Assembly: GCA_027605045.1 (NCBI GenBank)
Contig: JAQFWX010000002.1
Coordinates: 1,054,001 to 1,118,000, forward strand
Source: Phallus indusiatus
Taxonomy: Eukaryota > Basidiomycota > Agaricomycetes > Phallales > Phallaceae
Direction of reading: 5' to 3'
Length of the DNA: 64,000 nucleotides
The notes below the pieces were generated by a model. It was not told where the DNA came from and ran no database searches. It was given only the letters and a program-made list of their open reading frames with translations. This document shows positions 1-64,000 of this stretch, one piece after another. Position 1 is the stretch's first letter. Each line of letters opens with the position of its first letter. A program made the translations under genes and the position numbers.

Positions 1-2991
1 AGAACGATTATATTTCTCTCACCGTCCAAAATTTTGAAATCGTCCATTTGAGATATTTTTCGAAGTTCAGACTCGATTTCTTTCAAATTAAGGCCTGAGT
101 CGATTTGAGCGTCTAGCAAAACTTCCTTTGCCAGAACTGATCTTAATTTCGAAGCAGTAAGGGTGTCCAAATATGCTCGAAATGCGTTGACGTGCGATAA
201 GGCGTCAATAAAATTCCGTAGAGCATATGGGTGGGCTAAGTGCATTATTGAGGATGGTATAGAATAAACGGCTATGTGAAAGAGAGAAAAAATCAGTGAA
301 AATTGTGGGCAGATATTTATCAAAGAAAGGTTTACTGGGATCATCGTCAATTACTGTGCCATCATCTCTCTCATCGAAAAAAACTGGTGCCGATTTCGAT
401 AAGTCCTCAAATACAGTCAAATATCCGTCCAACAATATCAGGTCGCGGAATAAGCGCAATAGACAATCCATGAACCAAAGAATAAGTGCGATTAAATTCC
501 ATGCAGGCTCTATGTTAAAGTTCACTGAAAGGATTCAATGGCAGCAACGAAATATTTACCTGGATCATAGCCCACCTCCTCTTTGCAAGAATCAAAAGCG
601 TTGTTGATCGCTCTTATAGAGCAAATGTCTAAGGCAGCGTCTGAGCGTCCCTTCAACCTTTTTGAACCAGGTATACGTGCGCGTGTTCTATTAGTTGCAA
701 AAAAAATGTTCCGTCAAAATGTAGGAATATAAACAGATTAAATATATTTTTACCGAAACAAAGGAATGATAACCTTGAGAATATCGTATTCCACATCTTC
801 TCTCGCCAAGTTTTGATTTATGAGGATACGGAAACAATTAAAAAGGATTCGATATACATCCGTATTTTTGACGTTTGGTCCAGAAAGAAGATGTAAAATA
901 TCGGCGTCGGTTCGAATAGAAAGTATAGCTGCGGCTAATATTTCTTGAATTGGATGAGTGCCAATGACTATGTTGATAATTTGTTAATCGGATGCGAGAG
1001 TCAGAGATAAAACAGGATTACCTAGAGGAATATTTGTAATTGTACTAGTAATTGGATGAACACTGACTTTTGGGGAGTAATCCCAAGATGAATTGGCGGT
1101 GCATAACAACGTTTCATTTGGAGACAAAGAGGCAGATGTTGGTACTAAAAATTCGTTGAGAAAAAATGCGAAGAATATTGATCGAAAATTTACTAAAGAA
1201 TCCCGTTTCGCTTTGTACACAGACTATATTCGAAGGTTCCCATCGAGGATCATTTTCAAAAGTTGGTCTACGGTGAGCGAGAGATTAGAATCAATGAAGG
1301 GGAATTAGAGAATATATATACATACATTCTCAAGGCACATACTTTCCCAATGGCAATCTGTTGACTAACACGTTCTCCGTTGTCACTTGATTTAATATTA
1401 TGAAGGTCCAGTAATCCTGCGAATACAACACCAGCCTTGTCTCGTTTGGATGGCGTCAAGAATGCAACCGCTTGATCTGCTAGTGTTTTACTTGTGACAA
1501 ATGTATGTGCCTGGAAATTAGGGAATCCGTTTTTATTTCAAATAACAGAAAAAAAGGTTTTTGACAAACCCAAGTATTTCTTTTTAAACGAGAGTGCGGT
1601 TGTTCTTTTCGCTTTAATAGATAACTGAGAAGATGGGATTTGGGAGAAGAGTCTTGATATCATTATTAATATATGAGAAAAAAAAACTAGTGGTGTTTAC
1701 TCACGGTCTTTGAAATCAACATAGGATAGGGTTACATACATTTCGGACTCACATTCCCGCTTTGTTGAATTGCCTTGGTGAGCAGAACATACAGGTACAA
1801 TCGATATATTAGTCAAGTAGGAGAATGAGTCAACACGGGGGATTATGGGGAGAAGTGGGGTTGTCTCAACGCCTTTCGAGAAGGATCATGGATCAGTAAA
1901 ATTATTGCAAGGCTGTTAGAGAATGCATACATAACAGAAAACGACTAGCCGATAATCGAACTTCACATAGTTGAATCGCGTTCTCCAGTCCAAAGGAGTC
2001 ACACGATGACGTTGCTTGTGAGGCGAGAGGAAGTTGGTTCATGGCGGTAAAATCGGGAAAATCAAGGTTAATAGCAGATGCAATCAGGGCTGATTGTGTG
2101 GCAACTATCAATGAGTTTTCTGATAGATATGTTCAATGGTATTTTCTGCGGTAAGAGTTAATGGTTCAGGAAACACTCATACCATCATAACCTAAACCAA
2201 TCGCTGCTTTTGTGCAGACCGTAACGCCGCCAGGACCATTAATCATATCCTTATAGGCAACCCTCTCAGCAGCATGACAGCGCGAAGAATGTAAGATAGA
2301 GCATGAAGCTATTTGGAATGGAAGATGGGGAAGGATATGGTCGACCAGGTGAATTAAGTGATTTTGAGTGACGAATATGAGCCGACTGCTTTCAAATGGG
2401 TTAGGGGGACCTAGTGAGCAGCCTCGAGATGGAGGGTTTCCTGCGGACCACTTTAAACGAAAAAAGTATTAATAAATTGGGTTATGAATCACGATGCCAG
2501 CCTACCGAACGACTCCGTCCTAACCACCTGGCACCTACTACACCCTGCGCACGTTTAACTGGCCAAGACGTATCCGCCTTCCAAGAGTCCAACGTTTTCC
2601 CATTCCGAGTCCATATACAAGCTAAATTATCTTCTGTTTTGCCGGGAAAGTACGCAAAAATGTGCTCGAGAGCAGGCGAAGCTTCAATCACAGTTGGAGG
2701 AAGATAAGCATTTGGATTCTTGAGTATCGCTGCAGGCGAGGGAAGAAGAAAAGTATACGTGCTCGGGAATAATCGAGCACTGACGGCTGGAACAGGTTGG
2801 TGAGCGGATAGGATGAGAGATTCCGACGTCCATTGGATAGGTCTAGTTGGCGCGTTTTGAGCGCGTTTGTTATGCTTTTTTGAGAACTGGCGAATACTTT
2901 ACCGTTCATCGTTTTCTACTAATGGCCATAGGTCCCACCAATTGAGTTTCCAATGTTTATGCGAGGCAGAACTGTGTCGTGTGTCAGCCAT
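1..2991 (-). CDS. Mediator complex subunit 16 (Med16/Sin4)-like, 3' end off window
   Basis: Multi-exon gene read right to left, continuing past the left edge. Start ATG at 2991 (MADTRHSSASHKHW...). Exon 1 ends at 2903 before a GTAAAG donor and exon 2 begins at 2842, giving ...ENDERPIQWTSESLIL; a 'RPIxWS' block near the N terminus is typical of Med16, whose N-terminal half is a beta-propeller. Exon 2 ends about 2506 and the next starts about 2450. Later exons (roughly 2111-1902, 1510-1330, 1270-980, 960-770, 650-540, 525-205 and 200-25) encode helical segments such as AWNLIALILWFMDCLLRLFR, matching the helical C-terminal half of the family. Med16 is a tail-module subunit linking activators to RNA polymerase II. 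The family assignment rests on the N-terminal block plus the overall layout; several internal splice sites are unresolved. It is divergently arranged with the F-box gene. Confidence 0.65.
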
Positions 2992-3077
2992 GGAGAGTGC
3001 GTTTACGTAATTGTCTGTTCTGTTCTTGTTGTCTTCGCGTGACCGCCTTTGTCACCGTAATCAACAACGACCCTGCA
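2992..3077. promoter_or_regulatory. Very short divergent intergenic region between Med16-like and F-box genes
   Basis: Only 86 bp separate the two inferred ATG codons (2991 minus, 3078 plus). Both promoters and 5' UTRs must therefore overlap each other or the opposite gene. No clear TATA box is visible. Confidence 0.5.
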
Positions 3078-4798
3078 ATGTCTATACCCAATCACGATTC
3101 TGCTTCAACCATAACCATTTCTCGAATAAGAAAAATCGATGTCAATTATCTCCCCATCGAGCTTTTGTCCTCGATCCTCGCTCTCGTGGTGTTTTCTTCC
3201 GAGCGCGTGAACTTTCAGTTCCATCTGTCCATAGTGTGCCGCTATTGGCGACAAATTATCTTTGAAAATCCCATCTTCTGGTCAACGATAAGCTTTGACT
3301 GGCGTGGAAAGGATCGTACAGAGTATATGGAACAATTTGTCCACAACTCTGGTTTGATGGAGCTTGCCGTTCTTGGTCCCGATGTTGATGACTCCAAAAA
3401 CGACAGTCCGGCTCAAACACGCTTCCATAGCTTCTTTGGACGTGAATACAAACGTATCAAAGCTTTATCTCTCGGAGATTTTGATTACCGCCTTCAAGGA
3501 TTCCCAAACACCGTCTTCGAAAACTTACGGGCGTTGTCAATGACTACGAAGTCCTTTCCTCGCGATAAGCTAGTGGGAGCTCGAAATCTACAGGTTTTTC
3601 AGTTAACCACCTACTATCAGTTACCCAACATCATTCCTCATCTTCCGCTTCATCTCAAAAAGATCAGTCTCACTCTTTCATCTGACAAAGGGGTGCTCCA
3701 AATTTTCACTACCTTCAAAACACTGGAATACTTATCCTTGTTTTTCACGAAAAAGTGTGAGTATTACGAAATAACCCATCGAGATCGTCTTTCGAGACAA
3801 TATCTATTGAACCTCAAAACATTCAAATCTAATGACCATGCCGGGCTGACCATGGATATATTGCACGCACCTGCTTTACAGCATATCGAGATAACCGCTG
3901 CGTCAAGATGCGAGATAAAAGATGATTACAGCCTTCTAGATTCAATCGACCTATCGATATTCACTCACCTCTTTGTAGGGTTCGTCCTAAACACGGACAT
4001 GGACTCGGATAACATTATCAGCGGCTGCATTTGGGCTCTGTTGGGCCTAGCATTATCACATGCGTAACGAATAAACCTTCTTTTCTTAAGTGCTGCCAGT
4101 GTGGCGGCCCCAAAACCACATGGCCCTCCTCATGGTCGATCTTTCCACAGCTCGCTGGACCCGCCGGTCACGTTGAACGTCTAGTCCATTTACATACTTT
4201 GGGTACCTACGCAATGCATGATTGCTATCTTCGTCTTACCTGTAAATTTGTTGAAAAAATGCCGATGCTCGATACATTTGTTTTGTGTCTCCCAGGAAAA
4301 CCCTACCCCCGTCTGCGGTTCGCCAGTATGCCCGAGTATTTATATTTCGATACACCGACGCTCTTTCACGAAATAGCCCACTATTCACTAAATCTGCGCA
4401 ATCTGACCATTCGAGCTGGTTGGGCCGAAGGAGAAGACATAATTACCCTTTCGGAGTGCTTCAATCTAGAATACTGGACCAGCCGTTCATGTCCTCTCTT
4501 GGAAAGCATAACGTACTACGTTGAAACGTCCGAGTTGGACAGTGATGTATCTTGGGAGTTATGGGTTAAATTTCTAAATGGCAGGAAGATTATAGGTCTC
4601 CCATTGAAACACCTTCGATTAATCGGCTACCCAGACCCGTCCGACGGGGTTTTGTCAAACCTCGAGGGATTGTCGGACACAGAGATCACTGTACCAAGAG
4701 GGCAGTACGAAAGTCTGTTCGAATTTGATTTAGTAACCGATCACGGTTGGGAGGGGAGGGATGAAGAATACAGACTCGTTCCCAGTTATGGATTTTAA
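3078..4798 (+). CDS. F-box domain protein (LRR-like C terminus)
   Basis: Start chosen at ATG 3078 (MSIPNHDSAS). The F-box lies at about residues 20-65: INYLPIEL-type helix (VNYLPIELLSSILALVV) followed by LSIVCRYWRQIIFENPIFWS, the usual CRxWR...P.LW pattern of agaric F-box proteins. The rest, with repeated short Leu-rich strands (LRNLTIRAGW, LKHLRLIGY), resembles the degenerate LRR region that selects substrates for SCF ubiquitin ligases. The frame open from 3078 stops at 4067, and a second frame open from 4031 carries the C terminus to 4798. A 47-nt GTAGGG...TCAG intron (3975-4021) would join them exactly in frame; otherwise a frameshift must be assumed. The family is greatly expanded in Agaricomycetes, and single members are often pseudogenes. 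Confidence 0.75.
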
Positions 4799-4831
4799 AG
4801 GTGCTAGTTTAATTCACCGGAGTTGTCTCAG

Positions 4832-5173
4832 CTAAAACCGATAACTGAACGCTCCAACTGTTGTAGTATATCCAAAGGTTGACAGATACGCACTGTTTCT
4901 CGATTTACCAGGACAACTGCTGATTAAGTTATATCCAAGTATTGTGCTATTCCCTGGTGTCGTGAAGGTTTCGGTGATTTTATTTGGCATATAAATTATA
5001 CCACCGGTAGAGAGTCTCATGCATGTCTTGTTTCTTACCATATTCAATACGAAGGACATCTCCTGCGCCACAATCTCGTATATCTCATTTGATGTCACTA
5101 GCGCCGCGTGAACTTGATGATCTACGGCCGGCCTCACGATGACTTTGAATTCTAAACTTCTCGCGATTCTCAT
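4832..5173 (-). CDS. Short unrecognised open frame (doubtful)
   Basis: Open frame of about 113 residues from ATG 5173 (MRIARSLEFKVIV...) to a stop at 4832, in the gap between the F-box and amidohydrolase genes. I do not recognise it. Its 5' end lies only 45 bp from the amidohydrolase ATG and next to the TATA-like run, so the two genes would have to share that space. No domain, signal peptide or convincing intron signal is seen; it may be a decayed gene or chance. Confidence 0.2.
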   Translation of the reverse strand: MRIARSLEFKVIVRPAVDHQVHAALVTSNEIYEIVAQEMSFVLNMVRNKTCMRLSTGGIIYMPNKITETFTTPGNSTILGYNLISSCPGKSRNSAYLSTFGYTTTVGAFSYRF

Positions 5174-5218
5174 ACGCAAGACTTATATATATAAATTTTC
5201 TCGTTTCTCAGCATCATA

Positions 5219-6376
5219 ATGGCTCTATCCAATTCTACCACCCACAGCGTTGACACTGTCAAATCTGTCGGAGCTGTTATCCTCAGACCAGAGCTCGCTA
5301 ATCATCGTGTAATCTGTTTGGAAGAGCATGTATCCTTCCCCCAGTTACTTCAGAAATACCCTCAAGATATCCCCGAACGAGTCAAAAATAATTTGAGACA
5401 TATCAGCCCCTTCCCAGAATACACTGGGCCCAGAATTCCTGAAGTGGGCCATGGACGAATTGAAGATATGGACAATGGAGGCATTACAATTCAGGTTCTG
5501 TCTCTCGCTGCGACAGGAGCAAGCTTCCGTTCGGACGAGGATGCCATAGCATTCTCTCAAGAAGTGAATGATTCGATAATCCAAAAAATCAAAGATAGTC
5601 CTCAACCAGGCCGATTCAGAGCGTTTGCTCATCTGCCATTTCAAACACCTGACGCGGCCGTGAAGGAGCTTCACCGGTGCATTAAACAGTTGGGTATGGT
5701 CGGTGTATTGCTGAATGGCAATGTACAAGGCAAATTCCTCGACGATCCCATCTTCGAGCCCATAATTGCGGCTGGTGAGTCGTAATTTATAATAAAATTC
5801 CCTCTTTCTTTCAGTACTGAGATGTGAATCCCCTTAGCTTGTGAACTCGATGTACCTATTTACCTGCATCCCTCTCCCCCGCCTGAGTCCGTTTGGGACG
5901 CCTATTACGACCTCCCAGATCCTCGTCTTAGCACGGCCCTCGCAAACTCGGGGTGGGGATGGCACGCAGAGGTGGCTGTCCACGTTATCAGACTAGCTAT
6001 AAGCGGTACATTCGAGAAATTCCCCAACTTCAAAGTGGTAATTGGACACCAAGGCGAAATGCTCCCCATGATGATGCATCGTCTCGATAACGTCTTTAAT
6101 CCAGCCAAAACCGGCTTCAGATTCAAGCGGACAATAGGCCAGATGCTACGAGACCAGGTCTACGTTACACTTAGTGGGATGTTTACGCTGCCGCCTACCC
6201 TTTGCACCATTGCAACCTTCGGGATTGATCACGTCCTATTCGCTAATGATTATCCATTTTTCCCAACCGAAGACTGTCCGGCTTTCATCAAGGCGTTACA
6301 GGACGTGCTGTCCCCAAGCGATGTGAAAAAGATTCTTTCTGAGAATGCGGACAAACTACTTCGTCTGAAAAATTAG
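5219..6376 (+). CDS. Amidohydrolase-2 / ACMSD family decarboxylase (2,3-dihydroxybenzoate or gamma-resorcylate decarboxylase-like)
   Basis: Two exons, 5219-5774 and 5838-6376, joined across a 63-nt GTGAGT...TTAG intron that restores the frame (IIAAACELDVPIYLHPSPPP). About 364 residues, the usual length for the family. Visible TIM-barrel metal-site motifs: LEEHV at the first strand (the E replaces the HxH found in other amidohydrolases, as in dihydroxybenzoate decarboxylases), H in YLHPSPP, H in VVIGHQGEMLP, and D in LFANDYPFF. The neighbouring GTFEKFPNFKVVIGH is a family signature. Members decarboxylate hydroxybenzoates or 2-amino-3-carboxymuconate semialdehyde non-oxidatively in the cytosol; the substrate here cannot be told. 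A TATA-like run (about 5186-5196) lies just upstream of the ATG. Confidence 0.9.
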
Positions 6377-6653
6377 CGTGTGTATCTTATATCGTGCCCT
6401 GACAAAAAAGTCATCTTTTTCTGTCTATTTATGGTTTTCCCATCCTAAATACTAGAAACGTCAGCCATAATTATAGATTTCGACCAATTATCATATATCT
6501 TACCAAGCAGCTGAAAAATGCTATTCTGTAACGCGTTGTGGATTACAGCGCGAGACACGCTGATTCTCAAGGTCGTTCAACACAATAGCGCAGGTAAATT
6601 TTGAACTTCAGAATACAACTTACAAGACAGCATCATGAATCAGTAAATAACCT

Positions 6654-7766
6654 CTACGTCCAGTAATCGACCTTTGCACATCTCTTCTTTGATGCTTTCC
6701 TATCACCAGCTTCTATTCTACAACCCCGCAATGCAACTGCCTCCAAGTCTACCCATACCCGCCAGTCAATACGCAGCGCATGAGATTCATTAATCCAGGG
6801 GTTATACGACAGATCCAAAACAATTAAGTGAGGCAACATGTGAGGCAAAGAATGTAAGGGCGTTTTTGAAATATTCAATAGTGCAAGATGTGTGATAGAT
6901 GCTGGAAGAAGAGGGATATGGGAGGAATAAAATGAGGCGGAGAGTGCAATAAACGTGTGCATTGGTGTTGATACGTCAGGATTTCCATTGTGATGGTTGT
7001 TATCTTCATCATTATTCTCGACATCCCAGTCCTCGACGACTATGTTGGATGAACGAGTACTTTGAGAAAGAGCCGATGTCGTCATAGAGCCAGTCACCAA
7101 AAGTTCTCCATCCACGGCATTCATGTTATTATCAAGATTCCATATAGCGAGTAAATCTTCTTTAGGTAATGGTTGGTGGATAGTGCTATGTCTGACGTAT
7201 TCGCGAAGTATATGCCGAGGAATGTGCGGATACATGTCTCGCGGTATACCGCCGAACTCCACCAGGATGGTATGTAAACACAGATGGAAAAAGATGGGAT
7301 AGCGAAGGTAGATGATGCGGCTGAATTGGTATGAGAGGATTTCGGGTAAGGCTTGGGCTGAAATTTGGAGGATGGTGAACGGTGAAATATGAATGAGAGA
7401 GCGTTACTACGCCACTCTGGATAATTGGGGTTAGTGGTGTTTGATACAGGGATCCAACTACGAGGTGGTGGCGGACCTGGTATCCTCGGAGTATGTGTAT
7501 CGATATGAAGTATCGGCAAGTGGTGGTTTTATTGTTTCTGGTAGTAATGCTGTTTCGCTTGAATAGAGGCTTGGTGGCAAGGATGGACCAAAATCAGGAA
7601 CGAGAGACGTCGACGATATCCATTCTTCCCAGAGAGATTTGTTGATGACGAAGAGCTTCTCCTCTAATAAGATTAGCCATTTACATTGGAACATTCAGTG
7701 AGGAAGGTAAATTCACCTCAGTTTGTGCAGTTTCGCATTGACTTGATCGCGATTGTCGTCCGCCAT
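6654..7766 (-). CDS. Leucine-rich-repeat protein, function unknown
   Basis: Reading leftward, ATG at 7766 begins MADDNRDQVNAKLHKLR, followed by a GTGAAT donor and an intron with a CTAAT branch and an ATTAG acceptor. Next comes a Pro-rich stretch (IPGPPPPRSWIPV...YPEWR), then a 50-nt GTAACG...TCAG intron that joins in frame to QALPEILSYQFSRIIYLRYP. The C-terminal half has an acidic Asn/Asp/Glu stretch and LRR-like strands (ITHLALLNISKTPLHSLP, LIVLDLSYNPWIN, LEAVALRGCRIE), ending KVDYWT at 6654. The N-terminal join is unresolved: the frame that follows the first intron closes early, and the convincing coding stretch at 7680-7560 (VINKSLWEEWISSTS) is in another frame. An indel or an unseen microexon is possible. 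No catalytic motif is visible. Confidence 0.6.
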
Positions 7767-8253
7767 CTGTATCTCTTAAACAAACGAAATCCAGAACCAT
7801 AATCTTTAATCTACATTTGAATCCTATAATTAAGGATATAGATGGAATTCATTTGCAGAAAATTCAAGTAATAACTCACTAGCTATTATTTTCTTTGCAG
7901 GTGCGACTGTCCGAGTCAAGTCGTTGCTGGGAAAATCTCGCTTATATAAGCGGCGCGTTTGTGTTTGTTGCGTCATTGAACCCCATCAATTGACTAGTTG
8001 CTTGCTAGCTGCGACGCATTCCTCTTTTCAGTTGAAAGTTTGTAGCTCTTGTAATTTGGGTCTCGCTCTGCTGAGCTACGTTTACCTAGTAGTTTCCGGA
8101 GCTTCCAGGTACTTGGGTACGTCGGTTTCTTTACTTCAAATCAATGTCACGAATCCCCAAAACTGATGTGTTTACATAAATAAATACGTTTGACGTACTT
8201 GACACGTCGTATAAATATCGAGAAAATAAATAAATAGATATTGAACCAGACTA
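7767..8253. other. Intergenic region, no gene seen
   Basis: AT-rich spacer between the divergently read LRR gene and the 3' end of the nucleotidyltransferase gene. It holds TATA-like runs (about 7939-7946 and 8209-8217). An open frame on the plus strand (7924-8166) has no support. Confidence 0.5.
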
Positions 8254-8872
8254 TCAGGTCAACTTCTCTCGGAAAATCTGCTGAATTTCAGCATTACCAG
8301 CCGTCTGTTGCTTCGCCTGCTCCCTAACTTCCGCAGGTACTTTACTCTTGATCTTGGCCCAGTCGAGATCCTTGAAAGTCTTATAGAGAAAGAGAATGTC
8401 CTGGCAGTCTTGGTCTTTCTTTCGTTCTGCCAAACAGTGTATCTTCCGAATAAACGTGTGGGTAGGCGTGTAAAAAGGAAGAGGAGTTTCCCCGACATCA
8501 ACCGTCACAGAGCTCTTTGGGAGCTCCCTATTATCCTAAAATTTCAATGGCGTGGTCGAAAAAAATCTAGTTGGACTCTTACCAAAGCATAAGATCGATG
8601 CCGACTCCAGTGGGCACATAAATCAATCTGATAGCATCTGTTCTGTTCCCTTCGAGATGTTTGAATCCCGCCTTCTTGAACGCGCTCACTATACTATCGA
8701 AAGACTTGAAAAGGGGTTTCTTGGCGACCACATCAACATCCTTTGTGGCTCTGCTGCTTCCCAGCATGATTAGGCCGTATCCCCCGACAAATGAGTGTGA
8801 AATACCCTGAGATTCCAGTACATTATGGACGGCGATTGCAGCTTCATTAAGGCGGTCTAGTGAGATGGCCAT
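8254..8872 (-). CDS. Nucleotidyltransferase-fold protein
   Basis: Two exons: 8872-8583 and 8527-8254, joined over a 55-nt GTAAGA...ATAG intron that completes codon W in DLMLWELPKSS. About 187 residues. The motif GGYGLIMLGSSRATKDVDVV (residues about 29-48) fits the polymerase-beta-like nucleotidyltransferase pattern hG[GS]...(D/E)h(D/E)h, with DVDVV supplying the metal-binding acidic pair. A third acidic residue may be the D in GVGIDLMLW. Such minimal NTases transfer NMP to proteins or RNA; the fungal family is uncharacterised, so the substrate is unknown. It is arranged head-to-head with a second NTase-fold gene 242 bp away, which suggests an ancient inverted duplication or co-regulation. Confidence 0.75.
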
Positions 8873-9114
8873 GTTCTTTGAACAAAAGGAGTGGAGAACA
8901 AATTATATTATATAGTATAAAGTCGACCGGGCGGGGGCTACCGTGCCTGTCCGTACCCAGCACCGGCGCTGTGACTGGCATTGTATTCTGCTGCCGGTGC
9001 AGGCCAGAAGACCCCGTGAAATGAGTTCAAATATCTTTTGGTTTCAACAACGAATCAACACAAACGACGCTCATCGATAGACACGATCCTGCAACATCCT
9101 TTTTATCTCGCCTT
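8873..9114. promoter_or_regulatory. Shared divergent promoter of two nucleotidyltransferase-fold genes
   Basis: This 242-bp space separates ATG 8872 (minus) from ATG 9115 (plus). A TATA-like run (TTATATTATATAGTATAAAG, 8902-8921) lies near the minus-strand gene, with a GC-rich block (about 8928-9010) in the centre. Confidence 0.45.
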
Positions 9115-10122
9115 ATGTCTCGTGACAATAACAAGATGAACGCGAACCAACCACTCCTCAAACGAATAGGGAAAGTTTTCGGACGAAAGCCTCGAACTCA
9201 GACTCTTCAGCTACCAGAATCATTACATGTTGACGTTTGGGGATTACCTGGAGACATTCCTAGCAATGTGCCGCACGTTCTTCGCAAGATAATGGAAATT
9301 ATAGCGCCGTTAGAATTAGTTTGGTGTGTCGTTGGCGATGTCTTGCTTGCCCATTATTGCGTTCCCAAAGTCACTTGCGTACATTGTTTTATTTAGTTTT
9401 TCAGTTGATTATTTTTACTGAAGTTATTATTTCAGGATATTGAGGTGTGCGTACTACCAGAACAGCTTGAACAAGTTGAAACGGCCTTTGTCTCTGCATC
9501 GGAATTCTGCAATCCATTCCGACCACGCCAATCGGTTTATGATAGTCACCTCGCGCCTTATCCTCGTTTCAGAGTCCAGGGTATGAACCAGTGTTTTTTC
9601 TTGGTTCCTTCCGATCACTATGGCTTAACACCCGAGGCTTTTGCTCAAATTATATATACACCTGCAGTCCTCTTCCCGCTTCTTCCACTTCCCTTCTACG
9701 TCCAAGGACTAGCCGCCATCGCTGCCGAGAAAGCGTCGGGCAACAACTTCACTTCTCAACTGGAGTTTCTTATTGATGGCACGGATATCGACGAAGAGTG
9801 GTGTAACAGTTATCTCACTGGTCCGGCCCTGCCGTTTGTTTTGGACATGAGCACACCGATGGCAAAAAAGCGCATGGGCACTCATCCGAAATATATCGGA
9901 AACATTACAACCTATATAAATAATCAAGAGCAACGACAGTCTGTCATCAAAACCATTGGCAGGACAATGGAAAGTCGAGGTTCGTTAGCCGTCTGGATAA
10001 TTATTTCAGCATGTTTGAAATTCCTGAAAATAGATGTTCCTGCGTCCCTCCCTACATTCACAAACTCTGAATGTACGTCTCGACTTGATTACGTTGAACA
10101 CGGTGTTATATATTTCTTTTAG
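9115..10122 (+). CDS. Nucleotidyltransferase-fold protein, probably the N-terminal half of a fusion with the following phosphoesterase
   Basis: Exon 1 is 9115-9378, then a 57-nt GTACAT...TCAG intron, with exon 2 from 9436. The join reads WCVVGDVLLAHYCVPKVTCD then IEVCVL, matching the hG-G...D-h-(E) layout of fungal NTase-fold proteins (VVGDVLLAHY...DIEVCV), with DIE as the acidic pair. The frame remains open to a stop at 10120-10122. However, a textbook donor GTACGT at 10073 and an acceptor TTTTAG at 10121-10122 define a 50-nt intron that continues in frame into the phosphoesterase block at 10123. If the intron is used, the last 16 codons given here are intronic and the real protein runs to 11000. 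The N terminus is basic (LLKRIGKVFGRKPR) with no signal peptide. Substrate unknown. Confidence 0.65.
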
Positions 10123-11000
10123 TGAATCCAAACACAATTCAGTGCATGAGCGATCTTCATTTAGAATGTGGTTTCAATCCAACTAATGACCAATATACCT
10201 TCAACTTCGAACCTTCATCACATATCTTAGCACTGCTCGGAGATATTGGAAATATAGTACACGACGCGTTATTCAAGTTCTTACGCGAACAACTATTACG
10301 ATTTCGAAAGGTCCTTTTCGTGATGGGTAATCACGAATTCTATGGGAGTACTTATGTGAGCAGATTAAAATGCTTTTTGTTTTCCGTTCATTTTATATCT
10401 GTTGTTCGCGACCAGGATGAGGCAAAAATACGCATGAGAATGTTCTCGGAGAGTATCAAGAGACAAAGACTACGCGACAGCCGTCTAGGAGAGTTCATTT
10501 TCCTCGATCGCACACGGCACGATCTGAATGAAAGTATTACAATCTTGGGATGTACTTTGTGGTCATCAATACCACCAGCTGCTGCCGAACAAGCTCAAGC
10601 GCGTTTAAAGGACTTCAAGAGGATTAAAGACTGGACTATCGAAATTCACAATTCAGTTCACACAGCCGAGGTAAACTGGCTAGAACGTGAATGCCTCAAG
10701 ATTCGAAAGGAAGAGTCGAATCGTCGCATCTTTATATTCACTCATTATGCCCCATTAATGCAGGGTACTAGTGCACCTGATAAAGAAGGCAGTCCTCTCA
10801 CGTGTTGTTTCGCGACAGACATGTCTGGTTCAAGTTTTTGGGGGTCACCAGTGGAACTTTGGGCATTTGGGCATACTCATTATAATTGTGATTTTGTCAA
10901 GAGTGGTATTCGAGTCGTGAGCAATCAGAAGGGATATGAAGGTATTGACTCGCACACTTTGAAGGAAAGTTTCTCGCCGGAGTTCGTTTTGCCTATTTAA
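10123..11000 (+). CDS. Calcineurin-like metallophosphoesterase domain
   Basis: All five metallophosphoesterase blocks are visible: MSDLHLE (D-x-H), LLGDIG (GD), MGNHEFYG (GNHE), FTHYAP (H) and FGHTHYN (GHxH), so the dinuclear metal site looks intact. A 60-nt stretch after GNHEFYGSTY begins GTGAGC and ends CCAG (about 10356-10415); it is divisible by three and open, so it may be an intron or retained. No ATG precedes NPNTIQCMSDLHLE in frame except the Met of the first motif itself, which is why I think this block is the 3' part of the gene that starts at 9115. Members of this fungal group resemble the Ser/Thr phosphatase superfamily in general; substrate unknown. Ends at 11000. Confidence 0.85.
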
Positions 11001-11303
11001 GGGACTTTCTCATTTATTTAAGGAGTAAAGATAAATGTATTTATTATTAGATTTGTAATTACCGTTATGTGTAGATTAACATTCTTTTTGAAGCGAGTTC
11101 TCGTCAAAAAACTGTGAACGCGCCGGCACCCAATCAAGCCTTCTTTTAGGCCCACACTGCAATTCTAATCACCAGCGCTCTTGGCAAAAGTGCACTAGCC
11201 ATTAGCAGTTGACAACGCTTCGCTTTCGGAGTTCTCGAGTGGGAACGCAGCGCCTCAGGTCTTTCCTGTACCATCAACTGGTGCGAGTGGGGACGAGTAG
11301 ACT

Positions 11304-12286
11304 ATGGAATACGTAAGTAACGTATTGTCGTTGGAAGTGTTTTCTTGTAACCAATTTTAGTTCTCTTTGAGATTCCCGACTAGAACGAGCGGACGGGAAG
11401 CCTATCAAGGATGACGAGCTGGAGCGTTACGGTTTCAATATCACTATCGATTCGGTGTCCTACGACACTCCTGCTGATAGGAACACAGTCCGTTGCGCTG
11501 TTCTTTTGAATATCAACTTTGATGTTGCAGATGCTGTATTGGGTATGTAGTGCATCGTGATTTGATGTTACGACATTCTTCTTAACGAAGATTCCTTAGC
11601 CTATGCACTTGTACCTTTGACTACCGAGACTACATTCATTAGCGTGAGAGGGAGGTACGACGAGGACCACATTCGCATAACAGGGTATTTGCCTGCGAAG
11701 TCGAATATGTGAAAACGGGACGTGTTATCGGTACCAAAGACATATCAGCTACTCCGAACGTGGCGGTGGCTGTTTTGCAAAATAAGGCATCTATTTCTGG
11801 AGTTGGAGTCGACAAACACCTTCAAGTTGACGATCCTATAATGATATCTTTGAGGCCTATGATGAAGACTCTTGTTGGACGGCCAATCCAGCTTAATTGG
11901 TCAGTTGTATATCTCCTTGCCCCTCTTACAGGTAGTAATATCATTTATTCAGGGAGTTTGAGAACAAAGACGGCCCGTTCTACCCGCCCAGTCTTAAAGT
12001 ACTTGTCGTCGTTGAAAAGCAAAAAGAGAAACCAGATGAAGTCTTCTTTCCGTTCGTCTTGAAACTCCGCAAGGGGCTGAAGATCAAAGTACGGGGTATG
12101 AAACACCACTTCCGCGGGGTTTTTCCTCAAATTTTCAACAAAAACTCTGATGGGTGGAGTTTCCGAATTAAAGGGAATTACAGACATACACTTGCTAAAG
12201 ACGCTTTGGAGGATGAGGCTCAGGCGATGAAGGTTGTAGGTTTAGAGGTGGCTGCGAACGGTTGGTTCAAAGCGCAGCATGCATAG
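11304..12286 (+). CDS. Unrecognised multi-exon gene
   Basis: Not recognised. Coding-like stretches follow each other on the plus strand: DDELERYGFNITIDSVSYDT (about 11412-11470, through 11540), a GTATGT...TTAG intron, AYALVPLTTETTFISVRG, then VKTGRVIGTKDISATPNVAV to about 11900, a GTCAGT...TCAG intron, and FENKDGPFYPPSLKVLVVVE through to WFKAQHA at 12286. The segments read as beta-rich, soluble and without a signal peptide. The start is a guess (ATG 11304), since the first join was not resolved, and the step near 11660-11690 needs either a 29-nt intron, unusually short, or a frameshift. Best taken as a real but imperfectly modelled or decaying gene. Confidence 0.4.
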
Positions 12287-12495
12287 CTGAGGATCATATG
12301 TTTTCATCTATGACATTTTTTGTGTGTATTTTATATCATTCGAGGTGTGTGATACAGAGCAGATATTTAAAGCACGGTTACACTTTCTGCCAAAGAAGTA
12401 TTATTCTGAAAGCCTCCTGGACTGATAAGAGAGAGATAAATTTCTCACACGAACGTTTTTGTCTCGCATTTTAGCACCCACCAACAAGAGCACCC

Positions 12496-13174
12496 ATGCC
12501 TCGTATTCCTTACATCTTCCCCGAGGTCGGTGAATCTGAAGTCGCAGATACGATTCGACAGCGCCGCAAAAACGGCAAGCTCATTGGACTGGATGGTGTG
12601 CTATTGAACGCTCCGGCTATTGCGTCAGGCTATAGTCAGTTGCTTGGAGCAGTGAGAATGAAAAGCAGCTTGCAAGCTGATTTACGAGAATCACTGGTAA
12701 AGCATAAAAAGATTCATTAATATACAGCAAATCCGTAACCAGTCATTCAGATCTTGCGAGTTGCTGCTTTAAATTACGCAGCCTACGAATGGTATGTATG
12801 TTGTTATATACGTTACTTTCGGCGAAGTGCAAAACTCCAATGACAGGACACAACATGTTCCAATTGGTCGCGAGGCAGGGCTGACCGATGAACAAATTGA
12901 ATGGATTCGGGACGTTTCCGCCATCCGTACATCGAAAGTTGAAGACAGACCTCAACCTCCTGCCTTCTTCCCGGACGTTCTCAAGGCGGCACTCACTTAC
13001 GCTGATTGCGTAACCGTCGATATCAAAGTCACAACACAAGTATTCGCAGCCCTCAAAGAACAGCTCAACGATCAGCAAATCATGGAAGCAACGGCAACTA
13101 TAGGCAGTTATAACATGGTGTCGAGGATTTTAGTAGCGTTGGATGTAGAAGATATGGCGAATAAATCAATTTGA
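12496..13174 (+). CDS. Carboxymuconolactone decarboxylase / AhpD-fold protein
   Basis: Three exons, 12496-12696, 12751-12791 and 12847-13174, joined by introns GTAAAG...TCAG (54 nt) and GTATGT...ACAG (55 nt). The joined protein of about 189 residues contains LNAPAIASGYSQLLGAVR, ILRVAALNYAAYEW, and a second half starting REAGLTDEQIEWIRD, which is the layout of the carboxymuconolactone decarboxylase fold (helical hairpin with the conserved E in the AAYEW region and H or Q next to it). No CxxC pair is visible, so an AhpD-like peroxidase role is unlikely. Family members act on small lactones, or on peroxides when CxxC is present; the substrate is not inferable. Cytosolic, no signal peptide. Confidence 0.8.
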
Positions 13175-13785
13175 CAGAACTAGATAGGAAAGTACACGAC
13201 GATTTTATAAATATGTATAACACAGCGGAAAAAACCTGAAAAATAAAGATCATTAGTTGGAATTCTTATAGCCATGAAGAATTTAGAGGTTCAGTCCCGA
13301 AAGATGGTTAATTTGAAAGGCATCATCGCTATAAGCTAGCCAATTCGAAGGGTTGGTTCCCTTATACATCATATGACAGAAAAAGTAGAGCAACACTTAC
13401 CATCTGAACTGTCCAAAGTAAATTATAGCAGAGAAAGAAAAAAACGTCTATACAGATGTGACTGTCACTTTTTGTGGGCGTATTTATAGCCAAGGCGTCT
13501 CGCCTAAAGTTGGTGATGTTTTAGCGCTGGTGCAAGGGCCCGGAAGCATTAGGCTGTACGAGCTGCAGTTCACTTTGAAAGGCTACTTTAGTTTTCCAGC
13601 ATCAATATCAAACTAAGCTTTGTTATTAGGACTTTTAATTAATAATTAATAATACAAAAGCTATTGTCCGTACGATGAACTAACAATTATCCTATCGCTA
13701 TCGGGCCATTTACTACTCAAAAGAGAACAGCAAAAGTATTCAAAAATGCAAGAAAGACTAAAAAAGACTAAGAGGAAAAGAATTA
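13175..13785. other. Intergenic region, convergent 3' ends
   Basis: AT-rich spacer between convergent genes. It contains a run of TTAATTAATAATTAATAAT (about 13635-13655) but no coding signal. Confidence 0.5.
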
Positions 13786-15755
13786 TTATCTATCTTTGCT
13801 ACTTTCACTTTCACTAGATGTCCTAATAACCTCAGTTCCATTTCCATTTCCAATACCATTACCATTACCATAACCACCCGTCGGAGCTGACCAGCGTCTC
13901 TCATCTCTCGACCGTGAACTGTCTCTACTATTGATGCCACTTCCTGTTTGACTTGTCGTTCTAGAACTAGTCCGTCCAACACTAACACTCGAAACGCCTA
14001 AATGAACCATCTGGTTAACCTGCATCATGACCTGACTAGGGCTCGAAGGACGACTCGGCGGAGGGGTATAAATCGGATGCGGGGTATATCCACCAAGAGT
14101 TGGACTAGGGTGCAAATACGGAGACGGAAGTTGATCAGACGAAGATGAATGAGAGGTATGTATGAGAGGCAATGGTAATGGGGAATGAGGCCGCGACGGC
14201 GCCGGAGAAGAGAGAGGAGATAATCCCAATTTTGTGAGAAGCGTTTTGGCTTTTTCGATGGTCGGTTGTGCTTTTGTATCCAAATCAAATCCTAGTAAAG
14301 ATGATTCATCTAATTCTAATGGTGTGTTTTTACCGCTCCGAGGAGAGGCGGCATCTATTTGGGAACGTCGCTGTGAGTTTGAGGACGACGACGAGGATTG
14401 CGTACGAGAGAATATTGTAACATCTTCAGTGCTCCTCGAAATTCGTTATTCTTCTTGTTAAATGAATGGAGTTTAATGGTTTCATATCCAGCATCTCTCC
14501 TGTCTCTCGCATAATGAGATTCTTCCGAATCTGACGAATCCCCTGCATTCGCCACGACTGACATTGGAATATGACCAGATGCAGCAGTCTCCCGACGATT
14601 ATATAGCCAAGTCGCAACGAGAACGACAGTCGCACCAAGCAAAAAAGTCGGAGTGACGGCGAATTCGAAGAGTACAACACTCGCGACGAACGAAAGTACA
14701 ATTGACAGAGATGTCGCGAAGCCTTTGAGAATGTTGTCGGCATGTTTAATGACTAACGCGGTGATCAGTCCTCCCAGAACCTGTGTTAGAACCGTTGCCC
14801 ACGCCCAAAATGAGAAATTATGAAGAAGACGAAGCGGGAATGATGAAATGGCGGCGAGGAGAGACGGAGCGGGAGAAGATGGCGAAGAATCAGCATTAGG
14901 GAAGTTTTCCCATATAGCCGGGAGAAGAGCGGGAATGAGAGAGAATAAAGAAAGTTGTACGTTTCTAACCCATAGATCGGCTGTCGAGTTTTTTAGAACC
15001 ATTTCAAAGTAAACGCCAGCTAGCCCCGATGTAAAGCAAGCAGCGCACACGGCCAAAAATCCGAGTATCGGATTCATATGCGTCAACCCTTCTGTATGTT
15101 TCGCATGTGAATCGCCTGATTGGATTTGCACGATCCCTACACCGAGCGCCAGCAAAATGAGTGCGCCCCATTTGAGCTTGCTCAATTGTTTGCGTAAGAG
15201 GAGTACCGAAAACGCAGCAGTCGTCAGAATCTTCATCTGATAGGTTACCTGAAACGTGGCAGCGTCTAGATTGGAAGCTGCAACGTATTGGAGGTTATTC
15301 TGGAACACGTAGAGGATGGCAGGGATGGAGAGCTTCCAACAGTCTGGGCTGAAGATGTCGGTGAAGGTTCGTCGCCAGGGCCACGTCCACGGAGCGTACA
15401 AGCGGGCGCGAGGTAGTTTAGAATTACTTGGTCGCATGGCAGTAGTTTGTAGTCTATACATGGCGACGCCCAGTGAGATACTGCCCTTCAGCACCTCGTT
15501 GATGAGCACGGCCGAAGCGGCAGAGTACTGTTGAGAAGGTGGTGTCGTGGTTCGTGAGATGTGCATTATAATAGTGAGCGCAGCATTTTGGACAGCGAGG
15601 GTGACAAGCCTGTGTTAAAAAAAACAATGATGAGCAATCGTTCCAGACCATGGTCGTGTAAACAGACTGAATACATACGACACGTATTTAAGAGGAACAC
15701 CGAATACGGTTGGACCAGTCTGCTGTTGCTGCCTTTGACGTTCTCCCGACGGCAT
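13786..15755 (-). CDS. Nucleotide-sugar transporter (UDP-galactose / UDP-GlcNAc type, SLC35A family), C-terminal tail out of frame
   Basis: ATG at 15755 starts MPSGERQRQQQQTG...GVPLKYVS; a GTATGT...ACAG intron (15678-15610) joins it to LVTLAVQNAALTIIMHISRT. About ten hydrophobic segments follow, with family blocks NLDAATFQVTYQMKILTTA and FGLAGVYFE-like (TSGLAGVYFEMVLKN), and a final KGFATSLSIVLS segment. These are hallmarks of Golgi CMP-sialic acid/UDP-galactose/UDP-GlcNAc antiporters. In the frame of the membrane domain the protein stops near 14355, but a coding-like Ser-rich tail (RSTEDVTIFSRTQ...SPRSGKNTPLELDESSLLGF...) is open from about 14459 to 13786 in the -1 frame, with no GT donor between them. 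Either the tail is lost by a frameshift or the sequence has an indel near 14455-14462. The tail includes a Gly-Asn repeat (GYGNGNGIGNGNG). Confidence 0.85.
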
Positions 15756-17364
15756 GGGACCATTTGCTGAATGAGACTGGGTGTGGGTTAAGTGGCCATT
15801 GGTCTACGAGAGGGAAAGGAGGGTGTAAATAAAGCACAGTTAGATAAGCGGCAGAAGAGAATTTATACTTGATTCACAACAGTATTGATATTGGTGCGGG
15901 AATCAGATGGGTGGGAATCAACGAGGGTATACTCGATCGAAGATCGAGAGGTATTCGCATTCATGGAAGTGGTTGACCGGTGTGTCAGAGTCGACAACGA
16001 CGGCACGGTCCTCTTCTCTTTTATTTGTCCCGCCAGAGCCAGTGTTTAGCGTTGTTATCAAGATTCGTATAAGAAAACTCGGACCGCTTGATAAAACTAA
16101 GAGGTATAGCTTTTAATCCTGGCTTGTGATTCGCCACCGAATATAGTTAAACGCTCCTGCAACGTTCTGTCAATAAAACCGTGCAATTGGCCTGCATGTT
16201 AACCACGTTCTAGTAACGTGCACCATACCCGTGAGTGAATATAATGACGGACCAGCTTCCCAACTGCTCAAGCAGTAAGTAGCAGCTTCAAAGGCTCGTA
16301 AATCCCCACCGCTGTTCTTAGTTGTTCCTGCTCTCTTTGACAGGATAGTTAGCCCTGACTGCGACCTGTGCCAGGTGACCCGCTGCTCGCAGCTTCGTGT
16401 CAAGAGAAAAACCCCGACGGAATGAGTGAAACAAGATGAATTGAATTGAAACGCTTTTATAGCAGCGAATTCCAGTAGTTCGTGTTCGTGTCTGGGTCGT
16501 CGTGCAAGTGGAGAAACGAACCTTTTTCAGAGCTCTCCATCACAACGATAAGCGCGCACCAAGCGAGCGGAGTTCCGAAAACAGACATAGTGTCCACAGC
16601 ACCGTGACCAAACCGTGACGCTGGCTGGACCCATTCTGATTTCTCTCCGCATGATCTCGCTCCAGTTCGAATGGTTAATTGGCTACGTCTGGTTTATATT
16701 TAGTTCCTCATAAAAAGGAAGGGCGTCGACGTCTCTGCAACCAACAGCAGTCGACAACAGCTTGGTGTCATCAGATTGTGATGCAAATTCAATGCAAATT
16801 CATGTGCACACAGCATACTTTCTGTCGAACAATGATGACTTTCGCTGAGAGAACACAATGCTTGTATTATGGGATTAGGTTCAGTATGTTGACAGCGAAT
16901 CTACCAAATTGGTTCCCCAAACGTCACAAAACGTGTTTTTGGCTTTGGAGCACCGAAAATCAAGATGAATATGGCAAAAAGCGCTGACGTTCTGGACTCA
17001 GTTCGTTTTGCCATTATTAGCATTGCTTTGTTTTAACTTGTTACATATGCTAATATATAAACAGATCGCAGTAGACTATGCAGTGAGTTTTGCCATGGAA
17101 TCACCTACTGGCCGGAGGTTTCGACATCCGGCTTACCTTTTCTCTATTTGTACACCTCGCGCGCTGTAACTATATACCAGCATAGAAGTGAGTTTATTGG
17201 CGCACCAAACGCTGAGAATCTGTTTTTTTTGCACCTTGGGCATTTTCGGGTTATCTATATTTTTTAGAACGAGTACAAGAATACATGTACACAGCAATTC
17301 TAGCTTTTTTTGAAAAAAGAGAAAGTACATTTCATGCCTAGTATCGGTATTGCCCTCCTCAACT
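15756..17364. other. Intergenic region, no gene supported
   Basis: About 1.6 kb upstream of the transporter and downstream of the WSC gene. Open frames here (for example 16679-16987 plus) lack family resemblance and good splice context. Probably promoter and decayed sequence. Confidence 0.4.
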
Positions 17365-18660
17365 CTAGGCTGCTCCCGTGTTGGCAGTAAACTCATAAAC
17401 TTGCCACTAAATAATTTTTAACAGAGTTTAAACAATGAAAGAAACGGAATTTGCCAATATTACTTACAACGCCGTGATCTCCACAGATTTCTGTCGAGTT
17501 GAGAGAGCAAAGAGCAGTGCCCGGAGAAGTACTTATCCGATTAGGAGACAGTGTATTTCCACATTCTAATTTCATAAGAGAGTCAATAATCATCGCTTCT
17601 AATGGCAAGTAAGGCAAAATATCTTACCACAAACCTGTAATCATTAGATGATTAGTATGTCCTTCAAATTTATTATAGATCAGACTTACACCACCGTCAC
17701 TTATCGAGCACAGGGCGCAGCCCAAGTTGACAGTACACCACGTCAGACAGTTTTCAACGCTCCCTGAAGTAGTCTTCGTTCCGGCGATAACAGCTTCTAC
17801 TACAAACGGTTGCGAGTTAGGCGTAGTATTACTAGGTAAAACAATTCAGACACAAGTTTTCAAATATTAGGGGTAAATAATTAATTTACTTGAAGGATCC
17901 AACGAGATTCCAAACCCCGGGAAGTCCCTCAGAAAATTGTTCAGGTACTGAGGGAGGAGGAGGTCCGGTAGGGGTAGGAGTAGGAGTAGGAGTAGGAGTA
18001 GTAGGAGCACTGGTAGTGGTAGGTGTCGAAGGAGGATTGGTGGCATTCAAGTTTGTGAAAAGTGAAAGTCTAGCAGAACCGCCACATATTTCAGCAGTGT
18101 TGTTTGGGCAAGCAAAGTTGCAATCAGTAAGATTAGCTTGAGTCGCGTCGTTATGTATAGAAGTATCGCAGTCTAGATTCCGATGTAAATCAACTGTTTC
18201 TGGTTAATCCCTTTGTAATGGGTAATACGTACAGCACTCCTGTTTGTTGACTTGGTGAGTACCAAATCAGACATTTAAATTAATTTTCGAAATACATACC
18301 CTTCCGAACTCAGCACCGGCAAGAGGATAGTTACGTTCAGCGCAAAATTGTATGCAGTTCTCTATTGTACTAAATACTGGGTCGACATATGATGCGGCGT
18401 CCAGACTTCTAAGTCCAGGATTATCTCTATTCAAACGGCAAACATATTAATATAATTGAAGCCTTTCGGAAAGAGAGAAAGCTTACGTCCAGCATCCTAA
18501 AGAGGACCATCCGGAGGGTAACTAGTGTACAGATGTCAGATGATCGAACCGCTCTAGACTCTGTCTGGCTAAGAGAGATAAAAGGGCTTACTGCAAACAC
18601 AGCATTCTCAATGGTGAACAAAGCGAGAGCGGTTACAATGGAAATGGTATAGCGTAACAT
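17365..18660 (-). CDS. WSC-domain secreted or cell-surface protein
   Basis: ATG at 18660 begins MLRYTISIVTALALFTIENAVFA, a clear signal peptide. Exons reading leftward give a WSC-type block, DNPGLRSLDAASYVDPVFS...ENCIQFCAERNYPLAGAEFG, then a Cys-containing part (NLTDCNFACPNNTAEICGGSARLS) matching the C-x3-C...ICGG ending of WSC domains. A Thr-Pro-Thr-Pro linker follows, encoded by a GGAGTA-type hexanucleotide repeat near 17966-18001. A second Cys-rich block (VENCLTWCTVNLGCALCSI, NSTEICGDHGV) ends WQVYEFTANTGAA at 17365 after a GTAAGT...TTAG intron. WSC domains bind carbohydrate and occur in cell-wall stress sensors and secreted oxidases; no transmembrane anchor or enzyme domain is seen, so a wall-bound carbohydrate-binding protein is likely. 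Confidence 0.8.
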
Positions 18661-19725
18661 CCTCGATGGAATAAGAGGAGATGAAAAGGTTGATCTGCCA
18701 CGTTGAAAAGAAAAACCGAGTCAGGGCTTCATTTATGGGTGGATATAGGTAGGACATTCAGAGAGAGAACGAAAAAAAATAGCTACATATCTCACATAGT
18801 CGGAGAGTCTGCTTCGGGACCAGGGGCATCACGTCAACGGCTCGCTTCCAAAATTGACAGTTCCTGTCAATTTATCGATTTCTCTCCACCCATATGTTTC
18901 AGGAGACAAGTGGGAGGCAAGGTAAAAGATATTAGGAAGTGTCTCACCCTCTGATGGTGCCTCAGTATATATGTCATTTCTACAGCGATACAGAGTGATG
19001 CCTAGTGATGCTCTGTCAGAAAATTCTTAATTTGGAACGACGCATTGTCCTTTTGCCTCGACACGCTTGAGATTCATGACAGTTGGCAGACACGATTGTC
19101 TAAGGAAGAATTGTGCACGTCGATACTTGACATGATTCCCGGCTGGTGGAGTTCAGTCGATGAGAGTTGCGAGCAGGAAAAGAGATAAGTAAATTATTAC
19201 AACGCACTGACGCCACCTGCCGAGCGGCAGCGATTTTGTTTTATCATACTCCTCCTCAGCGAAGCTTGATTCCTTTCCAGAAGTACTGGGAGCAATATAT
19301 AATTCATGATATGAGAGCGATAAACATTAAAATACTAAAGTTTACCAGGGGCTACAAGGCAACATCCCTCGGCATCTGATAACGAGTACTAACTTAGGTC
19401 CTTGGAAGGCATCTCTGCTATCTATACAGAAGAACAATATGGCTATGAAAAAAAAAACAGCGAGGGGAAGCGTAATCGGTAATAAGCAGGGTACTATGTA
19501 CATGTGTCAAACATCAACAAGGCCATCTACCAATCACCGAAACACAATAACAAATAAACGTGGCTGGCTAAGTTTGCAAAGGAGTGACTAATACTGTATC
19601 AAAACTGAGTATGAATCCATGAATCCAAGCATCCGAGATCCTGAAAAGAGAGAGAGACAGAGGGGGGAAAAAACGGTGCAGTGTGCTGAAGCTGTTTTGG
19701 ATATATTTTGTAACGATGGTCATAT
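18661..19725. other. Intergenic region, no gene supported
   Basis: About 1.1 kb between two minus-strand genes. The part next to 18660 is the WSC gene promoter. I see no convincing exon. Confidence 0.4.
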
Positions 19726-21063
19726 TTACACCTCGGGTACACCGGTATATTGTCCATGATTGTTCACATGATTTGAAAGTGGAGGAACTGGTTCGTCAGA
19801 TGACATGACGAAGGCGGTACTGAGCCCGTCTGTACTTTTGAACGTAGGAAGGGATGATACAGGCGTAGTAGGGAAAGTACTTGGGTCGGCTGGATCCTAA
19901 TATATATCCCAGATGATGGTTTCAGAACAAGATAAGCTGAAGACACGAAGTGAGAGAAACATACGTAAAGTTTTAAATCGTGCACAGGTGGTGGAACCAT
20001 AATGGGAGGGAAAGCCGGGTTCAAAGGTGCGGGACTCGAATTAAAATCGAACATTGTCTTCTCATCAGAGGTATAGCTACGGTAGCCCCTCCTCCATTTG
20101 ATGTAGAGGTAATAAGAGGAACACGCGATGATGATAATTAACACAACCCCTCCCACGACTCCTCCGATAATCGCGCCAAGGTGATTACTGCCACCGCCAC
20201 TGGTGTCAGTATTTTTGCCAGGGCTGGCTGTCGGAACAGGTGGTGGTGCGGAAGTGGAATTGCCATCGCTCACGTCTGGAATTCCTGCGTTATGCACTGA
20301 CAAAGCCGAGTTGGGATCGAATGCGTTGCTCGCTGTAACGTTGAGATAGGCCCAAGCCGGTACAGTCACGCCTGAAGGGAGTGCGAGAGGATAAACCGAT
20401 ATCGATATGTCGTGGTCGCTACAGTTCTCTCTCCAGTTGCTCCATCTGCACCGAGGAAGAAAAGAATTAGTACAACAGCTGAATGAATAGTAATCTGGCT
20501 TACGTCGTAGACTCTCTTTGCTGGCACACAGAACAAGCCGCCACCATTGAATAAACAACTGTGCTACAGGTGCATTCAGTAGATTGGTGGCTTGTTGGGC
20601 CTGAATAGTCTGAGCCTTGTGGAAGAGCGGGTATGTTCCAATCTAAAGAGAAAGGTGCGTTAACATTGGGAGCTTCGCAAACTAATACACGCTTCCGTAC
20701 CGCCTCCATTGCATACCGCCTCCAAGTTTGCAGCAACTATAGCCAAAGTTCAGCAATAAGAAGAAATAAGACGATATGATTCATAGAAAAGTTTACTGCA
20801 CCTGCACAGGGGCTCATCCCATTCTGATTAAAGGTCTGTAATGAAGTTTGTTTTATTTTAGCTCAAGCCATCCGCCACAGCGATACATATGTTGTCAACG
20901 AGACGCACCCATTCAGCAGTGGTACAAACAGCTGATGTCGTCTAAAAAAGGGTCGTTTTGATACGCAACAGAAGGTGAGAGGGATACTTACAGCACTCCC
21001 CATACATCTCGTGAACAATAAAGATACAAAACTTATTACGGCGCAAAACTGATACCACGACAT
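19726..21063 (-). CDS. Single-pass membrane protein with Cys-rich ectodomain (unknown function)
   Basis: Start chosen at ATG 21063: MSWYQFCAVISFVSLLFTRC is a signal peptide, followed by a GTAAGT donor. Small exons then encode a Cys-rich ectodomain (CTTAEWTFNQNG, ECTCSTVVYSMVAACSVCQQ, WSNWRENCSDHDISISVYPL, VTVPAWAYLNVT), a Ser/Pro linker, a glycine-rich transmembrane helix (LGAIIGGVVGGVVLIIIIACSSYYLYIKWRR) and a Pro-rich cytoplasmic tail ending GQYTGVPEV at 19726. This architecture recurs as an uncharacterised family in Agaricomycetes; the C..C...ACxxC and PxxxVPxWAYLDVT-type blocks are its hallmarks. It may be a surface sensor or adhesin, but that is inference from the layout only. Confidence 0.75.
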
Positions 21064-21497
21064 TGGGAACAAGAGATAAGCAGAAAAGAAAGGATATGTG
21101 AACCCACAAATAGGAAGAAGACCCACTTTATTATCAGGGATGGTTACGGGCAGCACAACCCGAGATGGCTGACTAGCCACGGTGGGACATGTCTAGCGTC
21201 TAAGTCTCATAGCCAAGGCTCTCAATTGCCTTCGGAACGTGCCATCATCTTTAAGGGCATGATATTTGAGAATTTTTTGAGCGTTGAAGGGCAGTTGCAA
21301 AGATGGCGCATCTCGAGTTCATTTACGTGTGAGATTCAGCTTTCTCCAAATTTGTCATGTCACGGCGTGACACAACGGAACGGGGGGCGGGCCCTTTTCG
21401 GACTTGGAGACGACTCCAAGCGGTGACTCAACATGTGTTGTCGTGAAGTCGTGAGGGAAAAACAACAAAATAGTATTTTATTAATCTTGTTTCTGAA

Positions 21498-24400
21498 TCA
21501 TAAATCACCATGTACAACAGTCACATCATTACCAGAAGAACCCCACGGTTCTGGCTGATCGCTCATCTCAAAAACCAATTCGCCTCCATTAATAATGTCC
21601 TCATGGGTTAATAAAGGCTGGTCAATTGATCGCCCATTCAACGTAAGAGATCGCACGTAAGGTTTAGTGGGGGCATCGGTCGCAGTAATAACGAGGGTTT
21701 TACCGCTCCCCGGGAATGTAATAGTGGCTTTATCAAAGAAAGGGGACCCAACGACGTACGAGGTACTCGATGGATTCACCGGATAAAATCCTAGAGACGA
21801 AAAGAGATACCATGCGCTCATTTGGCCACAGTCTTCGTTCTAGAATATAACGATCAGTTTGTCTGACCCTGGCATACAATAGTTTAATGAACATCAAAAA
21901 ATAAATTACTTACGCCAGAAAGTCCGTCTATAGTTGAATTATAATTCGCAACAGCAATGGATCGAATACGGGTTTGTCCCTTATCCGGAGCCCCTGCCAA
22001 TGCGTAAAGATAAGGGATATGATGCGATGGTTCATTTGTTTGATCATTATGCCCTGAAAGATGATGATTGGTCGACTTGAAAGGAATACGTATGACTCTT
22101 GGAGAAACAAACCTCCATCAAAATGTTCATCTAGGAATGTCACGAAAGAATCATTTCCTCCTTTCAACTCAATTCTATAAAAATAGGGTTATGATGTACG
22201 CAGAGAGGCGCACTTTGGTTTTTACTCACAGCCCAGGAACATCATGCATCACATCAAAAGTGTAAGCCCATTTATCTCCTTCAGTCCAACCGACATCTTC
22301 CCCAGCGAACGAACCGTTACTGAACCTAGCCTCCATGAAACCAGTCTCATTATTGAATATCTTCCGGTAATTATTAGAGCGGGCGAGGAGGAAATCCGCT
22401 ACGTCATCATGCCCGGTCTGGCGTGCGACAACAGACACAGCAAAATCGTCAACTGCAGATGTGGCGTCAGGGTAAGCGGGGAACAAAAGTGCCTTAATAA
22501 AAAGGAACTAAAAAAATTTACAAGAGTAATCCAATGTTCTGGATCCTGATTCGCTATGCAGCTCAGCTCCCACAAAGCCTTTTTGGGCGTACACTGAGGA
22601 AAGTCCCGCACGGGCTTCGACGCCTACTCCTTCTTGCCTGTCATAGTATCTATATAAAGTTTGTAAATGAGGGAAACGATGAGTGATTTCCCTTCTTACT
22701 GGGTTGTCGTATCATTGACAGGTGGCCTTGAGGAGAGGGAATCATTAGTTATAGCATAGATTCTAACAGTCGGTAGAGAAGCACTACACGGTGGCATCCT
22801 TGTAAACACCGGCGTATGCAACATCTGTATCAAAACCAGTGACGCCTTTGATCATGGCCTCGGCAATTAAAGAGTCTACATGTGTAGCAACCTTCAAAAC
22901 TTGAGATAAAAAATTTACTACTCCCCTGCGACAAGGTTGTGCACGCACCATAATGTTGGTCTCAACGATGTTCTTCCACATCGGAAGCCAGCCGCCCTTG
23001 AAAAAAAAAGAGAAAATTCAAAACACGAACATAAGGCGCATAGCACGCCATGAATGTGCAACAAACCTCTTGAAAATCTTGAAGCATCGAAGTGACAAGG
23101 CTAGACATTCTTTCAGGAGCAAAGAAAATCTCCCAAGCCCACTGATATTCATGATTAGTGAATAGAAAATTCATCAATTGAGAGAAAATAACCTCAGCTC
23201 TGTACGTGTCCCAGATGGAATACCCAGTATAGCTACTGCCTGTGTGTACCTACACGCAAAACGCGCGGTTTTTGTAGGACTAAATATATGCAAATGAATA
23301 AAAGTCCATTACCTGATCGTCATAACCACTATAATAGCGACCACCTTCGTCCTGTTCGTTTGGGTACTGGAGGGTATGGAAAAAAGCAGTATAAAACGTG
23401 GTTTTCTGGTCTTCAGTCGCGCCTTCCAACTGTATAAGATCCAGTTTATCAGCCCAAGCTTTCCGGGTGTTATAAGCCGTTTCTTCCAAGGACGTCCCGT
23501 CCGGGATTTCATTATCAAGATTCGCCCTCGCTTGATCGACAGATATATAAGAAACGCCAACGCGGACGTCAACTTGAGTCACGTTCTCCGCGAATCTCAC
23601 ATATCCCATGACTTGCTGATCTGTTCGATTTGTCTCGTTCTCATGTAGAGTATTATTTGTTGCCGTTCCCCATGATATGAATGGCACGGAAAACCGAGCC
23701 ACGAAGTAACCTGCGAAATGGTCTGCTGTGAAAGGACCAAGAATGTCATCTTGTCGTTCAGGATTGCGTCCAGATATTTCTTGAGTTGCAGGTGATATGA
23801 AGATATCACCGATATTAACGGCTATCCGGGAGACATTATTGCTGACTACGGTATTCCGAGAAGCTTGGACAATCATATGGGGCTGAGAAACGTCTTCAAA
23901 CGTAAACCTTAAATGGCCAACACGGGATGCTAAAAAAAAAGAGAAACGTATTTAAATTCTCTGATCATCAATTTTTATTTTCGGTGTAAAGCTCAACTGG
24001 AAGCATGCTCGGCGAAGATCGTTCCACCTGTTTCTGGGCGTAGGTTGACGCTGTAATACGAGGCGGTTGCAACTTCTTCGTCATGAGAAAACGGAATACC
24101 CCGTTCTTCGAAAGACGGTGTTACCGATCCGACCCCAGGAGCAACGATAACAGTACCGGATTCACCTGTGGTCATTCATTCAATAGGACTCAACCCAGGT
24201 ATATGGCAAGAAGCCTCACCCATCCAAATTGCGGGTTGATGCGTCCCTTGGAAACCGTGAATCTGGGTATCCGTCTGATTATAAGGAGTGACGGAAACAT
24301 AATTTTCACGAGTCTGGGCAACCCATCTTGTCATCGCGAACGGCGGGGCTTTGGGTTACTATGAGCTTTTGAATAGCTAAGAATGTAAGAACCTACTTAC

Positions 24401-24665
24401 CTGTGGAAGGAATCATTCCTCCAGATCCATTAGGACTATCTCCACCATTTCCGATCATGCTACACGTGTCTTAGCTTGAGTTTTGGAAGATCTCAGCGCG
24501 ATGGTCTGAAAGTGAAAAAACCAACGGGTTCACATGATCCACAGCATCACTTGGGGGTGTTCCAATAGGATAATTTGATGCGGGAGAATTGTCATTCGTT
24601 AAAGCACTCAATACAAGTGCGACATATTGAGCAATTCGCATGAAACGTAGTAAAAAGCCTGGCAT
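21498..24665 (-). CDS. GH92 family alpha-1,2-mannosidase, secreted
   Basis: Long intron-rich gene. ATG at 24665 begins MPGFLLRFMRIAQYVALVLSALT, a plausible signal peptide. The next exons give the GH92 N-terminal signature NPLIGNGGDSPNGSGGMIPS-type sequence around 24540-24420, then GFQGTHQPAIWMG, followed by ETGGTIFAEHAS and, in the catalytic part, FYTAFFHTLQYPNEQDEGGR, YSSYTVWDTYR-type sequence near 23210, and the C-terminal MSAWYLFSSLGFYPVNPSSTSYVVGSP, a strongly conserved GH92 block ending at 21498. GH92 enzymes are Ca-dependent exo-mannosidases that trim fungal or host N-glycans and wall mannans. At least eight introns interrupt the gene; I did not fix each one, and single small exons may be missing from this description. 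Confidence 0.85.
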
Positions 24666-25069
24666 AGCGGATAAATCGTCAGACCGGAGACTCTGCAAGT
24701 TATTTAGACGAAAAGGACGAACCTCCACCTATTTATCTTCCTGAACGCCACTAAGTAGAGTTACCACATGGTAAGAATTTCAGAACATACCCCCTATGTA
24801 ATAAACACCGTGTTCTTATATTCGGTGCGCGCACAACTGTGGCGCGTCAGAGCTAAGAATTTAGAATTGAATAGTCGCGTGACCGGCGTCTATTCAGCTC
24901 GGATCAGTCACATGGAAAAACATAGGCTGCTCTCCACTTCTTTGAATCTTTCAGCACCGAGTGCACGATGTCATTTGACTATGACGTTGCTAAATTTCAA
25001 CTTATTCTTTATTCAAAGACCTTTCTTTAAAATTCTCAACAAGCCTAGAATCTTTTTCTAATTGATCAT
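24666..25069. other. Intergenic region, no gene seen
   Basis: About 400 bp: promoter of the GH92 gene and 3' flank of the RidA-like gene. No coding or repeat structure noted. Confidence 0.4.
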
Positions 25070-25699
25070 TCAGGAATCTCAGCGGTACACTCTATCTCGA
25101 CGTCAGCCCCCATCGGCAACGTGGTCAACCCAACACATGTACGGGCAGGCAAAGTTTCCTTCTCAAAAAACTAGCGATACGAGAATATCAGGTCTTCAGA
25201 TCCCCGTAGGCAATTAGAAGTCAAACGGGACCTACTTCGGCATACACCTCATTCATTGGCGCAAAGTCCCGAGCCATATCCTTCAGATAAACATTCGCTT
25301 TAACAATGTATTTTAAATCAGACCCTGCTGATCTGAGAATGGTCGCGATATTTTCTAGAGCGGCTCTCTAAATCAAAATGGTGATATCGATATACGCAAA
25401 GTCAGCAGAGAATTGTGCACTTCTGGACATATTCTTCTTCCGTACAGTTTGTGCTTTCACGCCGCCTTCAACAATCTGGAAATTGCGATCGCAGCCGATA
25501 TTGCCTGATATATATATCATTCCTCTGGAGATCACCGCCTGAGCTGAAAGATATCATCGAAGCCGTTGATATAATATGTATTACTTATCAGTGCTTCTCG
25601 GATTATATTTGATAGCACAAACCTACAGAAAACTGGCAATGTAGGAAGAGCCTCGGGTGTATAAACTACAGTCTTTGTGACGGACTTCGGAGCAGACAT
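25070..25699 (-). CDS. RidA / YjgF family protein (2-iminobutanoate deaminase-like)
   Basis: ATG at 25699 begins MSAPKSVTKTVVYTPEALPTLP. Later exons encode IVEGGVKAQTVCTEEEYVQ..., RAALENIATILRSAGSDLKY, VKANVYLKDMARDFAPMNEVY and LPARTCVGLTTLPMGADVEI, ending ECTAEIPE at 25070. The R in PARTCVG and E in VEIECTA are the conserved substrate-carboxylate and water-activating positions of the family. RidA hydrolyses reactive enamine/imine products of pyridoxal enzymes. Introns are short and AT-rich; the second begins in the first third, after PVF. Length is close to the 120-130 residue norm. It sits next to the secreted GH92 gene without an obvious functional link. Confidence 0.85.
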
Positions 25700-25990
25700 T
25701 GTGGATAGAAGCAAAAGAACAATCTTTTCCCATGGGCGATGCCGAGCGGATAACAATCAACTGAGTGATATATGAGTTTAGCTAAGTTGTGGATAAGAGA
25801 TCTAGAGGTATAGGACAGTTCCAAGGGTTCTTGAAATAATTAGTTAGATATCAGGGTCAGAATGCGTTCTATTAATATTTGAGCTATTTAGGTCTTAATC
25901 AACAAACGAAGCCTAATCAGCCACATTCAGATCGAAACATCCCAAGTTTTACCGTGCTCAAGAGAGTAATAATGGTCGAACAATACCTCC

Positions 25991-26257
25991 TTATTTCAGA
26001 CTCCGAGTCCGGTTCGGAACTCTGAAATCATCATACTGAACCAAATCCCCCACAATTAACGACATTACTTACTCAAGACCGTCCCAATCCATATCAACCC
26101 ACCAAATATAGCAGTTTTGAATACTCTGTTGACTTTGCTTGCAAACCTGCCAGTTCCACAAAGCGGTCCGAATAGCGCATCCGAACTTGAAATGATGGTG
26201 GTATTGACGGTGTGTCACTGTCCCAAGTTTGATTTTTGACCCATCTTCATCTATCAA
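25991..26257 (-). CDS. Possible 3' exons of an unrecognised gene
   Basis: A coding-like exon ending at a perfect GTAAGT donor (near 26072) encodes DEDGSKIKLGTVTHRQYHHH and IQNCYIWWVDMDWDGLE; an acceptor near 26019-26025 would join it in frame to VPNRTRSLK and a stop at 25991. The exon starts after a plausible ATAG acceptor at about 26258, but no upstream exon in a compatible phase was found. It could be a gene remnant or a short gene with an unrecognised start. No family recognised. Confidence 0.25.
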
Positions 26258-26818
26258 TAGAATAATACTATCATAGTGGGATTGGGTATGTAAGATACGG
26301 CATACCTAGTTAAGCATCGCCTCCCTGTGTGTGGAGGTTTGCGAAGGATTGTTCGCGATTTCCTTGGACTCTCTGTTATGTTCTGACATCAGGTAATATG
26401 TACAATATGCTCCTTTTCGCTGCCAGCGGACATGAGGCATGTCTAATGCAAGAACGCTTGACCTACTGAGTCAATTCATTCAAAGTGCCCAAACCTCTTC
26501 CTCCATATTCTACGGTCTCATGATAGTGCACACACAAGCTGACGCTGGAAAATGGGTTAAAGAGGCGGGTCATCTCCTTACCCCATTCATTCCAAGGCGT
26601 AGTGACCACAATTATATATGTGAACTCACTTTTTGCGGCTATTGGGGTAGTCATCATCACCACCATCTGGGTCATTGGGCGACTTGGGTTTGACAGTGGA
26701 GCGTACACTTTGGTGATCTCACGGGAGAATGCTCAAAAGAGGCAGTGTTAAAGAAGTTGGAAGAATCACGAAAGATGGTCATTTTAGCAGCACGGGGTAT
26801 ATGGTTAGTACACAAAAA

Positions 26819-26847
26819 GTCAGTGGCAAGCCCGCCTTGCCACTGAC
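26819..26847. repeat. Perfect 12-bp inverted repeat (hairpin)
   Basis: GTCAGTGGCAAG (26819-26830), a 5-nt spacer CCCGC, and its exact reverse complement CTTGCCACTGAC (26836-26847). GC-rich arms in an AT-rich noncoding region. Confidence 0.85.
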
Positions 26848-26929
26848 AGCTAAGCCTCTTTACCCATACCATGTACATCGAAGAGCAAAGAGCGATATTG
26901 ATCTCTATCAAAATTAACTATGATCAACC

Positions 26930-27070
26930 CGACCTCAATTTAAAGCAATCATATTCATCCCGTGTCGATTCATACTCATTACGTAGTCAGATTATTATAA
27001 GTCCATTCATAGTCATCCGTAGCAGTTCATACTCAGTTCGTAGTCGTAGTCAATCCATGAACAGTTCATC
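26930..27070. repeat. Low-complexity degenerate repeat tract
   Basis: Short degenerate units of the type TTCATACTCA / CGTAGTC recur with variable spacing. Noncoding; looks like an eroded minisatellite. The wider stretch 26258-27468 holds no gene I can support. Confidence 0.5.
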
Positions 27071-27468
27071 AATGCATCATGGGTGGAACGTCGATATCAC
27101 AAGGCAGTCGGTTCATCTCAACTTCAAGTCAAGGAGTTGCATTTCGACCCAGTGCTTATTGATATCTGCTAAAGGCACAGAAGCCAATGCCGTAAGGTAA
27201 TCTACGTTCAGTATCAGCATGGAACAAGTAGGAATGTTATCACAGTAACAAACTCACCTTTTTTAACTATGTGTTTACCTTTTTTCCTTGGGACCTTGAC
27301 GTTCAACCTCGCCGTTAGAACCTTGAGTTGCGGAATGCGGAAAATCTGGTGATCATTAGTGAAGAAATGATTCTGAATAAAAGAACTTTATTTGCCTCGA
27401 AATATGAGCTATCCCGAAGTTCAAAAACCCCGAATCGGGAAAGATTTGGCGAATAATTTTCTTTCGAT

Positions 27469-29436
27469 TTAGCCGAATAGGGCTAAGATGGACGGACTTG
27501 AGTCAAACCCCTGAAATGAGGACAGTCTCACCTCAACTACCGTTCTCAGATGGTCCAACAGATTCCCCACAATAATTTCCAAATATGAATCTGCAACAAT
27601 GCCATAGGGAGGAATGTTGCGCTTGGAACAAAGCAGCCGGGAAACAAGACAAGTTCTAATCGTTGCGGCGAGAATCCGATAAGCTACTTGTTTGTTCGCA
27701 ACCAGTTCCCAAGTTAAATGATGATACCGTATGCTACCACTGCAAAAGTGCTGATAGCCCCAATATTTATCGATGTATTCTTGATTGACATCCGGAGAGT
27801 TCGGATCGGCACGCTCGATCTTAATCACAAACTCTTCTACTGCTGGCGACGGTGACGATGATGCTGCAGCGGTTTCCGGAATTCGGTGTAAAACTTCAAG
27901 AAGATCAAGTATGTGTGGAATATACTGGAAGCTGGGGTCTTTGGTGACAATATCTATGTGCGATCAAGCTTTAGCACAGAATAAAACAGTGTTCCCGAGT
28001 GGTTACCTTTCATTGCTGCGTATGAGGCAGTGACTGCAGTACCAGTGATGTCAATCTTGCTTGCTTCCGCATCGACATTCATTACGGAGGGGACGTCATT
28101 GTTCGGTATACTCGGTCCAGAGTGGTCTAAGGACATTGACAGGTAAAAACATACAATCTACGAAGATAAAGCGACATACTAGTGCATCTCCTTTTGTTTC
28201 CACGCGCTGGAGATTCGGGTTGTATTTTGTGTTTAGGAACGACAGGTTTGGGGCCGGAGTGTTCTGAAGATGAAGATGATGGTGGCGATGGCGCGGTTTC
28301 TGCTGGTGACTGCAAAGTAGTCTGAGGTGATGACAATGATACATTATTCTCCTGAGCTGGGGGCGGTGCTGCAGAGGGTGGTAATGAGAGCGTCGTGTTT
28401 TTGATGATCTTGGCTATAGCAGCATCGAGAGCGTTTTGTATGACGAGGTCCGCCTTCCAGTGACCAAAGCACAGCTTAAGGATCGAGTCTCGAGTTTCCA
28501 ATCTAGCCATGGCTTCGTCCCACTTCTTCGGCCAGTTATCATTGAAGTATTTTTTACGAAAGGTGAAGAGATCAGACGTGTTTTTGACAAGGGGGAGGAG
28601 AGTTTCCCGGACAATTACGGTGGCATACCGTCTAATTTCATTCCAATGATTCTTTTGAATAATGGACCCTGTCGTCGTACGAAGGCAAGGACGGATTGGT
28701 GGACGCGATTCGTTGTGTTTCTTCAGCTTGATTTGGGAGCAGCTCCGTATGTCTTCGAAATTCCAGAGCACATCCTTGGGATACTCTTCAGGTCGATCTA
28801 CAGGTTGGTCGACGAGTATTGGTGTCGCCGATGCAGTTCCTGCCCTGTGCGACGCGGAGTCACTAGGAGAAAGGGAAACGAAAGAATCAGTATCTGACGT
28901 GCTGCATACGCTTGTTATCAGTCTTCGAATGACCATTGAGCACAAAAAAACAATACGTACGATTTCTCCCTTTCGAGCCAAGCTTCTTTATCGCGCAATA
29001 ACTCCAGATATTTGATCTTTAGCTCCTGATATTCGGTATTTAGCTGCTGATATCCGGTCTTTAGCTCCCGATATTCGGTCTTTAACTCCTGATGTTCGCG
29101 GCGTAGTTTGTAACGTTCTTCGGATGGTTCGATAAACCGTTCGGTGTCTTTAAATCGTTCGGTGTCTTGGGACCGTTGCATGGCTACTGCGCTAAACTGT
29201 AATACCACTTCAGTATATTTACTCCATAATTCTCCGTAAGCTTTGTTCCTCATCATGTCGCGGGAAAGCAAGTCTTCAATGGTATGCGTATGCGCTGGGT
29301 TTGACGACAAAGTTGAAGGTATTGAGGTAACGGGTAACAGAGTGATCGAGGAAGAGAGATTGAGCTGATTGGGTTTCATCATACAGGTGGGTTGTAGAGG
29401 AGCACCATGAACGGTGGTATTGGAATTGACGTTCAT
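27469..29436 (-). CDS. Coiled-coil protein of unknown function
   Basis: First ATG in frame at 29436 (MNVNSNTTVHGAPLQP). The N-terminal exon carries a helical region (ELWSKYTEVVLQFSAVAMQR) and a coiled coil of about 60 residues built from tandem heptad-length units (ELKTEYRELKTGYQQLNTEY...), then a GT donor within the stretch after WLEREKS. The next exon (about 28890-28140) has VLWNFEDIRSCSQIKLKKHN, NHWNEIRRYATVIVRETLLP, WPKKWDEAMARLETRDSILK and a Ser/Pro-rich basic region (SPARGNKRRCTS), suggesting a nuclear or DNA-associated protein. Final exons (about 28100-27469) include VNQEYIDKYWGYQHFCSGSI and end ILALFG. I do not recognise a named family; agaric fungi have many lineage-specific genes of this style. 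Confidence 0.55.
29006..29100. repeat. 21-nt in-frame tandem repeats coding a coiled coil
   Basis: About four copies of a 21-nt unit, on the plus strand resembling TTTAGCTCCTGATATTCGGT with variants, each encoding one seven-residue heptad (E-L-K-T-E-Y-x / Q-E-L-K). Expansion by replication slippage preserves both frame and heptad register. Confidence 0.7.
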
Positions 29437-29674
29437 GTCGTCAGGATGGAAGGGGTGTATAGGATATGAAAAAAAACACGTCACGCTACCGCTAGAGCAG
29501 AAGCGTGAGAGAGCTGTTACATTGTTGATGCCGTTTCTGTATTGTATTTACAGCGAATTAACCCGAATCCAAACATGCAGACAATGAACCACCGCACCAG
29601 TTTCGACATATCATCGACTACAGATGCATTTCTACCATCATCCTCCTTGACCTTTCTTTGTAAATTTGAGTTCA

Positions 29675-29933
29675 TCACCATTTACGTTTCAACTGTAGGT
29701 ACATTATACATCATGATGATTTGCAACACGAAAAATGAATTACAACTCACGGCAGTTTGCAAACACGTTTTGAACTGCGCAAACTCGGCAGCGCACATAT
29801 CTTTCCGAGCGTCTTTGTAAGACGCAAGTATGCATTGTCCGTATACTTTGGCCTGTGCTGAACAGGTTATGGTCGAAGCTGTCGCCAACTTTCCAAGGGG
29901 TGATTTTTTGAAAGCTGCCGAGGTGGAGGACAT
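29675..29933 (-). CDS. Small twin-CX9C mitochondrial protein (NDUFAF8-like)
   Basis: Two exons, 29933-29751 and 29692-29675, joined over a 58-nt GTGAGT...ACAG intron. The 66-residue product begins MSSTSAAFKKSPLGKL and contains CSAQAKVYGQC and CAAEFAQFKTC, a perfect twin CX9C pair in a predicted helix-turn-helix, ending ALKRKW. Such proteins are imported into the mitochondrial intermembrane space through Mia40 and form two disulfides. The AxxYGxC...C..EF..FK.C pattern resembles NDUFAF8, a respiratory complex I assembly factor; other CX9C families are possible. The second exon has only six codons including the stop, so automatic annotation may truncate or miss the gene. Confidence 0.75.
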
Positions 29934-32325
29934 AGTTTGAGCCTTACGTAAGCGTGTAAAACGGCCGAACTTGGTCAATCGGTCTCCGGAGTCCGAAGTC
30001 CGTTCGGTTACCGACTCCTGTCCTTCCGGACGCTGGAATACTACTTTTCGATTTCAAAAGGCGATTTGAAGCTCGTCGATCTTGAAGTTGAATCTACAAA
30101 TTCAGTACCTCCCACGGTCTCCAATACTTTTCTTTCTTTTGGCGGTGCGCGTCATTTGTACTATGGACACTCTAGGCCGCGTCTGCGGGTGCCAAACCGC
30201 TAGCCAGGTTGGCCAGATCGTTCAGATGCCCGGAGTCTCCTCGAAGCTTAGTTTGACTACTCCTTGGTCTTATATTCGCTGCTGATTCAAGCTGGTATCT
30301 GCGGCCCCGAATTACAGGAACAACTCTCAGTCATCTGATCCAAGCTACATTGGTTTACGATCACCTGCTTTTACAGTAATGACAAAATTGAATATATCTG
30401 GCCATAAGACTTCAAATTAAACTTGACAGCTTATTCATTCTCTGCAAAACGCCGCGCATCTATTTATATTTTTGAAGGTGAGCTGACATGCTGGAAAGTT
30501 AAGGTTGATGGGCTGACTTACTTGAATAATTACTATTAGATCGTCTCGAAAGCCGTTCCTGGACTTTTCGACAAGATTAATCGGGCTCTTGGGGTCTTGA
30601 AAGCTCTGTAGGTTCTCTCTCTTCTAGGGAGTTTCCTGTCTGATGGCCATTCGAGGTGAGTTACTACATTATGTTCATATATTTAGATATCGAGACAAGT
30701 CTCATAGCCACTCGTTTCCATGCCCCCGTTTCCATGCCATGGCTGCTAGTTCTACTCGCAGTTGCTGTGTCTGTCCTTTCCATATCTAAATTCGATTATC
30801 TTGGGGGAATTTGCAAATCTGGGTGACGAATCGTGAGAGCTCACTTGGATAGCATCTTTAGGTCAGTCAAAGCGGTGTATTTATGTACGTATCTATCCCA
30901 GATCACCATAATACGGGTGCTGTTCGTGTCGAAACTTTCAGGGGCGGAGTTATATCTATTCCTCTTACATCTAAATCCGGATAAACGACTACCTGTGTTA
31001 ATGGCTTGACTTCTACCAGATCTTATTACACTTATTCGGAGACACGGTTGACCGATATCACTGCATCCGACGAATTCTAAAAACACAGCCCTCGCCACAC
31101 ATCTCCAACAATAGATGAATGCACATTAAATGCAGGTTCTATCGCACCGCACGAAGAATTCACCTCATTTACCGCACATTAGCAAATTCGTTCGCATCGT
31201 ACAGCGAATTCTACCTACATAATGACAATCACCTTTAATATCACAAGAAGCTGGTGTAACTTCGAGCAAAACACGACACCGAGACTCGGAATACAACTGA
31301 GTTCAACCCTCATCAACGCTCACACCTTTTGGTACAATGAACATTCCACATGAACCGACCCCGAAAGATGGGCTTTCAAGTTTCTCCTTTCTTTTCCGAT
31401 TCAAATGGGCGTCGTTCTCCAAGTTAATCTCATCACCACGTCCATTCATGATTCATCTACATCTACATCTACATCCATACCTTAGATTCGCCTCAAAAAG
31501 AAGTTTTCTTTCTCCCAGTTTTTTCTTCTTCTCAGTTATCACACCCAAATTTAGTCCAAGATTTTCATTTTACAGCCAGCCAAGTGAGAAACTCCTCCCG
31601 GTCAAATATCTGAATATACATATATATAGATATATATATAAGGTTTAAATCGGTATTGCCAAAACAAGCCAAACCACCCCACGGCCCGCTCCCGCTCCAA
31701 TTACGACTCCATCTTTTATTGATGAACAACTGTCATTCCATGTGCATATGGTGTATTGACTATTTGGCAGCTACCCGAACCACGTTCGTTGCGCTGCAGA
31801 TGAAAATCAAACGTGCATTATTGCGTTGATGTAATCCGGAAGAGGAGAAGGGGATACGGGTTTATGTATATCATCAATAGTGGCGCAGCTTAGCGAGGGC
31901 TGTTGCAATCAGACAGGCTTGTCTTTAGGAGTTTGCACGTGTTTGACGACGTCAGCTATGTCATTGGCTGCCAGTGAACAACGCATCGAGCTGTTAATAG
32001 TATGCTGACGATGTACGCAAGCCCAGGGGAGAAATTCAGTTTTACATTTCTTCAATCGGGACGTCAACATAGTCAATTTGTCATTTCATGGAGAGAAGAG
32101 CTTGGATAAAGATATACTGGGAATCATATACAATTGCAGGATATAACACAAGTCAAATTTAGCAACATTTTTCCCAAAATTTTTTTTTCACCACATAATA
32201 GCCTGAAAAAAAAAATAGAACATTTACTAAACACTGACTTACGAATATTGAATGTATACGACAAGTTTATGACAAAGCTACTAGGGAAAGCAGAGAGAAA
32301 AAAGGAAGAAGAGAAATTATCATGA
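29934..32325. other. Long intergenic region, no gene supported
   Basis: 2.4 kb with no convincing coding exon. The part next to 29933 is the promoter of the CX9C gene and contains nested CCGGAGTCCGAAGTCCG-type short repeats (about 29980-30040). Pyrimidine-rich and TATATA tracts occur near 31380-31640. Possibly a noncoding RNA or decayed element; nothing definite. Confidence 0.4.
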
Positions 32326-34806
32326 TTAACGTATGCGGTTTGCGGCATAAGCTTCGCGCAATTCTTGTGCATCGATTTCATCTGCATCACGGCCCTTGAC
32401 TTCTGGTAGAAGGAGAGAGATGACAGCGCCGACCATTGAGCAGGCGAAAAAGACTAGACAAAGTATATGAGAACCGATGTCACTACGTGAATGATTAAAT
32501 GAGAGACACGTACTCCATAGGACATTGTTGATTCCGATATGACTGGAAAGGGTATTGAAACCGAGGGATGAAATAATGGCACCAGCTTTACCACAAGCGG
32601 CACTCATACCGTGAGCAGAGGCACGGAATCGAGTCGGGAATACTTCAGCGGGGTACAAGAATGTAGTGCTTTTTAAAAAATTATTACAAGTCAACGAAAT
32701 GACGCAAAAAAAAAAGAACGTACGCATTAGCACCGAAGTTGAAGAAGAACTGTGTAGAATTTCAGAGCTCAGTGAAAGTCAAGTATGATCAAACAGGAGA
32801 TTACAAACCTGTAAGAGAGCAAAGTTGACGACAAACCCTGCCGTAGAAATGTGTCCGAATTTTCCAGCCAAAATAGCGACTACAAACGAAAAAGACGAGC
32901 ACGATGAGAGCTCGTAAAAACGAATAAGAAACAATAGCGGACTTACGGAAAAGCCCGGAGAGCAAGAATCCTTGAATTTGGATCCATTTACGTCCAAGGT
33001 ATTCAACAGTCAAAACGGTAACATAGTATCCTATTTTGGGAGAGAAGGTTCAGGTCAGTTCCGCGTGTCGGCAGACTTCGGAAAAAATTTGATGTGCAAG
33101 ATCCCCGGTTGAAGAAAATGGAAAAAGGGAAGAATCTAACATACCTGGAACGAATCCAAGAGCTGTAATGATCAAATTGCCTACGGCTGTTTCCCACATT
33201 ATGTGCCAAGCGGTTCCTTTTCCACCGAAACCGATTTGTTCCAAAACCGCGGACTAAAAGATATGAAGGTCGGGGATCATTCTCTCTCCTAACTGAATTT
33301 GAAATGCTAACCTGGTTCAAGTTAATACCGTAGAAAGCAATATCTAGGAAGAACCAGCAGGAGCATGTCGCGAAAAGGATCTTCGCGTGACGCCATTCGG
33401 AGAAGTAGGAAATGAACTCTACAGAAAAATGCAAGTTTTGTTATTACGAGGAACGCGTCAGGATGTGAAATGGATTGCACCTAAAATATGTTGTTTCTTT
33501 TCGGCTGCCATTCGACTGACAGGTTTGCGAACTTGCTTCTCAGAGCCTGGCAAGAGGGGACTTGAGCTTTTTTTTTCTGGCATAATTATTTAGCCACTTA
33601 CTCTTTTGAGACGAATCGTCTTTCTTCAAGTTGTCGTCCATGGTAGTTTCTTCCGATTCTAATCCATCAGCGATTCGACGAGCTTTGATGTAACGTTTAG
33701 ATTCGGGGAGGGTCAAACGGAAGTACAATGTTCCAAAAGCGGGAATGAGAGAAAGACCGACGATAATTCTCCATACTTTTTGTGGGAAATTATTTCAGTC
33801 AGTCGAAGTGACAATGCAAACAGTGGATTCACTCACTTCCGTCCGCGCGACTGACTTTGCCTTCATCGTTAATGACGTGCTTATATGCCCTAACGACAAT
33901 CATGGTGACTAAACTACCAATTAGAGAACCCCAACCCTGAAAAAAGACATGACATTAATTTTGAAAGATAAAATTGGGACTGGAACTTGCCTGGTTCGCA
34001 AAGACGTATGCGAGCATCACACCACGCTTCCTGATACTGACACGATCGGAGGAGACCGAGGCCGACAAAGGGTAATCGGCCCCGACACCGATGCCAAGAA
34101 CTATCCGCCACACGACTTCCAAAGGGATGAAATTAGATGGGAATTGTGGTCGCGCGAGCAGAAATACTGGAACTCACATAGCCAAACGAGGACGCTGTTG
34201 GGATGACCGGCACGGATTAATGGGCCAGTTGGAGCTGCCATGGATAGAATAGTGGCGAAAATAATGATCATGAGTTCTTTGCCATAGATGGCTTTTCGAC
34301 CACTAAAAAAATCATAACGTTTAGAAAGGGGATTTTTTATGTTTGAGGGCTCGGGATGATGAAACTTACAGAGCATCAGCTAAGTAACCGAAAAGGAATT
34401 GACCAATGACACTGCCTATGTTGGCTGATGCATTGACCAGACCATGCAAACCAGTCGGAAGGGATTTTCCTCCGTACAGGACGAATTGAAGCATGACAGT
34501 GACTTGCTGGAATAAAGTTGAGAAGTGGCTCGATAGATGACCGTAGGGATGGGACGTACGTTGATAATGAACAGATCATAGGCGTCGAGGAAGAAACCAA
34601 CCTAAAAAGAGAAAAAAAAGAGGTTTTAGACAGTAGCAGACGGGGGAAAGAATAGTGTGCCATACACCACTGATCATCAACAACTTGACCTCGGTCCAGG
34701 TCAAGTAGAATGGGGGGCGGTCCCCGGTGTCTCGCTCGAATGCTTCAAGACCACCTCTAACATCGCCAGAGTCGGCATCCACGTATCTTTCGGGTTCGCC
34801 AGACAT
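32326..34806 (-). CDS. Inorganic phosphate transporter, MFS (PHO84-type phosphate:H+ symporter)
   Basis: ATG at 34806 starts [14 protein letters not shown], a hydrophilic N terminus, then [14 protein letters not shown], the signature first helix of the phosphate:H+ symporter family. Other blocks: [40 protein letters not shown] (the MFS GxxxDxxGRK loop), [20 protein letters not shown] (family signature GxGxxxDYPLSA), [13 protein letters not shown] before a charged central loop, FYGINLNQS, and [19 protein letters not shown]. It ends with the charged tail [20 protein letters not shown] at 32326. Twelve membrane segments across about ten exons. It takes up phosphate at the plasma membrane and in yeast is induced by phosphate starvation. 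Some intron borders were not fixed individually. Confidence 0.9.
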
Positions 34807-37800
34807 GGTTTGGGGAAGAGGAGAAGAGGGAGAAAGTGGGAGATGATGCGAAGAAGAGGAGCGGGGGCCTTATATAAAAAGGCGGTCAAAATGGGAGAAC
34901 CCAATCGCTGATAATTATTATGTAGGAATTACCCAAATATGTATTAGCGTCTAATATCTATTTAGTGTGTGTGTGAGTTCCATCTAATAACAAAGTCGAC
35001 AGCAACATGCACACCTCGCACAGCGACAGATTTCCTTTCCTGCCAGAAACCGTGACGCACTATGTGTGACGTCGACATCATTGGATCCGTTCCAACGAAC
35101 GTGCACCGCTGTCTTCCAATCGGCACCGTTTCTTCCTTGCCGAGTGTCGGCTCCCACGGCGGGTGCTCTGCAGGCTTCTTTGCTCCGTCTCTCGTTTCCG
35201 TTCTCGTGGCTATTCTCAGTCCTGTCAATCACCCAACACACGCAGTCTGTGCCTATGACTCATCATTCATCATCACAGCGACAAACAGCATCTCCCCTTC
35301 GATGATTAGCCGCGATGCTTTTTCGGAACACTCAGCGTTTGATTCTATTTCCTTAAGCCCTCCAAGAAACAGCGACTCCGTCTGGCAATGAACCTGCTCC
35401 GACTTTCGACCCTTCACCATGGCTTCATAATCACATTATTACAGGTATCCATCCGATTGCTAATGACACGCTCTTTTTTTTTCCTTAGTGGAGCGCTGCA
35501 TACCCTTCAACCCTCTAGACTCTGTTTATTCAAGCCAAGTGAGATGCCGCTTTTTGGTCCTAAAAATGGGTGGCACTCCCGAGGGTCTCAAGATCTCAGC
35601 CCCTATCTTTTCATTGTACGGCTGCGTATTCTTCATCCCACCCTCTTGTGACTTGTAAAAAACGTATTTGGTTCTCAGTGGCAATGGGACGCCAAAACTA
35701 TTTTAATCCATATACACATCATTGGGAATGATAGGCTATTCAGGCACACGAATTGCGACCAAGCGCAATTCGGTGACTACTGTCAAGCATACAATTTGTG
35801 TGAATTCTTTCTGGTAAGGGTTCCGGGGGGAAAGCCTGTTAGGAAGTTTGCGCCGGTCAGCCTCTAGCGTACTATCATCAAATCTTCGGGGGTACACGCG
35901 AACCTGAAAGAAGATGACAATGTACTTTGTATATGACCATGTGCTCAACCTTGATATCGATCATTTAATTGAGCCAGCAGCACTATCGTCCTGTGCTTAC
36001 CGCTTCTCGAAGAATTCGGAACAGAAATTTTTTAGCATGGCCGCTCTCCCTTGGACTTGAAACTATAACCAGAACTAAAATAGGTTTATTTTAGGTTGAT
36101 TTTTTTTGGACCTGAATGGTCATCAAAAAACCTTGTCGGAGGAAATATCCATCAAGTTCGCATTACACAACAGCATGACTATAAGTTGCTACATATATCA
36201 AGATAAAATGATACAGTCCTTTTTAGAATGCCAATGCAACTTATAACTGCCTGACCCTGTTTAGGAACAACTTCAAAACGGATCTTTTTTTCATTTGATC
36301 AACTATGATTGAATTCAACAACACTTGATTCAACGTAAATGAATTCTAAATGACGTTACATACTGACTAGATGAACCCATCATAGCATAAATGTCCAACA
36401 ATGGTAAGCATTTTCAAATTAGCCTAGGCCCTAGTTTAAGCCGATTACATTTCCATTACGAGATAAGTTGCACTATGTGCTAGTGGGAGGGTCATACATG
36501 TCCTGTTAGGCAGTATTTTTTTGTGCAAGTTGGAGGCATATGTAGCCTCTGAACAAGGCAAATGTCGTGTGCCGATACAAACGATTAACCCAATCGCCGG
36601 AGAGCATGAATTTTCTCGCTGGTCAAGTTTGGAGATATACGACTCTTGAAAGAATATCACTGCGGATCCACATTTGCAATTGCTCTATGAAAAATAAAAT
36701 CCGGTACCGTGAGAATCAAAGGAACATAAATGTATCTATGCCTTCAATCTTTTCGATGAACTGCATATCATATATGCGGCGCGCAGGGTCGCAGGGTTTC
36801 AATTTTTGCGCTTCAGGATTGTGTTTCCTTTCTCTTTTCTACAGAAGATTGCGCCGTTCCCCGGTCATTTTAATTCTCTTACATTGCATATACATGTGCA
36901 GCCCATGTGGCGCCACCGCAGAACAGTGTAAACTGCCGAGTGCATTGAGACATATTAAGGTTCCATTTAGGTAAACAAACCCCCGGACAGCAGGCTTTGT
37001 CCTGCTTTGTCTAAGAGCCAACTAAAATGCAGGACTCTTTTCTCCGTACGTATACAAATGTCAGATCACGTATTAGTTACAAAAATAGCGTTTGACATGA
37101 GCATCTGAAAGAGTGCACCGCATATGTACTTGGCAGTTCTCTTAGCCCGGGTAGCTTCCACATAGCCTATGCAATCAACGGCGGTTGCCTTACTGTCATT
37201 CAAGATCTTCCAATAGAATTAGCCAACGTTTTTCCAAAGAAGCCAATCTGAGAACGAGTGTCCCACCAAGGCTTAAGCTTCCTTCAATGACATACATAAA
37301 CCCAAATACTTGATGAATTCCTCTCTCACTGATTTTCCGCAGCTTCGGGAACTTCAGAATGCAAATTCGATTCACATTTACGTGTGTATGTCTTGGATCA
37401 TCGGGGATAATAAAAATCAGCCATGAATAGATTTTTGACATGATGTAACTATGTCATTAGTAATGGAAGACGAAAACATCCATATTATAATACGCTCCGT
37501 TGTAACGACCACTGCATTATGTATGTAAACTATTTGAGCAACTGCTGAGTGATATTTTTCTTGCGAAAAACGGAATCGACGGGATAAACCGATTCAAGGC
37601 TGTTTCCCTGAGCCCTTCAGATTTCGAGAAATTCCGTGAAACGGTGAAACTTGTAGCACCTCCAGATCCGAGAGCTGGCGACTGAACAAACAAACAAGGT
37701 CGAAATAAGGTGAAAGCCAAGTTGTAAAAGAAATGAGCCAGGTTACAATTGCTTGCTGTGCGATACATATGAAGAACTGGACTTTATTAGAGACGTTTCA

Positions 37801-37938
37801 TGTTCTCGCGGTCAAGCCACAGCCGTCTCCATGGCTCTTAAAGAAAAATGACTGAATTTCATTGATATTGCTAATATATATTTATATTTAGATATCCTCG
37901 TCACCACTCTTTTCCAGTCCGTGTCAAAGATTCAGATA
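34807..37938. other. Long intergenic region, no gene supported
   Basis: 3.1 kb. 34807-35000 is the phosphate transporter promoter. Several open frames around 35060-35650 (plus) and elsewhere have no family resemblance and no coherent splice structure. 36100-37500 is AT-rich with no visible repeat family. Could hide a small or noncoding gene. Confidence 0.4.
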
Positions 37939-40900
37939 TCAAAACAAATCAACAACTTCTCTGACAGGCGAAATAACAGCCACAACTTTGGACTCAAACC
38001 CAAAGATATCACCTCCTTTGAATGCTACAAGATCCTCTCCAGCGCTACCACTGGAGCTCGAACTGGCTTGGATACCGAGGAGTTTCTCTAAATTCGTGCT
38101 CACGAGCGCAAGAGCTTCCGTCTTGGAAAGACTTGGAGTTTCAAGCGCGATCTGTGGGTGAGGGTGAGGCAAGTTATGTCAGAATTCAAGAATCAGAAGC
38201 AGTGGCATATATGTATTAATCACATACCCAGGATATGTCAAATCGTGCATTTCGAGCCTCCCAGCCTTCGAGAATGGCAAGACCGACAGTAACACCGTGG
38301 TTTCTCAATACAGCAATCGCGTTATCGGACGACAACGGGGGTCCAGGTAAACTATCAAGAAGAATAATAAAATTCAGGTTTCGTACATCACCCAGATAGA
38401 AAGAAACGAAAAGAAACGCACAGTCGTCGTTGTTGCCATGTATAAGGGAAAGGACGGGCCGGATTCAAAATAACACCAATACCAGCTTCACCAAGTTCGG
38501 CAGCGACAAGATGTGCTTCCGCGCCGCCAATGATCGTAACCTTCAGCTTCGTCTGATGAACCTCTTCAATTTCAGCTTTCAGCTTGATTATTGATGAAAT
38601 TATGTCGGCACTCTCTGCATGGACTGCGAGAGTCGTTTGGCCCTGATAATCATCAAAATGTTAACGTTAAAAAAATCTAACAACAAATCATTTGACCCAG
38701 GTACCTTGACAATACTCTCAAAAGCTTCCTTGAGGTCTCCATTACCGGATAGACGTAATTGTCTCCTAAGGACACTTATTTGCGTGCTAACACTAGCCGA
38801 GTTCCAAGCGTCATGTGTGATTCTAACATGGAACGCAGCCTTTTCTTGTAAAACGGCACCCTGTGAAAGACGATTTCAAAAATAAAATCATGGCACGATA
38901 TATCGTAATCACCAACCTTGTCGAGCTTTTTCTCAGCACCAGTGGATATATACGCTCCAAATCCAATGAAAACTGAACTTGAGCTTGGAAGTGCAACGGC
39001 ACGGGTTACACCAGCACGGTGCGCATACCTTGAAATCCAATCAGAAGAAAGCAAGACAAGCTGACAAATATTCACTCACAAGGCGTTCCTCGTGGAATAA
39101 ACCAAACCGTCTACGGCTTGAATAACTAAACCATCTCCACCAGCAATAGATGGAATATCTCCCCTTAAAGGATCGGGAATGGATCCATCCTGAGTAGACG
39201 ATTCAGCAGCAATCTCGCTCATTCCGAGATCTGAGCCAAAAGTAATCAAGGACGGAGCGAGAACACCACCTTCGAGGTCCACGATCTCGTAAGACGACAA
39301 AGATTGCATTTCACGAGTGAGACAATCAGCGCGCGAACCCGCACAAGAAATTTCGCCATTCTCAACGACGATTACCGAGTTAGTATGGTTATAATCTTTT
39401 TGGACAAAACCGGTGGCCGCAGCATCCTTGTAAAACACACTATTCACGTTCTCAAAAACTACATTTTTGGCTTTTTTAGCGGGTGTCAACGGTGGTAGTC
39501 CTTCATATTTGAGAACAGCTTCTCTCTCTTCATCGAAATTGGGAGCTACGGGAGCGATTTGGCTAGATGCGGGTTTTGTGTTAACGTGTGGATTCTCAAG
39601 CTGGGGGATACCGTCGATATAAACCTGTTTGGGGGTTGCGCCAAGAGATAAAGGATGACTATCCCAGATTACAACGTCTGAATGATAAATGAAGAGTTAA
39701 AAGGGAATGATCAGATCTAATCCAAACGTACCAGCATCGTAACCTTACAATAATTATCAGAATTCGTTGTCATTTATCACAGAAAAAAAAACATACCAGG
39801 TCTCAAGTATCCGATTCTATGATCAAGACCTAATACACCCGCAGGAGTTGTAGTGACACTAGCAAGGGCCAAATTCGCAGGGAGTCCATAGTGATACGTT
39901 TGCTGGGCATCAAACAGGAGATGACGAGAGTTCATCACTAAACGCGAAATCATGTTCAGAAATAAACCTCAAAGGTCAAAAACTAAAGCATATAACGTAC
40001 CCGGATGGTCACTCTGTTATACAGGGTTTAAAACGAAGTTATTAAAGACAAGTTATTTTGTAACCTCACCTTCACGACAACCCGAATGCCGTTATCAGCC
40101 AGGACACGAGGAGCAAATTCGGAACCACGAAATGCTTCTCTTTTATATCTAATCAGAGTACATAAATACCCTGCTAAGTCCGCGAATAAGAAATCCTGGA
40201 ATACCTTCCGTTGACCGCAAAAAGGGCAACAGCGGGTGCACCACCCCATGTATGCTTAAGCAAATCAGGTACGAGATACGTTTCGTGTGCATGATGGAAC
40301 GCAGCAATTGGGAATTTAAATTCATTCGTAAGCTATTTGGAAAGTTTTGAGACAAGTGACAAGCAGGGATGGTATCTCACTTACTCTCACGATTCCATCC
40401 AAATCGACGGCTTCGTAGCAATGATTGTGAATCTACAAATCTTAATGAGAAAACTCAAATATTATCCGTGTTTTTGTTCGTACTTTAACTTTTCCTCTTA
40501 GGACATCCGCCAGCGCTTCCCATTGTAAATCTTCCGGAACTTCACCTTGGGAGTCCGTAAAGGCGGAGGAACCCCACTGCCGCTTCGCAACTGCAGCACA
40601 GAAGTTATCTTGTTTTTGAACAAGGGAACGAGCTTTGTCATAGCTATTTAGGCGTAAAACAGCTGCAAAGTCCGATGCTTGATACAGAACTTACGCTTGT
40701 CGGAATCCCCAGATAGTATCCATTCGAGTGCCACTGTGAACTCGACCTAATAAGAGTATAAATATGATTTCTGACAAGCTAGGAAAAGTGCGCCAACGTA
40801 CTCGGATTCTCCCCACAAGCTTGTCTATTAGGCATTCATCATCCGTTCAGACCTATAACGCAAGAAGAATATGGCTTACTTCAACTGCCTCCATCCAGTG

Positions 40901-41758
40901 GAGTTGGGTGAACCTTGAACTTCAATGAGCAATGAGCTAGTGGAGCGTTCACGAGTCGGGCGAAGTTTGATGGGGAATGCCTGACCACCAATGGCGTTCG
41001 CACTGCCGGGAAGAACGTTGACTGAAGTGACGCCTCCGGAAACAGTTAGCTTGTAGGCGTCGTCATGCGTGTTCAAACCATCGATAGAGCGAAGCCAGGG
41101 CATGGCAATAGCTTTAACGGAGTTGGTATCACCGGAACCAGAAAGGGACGGAGAAGAATCGACACCAAGATGTGAATGAAGATCGACCAGGCTGGTGACG
41201 GGGTTCAAGGATGAGAAACCAGTCCGTGAAGGTTGAGAACGGGACCTACCCAGGAGTGACATAGCTTCCATTTGCATCGACGACAACCACATCCGTCGCG
41301 ATCTTCTTGTTTATCTCTTCGTCCGACAGTCGACCACCGACCCATTGTATGATACCAGCGTTGAGGAATATATCTCCTGTTACAAACTGACGTCCTTCGT
41401 CTTCGCCAGTCCACAAAGTCGCGTTGCGAATTAGGACAGGCTGGGTGCCCTTCTCGAATCTGTCAGACTCGGTGCGACTGTAAAATTCGGGAGGAACACC
41501 GGGTGTGGATTGGAACTCTGCACATCGAGCGAGGAGGTTCTGAACGTGGCTGGGTGACGGGAGGGTAATGGATGATGCTTCCGAAGAAGAAGATAAGACG
41601 TTTGTGAGCAGGGACGATGAGAAGAGCAGTGAAAGAGTGGACAAGGCGAGCAATGCCACAAATCTCCCCCGGAATCGTCGAGCCTTGCGATTACGAATGC
41701 GTTTGTCGACGCCGGCGGGTGGAGGGAGAGCGAGCTCCTTCTGCATTGATGTATCCAT
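37939..41758 (-). CDS. Membrane-anchored amidohydrolase (imidazolonepropionase-like; often labelled carbohydrate esterase family 9 in fungi)
   Basis: ATG 41758 begins MDTSMQKELALPPPAG. Residues about 28-55 (FVALLALSTLSLLFSSSLL) follow a basic stretch, a type II signal anchor. The amidohydrolase fold begins QPVLIRNATLWTGEDEG; the metal-site strand reads VDLHSHLGVDSSPSLS (HxH). Further blocks: SGGVTSVNVLPGSANAIGGQ, KVKIHNHCYEAVDLDGIVRL, FPIAAFHHAHETYLVPDLLK, and a second metallo-like half with VLGLDHRIGYLRPGYDADVV then VNSVFYKDAAATG. The C terminus, to 37939, repeats LHVEA-type (AVHAESADIISSIIKLKAEI) barrel strands. About 12 exons, roughly 900-1000 residues. The family is conserved in fungi, but its substrate is not established to my knowledge; the sequence does not reveal it. 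Confidence 0.85.
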
Positions 41759-42092
41759 TCGGTAATCCTTTCGACACGGACCAAAGCTCTACCAAAGCTC
41801 GAAAAGACGTGACTTGTTCCAAAATATCAAGTCAAGTGAGAAGAAAAGAGACAAATTGTTGGAGATTTTTGCGCCATATAGCGACCATTTATTTCGGTCA
41901 AATCTTTCAAGTTTCGGCCCGACCGTGTGAACCCACGTGATCAACCGAGCTCTCATTGGATGGCCTTATCTAGTGATTTCTTTAGCTTCAAAAGCAGCGG
42001 CGTTGGTCTGGCCGCGAAGAGTGCAGGTGTACAAAGACATTTACTTACAAAACACATATACCTCTACAAAGTAAAGTGTTCTTTTTTTCTTT
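41759..42092. other. Intergenic spacer between tandem minus-strand genes
   Basis: 334 bp holding the amidohydrolase promoter (no clear TATA) and the 3' flank of the MTA phosphorylase gene. No gene. Confidence 0.4.
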
Positions 42093-43271
42093 CTAGCTAA
42101 AATAATTGGGTAAAATATACGCAAGTTTCTTCCTTCCTTCTTCCGGTACTTGTGCAGGATCGCGCATAAGCGCAAACTTCATGCAACCCTCCTCTTGAGA
42201 AAGGATACTGCCTTCTTTCACAACGCTATTCAACTCTTCCAGGATATGTGCAGTCACAGCCCGAGATGTATCAGCGTTTGTCTTCAAAGTCTTGAAGACC
42301 TCCGCAGCTGTCACAGTTTCTTCGTTTTCTCTCCATGCATCGTAATCAGTGGCCGTCGCTATAAGAGCATAGCTGAAAAAGAGAGAGAGAGAGAGAAGTA
42401 GAAATCAGCCTCCAGGATGATATCCCACAGATGTTCATCCCACCTTATCTCGGCCTCGCGGGCCAGTTTGGCCTCCGGAAGGACGCTCATGTTGATAATA
42501 TCCCCGCCCCATGCCCTATACATCTTGCTTTCCGCTCTTGTAGAGAACTGAGGTCCCTCCATGCAGATCACTGTCTTGTCCGTATGCAACGTCACATCGC
42601 GCTCAGCAGCCCCACACGCGACAAGGGCTTCTTTGACTCTGCCAGCAAGCCAGGAGCACAGGCTGACTGAGAACGGATCACCGAACTGAACATGAGCAAC
42701 GACACCTACTTCTCGAGGGTCAAAGAACGTGGTAGGGCCTCGCACGGATTTCGTGCGATCGATGATCTGAGAGGGTAAAACGAAATCGCCAGGTTTGATC
42801 TCTTCACGAAGAGATCCAACCGCAGAAAAGGCTACGATGGATTTTACGCCGAGGTGTTTCAATGCTGCGATGTTTGCTCTGAATGGGACCGTTGAAGGTG
42901 AATGGATGTGTCCTACTCCATGTCTGGCAAGAAATGCGACATGAGTTCCCGAAGGAAGACGAGCAATCGTTATTGGCGAACTAGCAAAGCCCCATGGCTT
43001 TGATAAGATTAGTCAATCTCAGTCCATAACAAAATATTGTGAACATACTGTCTCAGGATTCACCGTCGTACTGAGAAATGGATCTTTTTCAATACCAGTT
43101 ATCAAAGAAGATGATTGAATTGAAATATTTACACCAGTGAGAGGTTATCGATATTGTACAGCCCACTTCCTCCAATTACTCCAATTAATACTAGTACGTA
43201 TTGAAGTTAAGAGACAAAAGCGGAAACGTCGAGATGGAATAGTGACCTTTGGGTATTGAAATCTCTTCCAT
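42093..43271 (-). CDS. S-methyl-5'-thioadenosine phosphorylase (MTAP/Meu1)
   Basis: ATG 43271 gives MEEISIPK, joined over a short intron to [17 protein letters not shown] (phosphate-binding GGSG loop). Next come [60 protein letters not shown], and the nucleoside-binding blocks [18 protein letters not shown] and [18 protein letters not shown] final exon has [20 protein letters not shown], whose Asp is the purine-binding position, ending [10 protein letters not shown] at 42093. All active-site blocks of the trimeric PNP/MTAP superfamily are present. It cleaves MTA to adenine and 5-methylthioribose-1-phosphate in the methionine salvage pathway. About five introns; a GA-rich run (42375-42400) lies in one of them. 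Confidence 0.9.
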
Positions 43272-43912
43272 TGCTTTAGCCGCGCTTGCTATGCGGTGCC
43301 AGACCAGGGTAATCACGAAAGGCGATAAATTTTTATCACTTATGTAACGGCTGAGGTAATTGTATAGAACCAATATCATTGTCGAACACGCATATTCAAA
43401 TGTGAAGGTATTTATTAACATGACTACTAACTTGGCAAAGAAAAATACGGATCCAACCTATCCAGGAATCTAAATCAATGGGTATTACATGGTATATGCA
43501 TATGCATGTATTATAAGGGGAATAAACGAAGAAGGCATAATGTCATAAAGTCACGGAGAGCAAACGAGTAGTGATAATTACGACACAAAAAAGGAAAGGT
43601 ACAAGAAGAGGACAAGAATCCCTCCTAATTGAGTCGCATGAGAACGAAATCTGAGTCAAGCTAAAAAGAACAAGAACGAAATGCAGCGCAAGCACAACAG
43701 TTGAAGAAGCAAAAGTGAAGAATAAAATGTTCAATAAAATATGCAAGAGGCCAGAGGAAACTGGAATCATGAGAGAGCAAAACCAAAGTGTTCAACAACA
43801 AAATATGGACGTGCATCGCGAAAGCAAGATGAATGAATAAGTATGATGTCGGCAATAATAACAATGAGTAAATGGGATAATTCCTGCGCGAATTGCGGTG
43901 CCGAAAAAATAA
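43272..43912. other. Intergenic region, no gene seen
   Basis: 640 bp AT-rich promoter of the MTAP gene and 3' flank of the Rua1-domain gene, with a palindromic TATATGCATATGCATGTA-like stretch near 43493-43511. Confidence 0.4.
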
Positions 43913-46900
43913 TTAGGATTCAGAGGGAGCAGTAGTGACACCAGATTCGGGTTCAATGCCATGTTCAGCTTCGTACGCCAATAATCGTCGATACGCATCG
44001 TCTTCAATGAAAGCATCCGAATCGCCAGACAACTTTGAATCTTTATGACAGCATGCAGCGTGCTTCCACCAGAATAGCTCTTTAACCTATGTATAAACAT
44101 TACATCAACATTGTTGCCATGAAGCACCAAAAGGCACAGAAAACAAACCTTCAATTCGCCAACTTTACAGCCTTCTAGTGCGATCCATTGTTTACAATGA
44201 TGGCACTTTCCTTGTAAAATTTCAGGCTTTTCATTGGATTGTGGTCTAGGCACTTGGATCACCCGATGAGCGACCGGAGGTGAGAATGGCTGAAAACGCG
44301 AGGCAGATATGCCTATAAATGCGGGTCAACAACACTGGTTATATAGCTTCTTGATGGTAATAAATAACACATACCATGATAATATTGCATATGATAGCTA
44401 CGAAATTAAAATTTATATTGAGGTCGGTAAAACAGGAGAAAATGACTGCTTACTTATGCTGACTTGTCTTCGTATGATTCCATTCTTGCCTTCCTTCACC
44501 TCCCCGACGTGGATCTTCAAAGCATATGGGACAAAGAGCCAATTTCTTCCCGCCACTCCCTTTGGTATATCGAGGGGTATATAAGTCTCTTATGTCTCTC
44601 GGTGGATTGAAATTTCCTAAGGGACGCTTTGAATTTGGGACCAACTCCCTGCAAGAAAAACAAATTAAGAGGATTGCCACGAATCAAAAAAAAAGTCGCA
44701 AACACGAAGTCATACCTTGCAACGCCTTCTAAAACATATTTCTCCATATCTCCAAAGGAGCTACCCTTTTTCGAAGGAGATCCAGATTCTGCTGCGCTAC
44801 CGCTTGTGTCAAACTGTAGTATCAGAGGATATCGCCTATAAAATCCGGAATAACCTTCAATAGGCGTAAGAGGAGGATCAAAGGAGCGCATGGGAATGGC
44901 GATAGCAGGAGCTGTGGGTTGTGCCGTACGATGATGGGGACGAGATATGGAAACGGAAACAAAGGCACCATTGCCTTTTGACTCCGAGCTGCTCGAATTT
45001 GCAGCGTCGAAAGGTCCAGAAGGCGAGGTCCCTCGTCTCTTTTTGGTCCGTGTCGACCTAGACGATGGGAGTGGAGGTGTCTCGGCCGAAACCACTTTCG
45101 TTGGTGATTTCGGTGTCGCTTTAGGTGTTCTCGAAGCTTTCGGTCCATTGGATATGAAAACATCACTCAATTTGCTTGGCGAGAAAGTCTCATCTTTATC
45201 ATCGTCTTCTGACTCTTGGTCTTCTTCTGTTTCATTGTCAGAAACATTGATCTGGGAGTAGAGAACGATACGCTCCGAGGGAGCGTGTTCCGACTTGACA
45301 ACAGTCGCCCGTCTGACAGGACGATTCCGTAATTTTGTTACTGATGTCGTTCCAGCAGATCTTGTATTTCTAGAAGGCGTTGAAGAGTCCTCATTGAAGT
45401 GATTGCTTTCCCTAAGTTCCTTTGTGCGGGCTTTGGTTTGACTGCGGCGCGCCACACGGGCTTTCTTGGGCGGCGATAAGGCTAAGAAACGAAATGGTAG
45501 TTAGTCTGACTTATAATAAAGGGGGAAAAGGGATTAATATCTACCATTCCCTTTGTTAGATTTCTTTTCCTCATTTTCGTCATGATCAGACTCAGCCGGA
45601 CGTTTCCGTTTTCTAGAAGCTTTAACAAATTCAGACACTGTCTGTGCCACGTTCCCAAGCCTTTCAATATCTTCGGGCTGAATTTCATCAACGTCATCTG
45701 CTGAGCCAGCGTCAATCAATGTCACACTTGACGATTCGGACGACGCTTTGTTGGCAGTACCGGGGATGGGCACCTCCACCGCCATAGGCACGACCGTATC
45801 AGCGCCGTTTGTTCCATGGCCTCGCACAACTGCGTTGTTTGACTGATTGTTACTTTGAAGAACGAGTGCATCAGGATCAACTTCCCCGTCGGCGTCAACG
45901 TCCTCTTCTTCTGAGCCATCCGCGTCTCTTTCTTCATCCTCCGCTTGAGCGGCACCTTCCGGTTTACGTTCCGCTCCGACGTAAAGTTTGTTTGACTGCA
46001 GAAAAACAAAGAGAGAAAGTTTAAGTAAAAAAATGTGAAATGACAACACGAACACCTGCCTTGCGTTTGATTTTGGCAGGCGACTGAGCTCGCGAGCTGG
46101 GGAGCGATGATTGTGCCAGTGAGTGCGCACGCGAGGAGCCAGCTTTGTCCATCTTCTCAAGTGCGCCAGCAGCTGCTGTAGAGAACGATGCTGCGCTAGA
46201 CCCTGCGACGATACGCAATTGACCATCGGCTTCCGCAATGCGTCTGACATTTCGTTTAGGTCTCTCAATGGGCGCGGTGGGTATAGCATTTCTCCTCGTT
46301 GCAAGCTTCTTCTTCTTCCTTCTCTTCTTGTCCTTGTCTTCCCCTTTTCCGTCACTGAGATCAGTGTCGCTTTCAGTATCTCCATTTCCACTACCACGCC
46401 ATACTAAACCAATCCTACTGAAGTCATTTTTTGCGTCATTACGTGTCGCACCATCCACCTCCAGCCTGGGGCGACCAGCCCTAGTCCAAGAACGATAGTT
46501 TCGTGGGACACCCTTGACATCCGGATCGCGTGGAAGTACGTCTGAACAGAATGGAGGTACGTATGTCAAACGAGACTCATGGAAGTATATGCGTGGCGGT
46601 GGTAGCTGGCGGTGGTGTCCCACGTCCGAGATAGACTCAGAATCTGTTGTGTCTTCGTTAATATATTCAACGTTTTGCGTCTTGAGTATGAAACGAGGTC
46701 GTGTGTCTGGTGGCAATAGGGCATAGGCATCCAGTTGAAGAGGGGTTGACGTTGAAGCCTCGACGTGCGCTTGGCTAGGTGCCTGCGTGGAAGAAAAAGA
46801 GGCCGGTTGGAGTGCTACGTTGGTGTCGGAAAGTATGTTAAAGTCGTCTTCAGGTTCCATTTTTTCTCTCGGGCTGTCTCTGACGTTCGACAATGGCGCA

Positions 46901-47076
46901 TGGGTGGAAGGGGTCTCGTGCGCGGAAAGGTAGCTGAACGAGGCACCATTGCTTGATGTGGGCGTCGAAGATGGGAACGAGAGAAAACGAGGTTTAGAGA
47001 GTGAATGAGGTATGCATGCAGTCGTCAATGTCGCCCATTGTGTCGACGATGCGCATATATGCATCGAGGAGGGCAT
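43913..47076 (-). CDS. Nuclear protein with Rua1 C-terminal zinc-binding domain (transcription regulator)
   Basis: ATG 47076 begins MPSSMHICASSTQWATL. The first 650 or so residues are disordered, with acidic, Ser-rich and Lys/Arg-rich stretches (KDKKRRKKKKLATRR, KASRKRKRPAESDHDENEE) that would serve as nuclear localisation signals. The C-terminal domain is diagnostic: DLYTPRYTKGSGGKKLALCP, ICFEDPRRGGEG, then after two introns SQHNYHMQYYHGISASRFQP, FSPPVAHRVI, GKCHHCKQWIALEG and LFWWKHAACCHKDSKLSG. These match the Rua1 C-terminal domain (CPxCxED, YHMQ..HGISA, KCHxCxxWI, WWKHA..CH), named for the Ustilago transcriptional regulator Rua1. Final exon ends at 43913. Splices fixed by eye: GTAAGC after SQH and GTATGT after YYHG. 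Whether it regulates secondary metabolism as Rua1 does is unknown. Confidence 0.85.
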
Positions 47077-48259
47077 TGAGTGTGTGGCGAACGGGGTGAT
47101 TGAAAGAAAAGGAGTGTGATGGAGGATGTGACAGCGTTATAGTTTTGCACGGAAGTTGCCGCACGTTTGGACAAGAACAAGGCAGACAAAGCCGTAGCCG
47201 CGTGGCCTGTATATAGACACGTTGTCCACAGTGCTGGAGTACAGCGACTTCAGCTAAAATGAGTTTCTAAGAAGTTTCCCTACTATTCTCTATTCACTAC
47301 TTAGGCATGTCTGGCTTTTCAGCTCGACTTTTTTCCGGTTTAGAAGGGGAAACTCCCGAAATACATCCTTGGAGACTCACCTGCAGTTGGACAAATTAAG
47401 GTTTAGTGTGGCCATTTCATCGATGTCAGTAGGACACAGTGTCTCATGCGTTTAATGCATGTTTTGGACGGTTTCTCGTTCAAACTGTCCATACCCTGGG
47501 CAAAACTAGGGACCGACTGGCACTGTAAACCCGCAGAATATCCAGCATAACCCGATTAATTAACTGGCAGTTTACCACTTCTTATTCACATTGTTTACAG
47601 TTCTAAACATAAACAGAATCATGGTCACAACCCTTGGCACATATCACATTTGGTACGGGCTAGGATCTATGCATGATTATGATTATACCATAGTCTAAGG
47701 TCATGATATGAAGGCGATTTACGACTCAATTATATTATTCCGAAAGCTCAGAGTCGGTCATATAAAACTATAGACAAATTTAAACGTTTTTCTGAGTTGG
47801 GAATATTAAATCATGGTAACACTATAGAGTTATGAGGGAAGAAAAGTTTCTCAATGTACGAAGAGTTGAGTAATGATATGAAATCTGGAAGTTTCGGCTG
47901 ACTTTTGTTCGCATGGTTTAATCTCATGCTTTTTGTTTCGAATAAGTATTAGACATTCAAGTAAAAGCGCAAGGCAAAAATATATACTGAATCCATACTC
48001 GCTGAGAAGAAAGGCTGATACAAGATGATATTGCTTTACCAGTAAAGCCGGCGGTGGAGCATAGTAGAACCTGAGATGGGGTATTTGGAAGATTAATTTC
48101 GGAGCCTATTCATTGCCTATTATTTAAGTCTGCCTATTGACCAACGAAGCCCTGAGGAAAAGTCGGACACCAAGTGTCAGACTTTTCTATTTAGGAACTG
48201 GCAAACCAATTAGCCATGTATTTAAAGAGGGAAGCGAAAAATCAAACCGGACGGATAGT
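47077..48259. other. Intergenic region, no gene seen
   Basis: 1.2 kb, AT-rich between about 47500 and 48250, with no coding exon or repeat family recognised. Confidence 0.4.
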
Positions 48260-50898
48260 CTATCTCATCGAGATACCAAGCGCCTGCGTATACAATAATG
48301 GCTCAAGGAGCAACTCGTCACCACTAAAAGAAAACTTACGTTCACCCACAATCCCATCTCTCTCGGCGACGGTCCAGCCATTTCCTAACCAGTGGAAGCG
48401 ATTTCGCTTCTCGCTTAATGATTCGTAGTCAAAGTCCTCCCACCGTGGATGTTCGAATGTTCTCAGAGCGTGCAGAGTTGATCCTGAAAAGAGCCATGTT
48501 GGAGGTTTATGCAAAAAAAAAATAGAAAAAAGGATATCTACCTGGCCAAAGAGCGGCGATACGTCCTTCTTCTTTCCCCATTTTATACCAGGAACGACAT
48601 TTCATGGAATAGACGGTCTAGAAACAAATTTTAAAAAATGGTAAATGAATAAGCATTTATTATACTTGTTGAAAGTAGGTCTAAGAGTTTTTATGTTGTC
48701 AATGAGTCAGTTGTTTAACTCTGTGCAGGAACTTCTTACCCTGCTATATTCATCAAAATCTTCCACAGCTTCTTTCTTTACTTCGATAGACTTGAGCTGC
48801 TCCCGCTGTAATTTGCTAATAATCTTCAAAAGATAATCGATTTCTTTTTCAATGAGAATCAATAATGAACCAGATCCGACGGCTGAATTTGGTCCCAATG
48901 CATAAAACCTGTTTAAATAAGCACAGAAACTGCTAATTATGCTCAAAATTCTACTTACCAATTCGGAAAACCATCTGTCCCGATGCTAAGATAATTTACT
49001 GGGAAGTCTTTCCATTTATCTTGTAAATTGACACCCTTTCGGCCTATGACAGGGAATTTAGGCTTGTAAGTCGTGTCAAAACCTTCAAATTAATTTCATT
49101 GATCAAAAGTTCGGGTAACTGATACGAAAACGGACCAGTTGCACAGACAATGATGTCGAAAGTTCGCTGTTTTCCGTCAACTGTTTCAATGCCTTCAGGC
49201 GTTATTTTTGCAATATGTTCAGTCACAAAATCAACCTGCGAACAGATTGAGTTGTGGACAAGATATATATGCTTCAACTACTTACATTATCTTCGCATAA
49301 AGCTTCCAAGTAACCAGGACCGGGTGTCAAGCGACGACAGGCAACGGGAAAATCAGGAATCACTATGTAATTTAGTCAGCGGCAAAATGTAAAGGCGATA
49401 TGATATTCACGATGTTCCGCAATCCAGGGCTTTTTTGCTAATTTCTTCAACATGCCTTCTCGGAACATTGCGGCTGCGAACTGTTGAATGGGATGACCAC
49501 GTTGTGTGCAACCATGAACCGCCTAAATGCAAAGTGGTCGTAAAATTGATACTGACTTTTCTTTCCAAAAAAAAAAGATTACATTAAGATCGTCTTCAAT
49601 AGCGTGCCTGAACTTGGTATAAAATTCTTCATTTTCGAATTCTTTGATCTCTGCTTCAGTGAAATGGTCTGGAAAAGGAACATGCTCCTTTATCAACAAT
49701 TACAACAACTGAGAAATGCACTTATGACTCACGAGTATCTCCGCCTGGATTACGCACTTCCACTTCCCTGCCTGCGAGAGGACCCGAGATCCCTGAATGA
49801 GATGTATTTGTCAAACTTGTTTTTTTTTCTCCGGGTAGAAGAAACATACAGGTTTTGCCCCTGACAAAATTGGCTACTTTTGCGGCTTTGCGTTGAAGAG
49901 CAGGTACGATTTGAATAGCACTCGAGCCCTGAAACCAAAAGCAGGTATATTTATCGTACCGGGACAGGAGGAGAAGCACGTACGACACCAATGACCGCGA
50001 CGTTCTTTCCTTCCCAAGCTTCCTTCCCATCCACCTTTTCCAAAGTCCAGTCGGCGGAATGAACCAGCGTCCCCTTGAAACTATGCAATCCAGGTATATC
50101 TGGCCACTTCCAGTTAGACAAACCGCCTGTGCAATTCAACACCACATCAACGGAATCAAAAATTTCTCCTTCAGGGGTATTGAGTTTGAGTGTCCACTTT
50201 CCATGCTCTTCGTCCCAGTTTGCACCGGATAACTTGTGTCGAAGCTTGACGTACTTCTCGACGTGATATTTTGCGGCAACCTGTTGAAGATAGGCAAGAA
50301 TCTCCGGACCTGGGGCATAGAAGGCCGACCAACGGAGCTAGTGCATAATTGTATAATTCAATTTCTTACTTCAGGAAATGACAGCGTGGTAAAGTCAACC
50401 GTACGTTGGGTTCAAATGAAAGTTGGTACTGAACAGAAGCTAAGCCAACATATTTCAGAATTGCAGGAATATTCTCACTGTATGAGATGGTATGTCGCAC
50501 GCTAATCCCTATAAAGTTGTTATGAGCACCATGATGTTTTTATACGCATATGAATAGTCATCGATCTTTACTGGATAGCGATTTACAAACCTACGCCCAT
50601 AACAATTAGAACGCACGTCTCAAAACAGCTTGTTTTTCCTTTCAACTCACCACGTTCCTCCAATCCCATTTTCCCGTTCATACACAACCAACTCGTAATT
50701 ACGAAGTCTTTGGGGAATTCTGATTGCAGCTAGAATGCCACTGTATCCAGCACCTATGACAGCGATACGGACTGGCCGGTGTTCGTCTATGGCAAAATCT
50801 GCCAACTGATAGCCATCATGCTCCACATGATCCGTTGAAGGGTTGACGTGGGTACCATTAACATTGGGTGCTTCCGCACGGTCCAGTTCAGCAGCCAT
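48260..50898 (-). CDS. FAD-dependent monooxygenase of the Baeyer-Villiger / FMO type
   Basis: ATG 50898 begins MAAELDRAEAPNVNG. The first Rossmann motif is VRIAVIGAGYSGILAAIR (GxGxxG), followed by YERENGIGGTW. Then comes LRWSAFYAPGPEILAYLQQV-type sequence and the exact Baeyer-Villiger fingerprint FxGxxxHxxxW as FKGTLVHSADW (about 50110-50078). A second Rossmann motif GSSAIQIVPALQRKA and FDIIVCATG follow, and the C terminus has AVGSGSLLILIEKEIDYLL and FHWLGNGWTVAERDG. The protein ends at 48260 (ALGISMR). No signal peptide. It would bind FAD and NADPH and insert one oxygen into a ketone or oxidise a soft nucleophile; similar fungal genes act in secondary metabolism and steroid or alkane catabolism. 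About ten short introns. Confidence 0.88.
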
Positions 50899-51521
50899 GG
50901 GTGAAAACGAGATTTGCTAATGTCCGCACAAAGAGGATATCGATGAAGGACGGTCGTGAACAGAGTTAAAGTAGAATAACATTTAAGGCCCCTGAAGCTC
51001 CCGTAAGGCACTACGATAGATCTGAACCTGAATTTGAAGGGAAGATATATGACCCAGAGGAATTGTGACACTAAGCTGGGAAAAGAATCAACGTTCATGG
51101 CTTAAGGAGAGGCTAAGACCTGTTCCTCATTTCTCACGCCAAAAGTTCTTTTCTATTGCTTTTTAACGTGGTTTGCCATGTTTAGTGTTTTTTCTTTCGA
51201 TCGTGTTGAGATTGACAAATATAGCGCGTCAGTTGAAGCCAACTGACGAAGGGTGGTTTATTTTGACGTATGTATGAGGGCTTTTTAAACCGTGCGCGTG
51301 ATCTGTTGCAGCCGGCGGGAAAGTCAGTTCATTATATAATTGATGTACCCTACGGTGTACCCAACGCGCCAGCTTCAATTTTCAAATTTTTGATTTTTGA
51401 TTAGCGATAACCGAAAGCGCCCGTCTATCTTTAGTTGGCCGGGCTTGGGTGAACGTAGTTCGTCACCGTGATCTTTGCCGAGGTTCGGTCATGTAGTTTA
51501 ATAATATGATTTAATATAATT

Positions 51522-51602
51522 GCCGTAGTGGCTCAGTGGTCTGTGGATCTTTAGTGTCAATGATGTTGATGGGTTCGATTCTCGCGGGTGCTTTTTTTTT
51601 TT
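51522..51602 (+). other. tRNA-like RNA polymerase III unit (pseudo-tRNA or SINE head)
   Basis: A perfect A box TGGCTCAGTGG (51529-51539), a good B box GGTTCGATTCT (51572-51582) at tRNA spacing, and a T run (51592-51602) fitting a Pol III terminator. The expected acceptor stem (51522-51528 with 51586-51592) pairs poorly and the anticodon arm is degenerate, so this is not a functional canonical tRNA. A tRNA-derived SINE head or decayed tRNA is the likelier reading. Confidence 0.5.
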
Positions 51603-51785
51603 GTGGCCGTTTCATTCCTTTGGCTCCGTATGATGGTATAAACTGATTGTATTTATCATCATAATTTTCATGTGTATTCCTTTTGTAATACTTATTCGGT
51701 TCTGTTGAAGAACCTCTTATCTAGTCTAACTATTTGTGGATACAGGTTGAATCTGATCCTATGTAATATTAGAAAAAAGTGCCGA

Positions 51786-54561
51786 TTACGCTCCCTGAGA
51801 GATGCTCTTAAATTCAAGATCAGTACAAATCTGTGAGCATTTGTGTTGCCTCTCCCAAACTTTTATCCCCACCGCCTCCAAATTATGCGGGAAGTATTGA
51901 ACAGTGGGTGCCATACTTTCTTCATCCTCGCGGGAAACCTCACGATCACTGGAAAAATAGGTGTTAATACCTTGCAGAGGTAATGAATAAATAACTCCTT
52001 TACTCGTGTGTCGTAGCCGCAATAATTCTTGCGTGATTATTGGCCATATGCATATCTATAAATATTTGATTTGAGTTCATTCGCTATCCAAAATGGCTAA
52101 CTTACAAGCCCATGACGTGTGAACCAGCTTGTTTTCATAACGTTCGTACAAGAAATGCGAGAAAGCATTAAGAGTGTCATTAATCAGTGCATTTGTCGGC
52201 TCCCTATCAAAATCTCCATAAAACACTTGAGAAAAGGCGGGCACTTGAGCACAAAGCCATTCTTTAGTGTGACCGCTTTGCACTTTAATACGGATGAGTC
52301 GATAATCAAAACCGAGGTCTAAAAAAGTATGCATGAGAATGAGCGCAATTCTACTTACATGATAAATTCACTCACTGATTATCTCGACGTTGCGAGACTT
52401 GGCGAATGTTTCAAATTCTTCGTATAGTGATTGCAAATTATGGAAGCGGTTCATTTCGGCTATGATGGAAGTAGCCTCCGGAGCGATCGCAATATGCGAC
52501 ATATATGCTTCTGCTACACCAGTTTCGGATAGGGACACCTGGGATTTGAGTTAGCGACGGAAATATCAGTATATATTTCTCTCACTTTCCAAAACCTTGA
52601 ACGATTCATATTGTAAAGTTCCCCTTGATCAAGGGATATTCTGAGATTACCGGTTAGCTCGTCTCCTTCCTTAGGGATCATTTCGCCTTCAACAGGAAGA
52701 CCATCAGCATCAAGCCGCCGTCCCCACATTGTGATTTCACATTGGAATACTTCGTCATTGGACACGACACTAGTGAGACTTTGTCTTCGAGACCGCTTGC
52801 CGGATGAGATGGCGGTGGAAGGAGGACGCAAGAGCTCTTCCTCTGCAGTTGTGCGAGTTGATGTGTACGAAGCTCTAGAACGTTTGGTACTCGTCTTGGT
52901 ACCCAAATCAAGAAACCTGAGACTCTTGCACAGCGAATTACATCTATGCTGCATTTTAAACTCTGAAATTCCTTTCTCGCCATGATCCCCCAAACCAGAT
53001 TTCCCGTCAGATCTGTCAATTTAATTTAATTTTGCGAAGTAAGAAATGGCAAAATTCAAATTCTTACGTGTGCGTCATCAAATCAAACAATGTAAGTAAA
53101 TCTGACACGCGGAAACCATCCCGCAATTGAGGAGTCAAAATGCCTGCGTGGTATAAGTGCAGTCCTGATTGATACATCTATGCTAATGCTCCCGTACCTT
53201 GTATGTCGGCTAATACTAGCTGTTCATTGGTAAATATTAGGGAGAAATGTGCGAACGCGTCCATCGTCTGTCCGGGAATGGAATCATTGGATCCGGCAAC
53301 CATAGTTCCAGAGAATTTCACGACGTCTGGTGAGGATAACATAGGAGCCATTAAATAACTCCATCCAGGAATTTCGCCCGTTTGGACTATGGAAATCCAG
53401 CTTTCAGAAAAGGTAAAATCTTTGAGTAGTTTAGCAAAAATCTCCTCAGCCGCTACACAAATACGTACTTGCAACAGTAACTTCATATCGGCGTGCATGC
53501 TGTAGAAACTCCTTCCCGATGTTAGTAGCAATGACGTGCCGAGAAAGCTCATGCTCCAGGTGACGCCGATTATCAGCAATAGAAATAGTGCTTTCCGATC
53601 TCCCTAAGTTATAGAAACACTTTGCCGCGAAAATCTCCTTTCCTAATGTTGCCTAATGTTTAAATTTGCGGATTATAATTATATTCAAAGTCTGAAGCCG
53701 ATTGAACTTACACGGTACATTTTCTTGGTTGTCCCTGACTCTTGTGCCTCTTCGCTGATGTGGAGAATAATCGGCGTTGGAAGGATTTCAGTGCTCAACT
53801 TGGAGTCAGAGCCCAAAACTATATCTGTTAGGGCTACTCAGCTCACACTAGAGGGAGGGGATCCTAAGTAAAATATATTGGGAGAACTATACTACTCACC
53901 TAGAGGGAGGGGATCCTAAGAGAACAAGCTTAGGGACCCTCACTCTAGGGACAGCGACTATATACATGAAAAACGATAACGCGGTGTGCGGCCCTGCCAC
54001 AGCTAAGTGCTAGGCGCCCGAACCGAGCCTAAGCGACGTGATGTCACGGGCATCACGCCGGGTGCGAGCGCGCGACGCGCGCGAGTAGAGAATGCGAAAT
54101 AGAGACTGAACAGGGGAACGGAAGATAAAAGTAAAATACGGAAATAGTAAATGGAATGGAAATGAAGTGATGCCGATGATAATAAATAGAAAAATGAGAG
54201 ACGGTGGTAGCGTACCCTGACAATATCTAATCGCTCGACTACCACTCTATTTGACCGCACGGCCTGCGTGACATAAGGTGTAGAAATCATTGTCGGAAGC
54301 ACTATTTTATGTTTAGTATGAGAATTGCGACTAAATTAAAACATACCACTCGTTAATTGGGTTTCTGTGGACGAAGACTGCGCTGATCGTGAATGAAGAG
54401 CATTCCGGGCGTTTTCCCTGGCTGTTCTACGTCGAAGGAGTAATTCGTGAACCTGGTTCTCTGATAATGGAACTATAGCTGCACAATGCATCGTCGGCTG
54501 GTTCTTCTGATACTCAATTCGCGTAACAAAGGCATCTCTACGGGCTGGTTCGGTAATGCGC
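51786..54561 (-). CDS. Alpha-type protein kinase with two kinase-like domains, 5' end cut by a retrotransposon
   Basis: The first kinase-like domain (about 53650-52930) has KEIFAAKCFYNLGRSE, LEHELSRHVIATNIGKEFLQ, DAFAHFSLIFTNEQLVLADI followed by QG, GILTPQLRDG, and LGDHGEKGISEFKMQHRCNS then LCKSL. DIQG, the C-x3-C pair and the neighbouring His are hallmarks of the zinc-stabilised alpha-kinase fold (MHCK/eEF2K family). A Ser/Arg-rich linker with KRSRRQS follows, then a second, degenerate domain (GFDYRLIRIKVQSGHTKEWL, NAFSHFLYERYENKLVHTSW) lacking DIQG, ending HKCSQICTDLEFKSISQGA at 51786. Upstream exons IVLGSDSKLSTEILPTPII, LPTMISTPYVTQAVRSNRVV and RITEPARRDAFVTRIEYQKN run up to 54561, where an LTR begins, so the N terminus lies beyond the element or is lost. 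Joins between 53870 and 54220 are unresolved. Confidence 0.7.
53848..53948. repeat. Cluster of one direct and one inverted 20-21 bp repeat in the alpha-kinase gene
   Basis: The same 21-bp sequence (starting CTAGAGGGAGGGGATCC) occurs at 53848-53868 and 53900-53920. Only 8 nt further on, 53929-53948 is an imperfect reverse complement of it (CTTAGGGACCCTCACTCTAG). On the minus strand the two direct copies bound a 52-nt stretch that begins GTGAGT and ends CTCTAG. Confidence 0.85.
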
Positions 54562-55423
54562 TGTAACGATCCGATGCGAATAGCTAAATGTGTCGGCTAT
54601 AGATGATCGGACTACAATGAGATATTTGGTTCGAGGTCAGTAAGTCTACCGTGGAGCGTGTCCTGGTGCTGAATTCAACGTGAGCGAGGGAGTGGGTGTG
54701 TGTGGATGCTGAGAAGGAGGGGATGTATGCGCTGATATGAAACCAACACAGACAAAACACAAACAACAAATACAACGACTAAGAGATGTCGTATGCAGAT
54801 GTGCAAGTGAGGGAATGAACAGAGAGTCGGCAATGAGCTTGAAATGCGACTAAAGAGAGGACCTGCAATCAATGATGACTGAATTCCTGTGCGAGTTAGT
54901 GAAAGCGATAAACTGAAATAAAATCGCTAGTTTATACTCCAAGACCTCACTCAGAGTTAATCCAAAGATACAGATATGAGCGTAGAAATAGACTAGAGGC
55001 GAAACTTGACTTGAGCTGAACTTGACTTAAACTGAAATTGACTGAGACTTAAACTGTGAGACAACTCGTCCGGTAGAATTGCTGCTGATACAAGTATTTA
55101 CATGCAGTATTTATACCTTTCAGAGTACATAGCATTGGTGAGACGATCACTCATCGTTCACCGGGATAACAAACAGGAAGAAACAAAAGAACAAAAAGAA
55201 ATATGGAAGATAGGGGAATCGCGAGAGAATGATGGGGATACAATTACAACAAAAAGGAGTCATAACCATAGATAGGAGAAAATGATGAAGCCAAAACAAA
55301 AGAACAAAAGAAAACAAAAAAGAGATCAAATAGGAAGAACAAAACCGGCTTGAGACACAGCCCTTGCCTGACTCAACACCTGGCACTTCCCGCGCTGCCT
55401 CTATCCTGTACCATACCATATCA
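54562..55423 (-). repeat. 3' LTR of the retrotransposon
   Basis: Starts TGTAACG at 54562 (on the element strand it ends CGTTACA). The other end is inferred as ATATCA at 55423, giving TG...CA termini and placing a purine-rich tract (AGTAAGAAGAATAAGA on the element strand) immediately upstream. About 862 bp. It contains a block of near-repeats of ACTTGACT/AACTGA type (54998-55055). Confidence 0.85.
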
Positions 55424-55434
55424 TCTTATTCTTC

Positions 55435-56016
55435 TTACTGATCTGGCTCTGGCTGCTGAGATCGGCTTCTTCGTGGCAGTGGAAGAATGATGTGAGGGGT
55501 AGGTAACGATGGTCGCCTCAGATCTTCGAACAGATCATTTTCCACTTCTTGATATGAGGGAGGAGGGCGAGTAAGATCATCTGAAAAGTCTGGGGGAGGT
55601 GGCATGACGGATAGGGGGGCATCGACAAATAGAAACTGTATGTATCCATAAAACCAATTGCGGAAAACTAATCTCCATATAAGTACTCCATCCCTTTGAG
55701 CTCTCAGGAACCCGACAAACTCATACGATTCGTGCATGACATTGATGTCCGTTCGTTCGTATAGAGTTAGTGCTCGCGGGTATTCTAGTTCTAAATCATC
55801 GTAAGGAAGGGTTATTTCCAAAGATGGGGGAGGTGTAGCGGGGAGTACTGTATTAGCGTCGATATGGATTTCGGAGGTGAAGGTGTTGTAGACACGGATT
55901 ATGGTAAGGAAGTCGGGATTAGGGCCGGTTCTGAGAGAAGAACGGAACGAAAAAGGGAAAAATGGGAGTTGTAAATAGGGGACAGAATTTTGGGAAGTTT
56001 CGCTATTGTTCGACAT
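55435..56016 (-). CDS. Retrotransposon accessory frame 3 (aORF3), unknown
   Basis: 193 codons from ATG 56016 (MSNNSETSQNSVPYLQL) to a stop only about 12 bp from the inferred LTR edge. It lies in the position where some Ty3/gypsy elements carry env, but I see no signal peptide or transmembrane helix. Features: a beta-like hydrophobic core (DFLTIIRVYNTFTSEIHID, IWRLVFRNWFYGYIQFLFVD) and a Pro-rich C terminus with the PPxY motif PPPSY in TRPPPSYQEVENDLFED, a form that recruits Nedd4/Rsp5-type ubiquitin ligases in other proteins. It resembles accessory frames 1 and 2 taken together. No match to a named family from memory. Confidence 0.6.
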   Translation of the reverse strand: MSNNSETSQNSVPYLQLPFFPFSFRSSLRTGPNPDFLTIIRVYNTFTSEIHIDANTVLPATPPPSLEITLPYDDLELEYPRALTLYERTDINVMHESYEFVGFLRAQRDGVLIWRLVFRNWFYGYIQFLFVDAPLSVMPPPPDFSDDLTRPPPSYQEVENDLFEDLRRPSLPTPHIILPLPRRSRSQQPEPDQ

Positions 56017-56121
56017 AGTGGGAGGGGATAAGATGAGAGAAGCGCTAAAGAATTGCTCAAAGTAGGAGAAGAAAAATAAGTGGATCTGATTGTTTTTGCC
56101 TCGTACGCTATCTTTATTGTT

Positions 56122-56532
56122 CTAGGTTCGTCCAAAAATGTTGGAACAAGCTCGTCGGATCTTTCGGAAGGATCGTTTGGTGGGAGAAGCGGGACTGGGA
56201 AGGTTAGGGGAGGACTGCGTTGGAGAAGTGTCGAATGATAAAGGGGAGAATCGTGATGGTGGGGTGTCTTCTGGAATAGGATTCGTGGGTCTGGAAGGGC
56301 TAAGTTTTTGTGTACTCATGCCCTTCATGATTACCCATCGACTTGGCACGTCCAGTACTAAAAACGTGAACTTGAATCCTTCTTGAGTTGCTAACCATAT
56401 TCGATACAAGTCTCGTTTTGCTGATTCTGGTGTCAAATATATGTTAACAACTGTAAACCAGTTTAATTGTTCCTCGATATAAACTTTCTCTCCAAACATG
56501 ATCCCGGGTGAACCAGATCCGAACTTCTGCAC
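56122..56532 (-). CDS. Retrotransposon accessory frame 2 (aORF2), unknown
   Basis: Open for more than 130 codons; the first ATG in frame is at 56499 (MFGEKVYIEEQLNWFTVV). It has a hydrophobic core FKFTFLVLDVPSRWVIMKG and a Ser/Pro-rich basic tail (SPTKRSFRKIRRACSNIFGR). The frame is also open upstream of that ATG, overlapping accessory frame 1, to a stop codon just past the segment encoding LTEGTFTYRYPSV. It looks like the C-terminal half of the same protein whose N-terminal half is accessory frame 1, in a different frame. Confidence 0.5.
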   Translation of the reverse strand: MQKFGSGSPGIMFGEKVYIEEQLNWFTVVNIYLTPESAKRDLYRIWLATQEGFKFTFLVLDVPSRWVIMKGMSTQKLSPSRPTNPIPEDTPPSRFSPLSFDTSPTQSSPNLPSPASPTKRSFRKIRRACSNIFGRT

Positions 56533-56897
56533 TGACGGATAACGATAGGTGAAGGTTCCTTCGGTAAGTGCGTGTCCCGATCGAGGTCGAGGCTTGCATA
56601 TTTGGAACTATAGATATACAAAGTCGTAAAAAGATCCAAATCGTATGTCCTGGGACTGGTAGGCGAATAGCGAAAAGGAGACATAGATTCATTATCAGAA
56701 AGAATTGGTGATTCGGTGGAGGAATTTGGAATTGGTAAAGAGACTGAGGATGAGTAATGGAACGAAAACGTAGTCATTTTATTGTTTTGAATTTTTGAGG
56801 CTGTGATGTTGGCGATATGGGATTTCTGGATGATTAGAACTCCGCTTTGAACAAAAAAAGAACCTTCCCCAATTAGGAAGATTTTGGTGCGCGACAT
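56463..56897 (-). CDS. Retrotransposon accessory frame 1 (aORF1), unknown
   Basis: Begins close to the pol stop (56928). The likely start is the internal ATG of MTTFSFHYSSSVSLPIPN (about 56778); the codons before it could be a fortuitous extension. It is Ser/Pro-rich and then has DLDLFTTLYIYSSKYASLDL, DRDTHLPKEPSPIV, which lines up with DFLTIIRVYNTFTSEIHID, ANTVLPATPPPSL of accessory frame 3. After that the frame loses resemblance and ends at 56463, while the matching continuation is in accessory frame 2. Confidence 0.5.
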   Translation of the reverse strand: MSRTKIFLIGEGSFFVQSGVLIIQKSHIANITASKIQNNKMTTFSFHYSSSVSLPIPNSSTESPILSDNESMSPFRYSPTSPRTYDLDLFTTLYIYSSKYASLDLDRDTHLPKEPSPIVIRQCRSSDLVHPGSCLERKFISRNN

Positions 56898-56927
56898 CCA
56901 CCCTGAACTTGAAATGACTGTCCCTAG

Positions 56928-59900
56928 TCAGAAATCTTCATCATCTCCAAAATCTTCCACAACCTGGTCATCGGCTTCTTTGGCTTCTTCTTCTTGCAAC
57001 GGTTCAATAGAAACTTCATCATCAACTCTGGGATAATAGAGAATTAACCTAAACCCTGCAATTGCAACTCGGGATACTGTTCCATCTAATTCCTTTAAAA
57101 TATATGTTCCTCGGAGTGTTCTCTTGACAACTTCGTAAGGACCAATATAGCGTGGTTTAGTCTTTCGGTCAAGTTCCTTCTCAATGCGTGAATTCCGAAC
57201 CAAAACTAAATCTCCAGGCTTAAATTCTTCTCGCTGTATGCGCTGTGCAAATTTCTTCTCAAAGGCTTCCTTGCTGTGAAGTCGACTGCGATGAAGGATC
57301 TTTTCAGCTCGTGAAACATCGCTGTCCATTTTCCTGATTTGCTGAACTCGTAAGGCAATTAGATCTTCTGTGGCAAGATTTCTGTCGAATCCAGAGACCA
57401 AAAATGTAGCTTCGAAGAGGTCGAGGGGGAGCGTAGGATGTTGACCATAAAGTAGATAATAGGGCGAAAAACCAGTAGCTCGTCGAACAGTAACTCTATC
57501 AGCGAAAAACACATGAGGAATGAGCTCAGGCCATTTTGAAATATTGCCTTGACATGACTTGATTAAGGCTTCTCGAATCGTGAAGTGTCCTCGCTCTACG
57601 ACTCCATTGGCTTGGGAATTGTAAGGTGAAATTCGAATTTGCTTGATATTGTAGCGTCGCATGAGTTCTTCTGTTGCAGCTTTAGTTTCTGGTCCATTAT
57701 CAGTGACGATTTCTTCAATAACTCCATATCGGCAAATAAGTTCCTCGAAAATAAATTGTGCTACTGAACGTGCGGTGGCTTTCTTGAGTTTACGTCCTTC
57801 AGCTGCTCCTGATAGATCGTCTCGAGCTGCTATGACATATCGATAACCTTGAGCGGGTGTCATGAGCATAATATCAAGGTAAACTTTGGTAAAAAGCGAG
57901 GTTGGATGAGAAATAGTGATGGGTATATGCATCTTGATCGTGGAACGAAGTTGGCAGGGGTGACATGATCGACAAAAGTCATGGACTTCTTCTCGAATTG
58001 TAGGCCAATAGTAGCGTAAGGAGATGTGGCAGTATGTCGCAAATCCTCCTCGGTGTCCTAAATCGTCATGGGCCATCTTGAGTAATGTTTTCCTGTGATC
58101 TCTATCTAGAATTACGCGTAAATGATGAAGGGGGTGCTTTTTGAAAAATAAATTGTCCTGAACAAAGAATTTTTGTGATTTTCGAATAAAACTTTTCTTA
58201 TGAGAGGGAGAATCAAAGGGAGGCAAGATAAAATGAGAAAGAAATTGAAAAATGTGGTGAAGCTGCTCGTCATCTATTCGTTTGCTGTTGATTGCGAGCA
58301 ACCACCCTGAACTTAAATTAAGAGTCTGAGAAGGGGAAAAAGAATGAGAAAGAAATAGAGCATATTCTGTGTTTTTGTGATTTTCTTCATTTTCGCTTTC
58401 GCTCTCGTGAGCTTCTTCTTCGTTCCAATCTTCGGGTAATGGTGGTCGTCGGGATAATGCGTCTGGTCCTTTGTGTGATTCTGCTGGGACATGTTTTAGC
58501 TGGAAATGGTATAGCAAAATTCCTTCAATCCATCGGTTAAGCGTGGCATTTGGGGCGATATCTGGATTGTTGATCATAGATTTGATGTAAGATGCATCAA
58601 CTTCTACAATAAAATTGAGTAGACCGGCAATGTAATAGCGACAAGCCTTGAGTGCGCGATATAATCCATATAACTCGAGTTTAGCTTGGCTATACTTTGC
58701 TTCGTTTGAGGAAATAGGGAGGGATCCAAAACGAACAGGTCTTCTTCGGCCTTCAGAATCCATCTGATACAAAATAAATCCGATTGCAATGACTGAAGTG
58801 TCTACTGCAAGAATAACGGGGTGTGGTGAGGAATAGTCAATAGGAACAAGTGCGGGGGAATTTGCAATCTCATTCTTCAAGTCTTCAAATGCAGCTTGTC
58901 GAACAGGTGTCCATTCGAAAGGTACTTCTTTTCGAACTAATTCTGAGAGTGGTCGCGATCGTGCAGAATAATTCTTGATCCAAATGCGCATTGTTCCGCA
59001 AAGTCCTAAAAACTGACGAACTTGAGTAACTGAAGTAGGAGGCGGCCAGGTTTGAATCTTCTTAACACGCTTCTCGTCTGGTAATCGTCCAGTATAAGTC
59101 AATTTCTGTCCAATAAGCACAATCTCGGGTTGCGCTATTTTTGACTTCTTCGGTGAGATAGTAGCGCCGGCATGACTGAGTCTGTGAAGGATACGATGAA
59201 CATCTTCGGCATGTTCCCAAATAAAACGTCGAATTCCAGGGTTCTGAGGAATGACTTCGAATGTTCCATCGGCTTGCTCGTAACGTGTATGCGGTCCTTG
59301 AATACCAACGTCATCGATCATAACGCTTGCTTTAGTTGGAAATTCGGGTTGTAAGATGAACGAAGTGCAATTTTGAAATTCAGCGACTGAATTGGTAAAT
59401 CCTTGAGGAAGAACTGTAGAGCGTAGAAGTCCTAATGGTGTATGAAATGACGTAAGGTCTCGACTCTTGACATGGATCTTGCGTGCGTCATATCCGGATA
59501 ATAGATCAAAGCTAGAATAGACTGAAGCGCCTGTGAAGGGTTCTAACATTTCATCTGTGTTTGGAGGCATTCCTGCATCTCGAATTGTGACTGAATTAAG
59601 GGGTTGATGATCGATAATCTGACGAATTCCTCCGTCGGTCTTCTTGATGAAAAACATGGCAGTTCGATAAGATGCTTGACTATATTCGTAGACTCCAATG
59701 TCAAGTTTCTTCTTCAACGCTTCGATGACTTGTGTTCGAATTCCTGGAGGTACAGGGATTGGTTTCTTCATCCAAGGTATATGCTGTACTACAGGGATAA
59801 TGTAATCGGAAAAATAATCTGACCGGAGAGTTCCTCGTTCTGTTTCGTTGAAAGCGAGTACAGATTCATTTTGTTGGAAGACGGAGATGAATAGTTTTTC

Positions 59901-60434
59901 TTCTTCTGGCCAAAGAAAGCCTGAATCATTTATGCGGAGTATTCGGAGGCGTTCTGCGGTGAGTTTGGATGATGGAATAAATGTCGGTGGATGAGGGGAT
60001 AAGGGAGTAAGGGAAATAAGGGGATCTTCGGGAAATCTTCTCGTCACAAGACAATCCTGGGGAAGTATTGCTGGCACGGGCCGGATCTTCTTGTCGACGG
60101 TCTTGTATGCGGTTAAAATGTCGGAAAATTGAGGATAATATTCGGGATTTTCTTCATAATGTTTTAAAAGGAGCCTATAAATAAAGTGATTGGGGATAAA
60201 GTTCGAGTCGTCACCGGGTTCATAAATAGGAAGCGAAATAAATAGGGAGATGGAGAAACGAATATTATAAGGGTCGGAAAAGGATGAATCTATTCCTGGT
60301 GAGGGTCGGGTGCATTCTTCTCTATGGTACGTCCATCTATCCTCTGAGGAGCTCTGTCGTCCAAGTGAAAATCCCTTGGGTGGAGACGTGCATCTTCTTT
60401 CGCATCTTTGGATGGTACGGCATTTATTCTCCAT
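56928..60434 (-). CDS. pol: Retrotransposon Pol: reverse transcriptase, RNase H, integrase
   Basis: 1168 codons from ATG 60434, in the -1 frame relative to gag and overlapping it by 145 nt. RT: MKKPIPVPPGIRTQVIEALK, SSFDLLSGYDARKIHV (about 308-323), LPQGFTNSVAEFQN, and VMIDDVGIQGP (about 368-378), an IDD form of the YxDD box. RNase H: PVILAVDTSVIAIGFILYQM (about 545) and KLELYGLYRALKACRYYI. Integrase: zinc finger H-x5-H...C-x2-C in HDDLGHRGGFATYCHISLRY and CRSCHPCQ (about 788-828), then catalytic D in VYLDIMLMTP (about 853), D in IVTDNGPE (about 912) and E in NGVVERGH (about 946). The C terminus has an SH3-like GPYEVVKRTLRGTYILKELD but no chromodomain that I can see. It copies and integrates the element; all catalytic residues seem present. 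Confidence 0.93.
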   Translation of the reverse strand: MENKCRTIQRCERRCTSPPKGFSLGRQSSSEDRWTYHREECTRPSPGIDSSFSDPYNIRFSISLFISLPIYEPGDDSNFIPNHFIYRLLLKHYEENPEYYPQFSDILTAYKTVDKKIRPVPAILPQDCLVTRRFPEDPLISLTPLSPHPPTFIPSSKLTAERLRILRINDSGFLWPEEEKLFISVFQQNESVLAFNETERGTLRSDYFSDYIIPVVQHIPWMKKPIPVPPGIRTQVIEALKKKLDIGVYEYSQASYRTAMFFIKKTDGGIRQIIDHQPLNSVTIRDAGMPPNTDEMLEPFTGASVYSSFDLLSGYDARKIHVKSRDLTSFHTPLGLLRSTVLPQGFTNSVAEFQNCTSFILQPEFPTKASVMIDDVGIQGPHTRYEQADGTFEVIPQNPGIRRFIWEHAEDVHRILHRLSHAGATISPKKSKIAQPEIVLIGQKLTYTGRLPDEKRVKKIQTWPPPTSVTQVRQFLGLCGTMRIWIKNYSARSRPLSELVRKEVPFEWTPVRQAAFEDLKNEIANSPALVPIDYSSPHPVILAVDTSVIAIGFILYQMDSEGRRRPVRFGSLPISSNEAKYSQAKLELYGLYRALKACRYYIAGLLNFIVEVDASYIKSMINNPDIAPNATLNRWIEGILLYHFQLKHVPAESHKGPDALSRRPPLPEDWNEEEAHESESENEENHKNTEYALFLSHSFSPSQTLNLSSGWLLAINSKRIDDEQLHHIFQFLSHFILPPFDSPSHKKSFIRKSQKFFVQDNLFFKKHPLHHLRVILDRDHRKTLLKMAHDDLGHRGGFATYCHISLRYYWPTIREEVHDFCRSCHPCQLRSTIKMHIPITISHPTSLFTKVYLDIMLMTPAQGYRYVIAARDDLSGAAEGRKLKKATARSVAQFIFEELICRYGVIEEIVTDNGPETKAATEELMRRYNIKQIRISPYNSQANGVVERGHFTIREALIKSCQGNISKWPELIPHVFFADRVTVRRATGFSPYYLLYGQHPTLPLDLFEATFLVSGFDRNLATEDLIALRVQQIRKMDSDVSRAEKILHRSRLHSKEAFEKKFAQRIQREEFKPGDLVLVRNSRIEKELDRKTKPRYIGPYEVVKRTLRGTYILKELDGTVSRVAIAGFRLILYYPRVDDEVSIEPLQEEEAKEADDQVVEDFGDDEDF

Positions 60435-63172
60435 TCTTCATGTCCATATGCATCTCTCTTGACGAGGTGCGTTCCTGTGTATTCTTCACGAACTTCAATT
60501 CGGTTTTGTCGCATCCATGGTCGTCCCAAAATTAGAGGATGAGGGAGCAGTGGTGATACCCAAATTTCATCGGCAATACTCCAAGCTCGTTCTCCTATTT
60601 GTATTTTCACGTTATATGCTCTTTCATCTAGCGTAGTCTTGTTGGAGGAGGCGTCCATTAATATCTTTGAGATGCCTGAATGGTACACTAAACCTGAATT
60701 TGGAGTTACTACGGAACTGATGCAATTCACGTCTGCTCCAGTGTCTATAAGGGCAATGATGGAGTATCCGTTTGGGAATTTGACATTTAGGAATATAAGT
60801 CGAGAATCTTCTGGATGATAGCTGGCCAAGAATTTTCGGGACGCTTCGGTTGCTGGGACTCTTTGGATATCTTCTTCAGCATCTGTTGTTGTTTCGGCTG
60901 CCTCGGGGATCGCGGTTACTTCGGTTATCGTGGCTACAGGTATTTCATCTCGAGTAGGTCGAAGTTTTGCTATCATCATTTTGTCGAGCGTAGGTGCAGC
61001 TGCAAAAACTTCTCGAAGCGTAAGTCCTGCATTTTGATCTAACATCCGATTTAGCGTGTTGTCCATATTGACTTCTCGTTCGAAAGAATTGCGAAATTTC
61101 TTGACAATTTCGGTGGACTCGGACTCTGGCTTTTCTTTAACGATGGCCGGCTTAGGGGTGGCTGGACGTGGTGCAGGTCGCTTTACTCTAGTAGGGACAG
61201 GGTCTTGCATTCTAACATCGGTTATCTCTTCTCCTCGCATAGGAAATGGGATATGAGTGACTTTCGGCTCTGGAACAGGTGCCTGAACTGGTACTGGTGT
61301 TTGAATAGGAAGCTGAGGTTGCAACGCTGGAGGTAACTTGGAAGGTGCTAATTGCGTAGTTGGCTCTGTATTAGGTGCGGAAGGAGCTGATTTGGGTATG
61401 GCAGGATTAACTGGCCGTTTCATGATCTCAACTCCATCAAAGCGTAATCGTTTAGCGTAAGGGGCTGTACGGACAGAGTCTTTTCCTTTTTCGTCCTTGG
61501 TCCGCGCGATAGGGTACGCTTCAGAAAAGTATTCTCTACTAAAAATGTTATCTACTGAACACGCTTGGTTATACTCATCGTCGCTTAACATGATCTCTTC
61601 TCTATCTCTCCCGTAATTATTTATTGAAGAGTAGTGGCTAATACTATCTGGGAAAGGAAGGGAATTGGTGGAAGAAATAATGGTATTGGCCGTTACTGGT
61701 ACGCGTTGGACGTCCAATTGTCGATTGATAGCCGCAAGCAGCGATTCACCATTGAATCTGGTGATCGGCTTACCCGTGCTAGACCATACGTATTTGTTAT
61801 CGGCACTGACAGTGATATAACCTTGATCCATGAATGTAGTAGCGTGAGGGCAGCGATGCATCGTGTGTCCGGATTCATCGCAGAAGTAGCAGACGACGTT
61901 TGCATTGTTAGTGGGGTTGCTGATCGTGCGAGGACGAGGAACAGGGGGAATTTGTACAGGGAGTGGATTGGACGGAGGCATAGATGAAGGAATAGAATGT
62001 GGCATATTAAATAAAGTGAGAAGGACAGGAGCAAGAGACGGGGACAAGGTAGCAATACGGTGGTACGCGGAGAGAATCGCAGGGTAGTCGCGGAGAGTCA
62101 GCTTTTCGTTGAACTCTTTGATTAGTTTATCGATCTCGTCCGTATCGCTCTTTGTTACACGTTTCGACGCAGTCGGATAGTTTCCCGTCGGCTGTGACGG
62201 CGTACTATGTTTCGGCACTGAGGGCAAAGACGACGATTCCTGCGGAGTAGGTTGTAACATATCCAAGCCAGGAGAAGTACCGCTATGCCGTTCAGGCAAA
62301 GGAATGCGATCATCATTTGAATGCCGACGTTGAGCATGGTGGGAGGATGACTTCTTAGACTTCTTAGACTTCTTTTTGCTGTGTCTTTTATAGCTTCTTT
62401 CTTCATCGGAACTTTCATCCCAACCAGAGTCGCTTTCCGTTTCGGATTCAGATCCGGAGCTAGTTAAGATGACTTCATCATCGGAATTGGACTGCTTTCT
62501 TGATTTCTTGCGCCTTTCCATTCTGTGTTGCTGATCGTACCTCTTCGGATCTAATATGAATTTGATTACGGTTATGATCTCTTTCTTGGTATACGGGTTC
62601 TCCATACTACGTCCTGGATACGTTGCTACTAAATGTAAGTCGCTTCGTCTTTTGAGATCTTTGGAAAGCCCTTCCCAAAAGCGTAAGTTGTACCTGTTTT
62701 CGTCGATTACGCCTTTCTTTAATAGTTTTCCGGCTATTAAGTCGAAGTTACGAGTGTATTTATTGAATTCATATAGATCTAGAATTTCGCCTTCACGTTG
62801 ATCTTCTACAAAATCGTTGAGCTTTTCTTCGGTGTAACGCTTTGTGTCCTTGCGAGCACCATAAACTTCGCGCATATATTCGATGAATTCGGTCCAATTC
62901 TTTTCGAAGGATTCAAGACTTTCCATATGTTTCTTGACCCTCTTGGACACATATTGTGGGATCCTCGCGAATTTGTCTTTGTCAGATAACTTGTATACTT
63001 TGCATAGATCTTCAAACTGATCGAAGAAGGCCTTGGCTTCAGAGGTTTTGCCTGTGAATTTTCTGGGGGCTCGAGTAGATCTGGGTAGCGGAAACTCCAT
63101 TTTCTTGACGTCATAATTGGGATTCGCTTCGGTAGTTTCGGGTTTAAGAGGAAGAGGATCGGAAGTAGGCAT
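60290..63172 (-). CDS. gag: Retrotransposon Gag with zinc knuckle and aspartic protease
   Basis: 960 codons from ATG 63172 (MPTSDPLPLKPETTEANPNY). The capsid-like region (residues about 30-210) includes FTGKTSEAKAFFDQFEDLCK and YTRNFDLIAGKLLKKG, typical of basidiomycete gypsy Gag. A Ser/Lys/Asp-rich linker follows, then a CCHC knuckle CYFCDESGHTMHRC (about 426-439), a long Pro-rich region, and at about residue 805 the retropepsin motif IALIDTGADVNCISS with LILGRPW some 60 residues on. So the protease is at the end of Gag rather than the start of Pol. Ends at 60290, overlapping pol. Confidence 0.9.
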   Translation of the reverse strand: MPTSDPLPLKPETTEANPNYDVKKMEFPLPRSTRAPRKFTGKTSEAKAFFDQFEDLCKVYKLSDKDKFARIPQYVSKRVKKHMESLESFEKNWTEFIEYMREVYGARKDTKRYTEEKLNDFVEDQREGEILDLYEFNKYTRNFDLIAGKLLKKGVIDENRYNLRFWEGLSKDLKRRSDLHLVATYPGRSMENPYTKKEIITVIKFILDPKRYDQQHRMERRKKSRKQSNSDDEVILTSSGSESETESDSGWDESSDEERSYKRHSKKKSKKSKKSSSHHAQRRHSNDDRIPLPERHSGTSPGLDMLQPTPQESSSLPSVPKHSTPSQPTGNYPTASKRVTKSDTDEIDKLIKEFNEKLTLRDYPAILSAYHRIATLSPSLAPVLLTLFNMPHSIPSSMPPSNPLPVQIPPVPRPRTISNPTNNANVVCYFCDESGHTMHRCPHATTFMDQGYITVSADNKYVWSSTGKPITRFNGESLLAAINRQLDVQRVPVTANTIISSTNSLPFPDSISHYSSINNYGRDREEIMLSDDEYNQACSVDNIFSREYFSEAYPIARTKDEKGKDSVRTAPYAKRLRFDGVEIMKRPVNPAIPKSAPSAPNTEPTTQLAPSKLPPALQPQLPIQTPVPVQAPVPEPKVTHIPFPMRGEEITDVRMQDPVPTRVKRPAPRPATPKPAIVKEKPESESTEIVKKFRNSFEREVNMDNTLNRMLDQNAGLTLREVFAAAPTLDKMMIAKLRPTRDEIPVATITEVTAIPEAAETTTDAEEDIQRVPATEASRKFLASYHPEDSRLIFLNVKFPNGYSIIALIDTGADVNCISSVVTPNSGLVYHSGISKILMDASSNKTTLDERAYNVKIQIGERAWSIADEIWVSPLLPHPLILGRPWMRQNRIEVREEYTGTHLVKRDAYGHEEWRINAVPSKDAKEDARLHPRDFHLDDRAPQRIDGRTIEKNAPDPHQE

Positions 63173-63292
63173 ATTGGGATAGAGTGGTCAGGGGAATGGA
63201 AGTATGAATGAGATGTCGGTTAGATAAGGAGATGGGATGTTGTTGTGATGGTTGGTTGCGGATGAATGTGAAAGCAGCTTAGACTAGTGGCC

Positions 63293-63308
63293 TCTCTGGG
63301 GCAGCCAC
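63293..63308 (-). other. Probable primer-binding site
   Basis: On the element strand, four bases after the inferred end of the 5' LTR comes TGGCTGCCCCAGAGAG. It begins TGG, as expected for pairing with the CCA end of a tRNA primer, so the primer tRNA should end ...GGGGCAGCCA. The tRNA identity is not determined. Confidence 0.5.
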
Positions 63309-63311
63309 TTT

Positions 63312-64000
63312 TGTAACGATCCGATGCGAATAGCTAAATGTGTCGGCTATAGATGATCGGACTACAATGAGATATTTGGTTCGAGGTCAGTAAGTCTACC
63401 GTGGAGCGTGTCCTGGTGCTGAATTCAACGTGAGCGAGGGAGTGGGTGTGTGTGGATGCTGAGAAGGAGGGGATGTATGCGCTGATATGAAACCAACACA
63501 GACAAAACACAAACAACAAATACAACGACTAAGAGATGTCGTATGCAGATGTGCAAGTGAGGGAATGAACAGAGAGTCGGCAATGAGCTTGAAATGCGAC
63601 TAAAGAGAGGACCTGCAATCAATGATGACTGAATTCCTGTGCGAGTTAGTGAAAGCGATAAACTGAAATAAAATCGCTAGTTTATACTCCAAGACCTCAC
63701 TCAGAGTTAATCCAAAGATACAGATATGAGCGTAGAAATAGACTAGAGGCGAAACTTGACTTGAGCTGAACTTGACTTAAACTGAAATTGACTGAGACTT
63801 AAACTGTGAGACAACTCGTCCGGTAGAATTGCTGCTGATACAAGTATTTACATGCAGTATTTATACCTTTCAGAGTACATAGCATTGGTGAGACGATCAC
63901 TCATCGTTCACCGGGATAACAAACAGGAAGAAACAAAAGAACAAAAAGAAATATGGAAGATAGGGGAATCGCGAGAGAATGATGGGGATACAATTACAAC
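63312..64000 (-). repeat. 5' LTR of the retrotransposon, truncated by the window
   Basis: Identical by eye to 54562-55250 over 689 bp. By comparison it should end near 64173. It contains the transcription start of the element, which is read leftward. Confidence 0.9.

Follow-up and report, generated by a model that had tools for sequence, protein, structure and literature searches.

Accessory genes that lie in the U3 region of a long terminal repeat (LTR), and thus follow the remaining genes in the transcript, are represented by sag of MMTV and the bel genes of foamy viruses. To our knowledge, the only cases of genes within LTRs are those of a few vertebrate retroviruses, although LTR-borne ORFs may also occur in elements of Moniliophthora. 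The fungal Ty3/gypsy element described here resembles MMTV and the foamy viruses in the U3 location of its two accessory genes, termed A and B. This likeness concerns position. Neither A nor B gave a match in Pfam, and the systems differ in that MMTV and foamy viruses are vertebrate retroviruses with an env gene, whereas this element has no recognisable env and carries two genes that are probably related to each other. Among the matches listed in a literature search in which most subscription journals were outside the scope, none described genes inside the LTRs of a fungal element by its title or the start of its abstract.

Additional ORFs between pol and the 3’ end are described for plant Ty3/gypsy elements in a review (PMC7264820), in which search terms for LTR-internal ORFs gave no passage, and reportedly also occur in the plant Ty3/gypsy element Retand (PMC11963269). 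Extra ORFs after pol are shared by these plant elements and the present element, with those of the latter being situated within the LTR. For crapaud, an LTR retrotransposon of Podospora anserina, diversity concentrated in U3 is reported as well as LTR recombinants, with the authors discussing promoter function (PMC10787394). These features, together with its fungal host, make crapaud similar to the present element, while its LTRs are of 339-443 bp and two ORFs (gag and pol) are named in a figure legend. Boty of Botrytis is a fungal element with an extra gene, brtn, which is antisense according to the title of its report, whereas A and B are in the sense orientation.

The element was examined in a stretch of 64,000 nucleotides (the window) along with further genomic loci that were read and are numbered L001 to L081. 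All of its features in the window are on the minus strand. Using blastn of both element ends, a 3’ LTR of 2335 bp was identified at positions 54562-56896, starting with TGTCGCGCACC and ending with GTTACA on the minus strand. The 3’ part of the 5’ LTR was found at 63312-64000, with the repeat continuing to window coordinate 65642 in the neighbouring locus L039. Comparison of the two LTRs revealed 0 substitutions, with gaps of only 1-2 bases, all of which were situated in plus-strand G runs. A gag frame was identified by translation at 60290-63187, with motifs near its end that we take by eye to be a CCHC knuckle and a DTG protease motif, along with a pol frame at 56928-60437, in which the Pfam domains RVT_1, RT_RNaseH, Integrase_H2C2 and rve were found above cut-off and in this order. 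A candidate primer-binding site, TGGCTGCCCCAGAGAGGC, adjoins the 5’ LTR at 63290-63307 (position counted by hand), and a target-site duplication (TSD), GCGC, is located at 54558-54561, with its other copy beyond the 5’ LTR and outside the window. The assignment to Ty3/gypsy made in the first-pass annotation, which was based on the letters of the window and their open frames, is supported by this order of reverse transcriptase, RNase H and integrase in pol, by the near-identical LTR pair and by the 4-bp TSD. The gag-protease and pol frames were also observed to overlap in different frames at 60290-60437, an arrangement that suggests programmed frameshifting.

The same annotation had described three open frames filling the stretch 55435-56897 and had placed them between pol and the 3’ LTR. 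These frames were found to be present on the minus strand, as were the amino-acid blocks quoted from them, but their placement has to be revised. Since a second copy of the sequence 54562-56896 begins at 63312-64000 and extends into L039, the frames lie inside the LTR, with pol ending (56928) 31 bp outside of it. Frames 56463-56927 and 56122-56607 together represent a broken gene A, while frame 55435-56121 is that of gene B. Gene A (56122-56777, with ATG and TAG checked) encodes 218 aa in intact copies, and the two frames over which the first copy had been described are a defect of the window copy rather than the design of the gene, which consists of a single frame of 218 codons when intact. 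Gene B (55435-56016, with ATG at 56016) is open in the window and encodes 193 aa with a C-terminal PPSY motif; its length in relatives was found to be 185-196 codons.

A TATA box (GGTATAAATAC) was identified at 55110-55115, with a putative U3/R boundary approximately 30 bp downstream, and presumably acts as the promoter of the element. In the four LTRs of a second family (family 2, described below) for which values were obtained, the 60-base bin around this box has an identity of 88-98%. A second TATA-like site is found at 54931-54936, 179 bp from the first. Both genes are placed in the U3 of both LTRs, taking the start of R as predicted, since they lie upstream of the TATA box at 55115 and its spacing of 179 bp to 54936 is kept in a distant family (the family-2 LTR of L080). 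The element thus has two protein-coding ORFs inside the LTR and upstream of the TATA box, as is the case for U3-encoded accessory genes. An RNA started at the first TATA would contain a single copy of A and B, downstream of pol and ahead of the terminal R. We hold the anatomy of the element as described with high confidence.

In the window element, the A frame is broken in the 3’ LTR and open in the 5’ LTR, while the match to B in the 5’ LTR contains two stops. A sequencing or assembly error is a plausible cause of these broken frames, as the two LTRs differ only in the lengths of G runs. Translated searches of the genome gave 144 pieces for B and at least 150 pieces for the A2 piece (the best 150 of 178 candidates), these being pieces of matches and not copies. 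Intact copies were also found in the genome. For B, 25 of 38 family-1 matches that covered 194 or more of the 197 query residues were without an in-frame stop, and for A this was the case for 48 of 59 matches, drawn from both families, with a coverage of 209 or more of 215 residues; both were counted from match tables, with copies split by a frameshift, such as that of A in the window, lying outside the denominators. At one more distant locus (L081, approximately 50% pol identity), no A- or B-like frame was found in the 3.6 kb downstream of pol at C140, with best E values of 0.032 and 0.25.

Two families of LTR were distinguished, between which the A proteins share 45% and the B proteins 34% identity, with the gene order being A then B in both families at the loci read. 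Estimation of dN/dS by the NG86 method for A gave 0.21-0.25 between family-1 subfamilies (dS 0.43-0.51), 0.07-0.09 between family-2 subfamilies and, in comparisons across the two families (dS 1.3-3.1), 0.17-0.35. The values obtained for B were 0.12-0.18 (family 1) and 0.10-0.12 (family 2), with dS between families being saturated for nearly all pairs. Very close pairs showed a wider scatter of dN/dS, with one A pair at 0.54 at a dS of 0.018. These ratios give a clear indication of purifying selection on both A and B. The view of the first-pass annotation that the frames are real accessory genes, for which it had proposed such an estimate, is borne out by values well below 1 between subfamilies for both genes. 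Relatives (P0001-P0004) were also identified in other public contigs.

That annotation had further put forward, from an alignment by eye, tandem duplication of a single gene and subsequent divergence as the origin of the two genes, and had suggested profile-profile comparison as a check. The alignment obtained was weak, with hhalign returning a P value of 0.017 for A against B and 0.0074 with relatives added, while the corresponding probabilities were only 2.6% and 5.2%. The whole-protein profile score was reached by column shuffles in 1 of 805 trials. In domain trials with three gap settings, column shuffles reached the observed score in 13, 3 and 5 of 1500, and in two-block trials this was the case for 9, 1, 2 and 1 of 3000. 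Single-block shuffles were less clear, with the observed value being reached in 36, 55, 24 and 13 of 3000. Most of the signal derives from an N-terminal block (DLFTTLYIYSS.. with DFLTIIRVYNT..). The C-terminal block (FLVLDVP/FLFVDAP) was aligned in the whole-protein profile alignment and in one of the three domain settings, whereas the second block in the two-block trials was located in P/S-rich tails or at the N-terminus and never at this C-terminal block.

The best evidence for the relatedness of A and B is reciprocal ranking among 1344 open frames of at least 60 codons from the window and loci L001-L080. Using the A profile, 38 B-tagged frames (best E 0.0015) were ranked ahead of the first unrelated frame (E 0.48), and using the B profile, 35 A-tagged frames (best E 0.00056) were ranked ahead of the first untagged frame (E 0.39), with tags being assigned from a motif list and copies in the ranking not being independent of each other. 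Two untagged frames above the B block were found by inspection to be A fragments. The proposed homology is thus upheld at a moderate level by reciprocal ranking and shuffling, while hhalign leaves it with a probability under 6% and its significance rests on the N-terminal block. AlphaFold modelling of an A relative predicted a beta-rich core, with block-mean pLDDT of 78-92 over residues 51-150 and a pTM of 0.48, from an alignment of 5 rows, with the five models differing (mean pLDDT from 60.6 down to 40.2). The model of B, with two alignment rows, was unusable (pLDDT 34.8). The data support a view of A and B as divergent versions of a single small beta-rich domain, each with a P/S-rich tail, and we consider it very probable, short of proof, that the two are paralogues.

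The LTRs were found to be combined with bodies of the element in more than one way. The last 200 residues of the window pol gave at least five genomic matches at 99-100% identity and at least five at 43-50%, among the best 150 of 258 candidates. For the gag frame, residues 1-263 gave four matches at 100% (rounded), with a fifth at 99% over residues 39-263. Two of the five elements with near-identical gag-pol (L068 and L080) possess family-2 LTRs, meaning that gag and pol are at least 99% identical in the parts compared, yet are associated with LTRs of either family. Ungapped comparison of the window element with L080 illustrates this, with identities of 99.2% for the final 600 bp of pol and 100% for the spacer. 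Within the LTR, the value falls to 66.4% for the first part, to 55.6% for A and to 50.3% for B, and is 76.7% from the B stop to the TATA box and 79.9% from there to the LTR end. The element to which L080 belongs has, behind its 5’ LTR (L064), a leader that is again 99.3% identical to that of the window over 294 bp.

Exchange was also observed within the LTR. Among 54 LTR loci, 22 were found to combine a family-1 U3 with the R-U5 type of the window and 10 a family-1 U3 with a family-2 R-U5, while 14 were of family 2 in both parts, three joined a family-2 U3 to the R-U5 type of the window and five were undecided. These loci are not independent, as both LTRs of five full-length elements are included; neighbouring loci with starts less than 1.2 kb apart on the same contig were counted as one, and L026, L032, L035, L059, L075 and L076 were omitted as they gave no R-U5 match of at least 350 bp. 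The clearest mosaic is L061, where A and B of family 2 are joined to an R-U5 that is 100% identical to that of the window, with the switch at the TATA box. The opposite combination, with the switch in the same place, was found for L003, L010 and L012, which may descend from one recombinant. Breakpoints were located elsewhere in L002 (near offset 2040) and L006 (near 1980), both downstream of the TATA box, and their position was unclear in L005, L024 and L078. At the level of sequence, the U3 block, the R-U5 and the gag-pol body therefore occur in exchanged combinations. As a separate observation within family 1, A and B subtypes, defined by identity to A and B of the window, were found in all four combinations (L011, L022, L023 and L001).

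First-strand transfer between two RNAs joins the U3 of one to the R-U5 of the other, and breakpoints near the start of R fit such a transfer for this reason. The mosaics may thus have arisen when minus-strand strong-stop DNA was transferred from one co-packaged RNA to another of a different type, an origin that we rate as somewhat more probable than otherwise. Part of the mosaics, and also the mixtures of A and B subtypes in L011 and L022, is likely to be explained by gene conversion between LTRs.

LTR ends were located at 15 of 21 loci tried, and at 13 of these a perfect 4-bp TSD was found to flank a single LTR (L061, L062, L071, L072, L065, L066, L067, L003, L004, L006, L010, L012 and L022). 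As the duplications lie on both sides of a single LTR, these can be categorized as solo LTRs. Both the A and B frames are open in four of them (L061, L062, L071 and L072). All 13 TSDs are of the form NCGN, as is the GCGC of the window element, while CG makes up 4.8% of the dinucleotides in the window, and on this basis integration seems to prefer CG.

Taken together, we consider it probable that this is a Ty3/gypsy element with a U3 carrying two paralogous accessory genes under selection, A then B, that are exchanged between elements. With regard to what the gene products may do, no match was found for A or B among sequences of solved structures, and a fold search gave weak matches but no clear one for the A model, which was the only model good enough to be searched, the model of B not being usable; a known fold may nonetheless be present. 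Near the C-terminus of B, an [LP]PxY motif (PPSY, LPTY or LPEY) was found in 13 of 13 aligned proteins, with the relative P0003 having LPSY. Three of three family-1 A proteins lacked such a motif, as did P0001 and P0002. The position of this PY-like motif is conserved in B, such that a candidate ligand motif for WW domains of the Nedd4 type is found in B and is not found in family-1 A, although PY-like motifs arise easily in P-rich tails. Family-2 A was observed to contain LPVY and PPRY (L061, L063 and L074), and family-2 B an extra PPPY near the N-terminus (L061, L070, L074 and L079). The tail of A has a conserved basic C-terminal segment with a Cys, which is replaced by Tyr in P0004.

A and B could be adaptor proteins that are produced from the 3’-terminal part of the element RNA and act on the particle or on a host factor. 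The [LP]PxY of B would recruit a WW-domain ubiquitin ligase of Nedd4/Rsp5 type to that target, while the basic segment of A might, with low confidence, place A at a membrane or in the nucleus. A role as ligase adaptors, of the Nedd4/Rsp5 type via B, is the leading guess as to function, and a tentative one.

The other roles considered differ in how well they suit the data. A and B might act as transactivators of their own U3 promoter in the manner of bel1/tas of foamy viruses, which overlaps U3, with the A tail being a nuclear signal and the genes being inherited together with the promoter under their control. Such co-transfer with the A-B cassette was indeed observed for the noncoding part of U3 from B to the TATA box in L061, L003, L010 and L012, where R-U5 is exchanged, and the C-terminus of A is basic and conserved. 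However, plain linkage would result in the same association, and no DNA-binding family or fold was found in the above searches; we regard this role as possible but doubtful. Alternatively, the genes could serve self-recognition, either as copy-number control, for which the Ty1 restriction factor p22 is a comparison, or by keeping out related elements, in which case the U3 genes would have diversified on a gag-pol body that stayed constant. Identities of 100% for gag and 99% for pol (parts compared), next to 45% and 34% for A and B of different families, would suit this, as would the solo LTRs L061, L062, L071 and L072 with both frames open. Selection is on average purifying and not diversifying, though, and the divergence may reflect an old split followed by LTR exchange, making self-recognition an unlikely role.

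Three further explanations were considered. Some accessory ORFs in LTR elements have their origin in gene capture, and A and B might accordingly be host genes carried as passengers, with no role for the element. Such an origin is improbable, given the low dN/dS for both genes in both families and the genome matches listed, which fall into two LTR families by identity, although a host homologue may exist, as the surroundings were read for a minority of these matches. The position after pol would also be that of envelope remnants, but the genes form two separate frames and hydropathy revealed no membrane helix in B or two A proteins (best 19-residue means of 0.93 for B and of 0.89 and 1.33 for A), in line with the first-pass annotation, and we consider this origin highly improbable. 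LTRs are usually noncoding, and the frames could in principle be open by chance in a long LTR; values of dN/dS well below 1 between subfamilies, the retention of both proteins at 34-45% identity between families and the presence of relatives P0001-P0004 elsewhere make this so improbable as to be virtually dismissed.

Returning to accessory genes that act for the element, or on it, the LTR might as a whole be viewed as a travelling two-gene module. U3 cassettes of A and B would diversify and be redealt at strong-stop transfer among near-identical gag-pol bodies, while solo LTRs would persist as two-gene loci that could influence active elements in trans, whether to their benefit or their detriment. 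We put this forward as speculative and rather unlikely in its full form.

Annotation that treats LTRs as noncoding would miss genes of this kind. As U3 is copied into both LTRs and can be moved by strand transfer, A and B would be exchangeable without gag and pol being involved, and both genes can be retained in full by a solo LTR. If true, a fungal Ty3 element with two related genes in its LTR would show that U3 can house genes in a further branch of retroelements besides that of the retroviruses.
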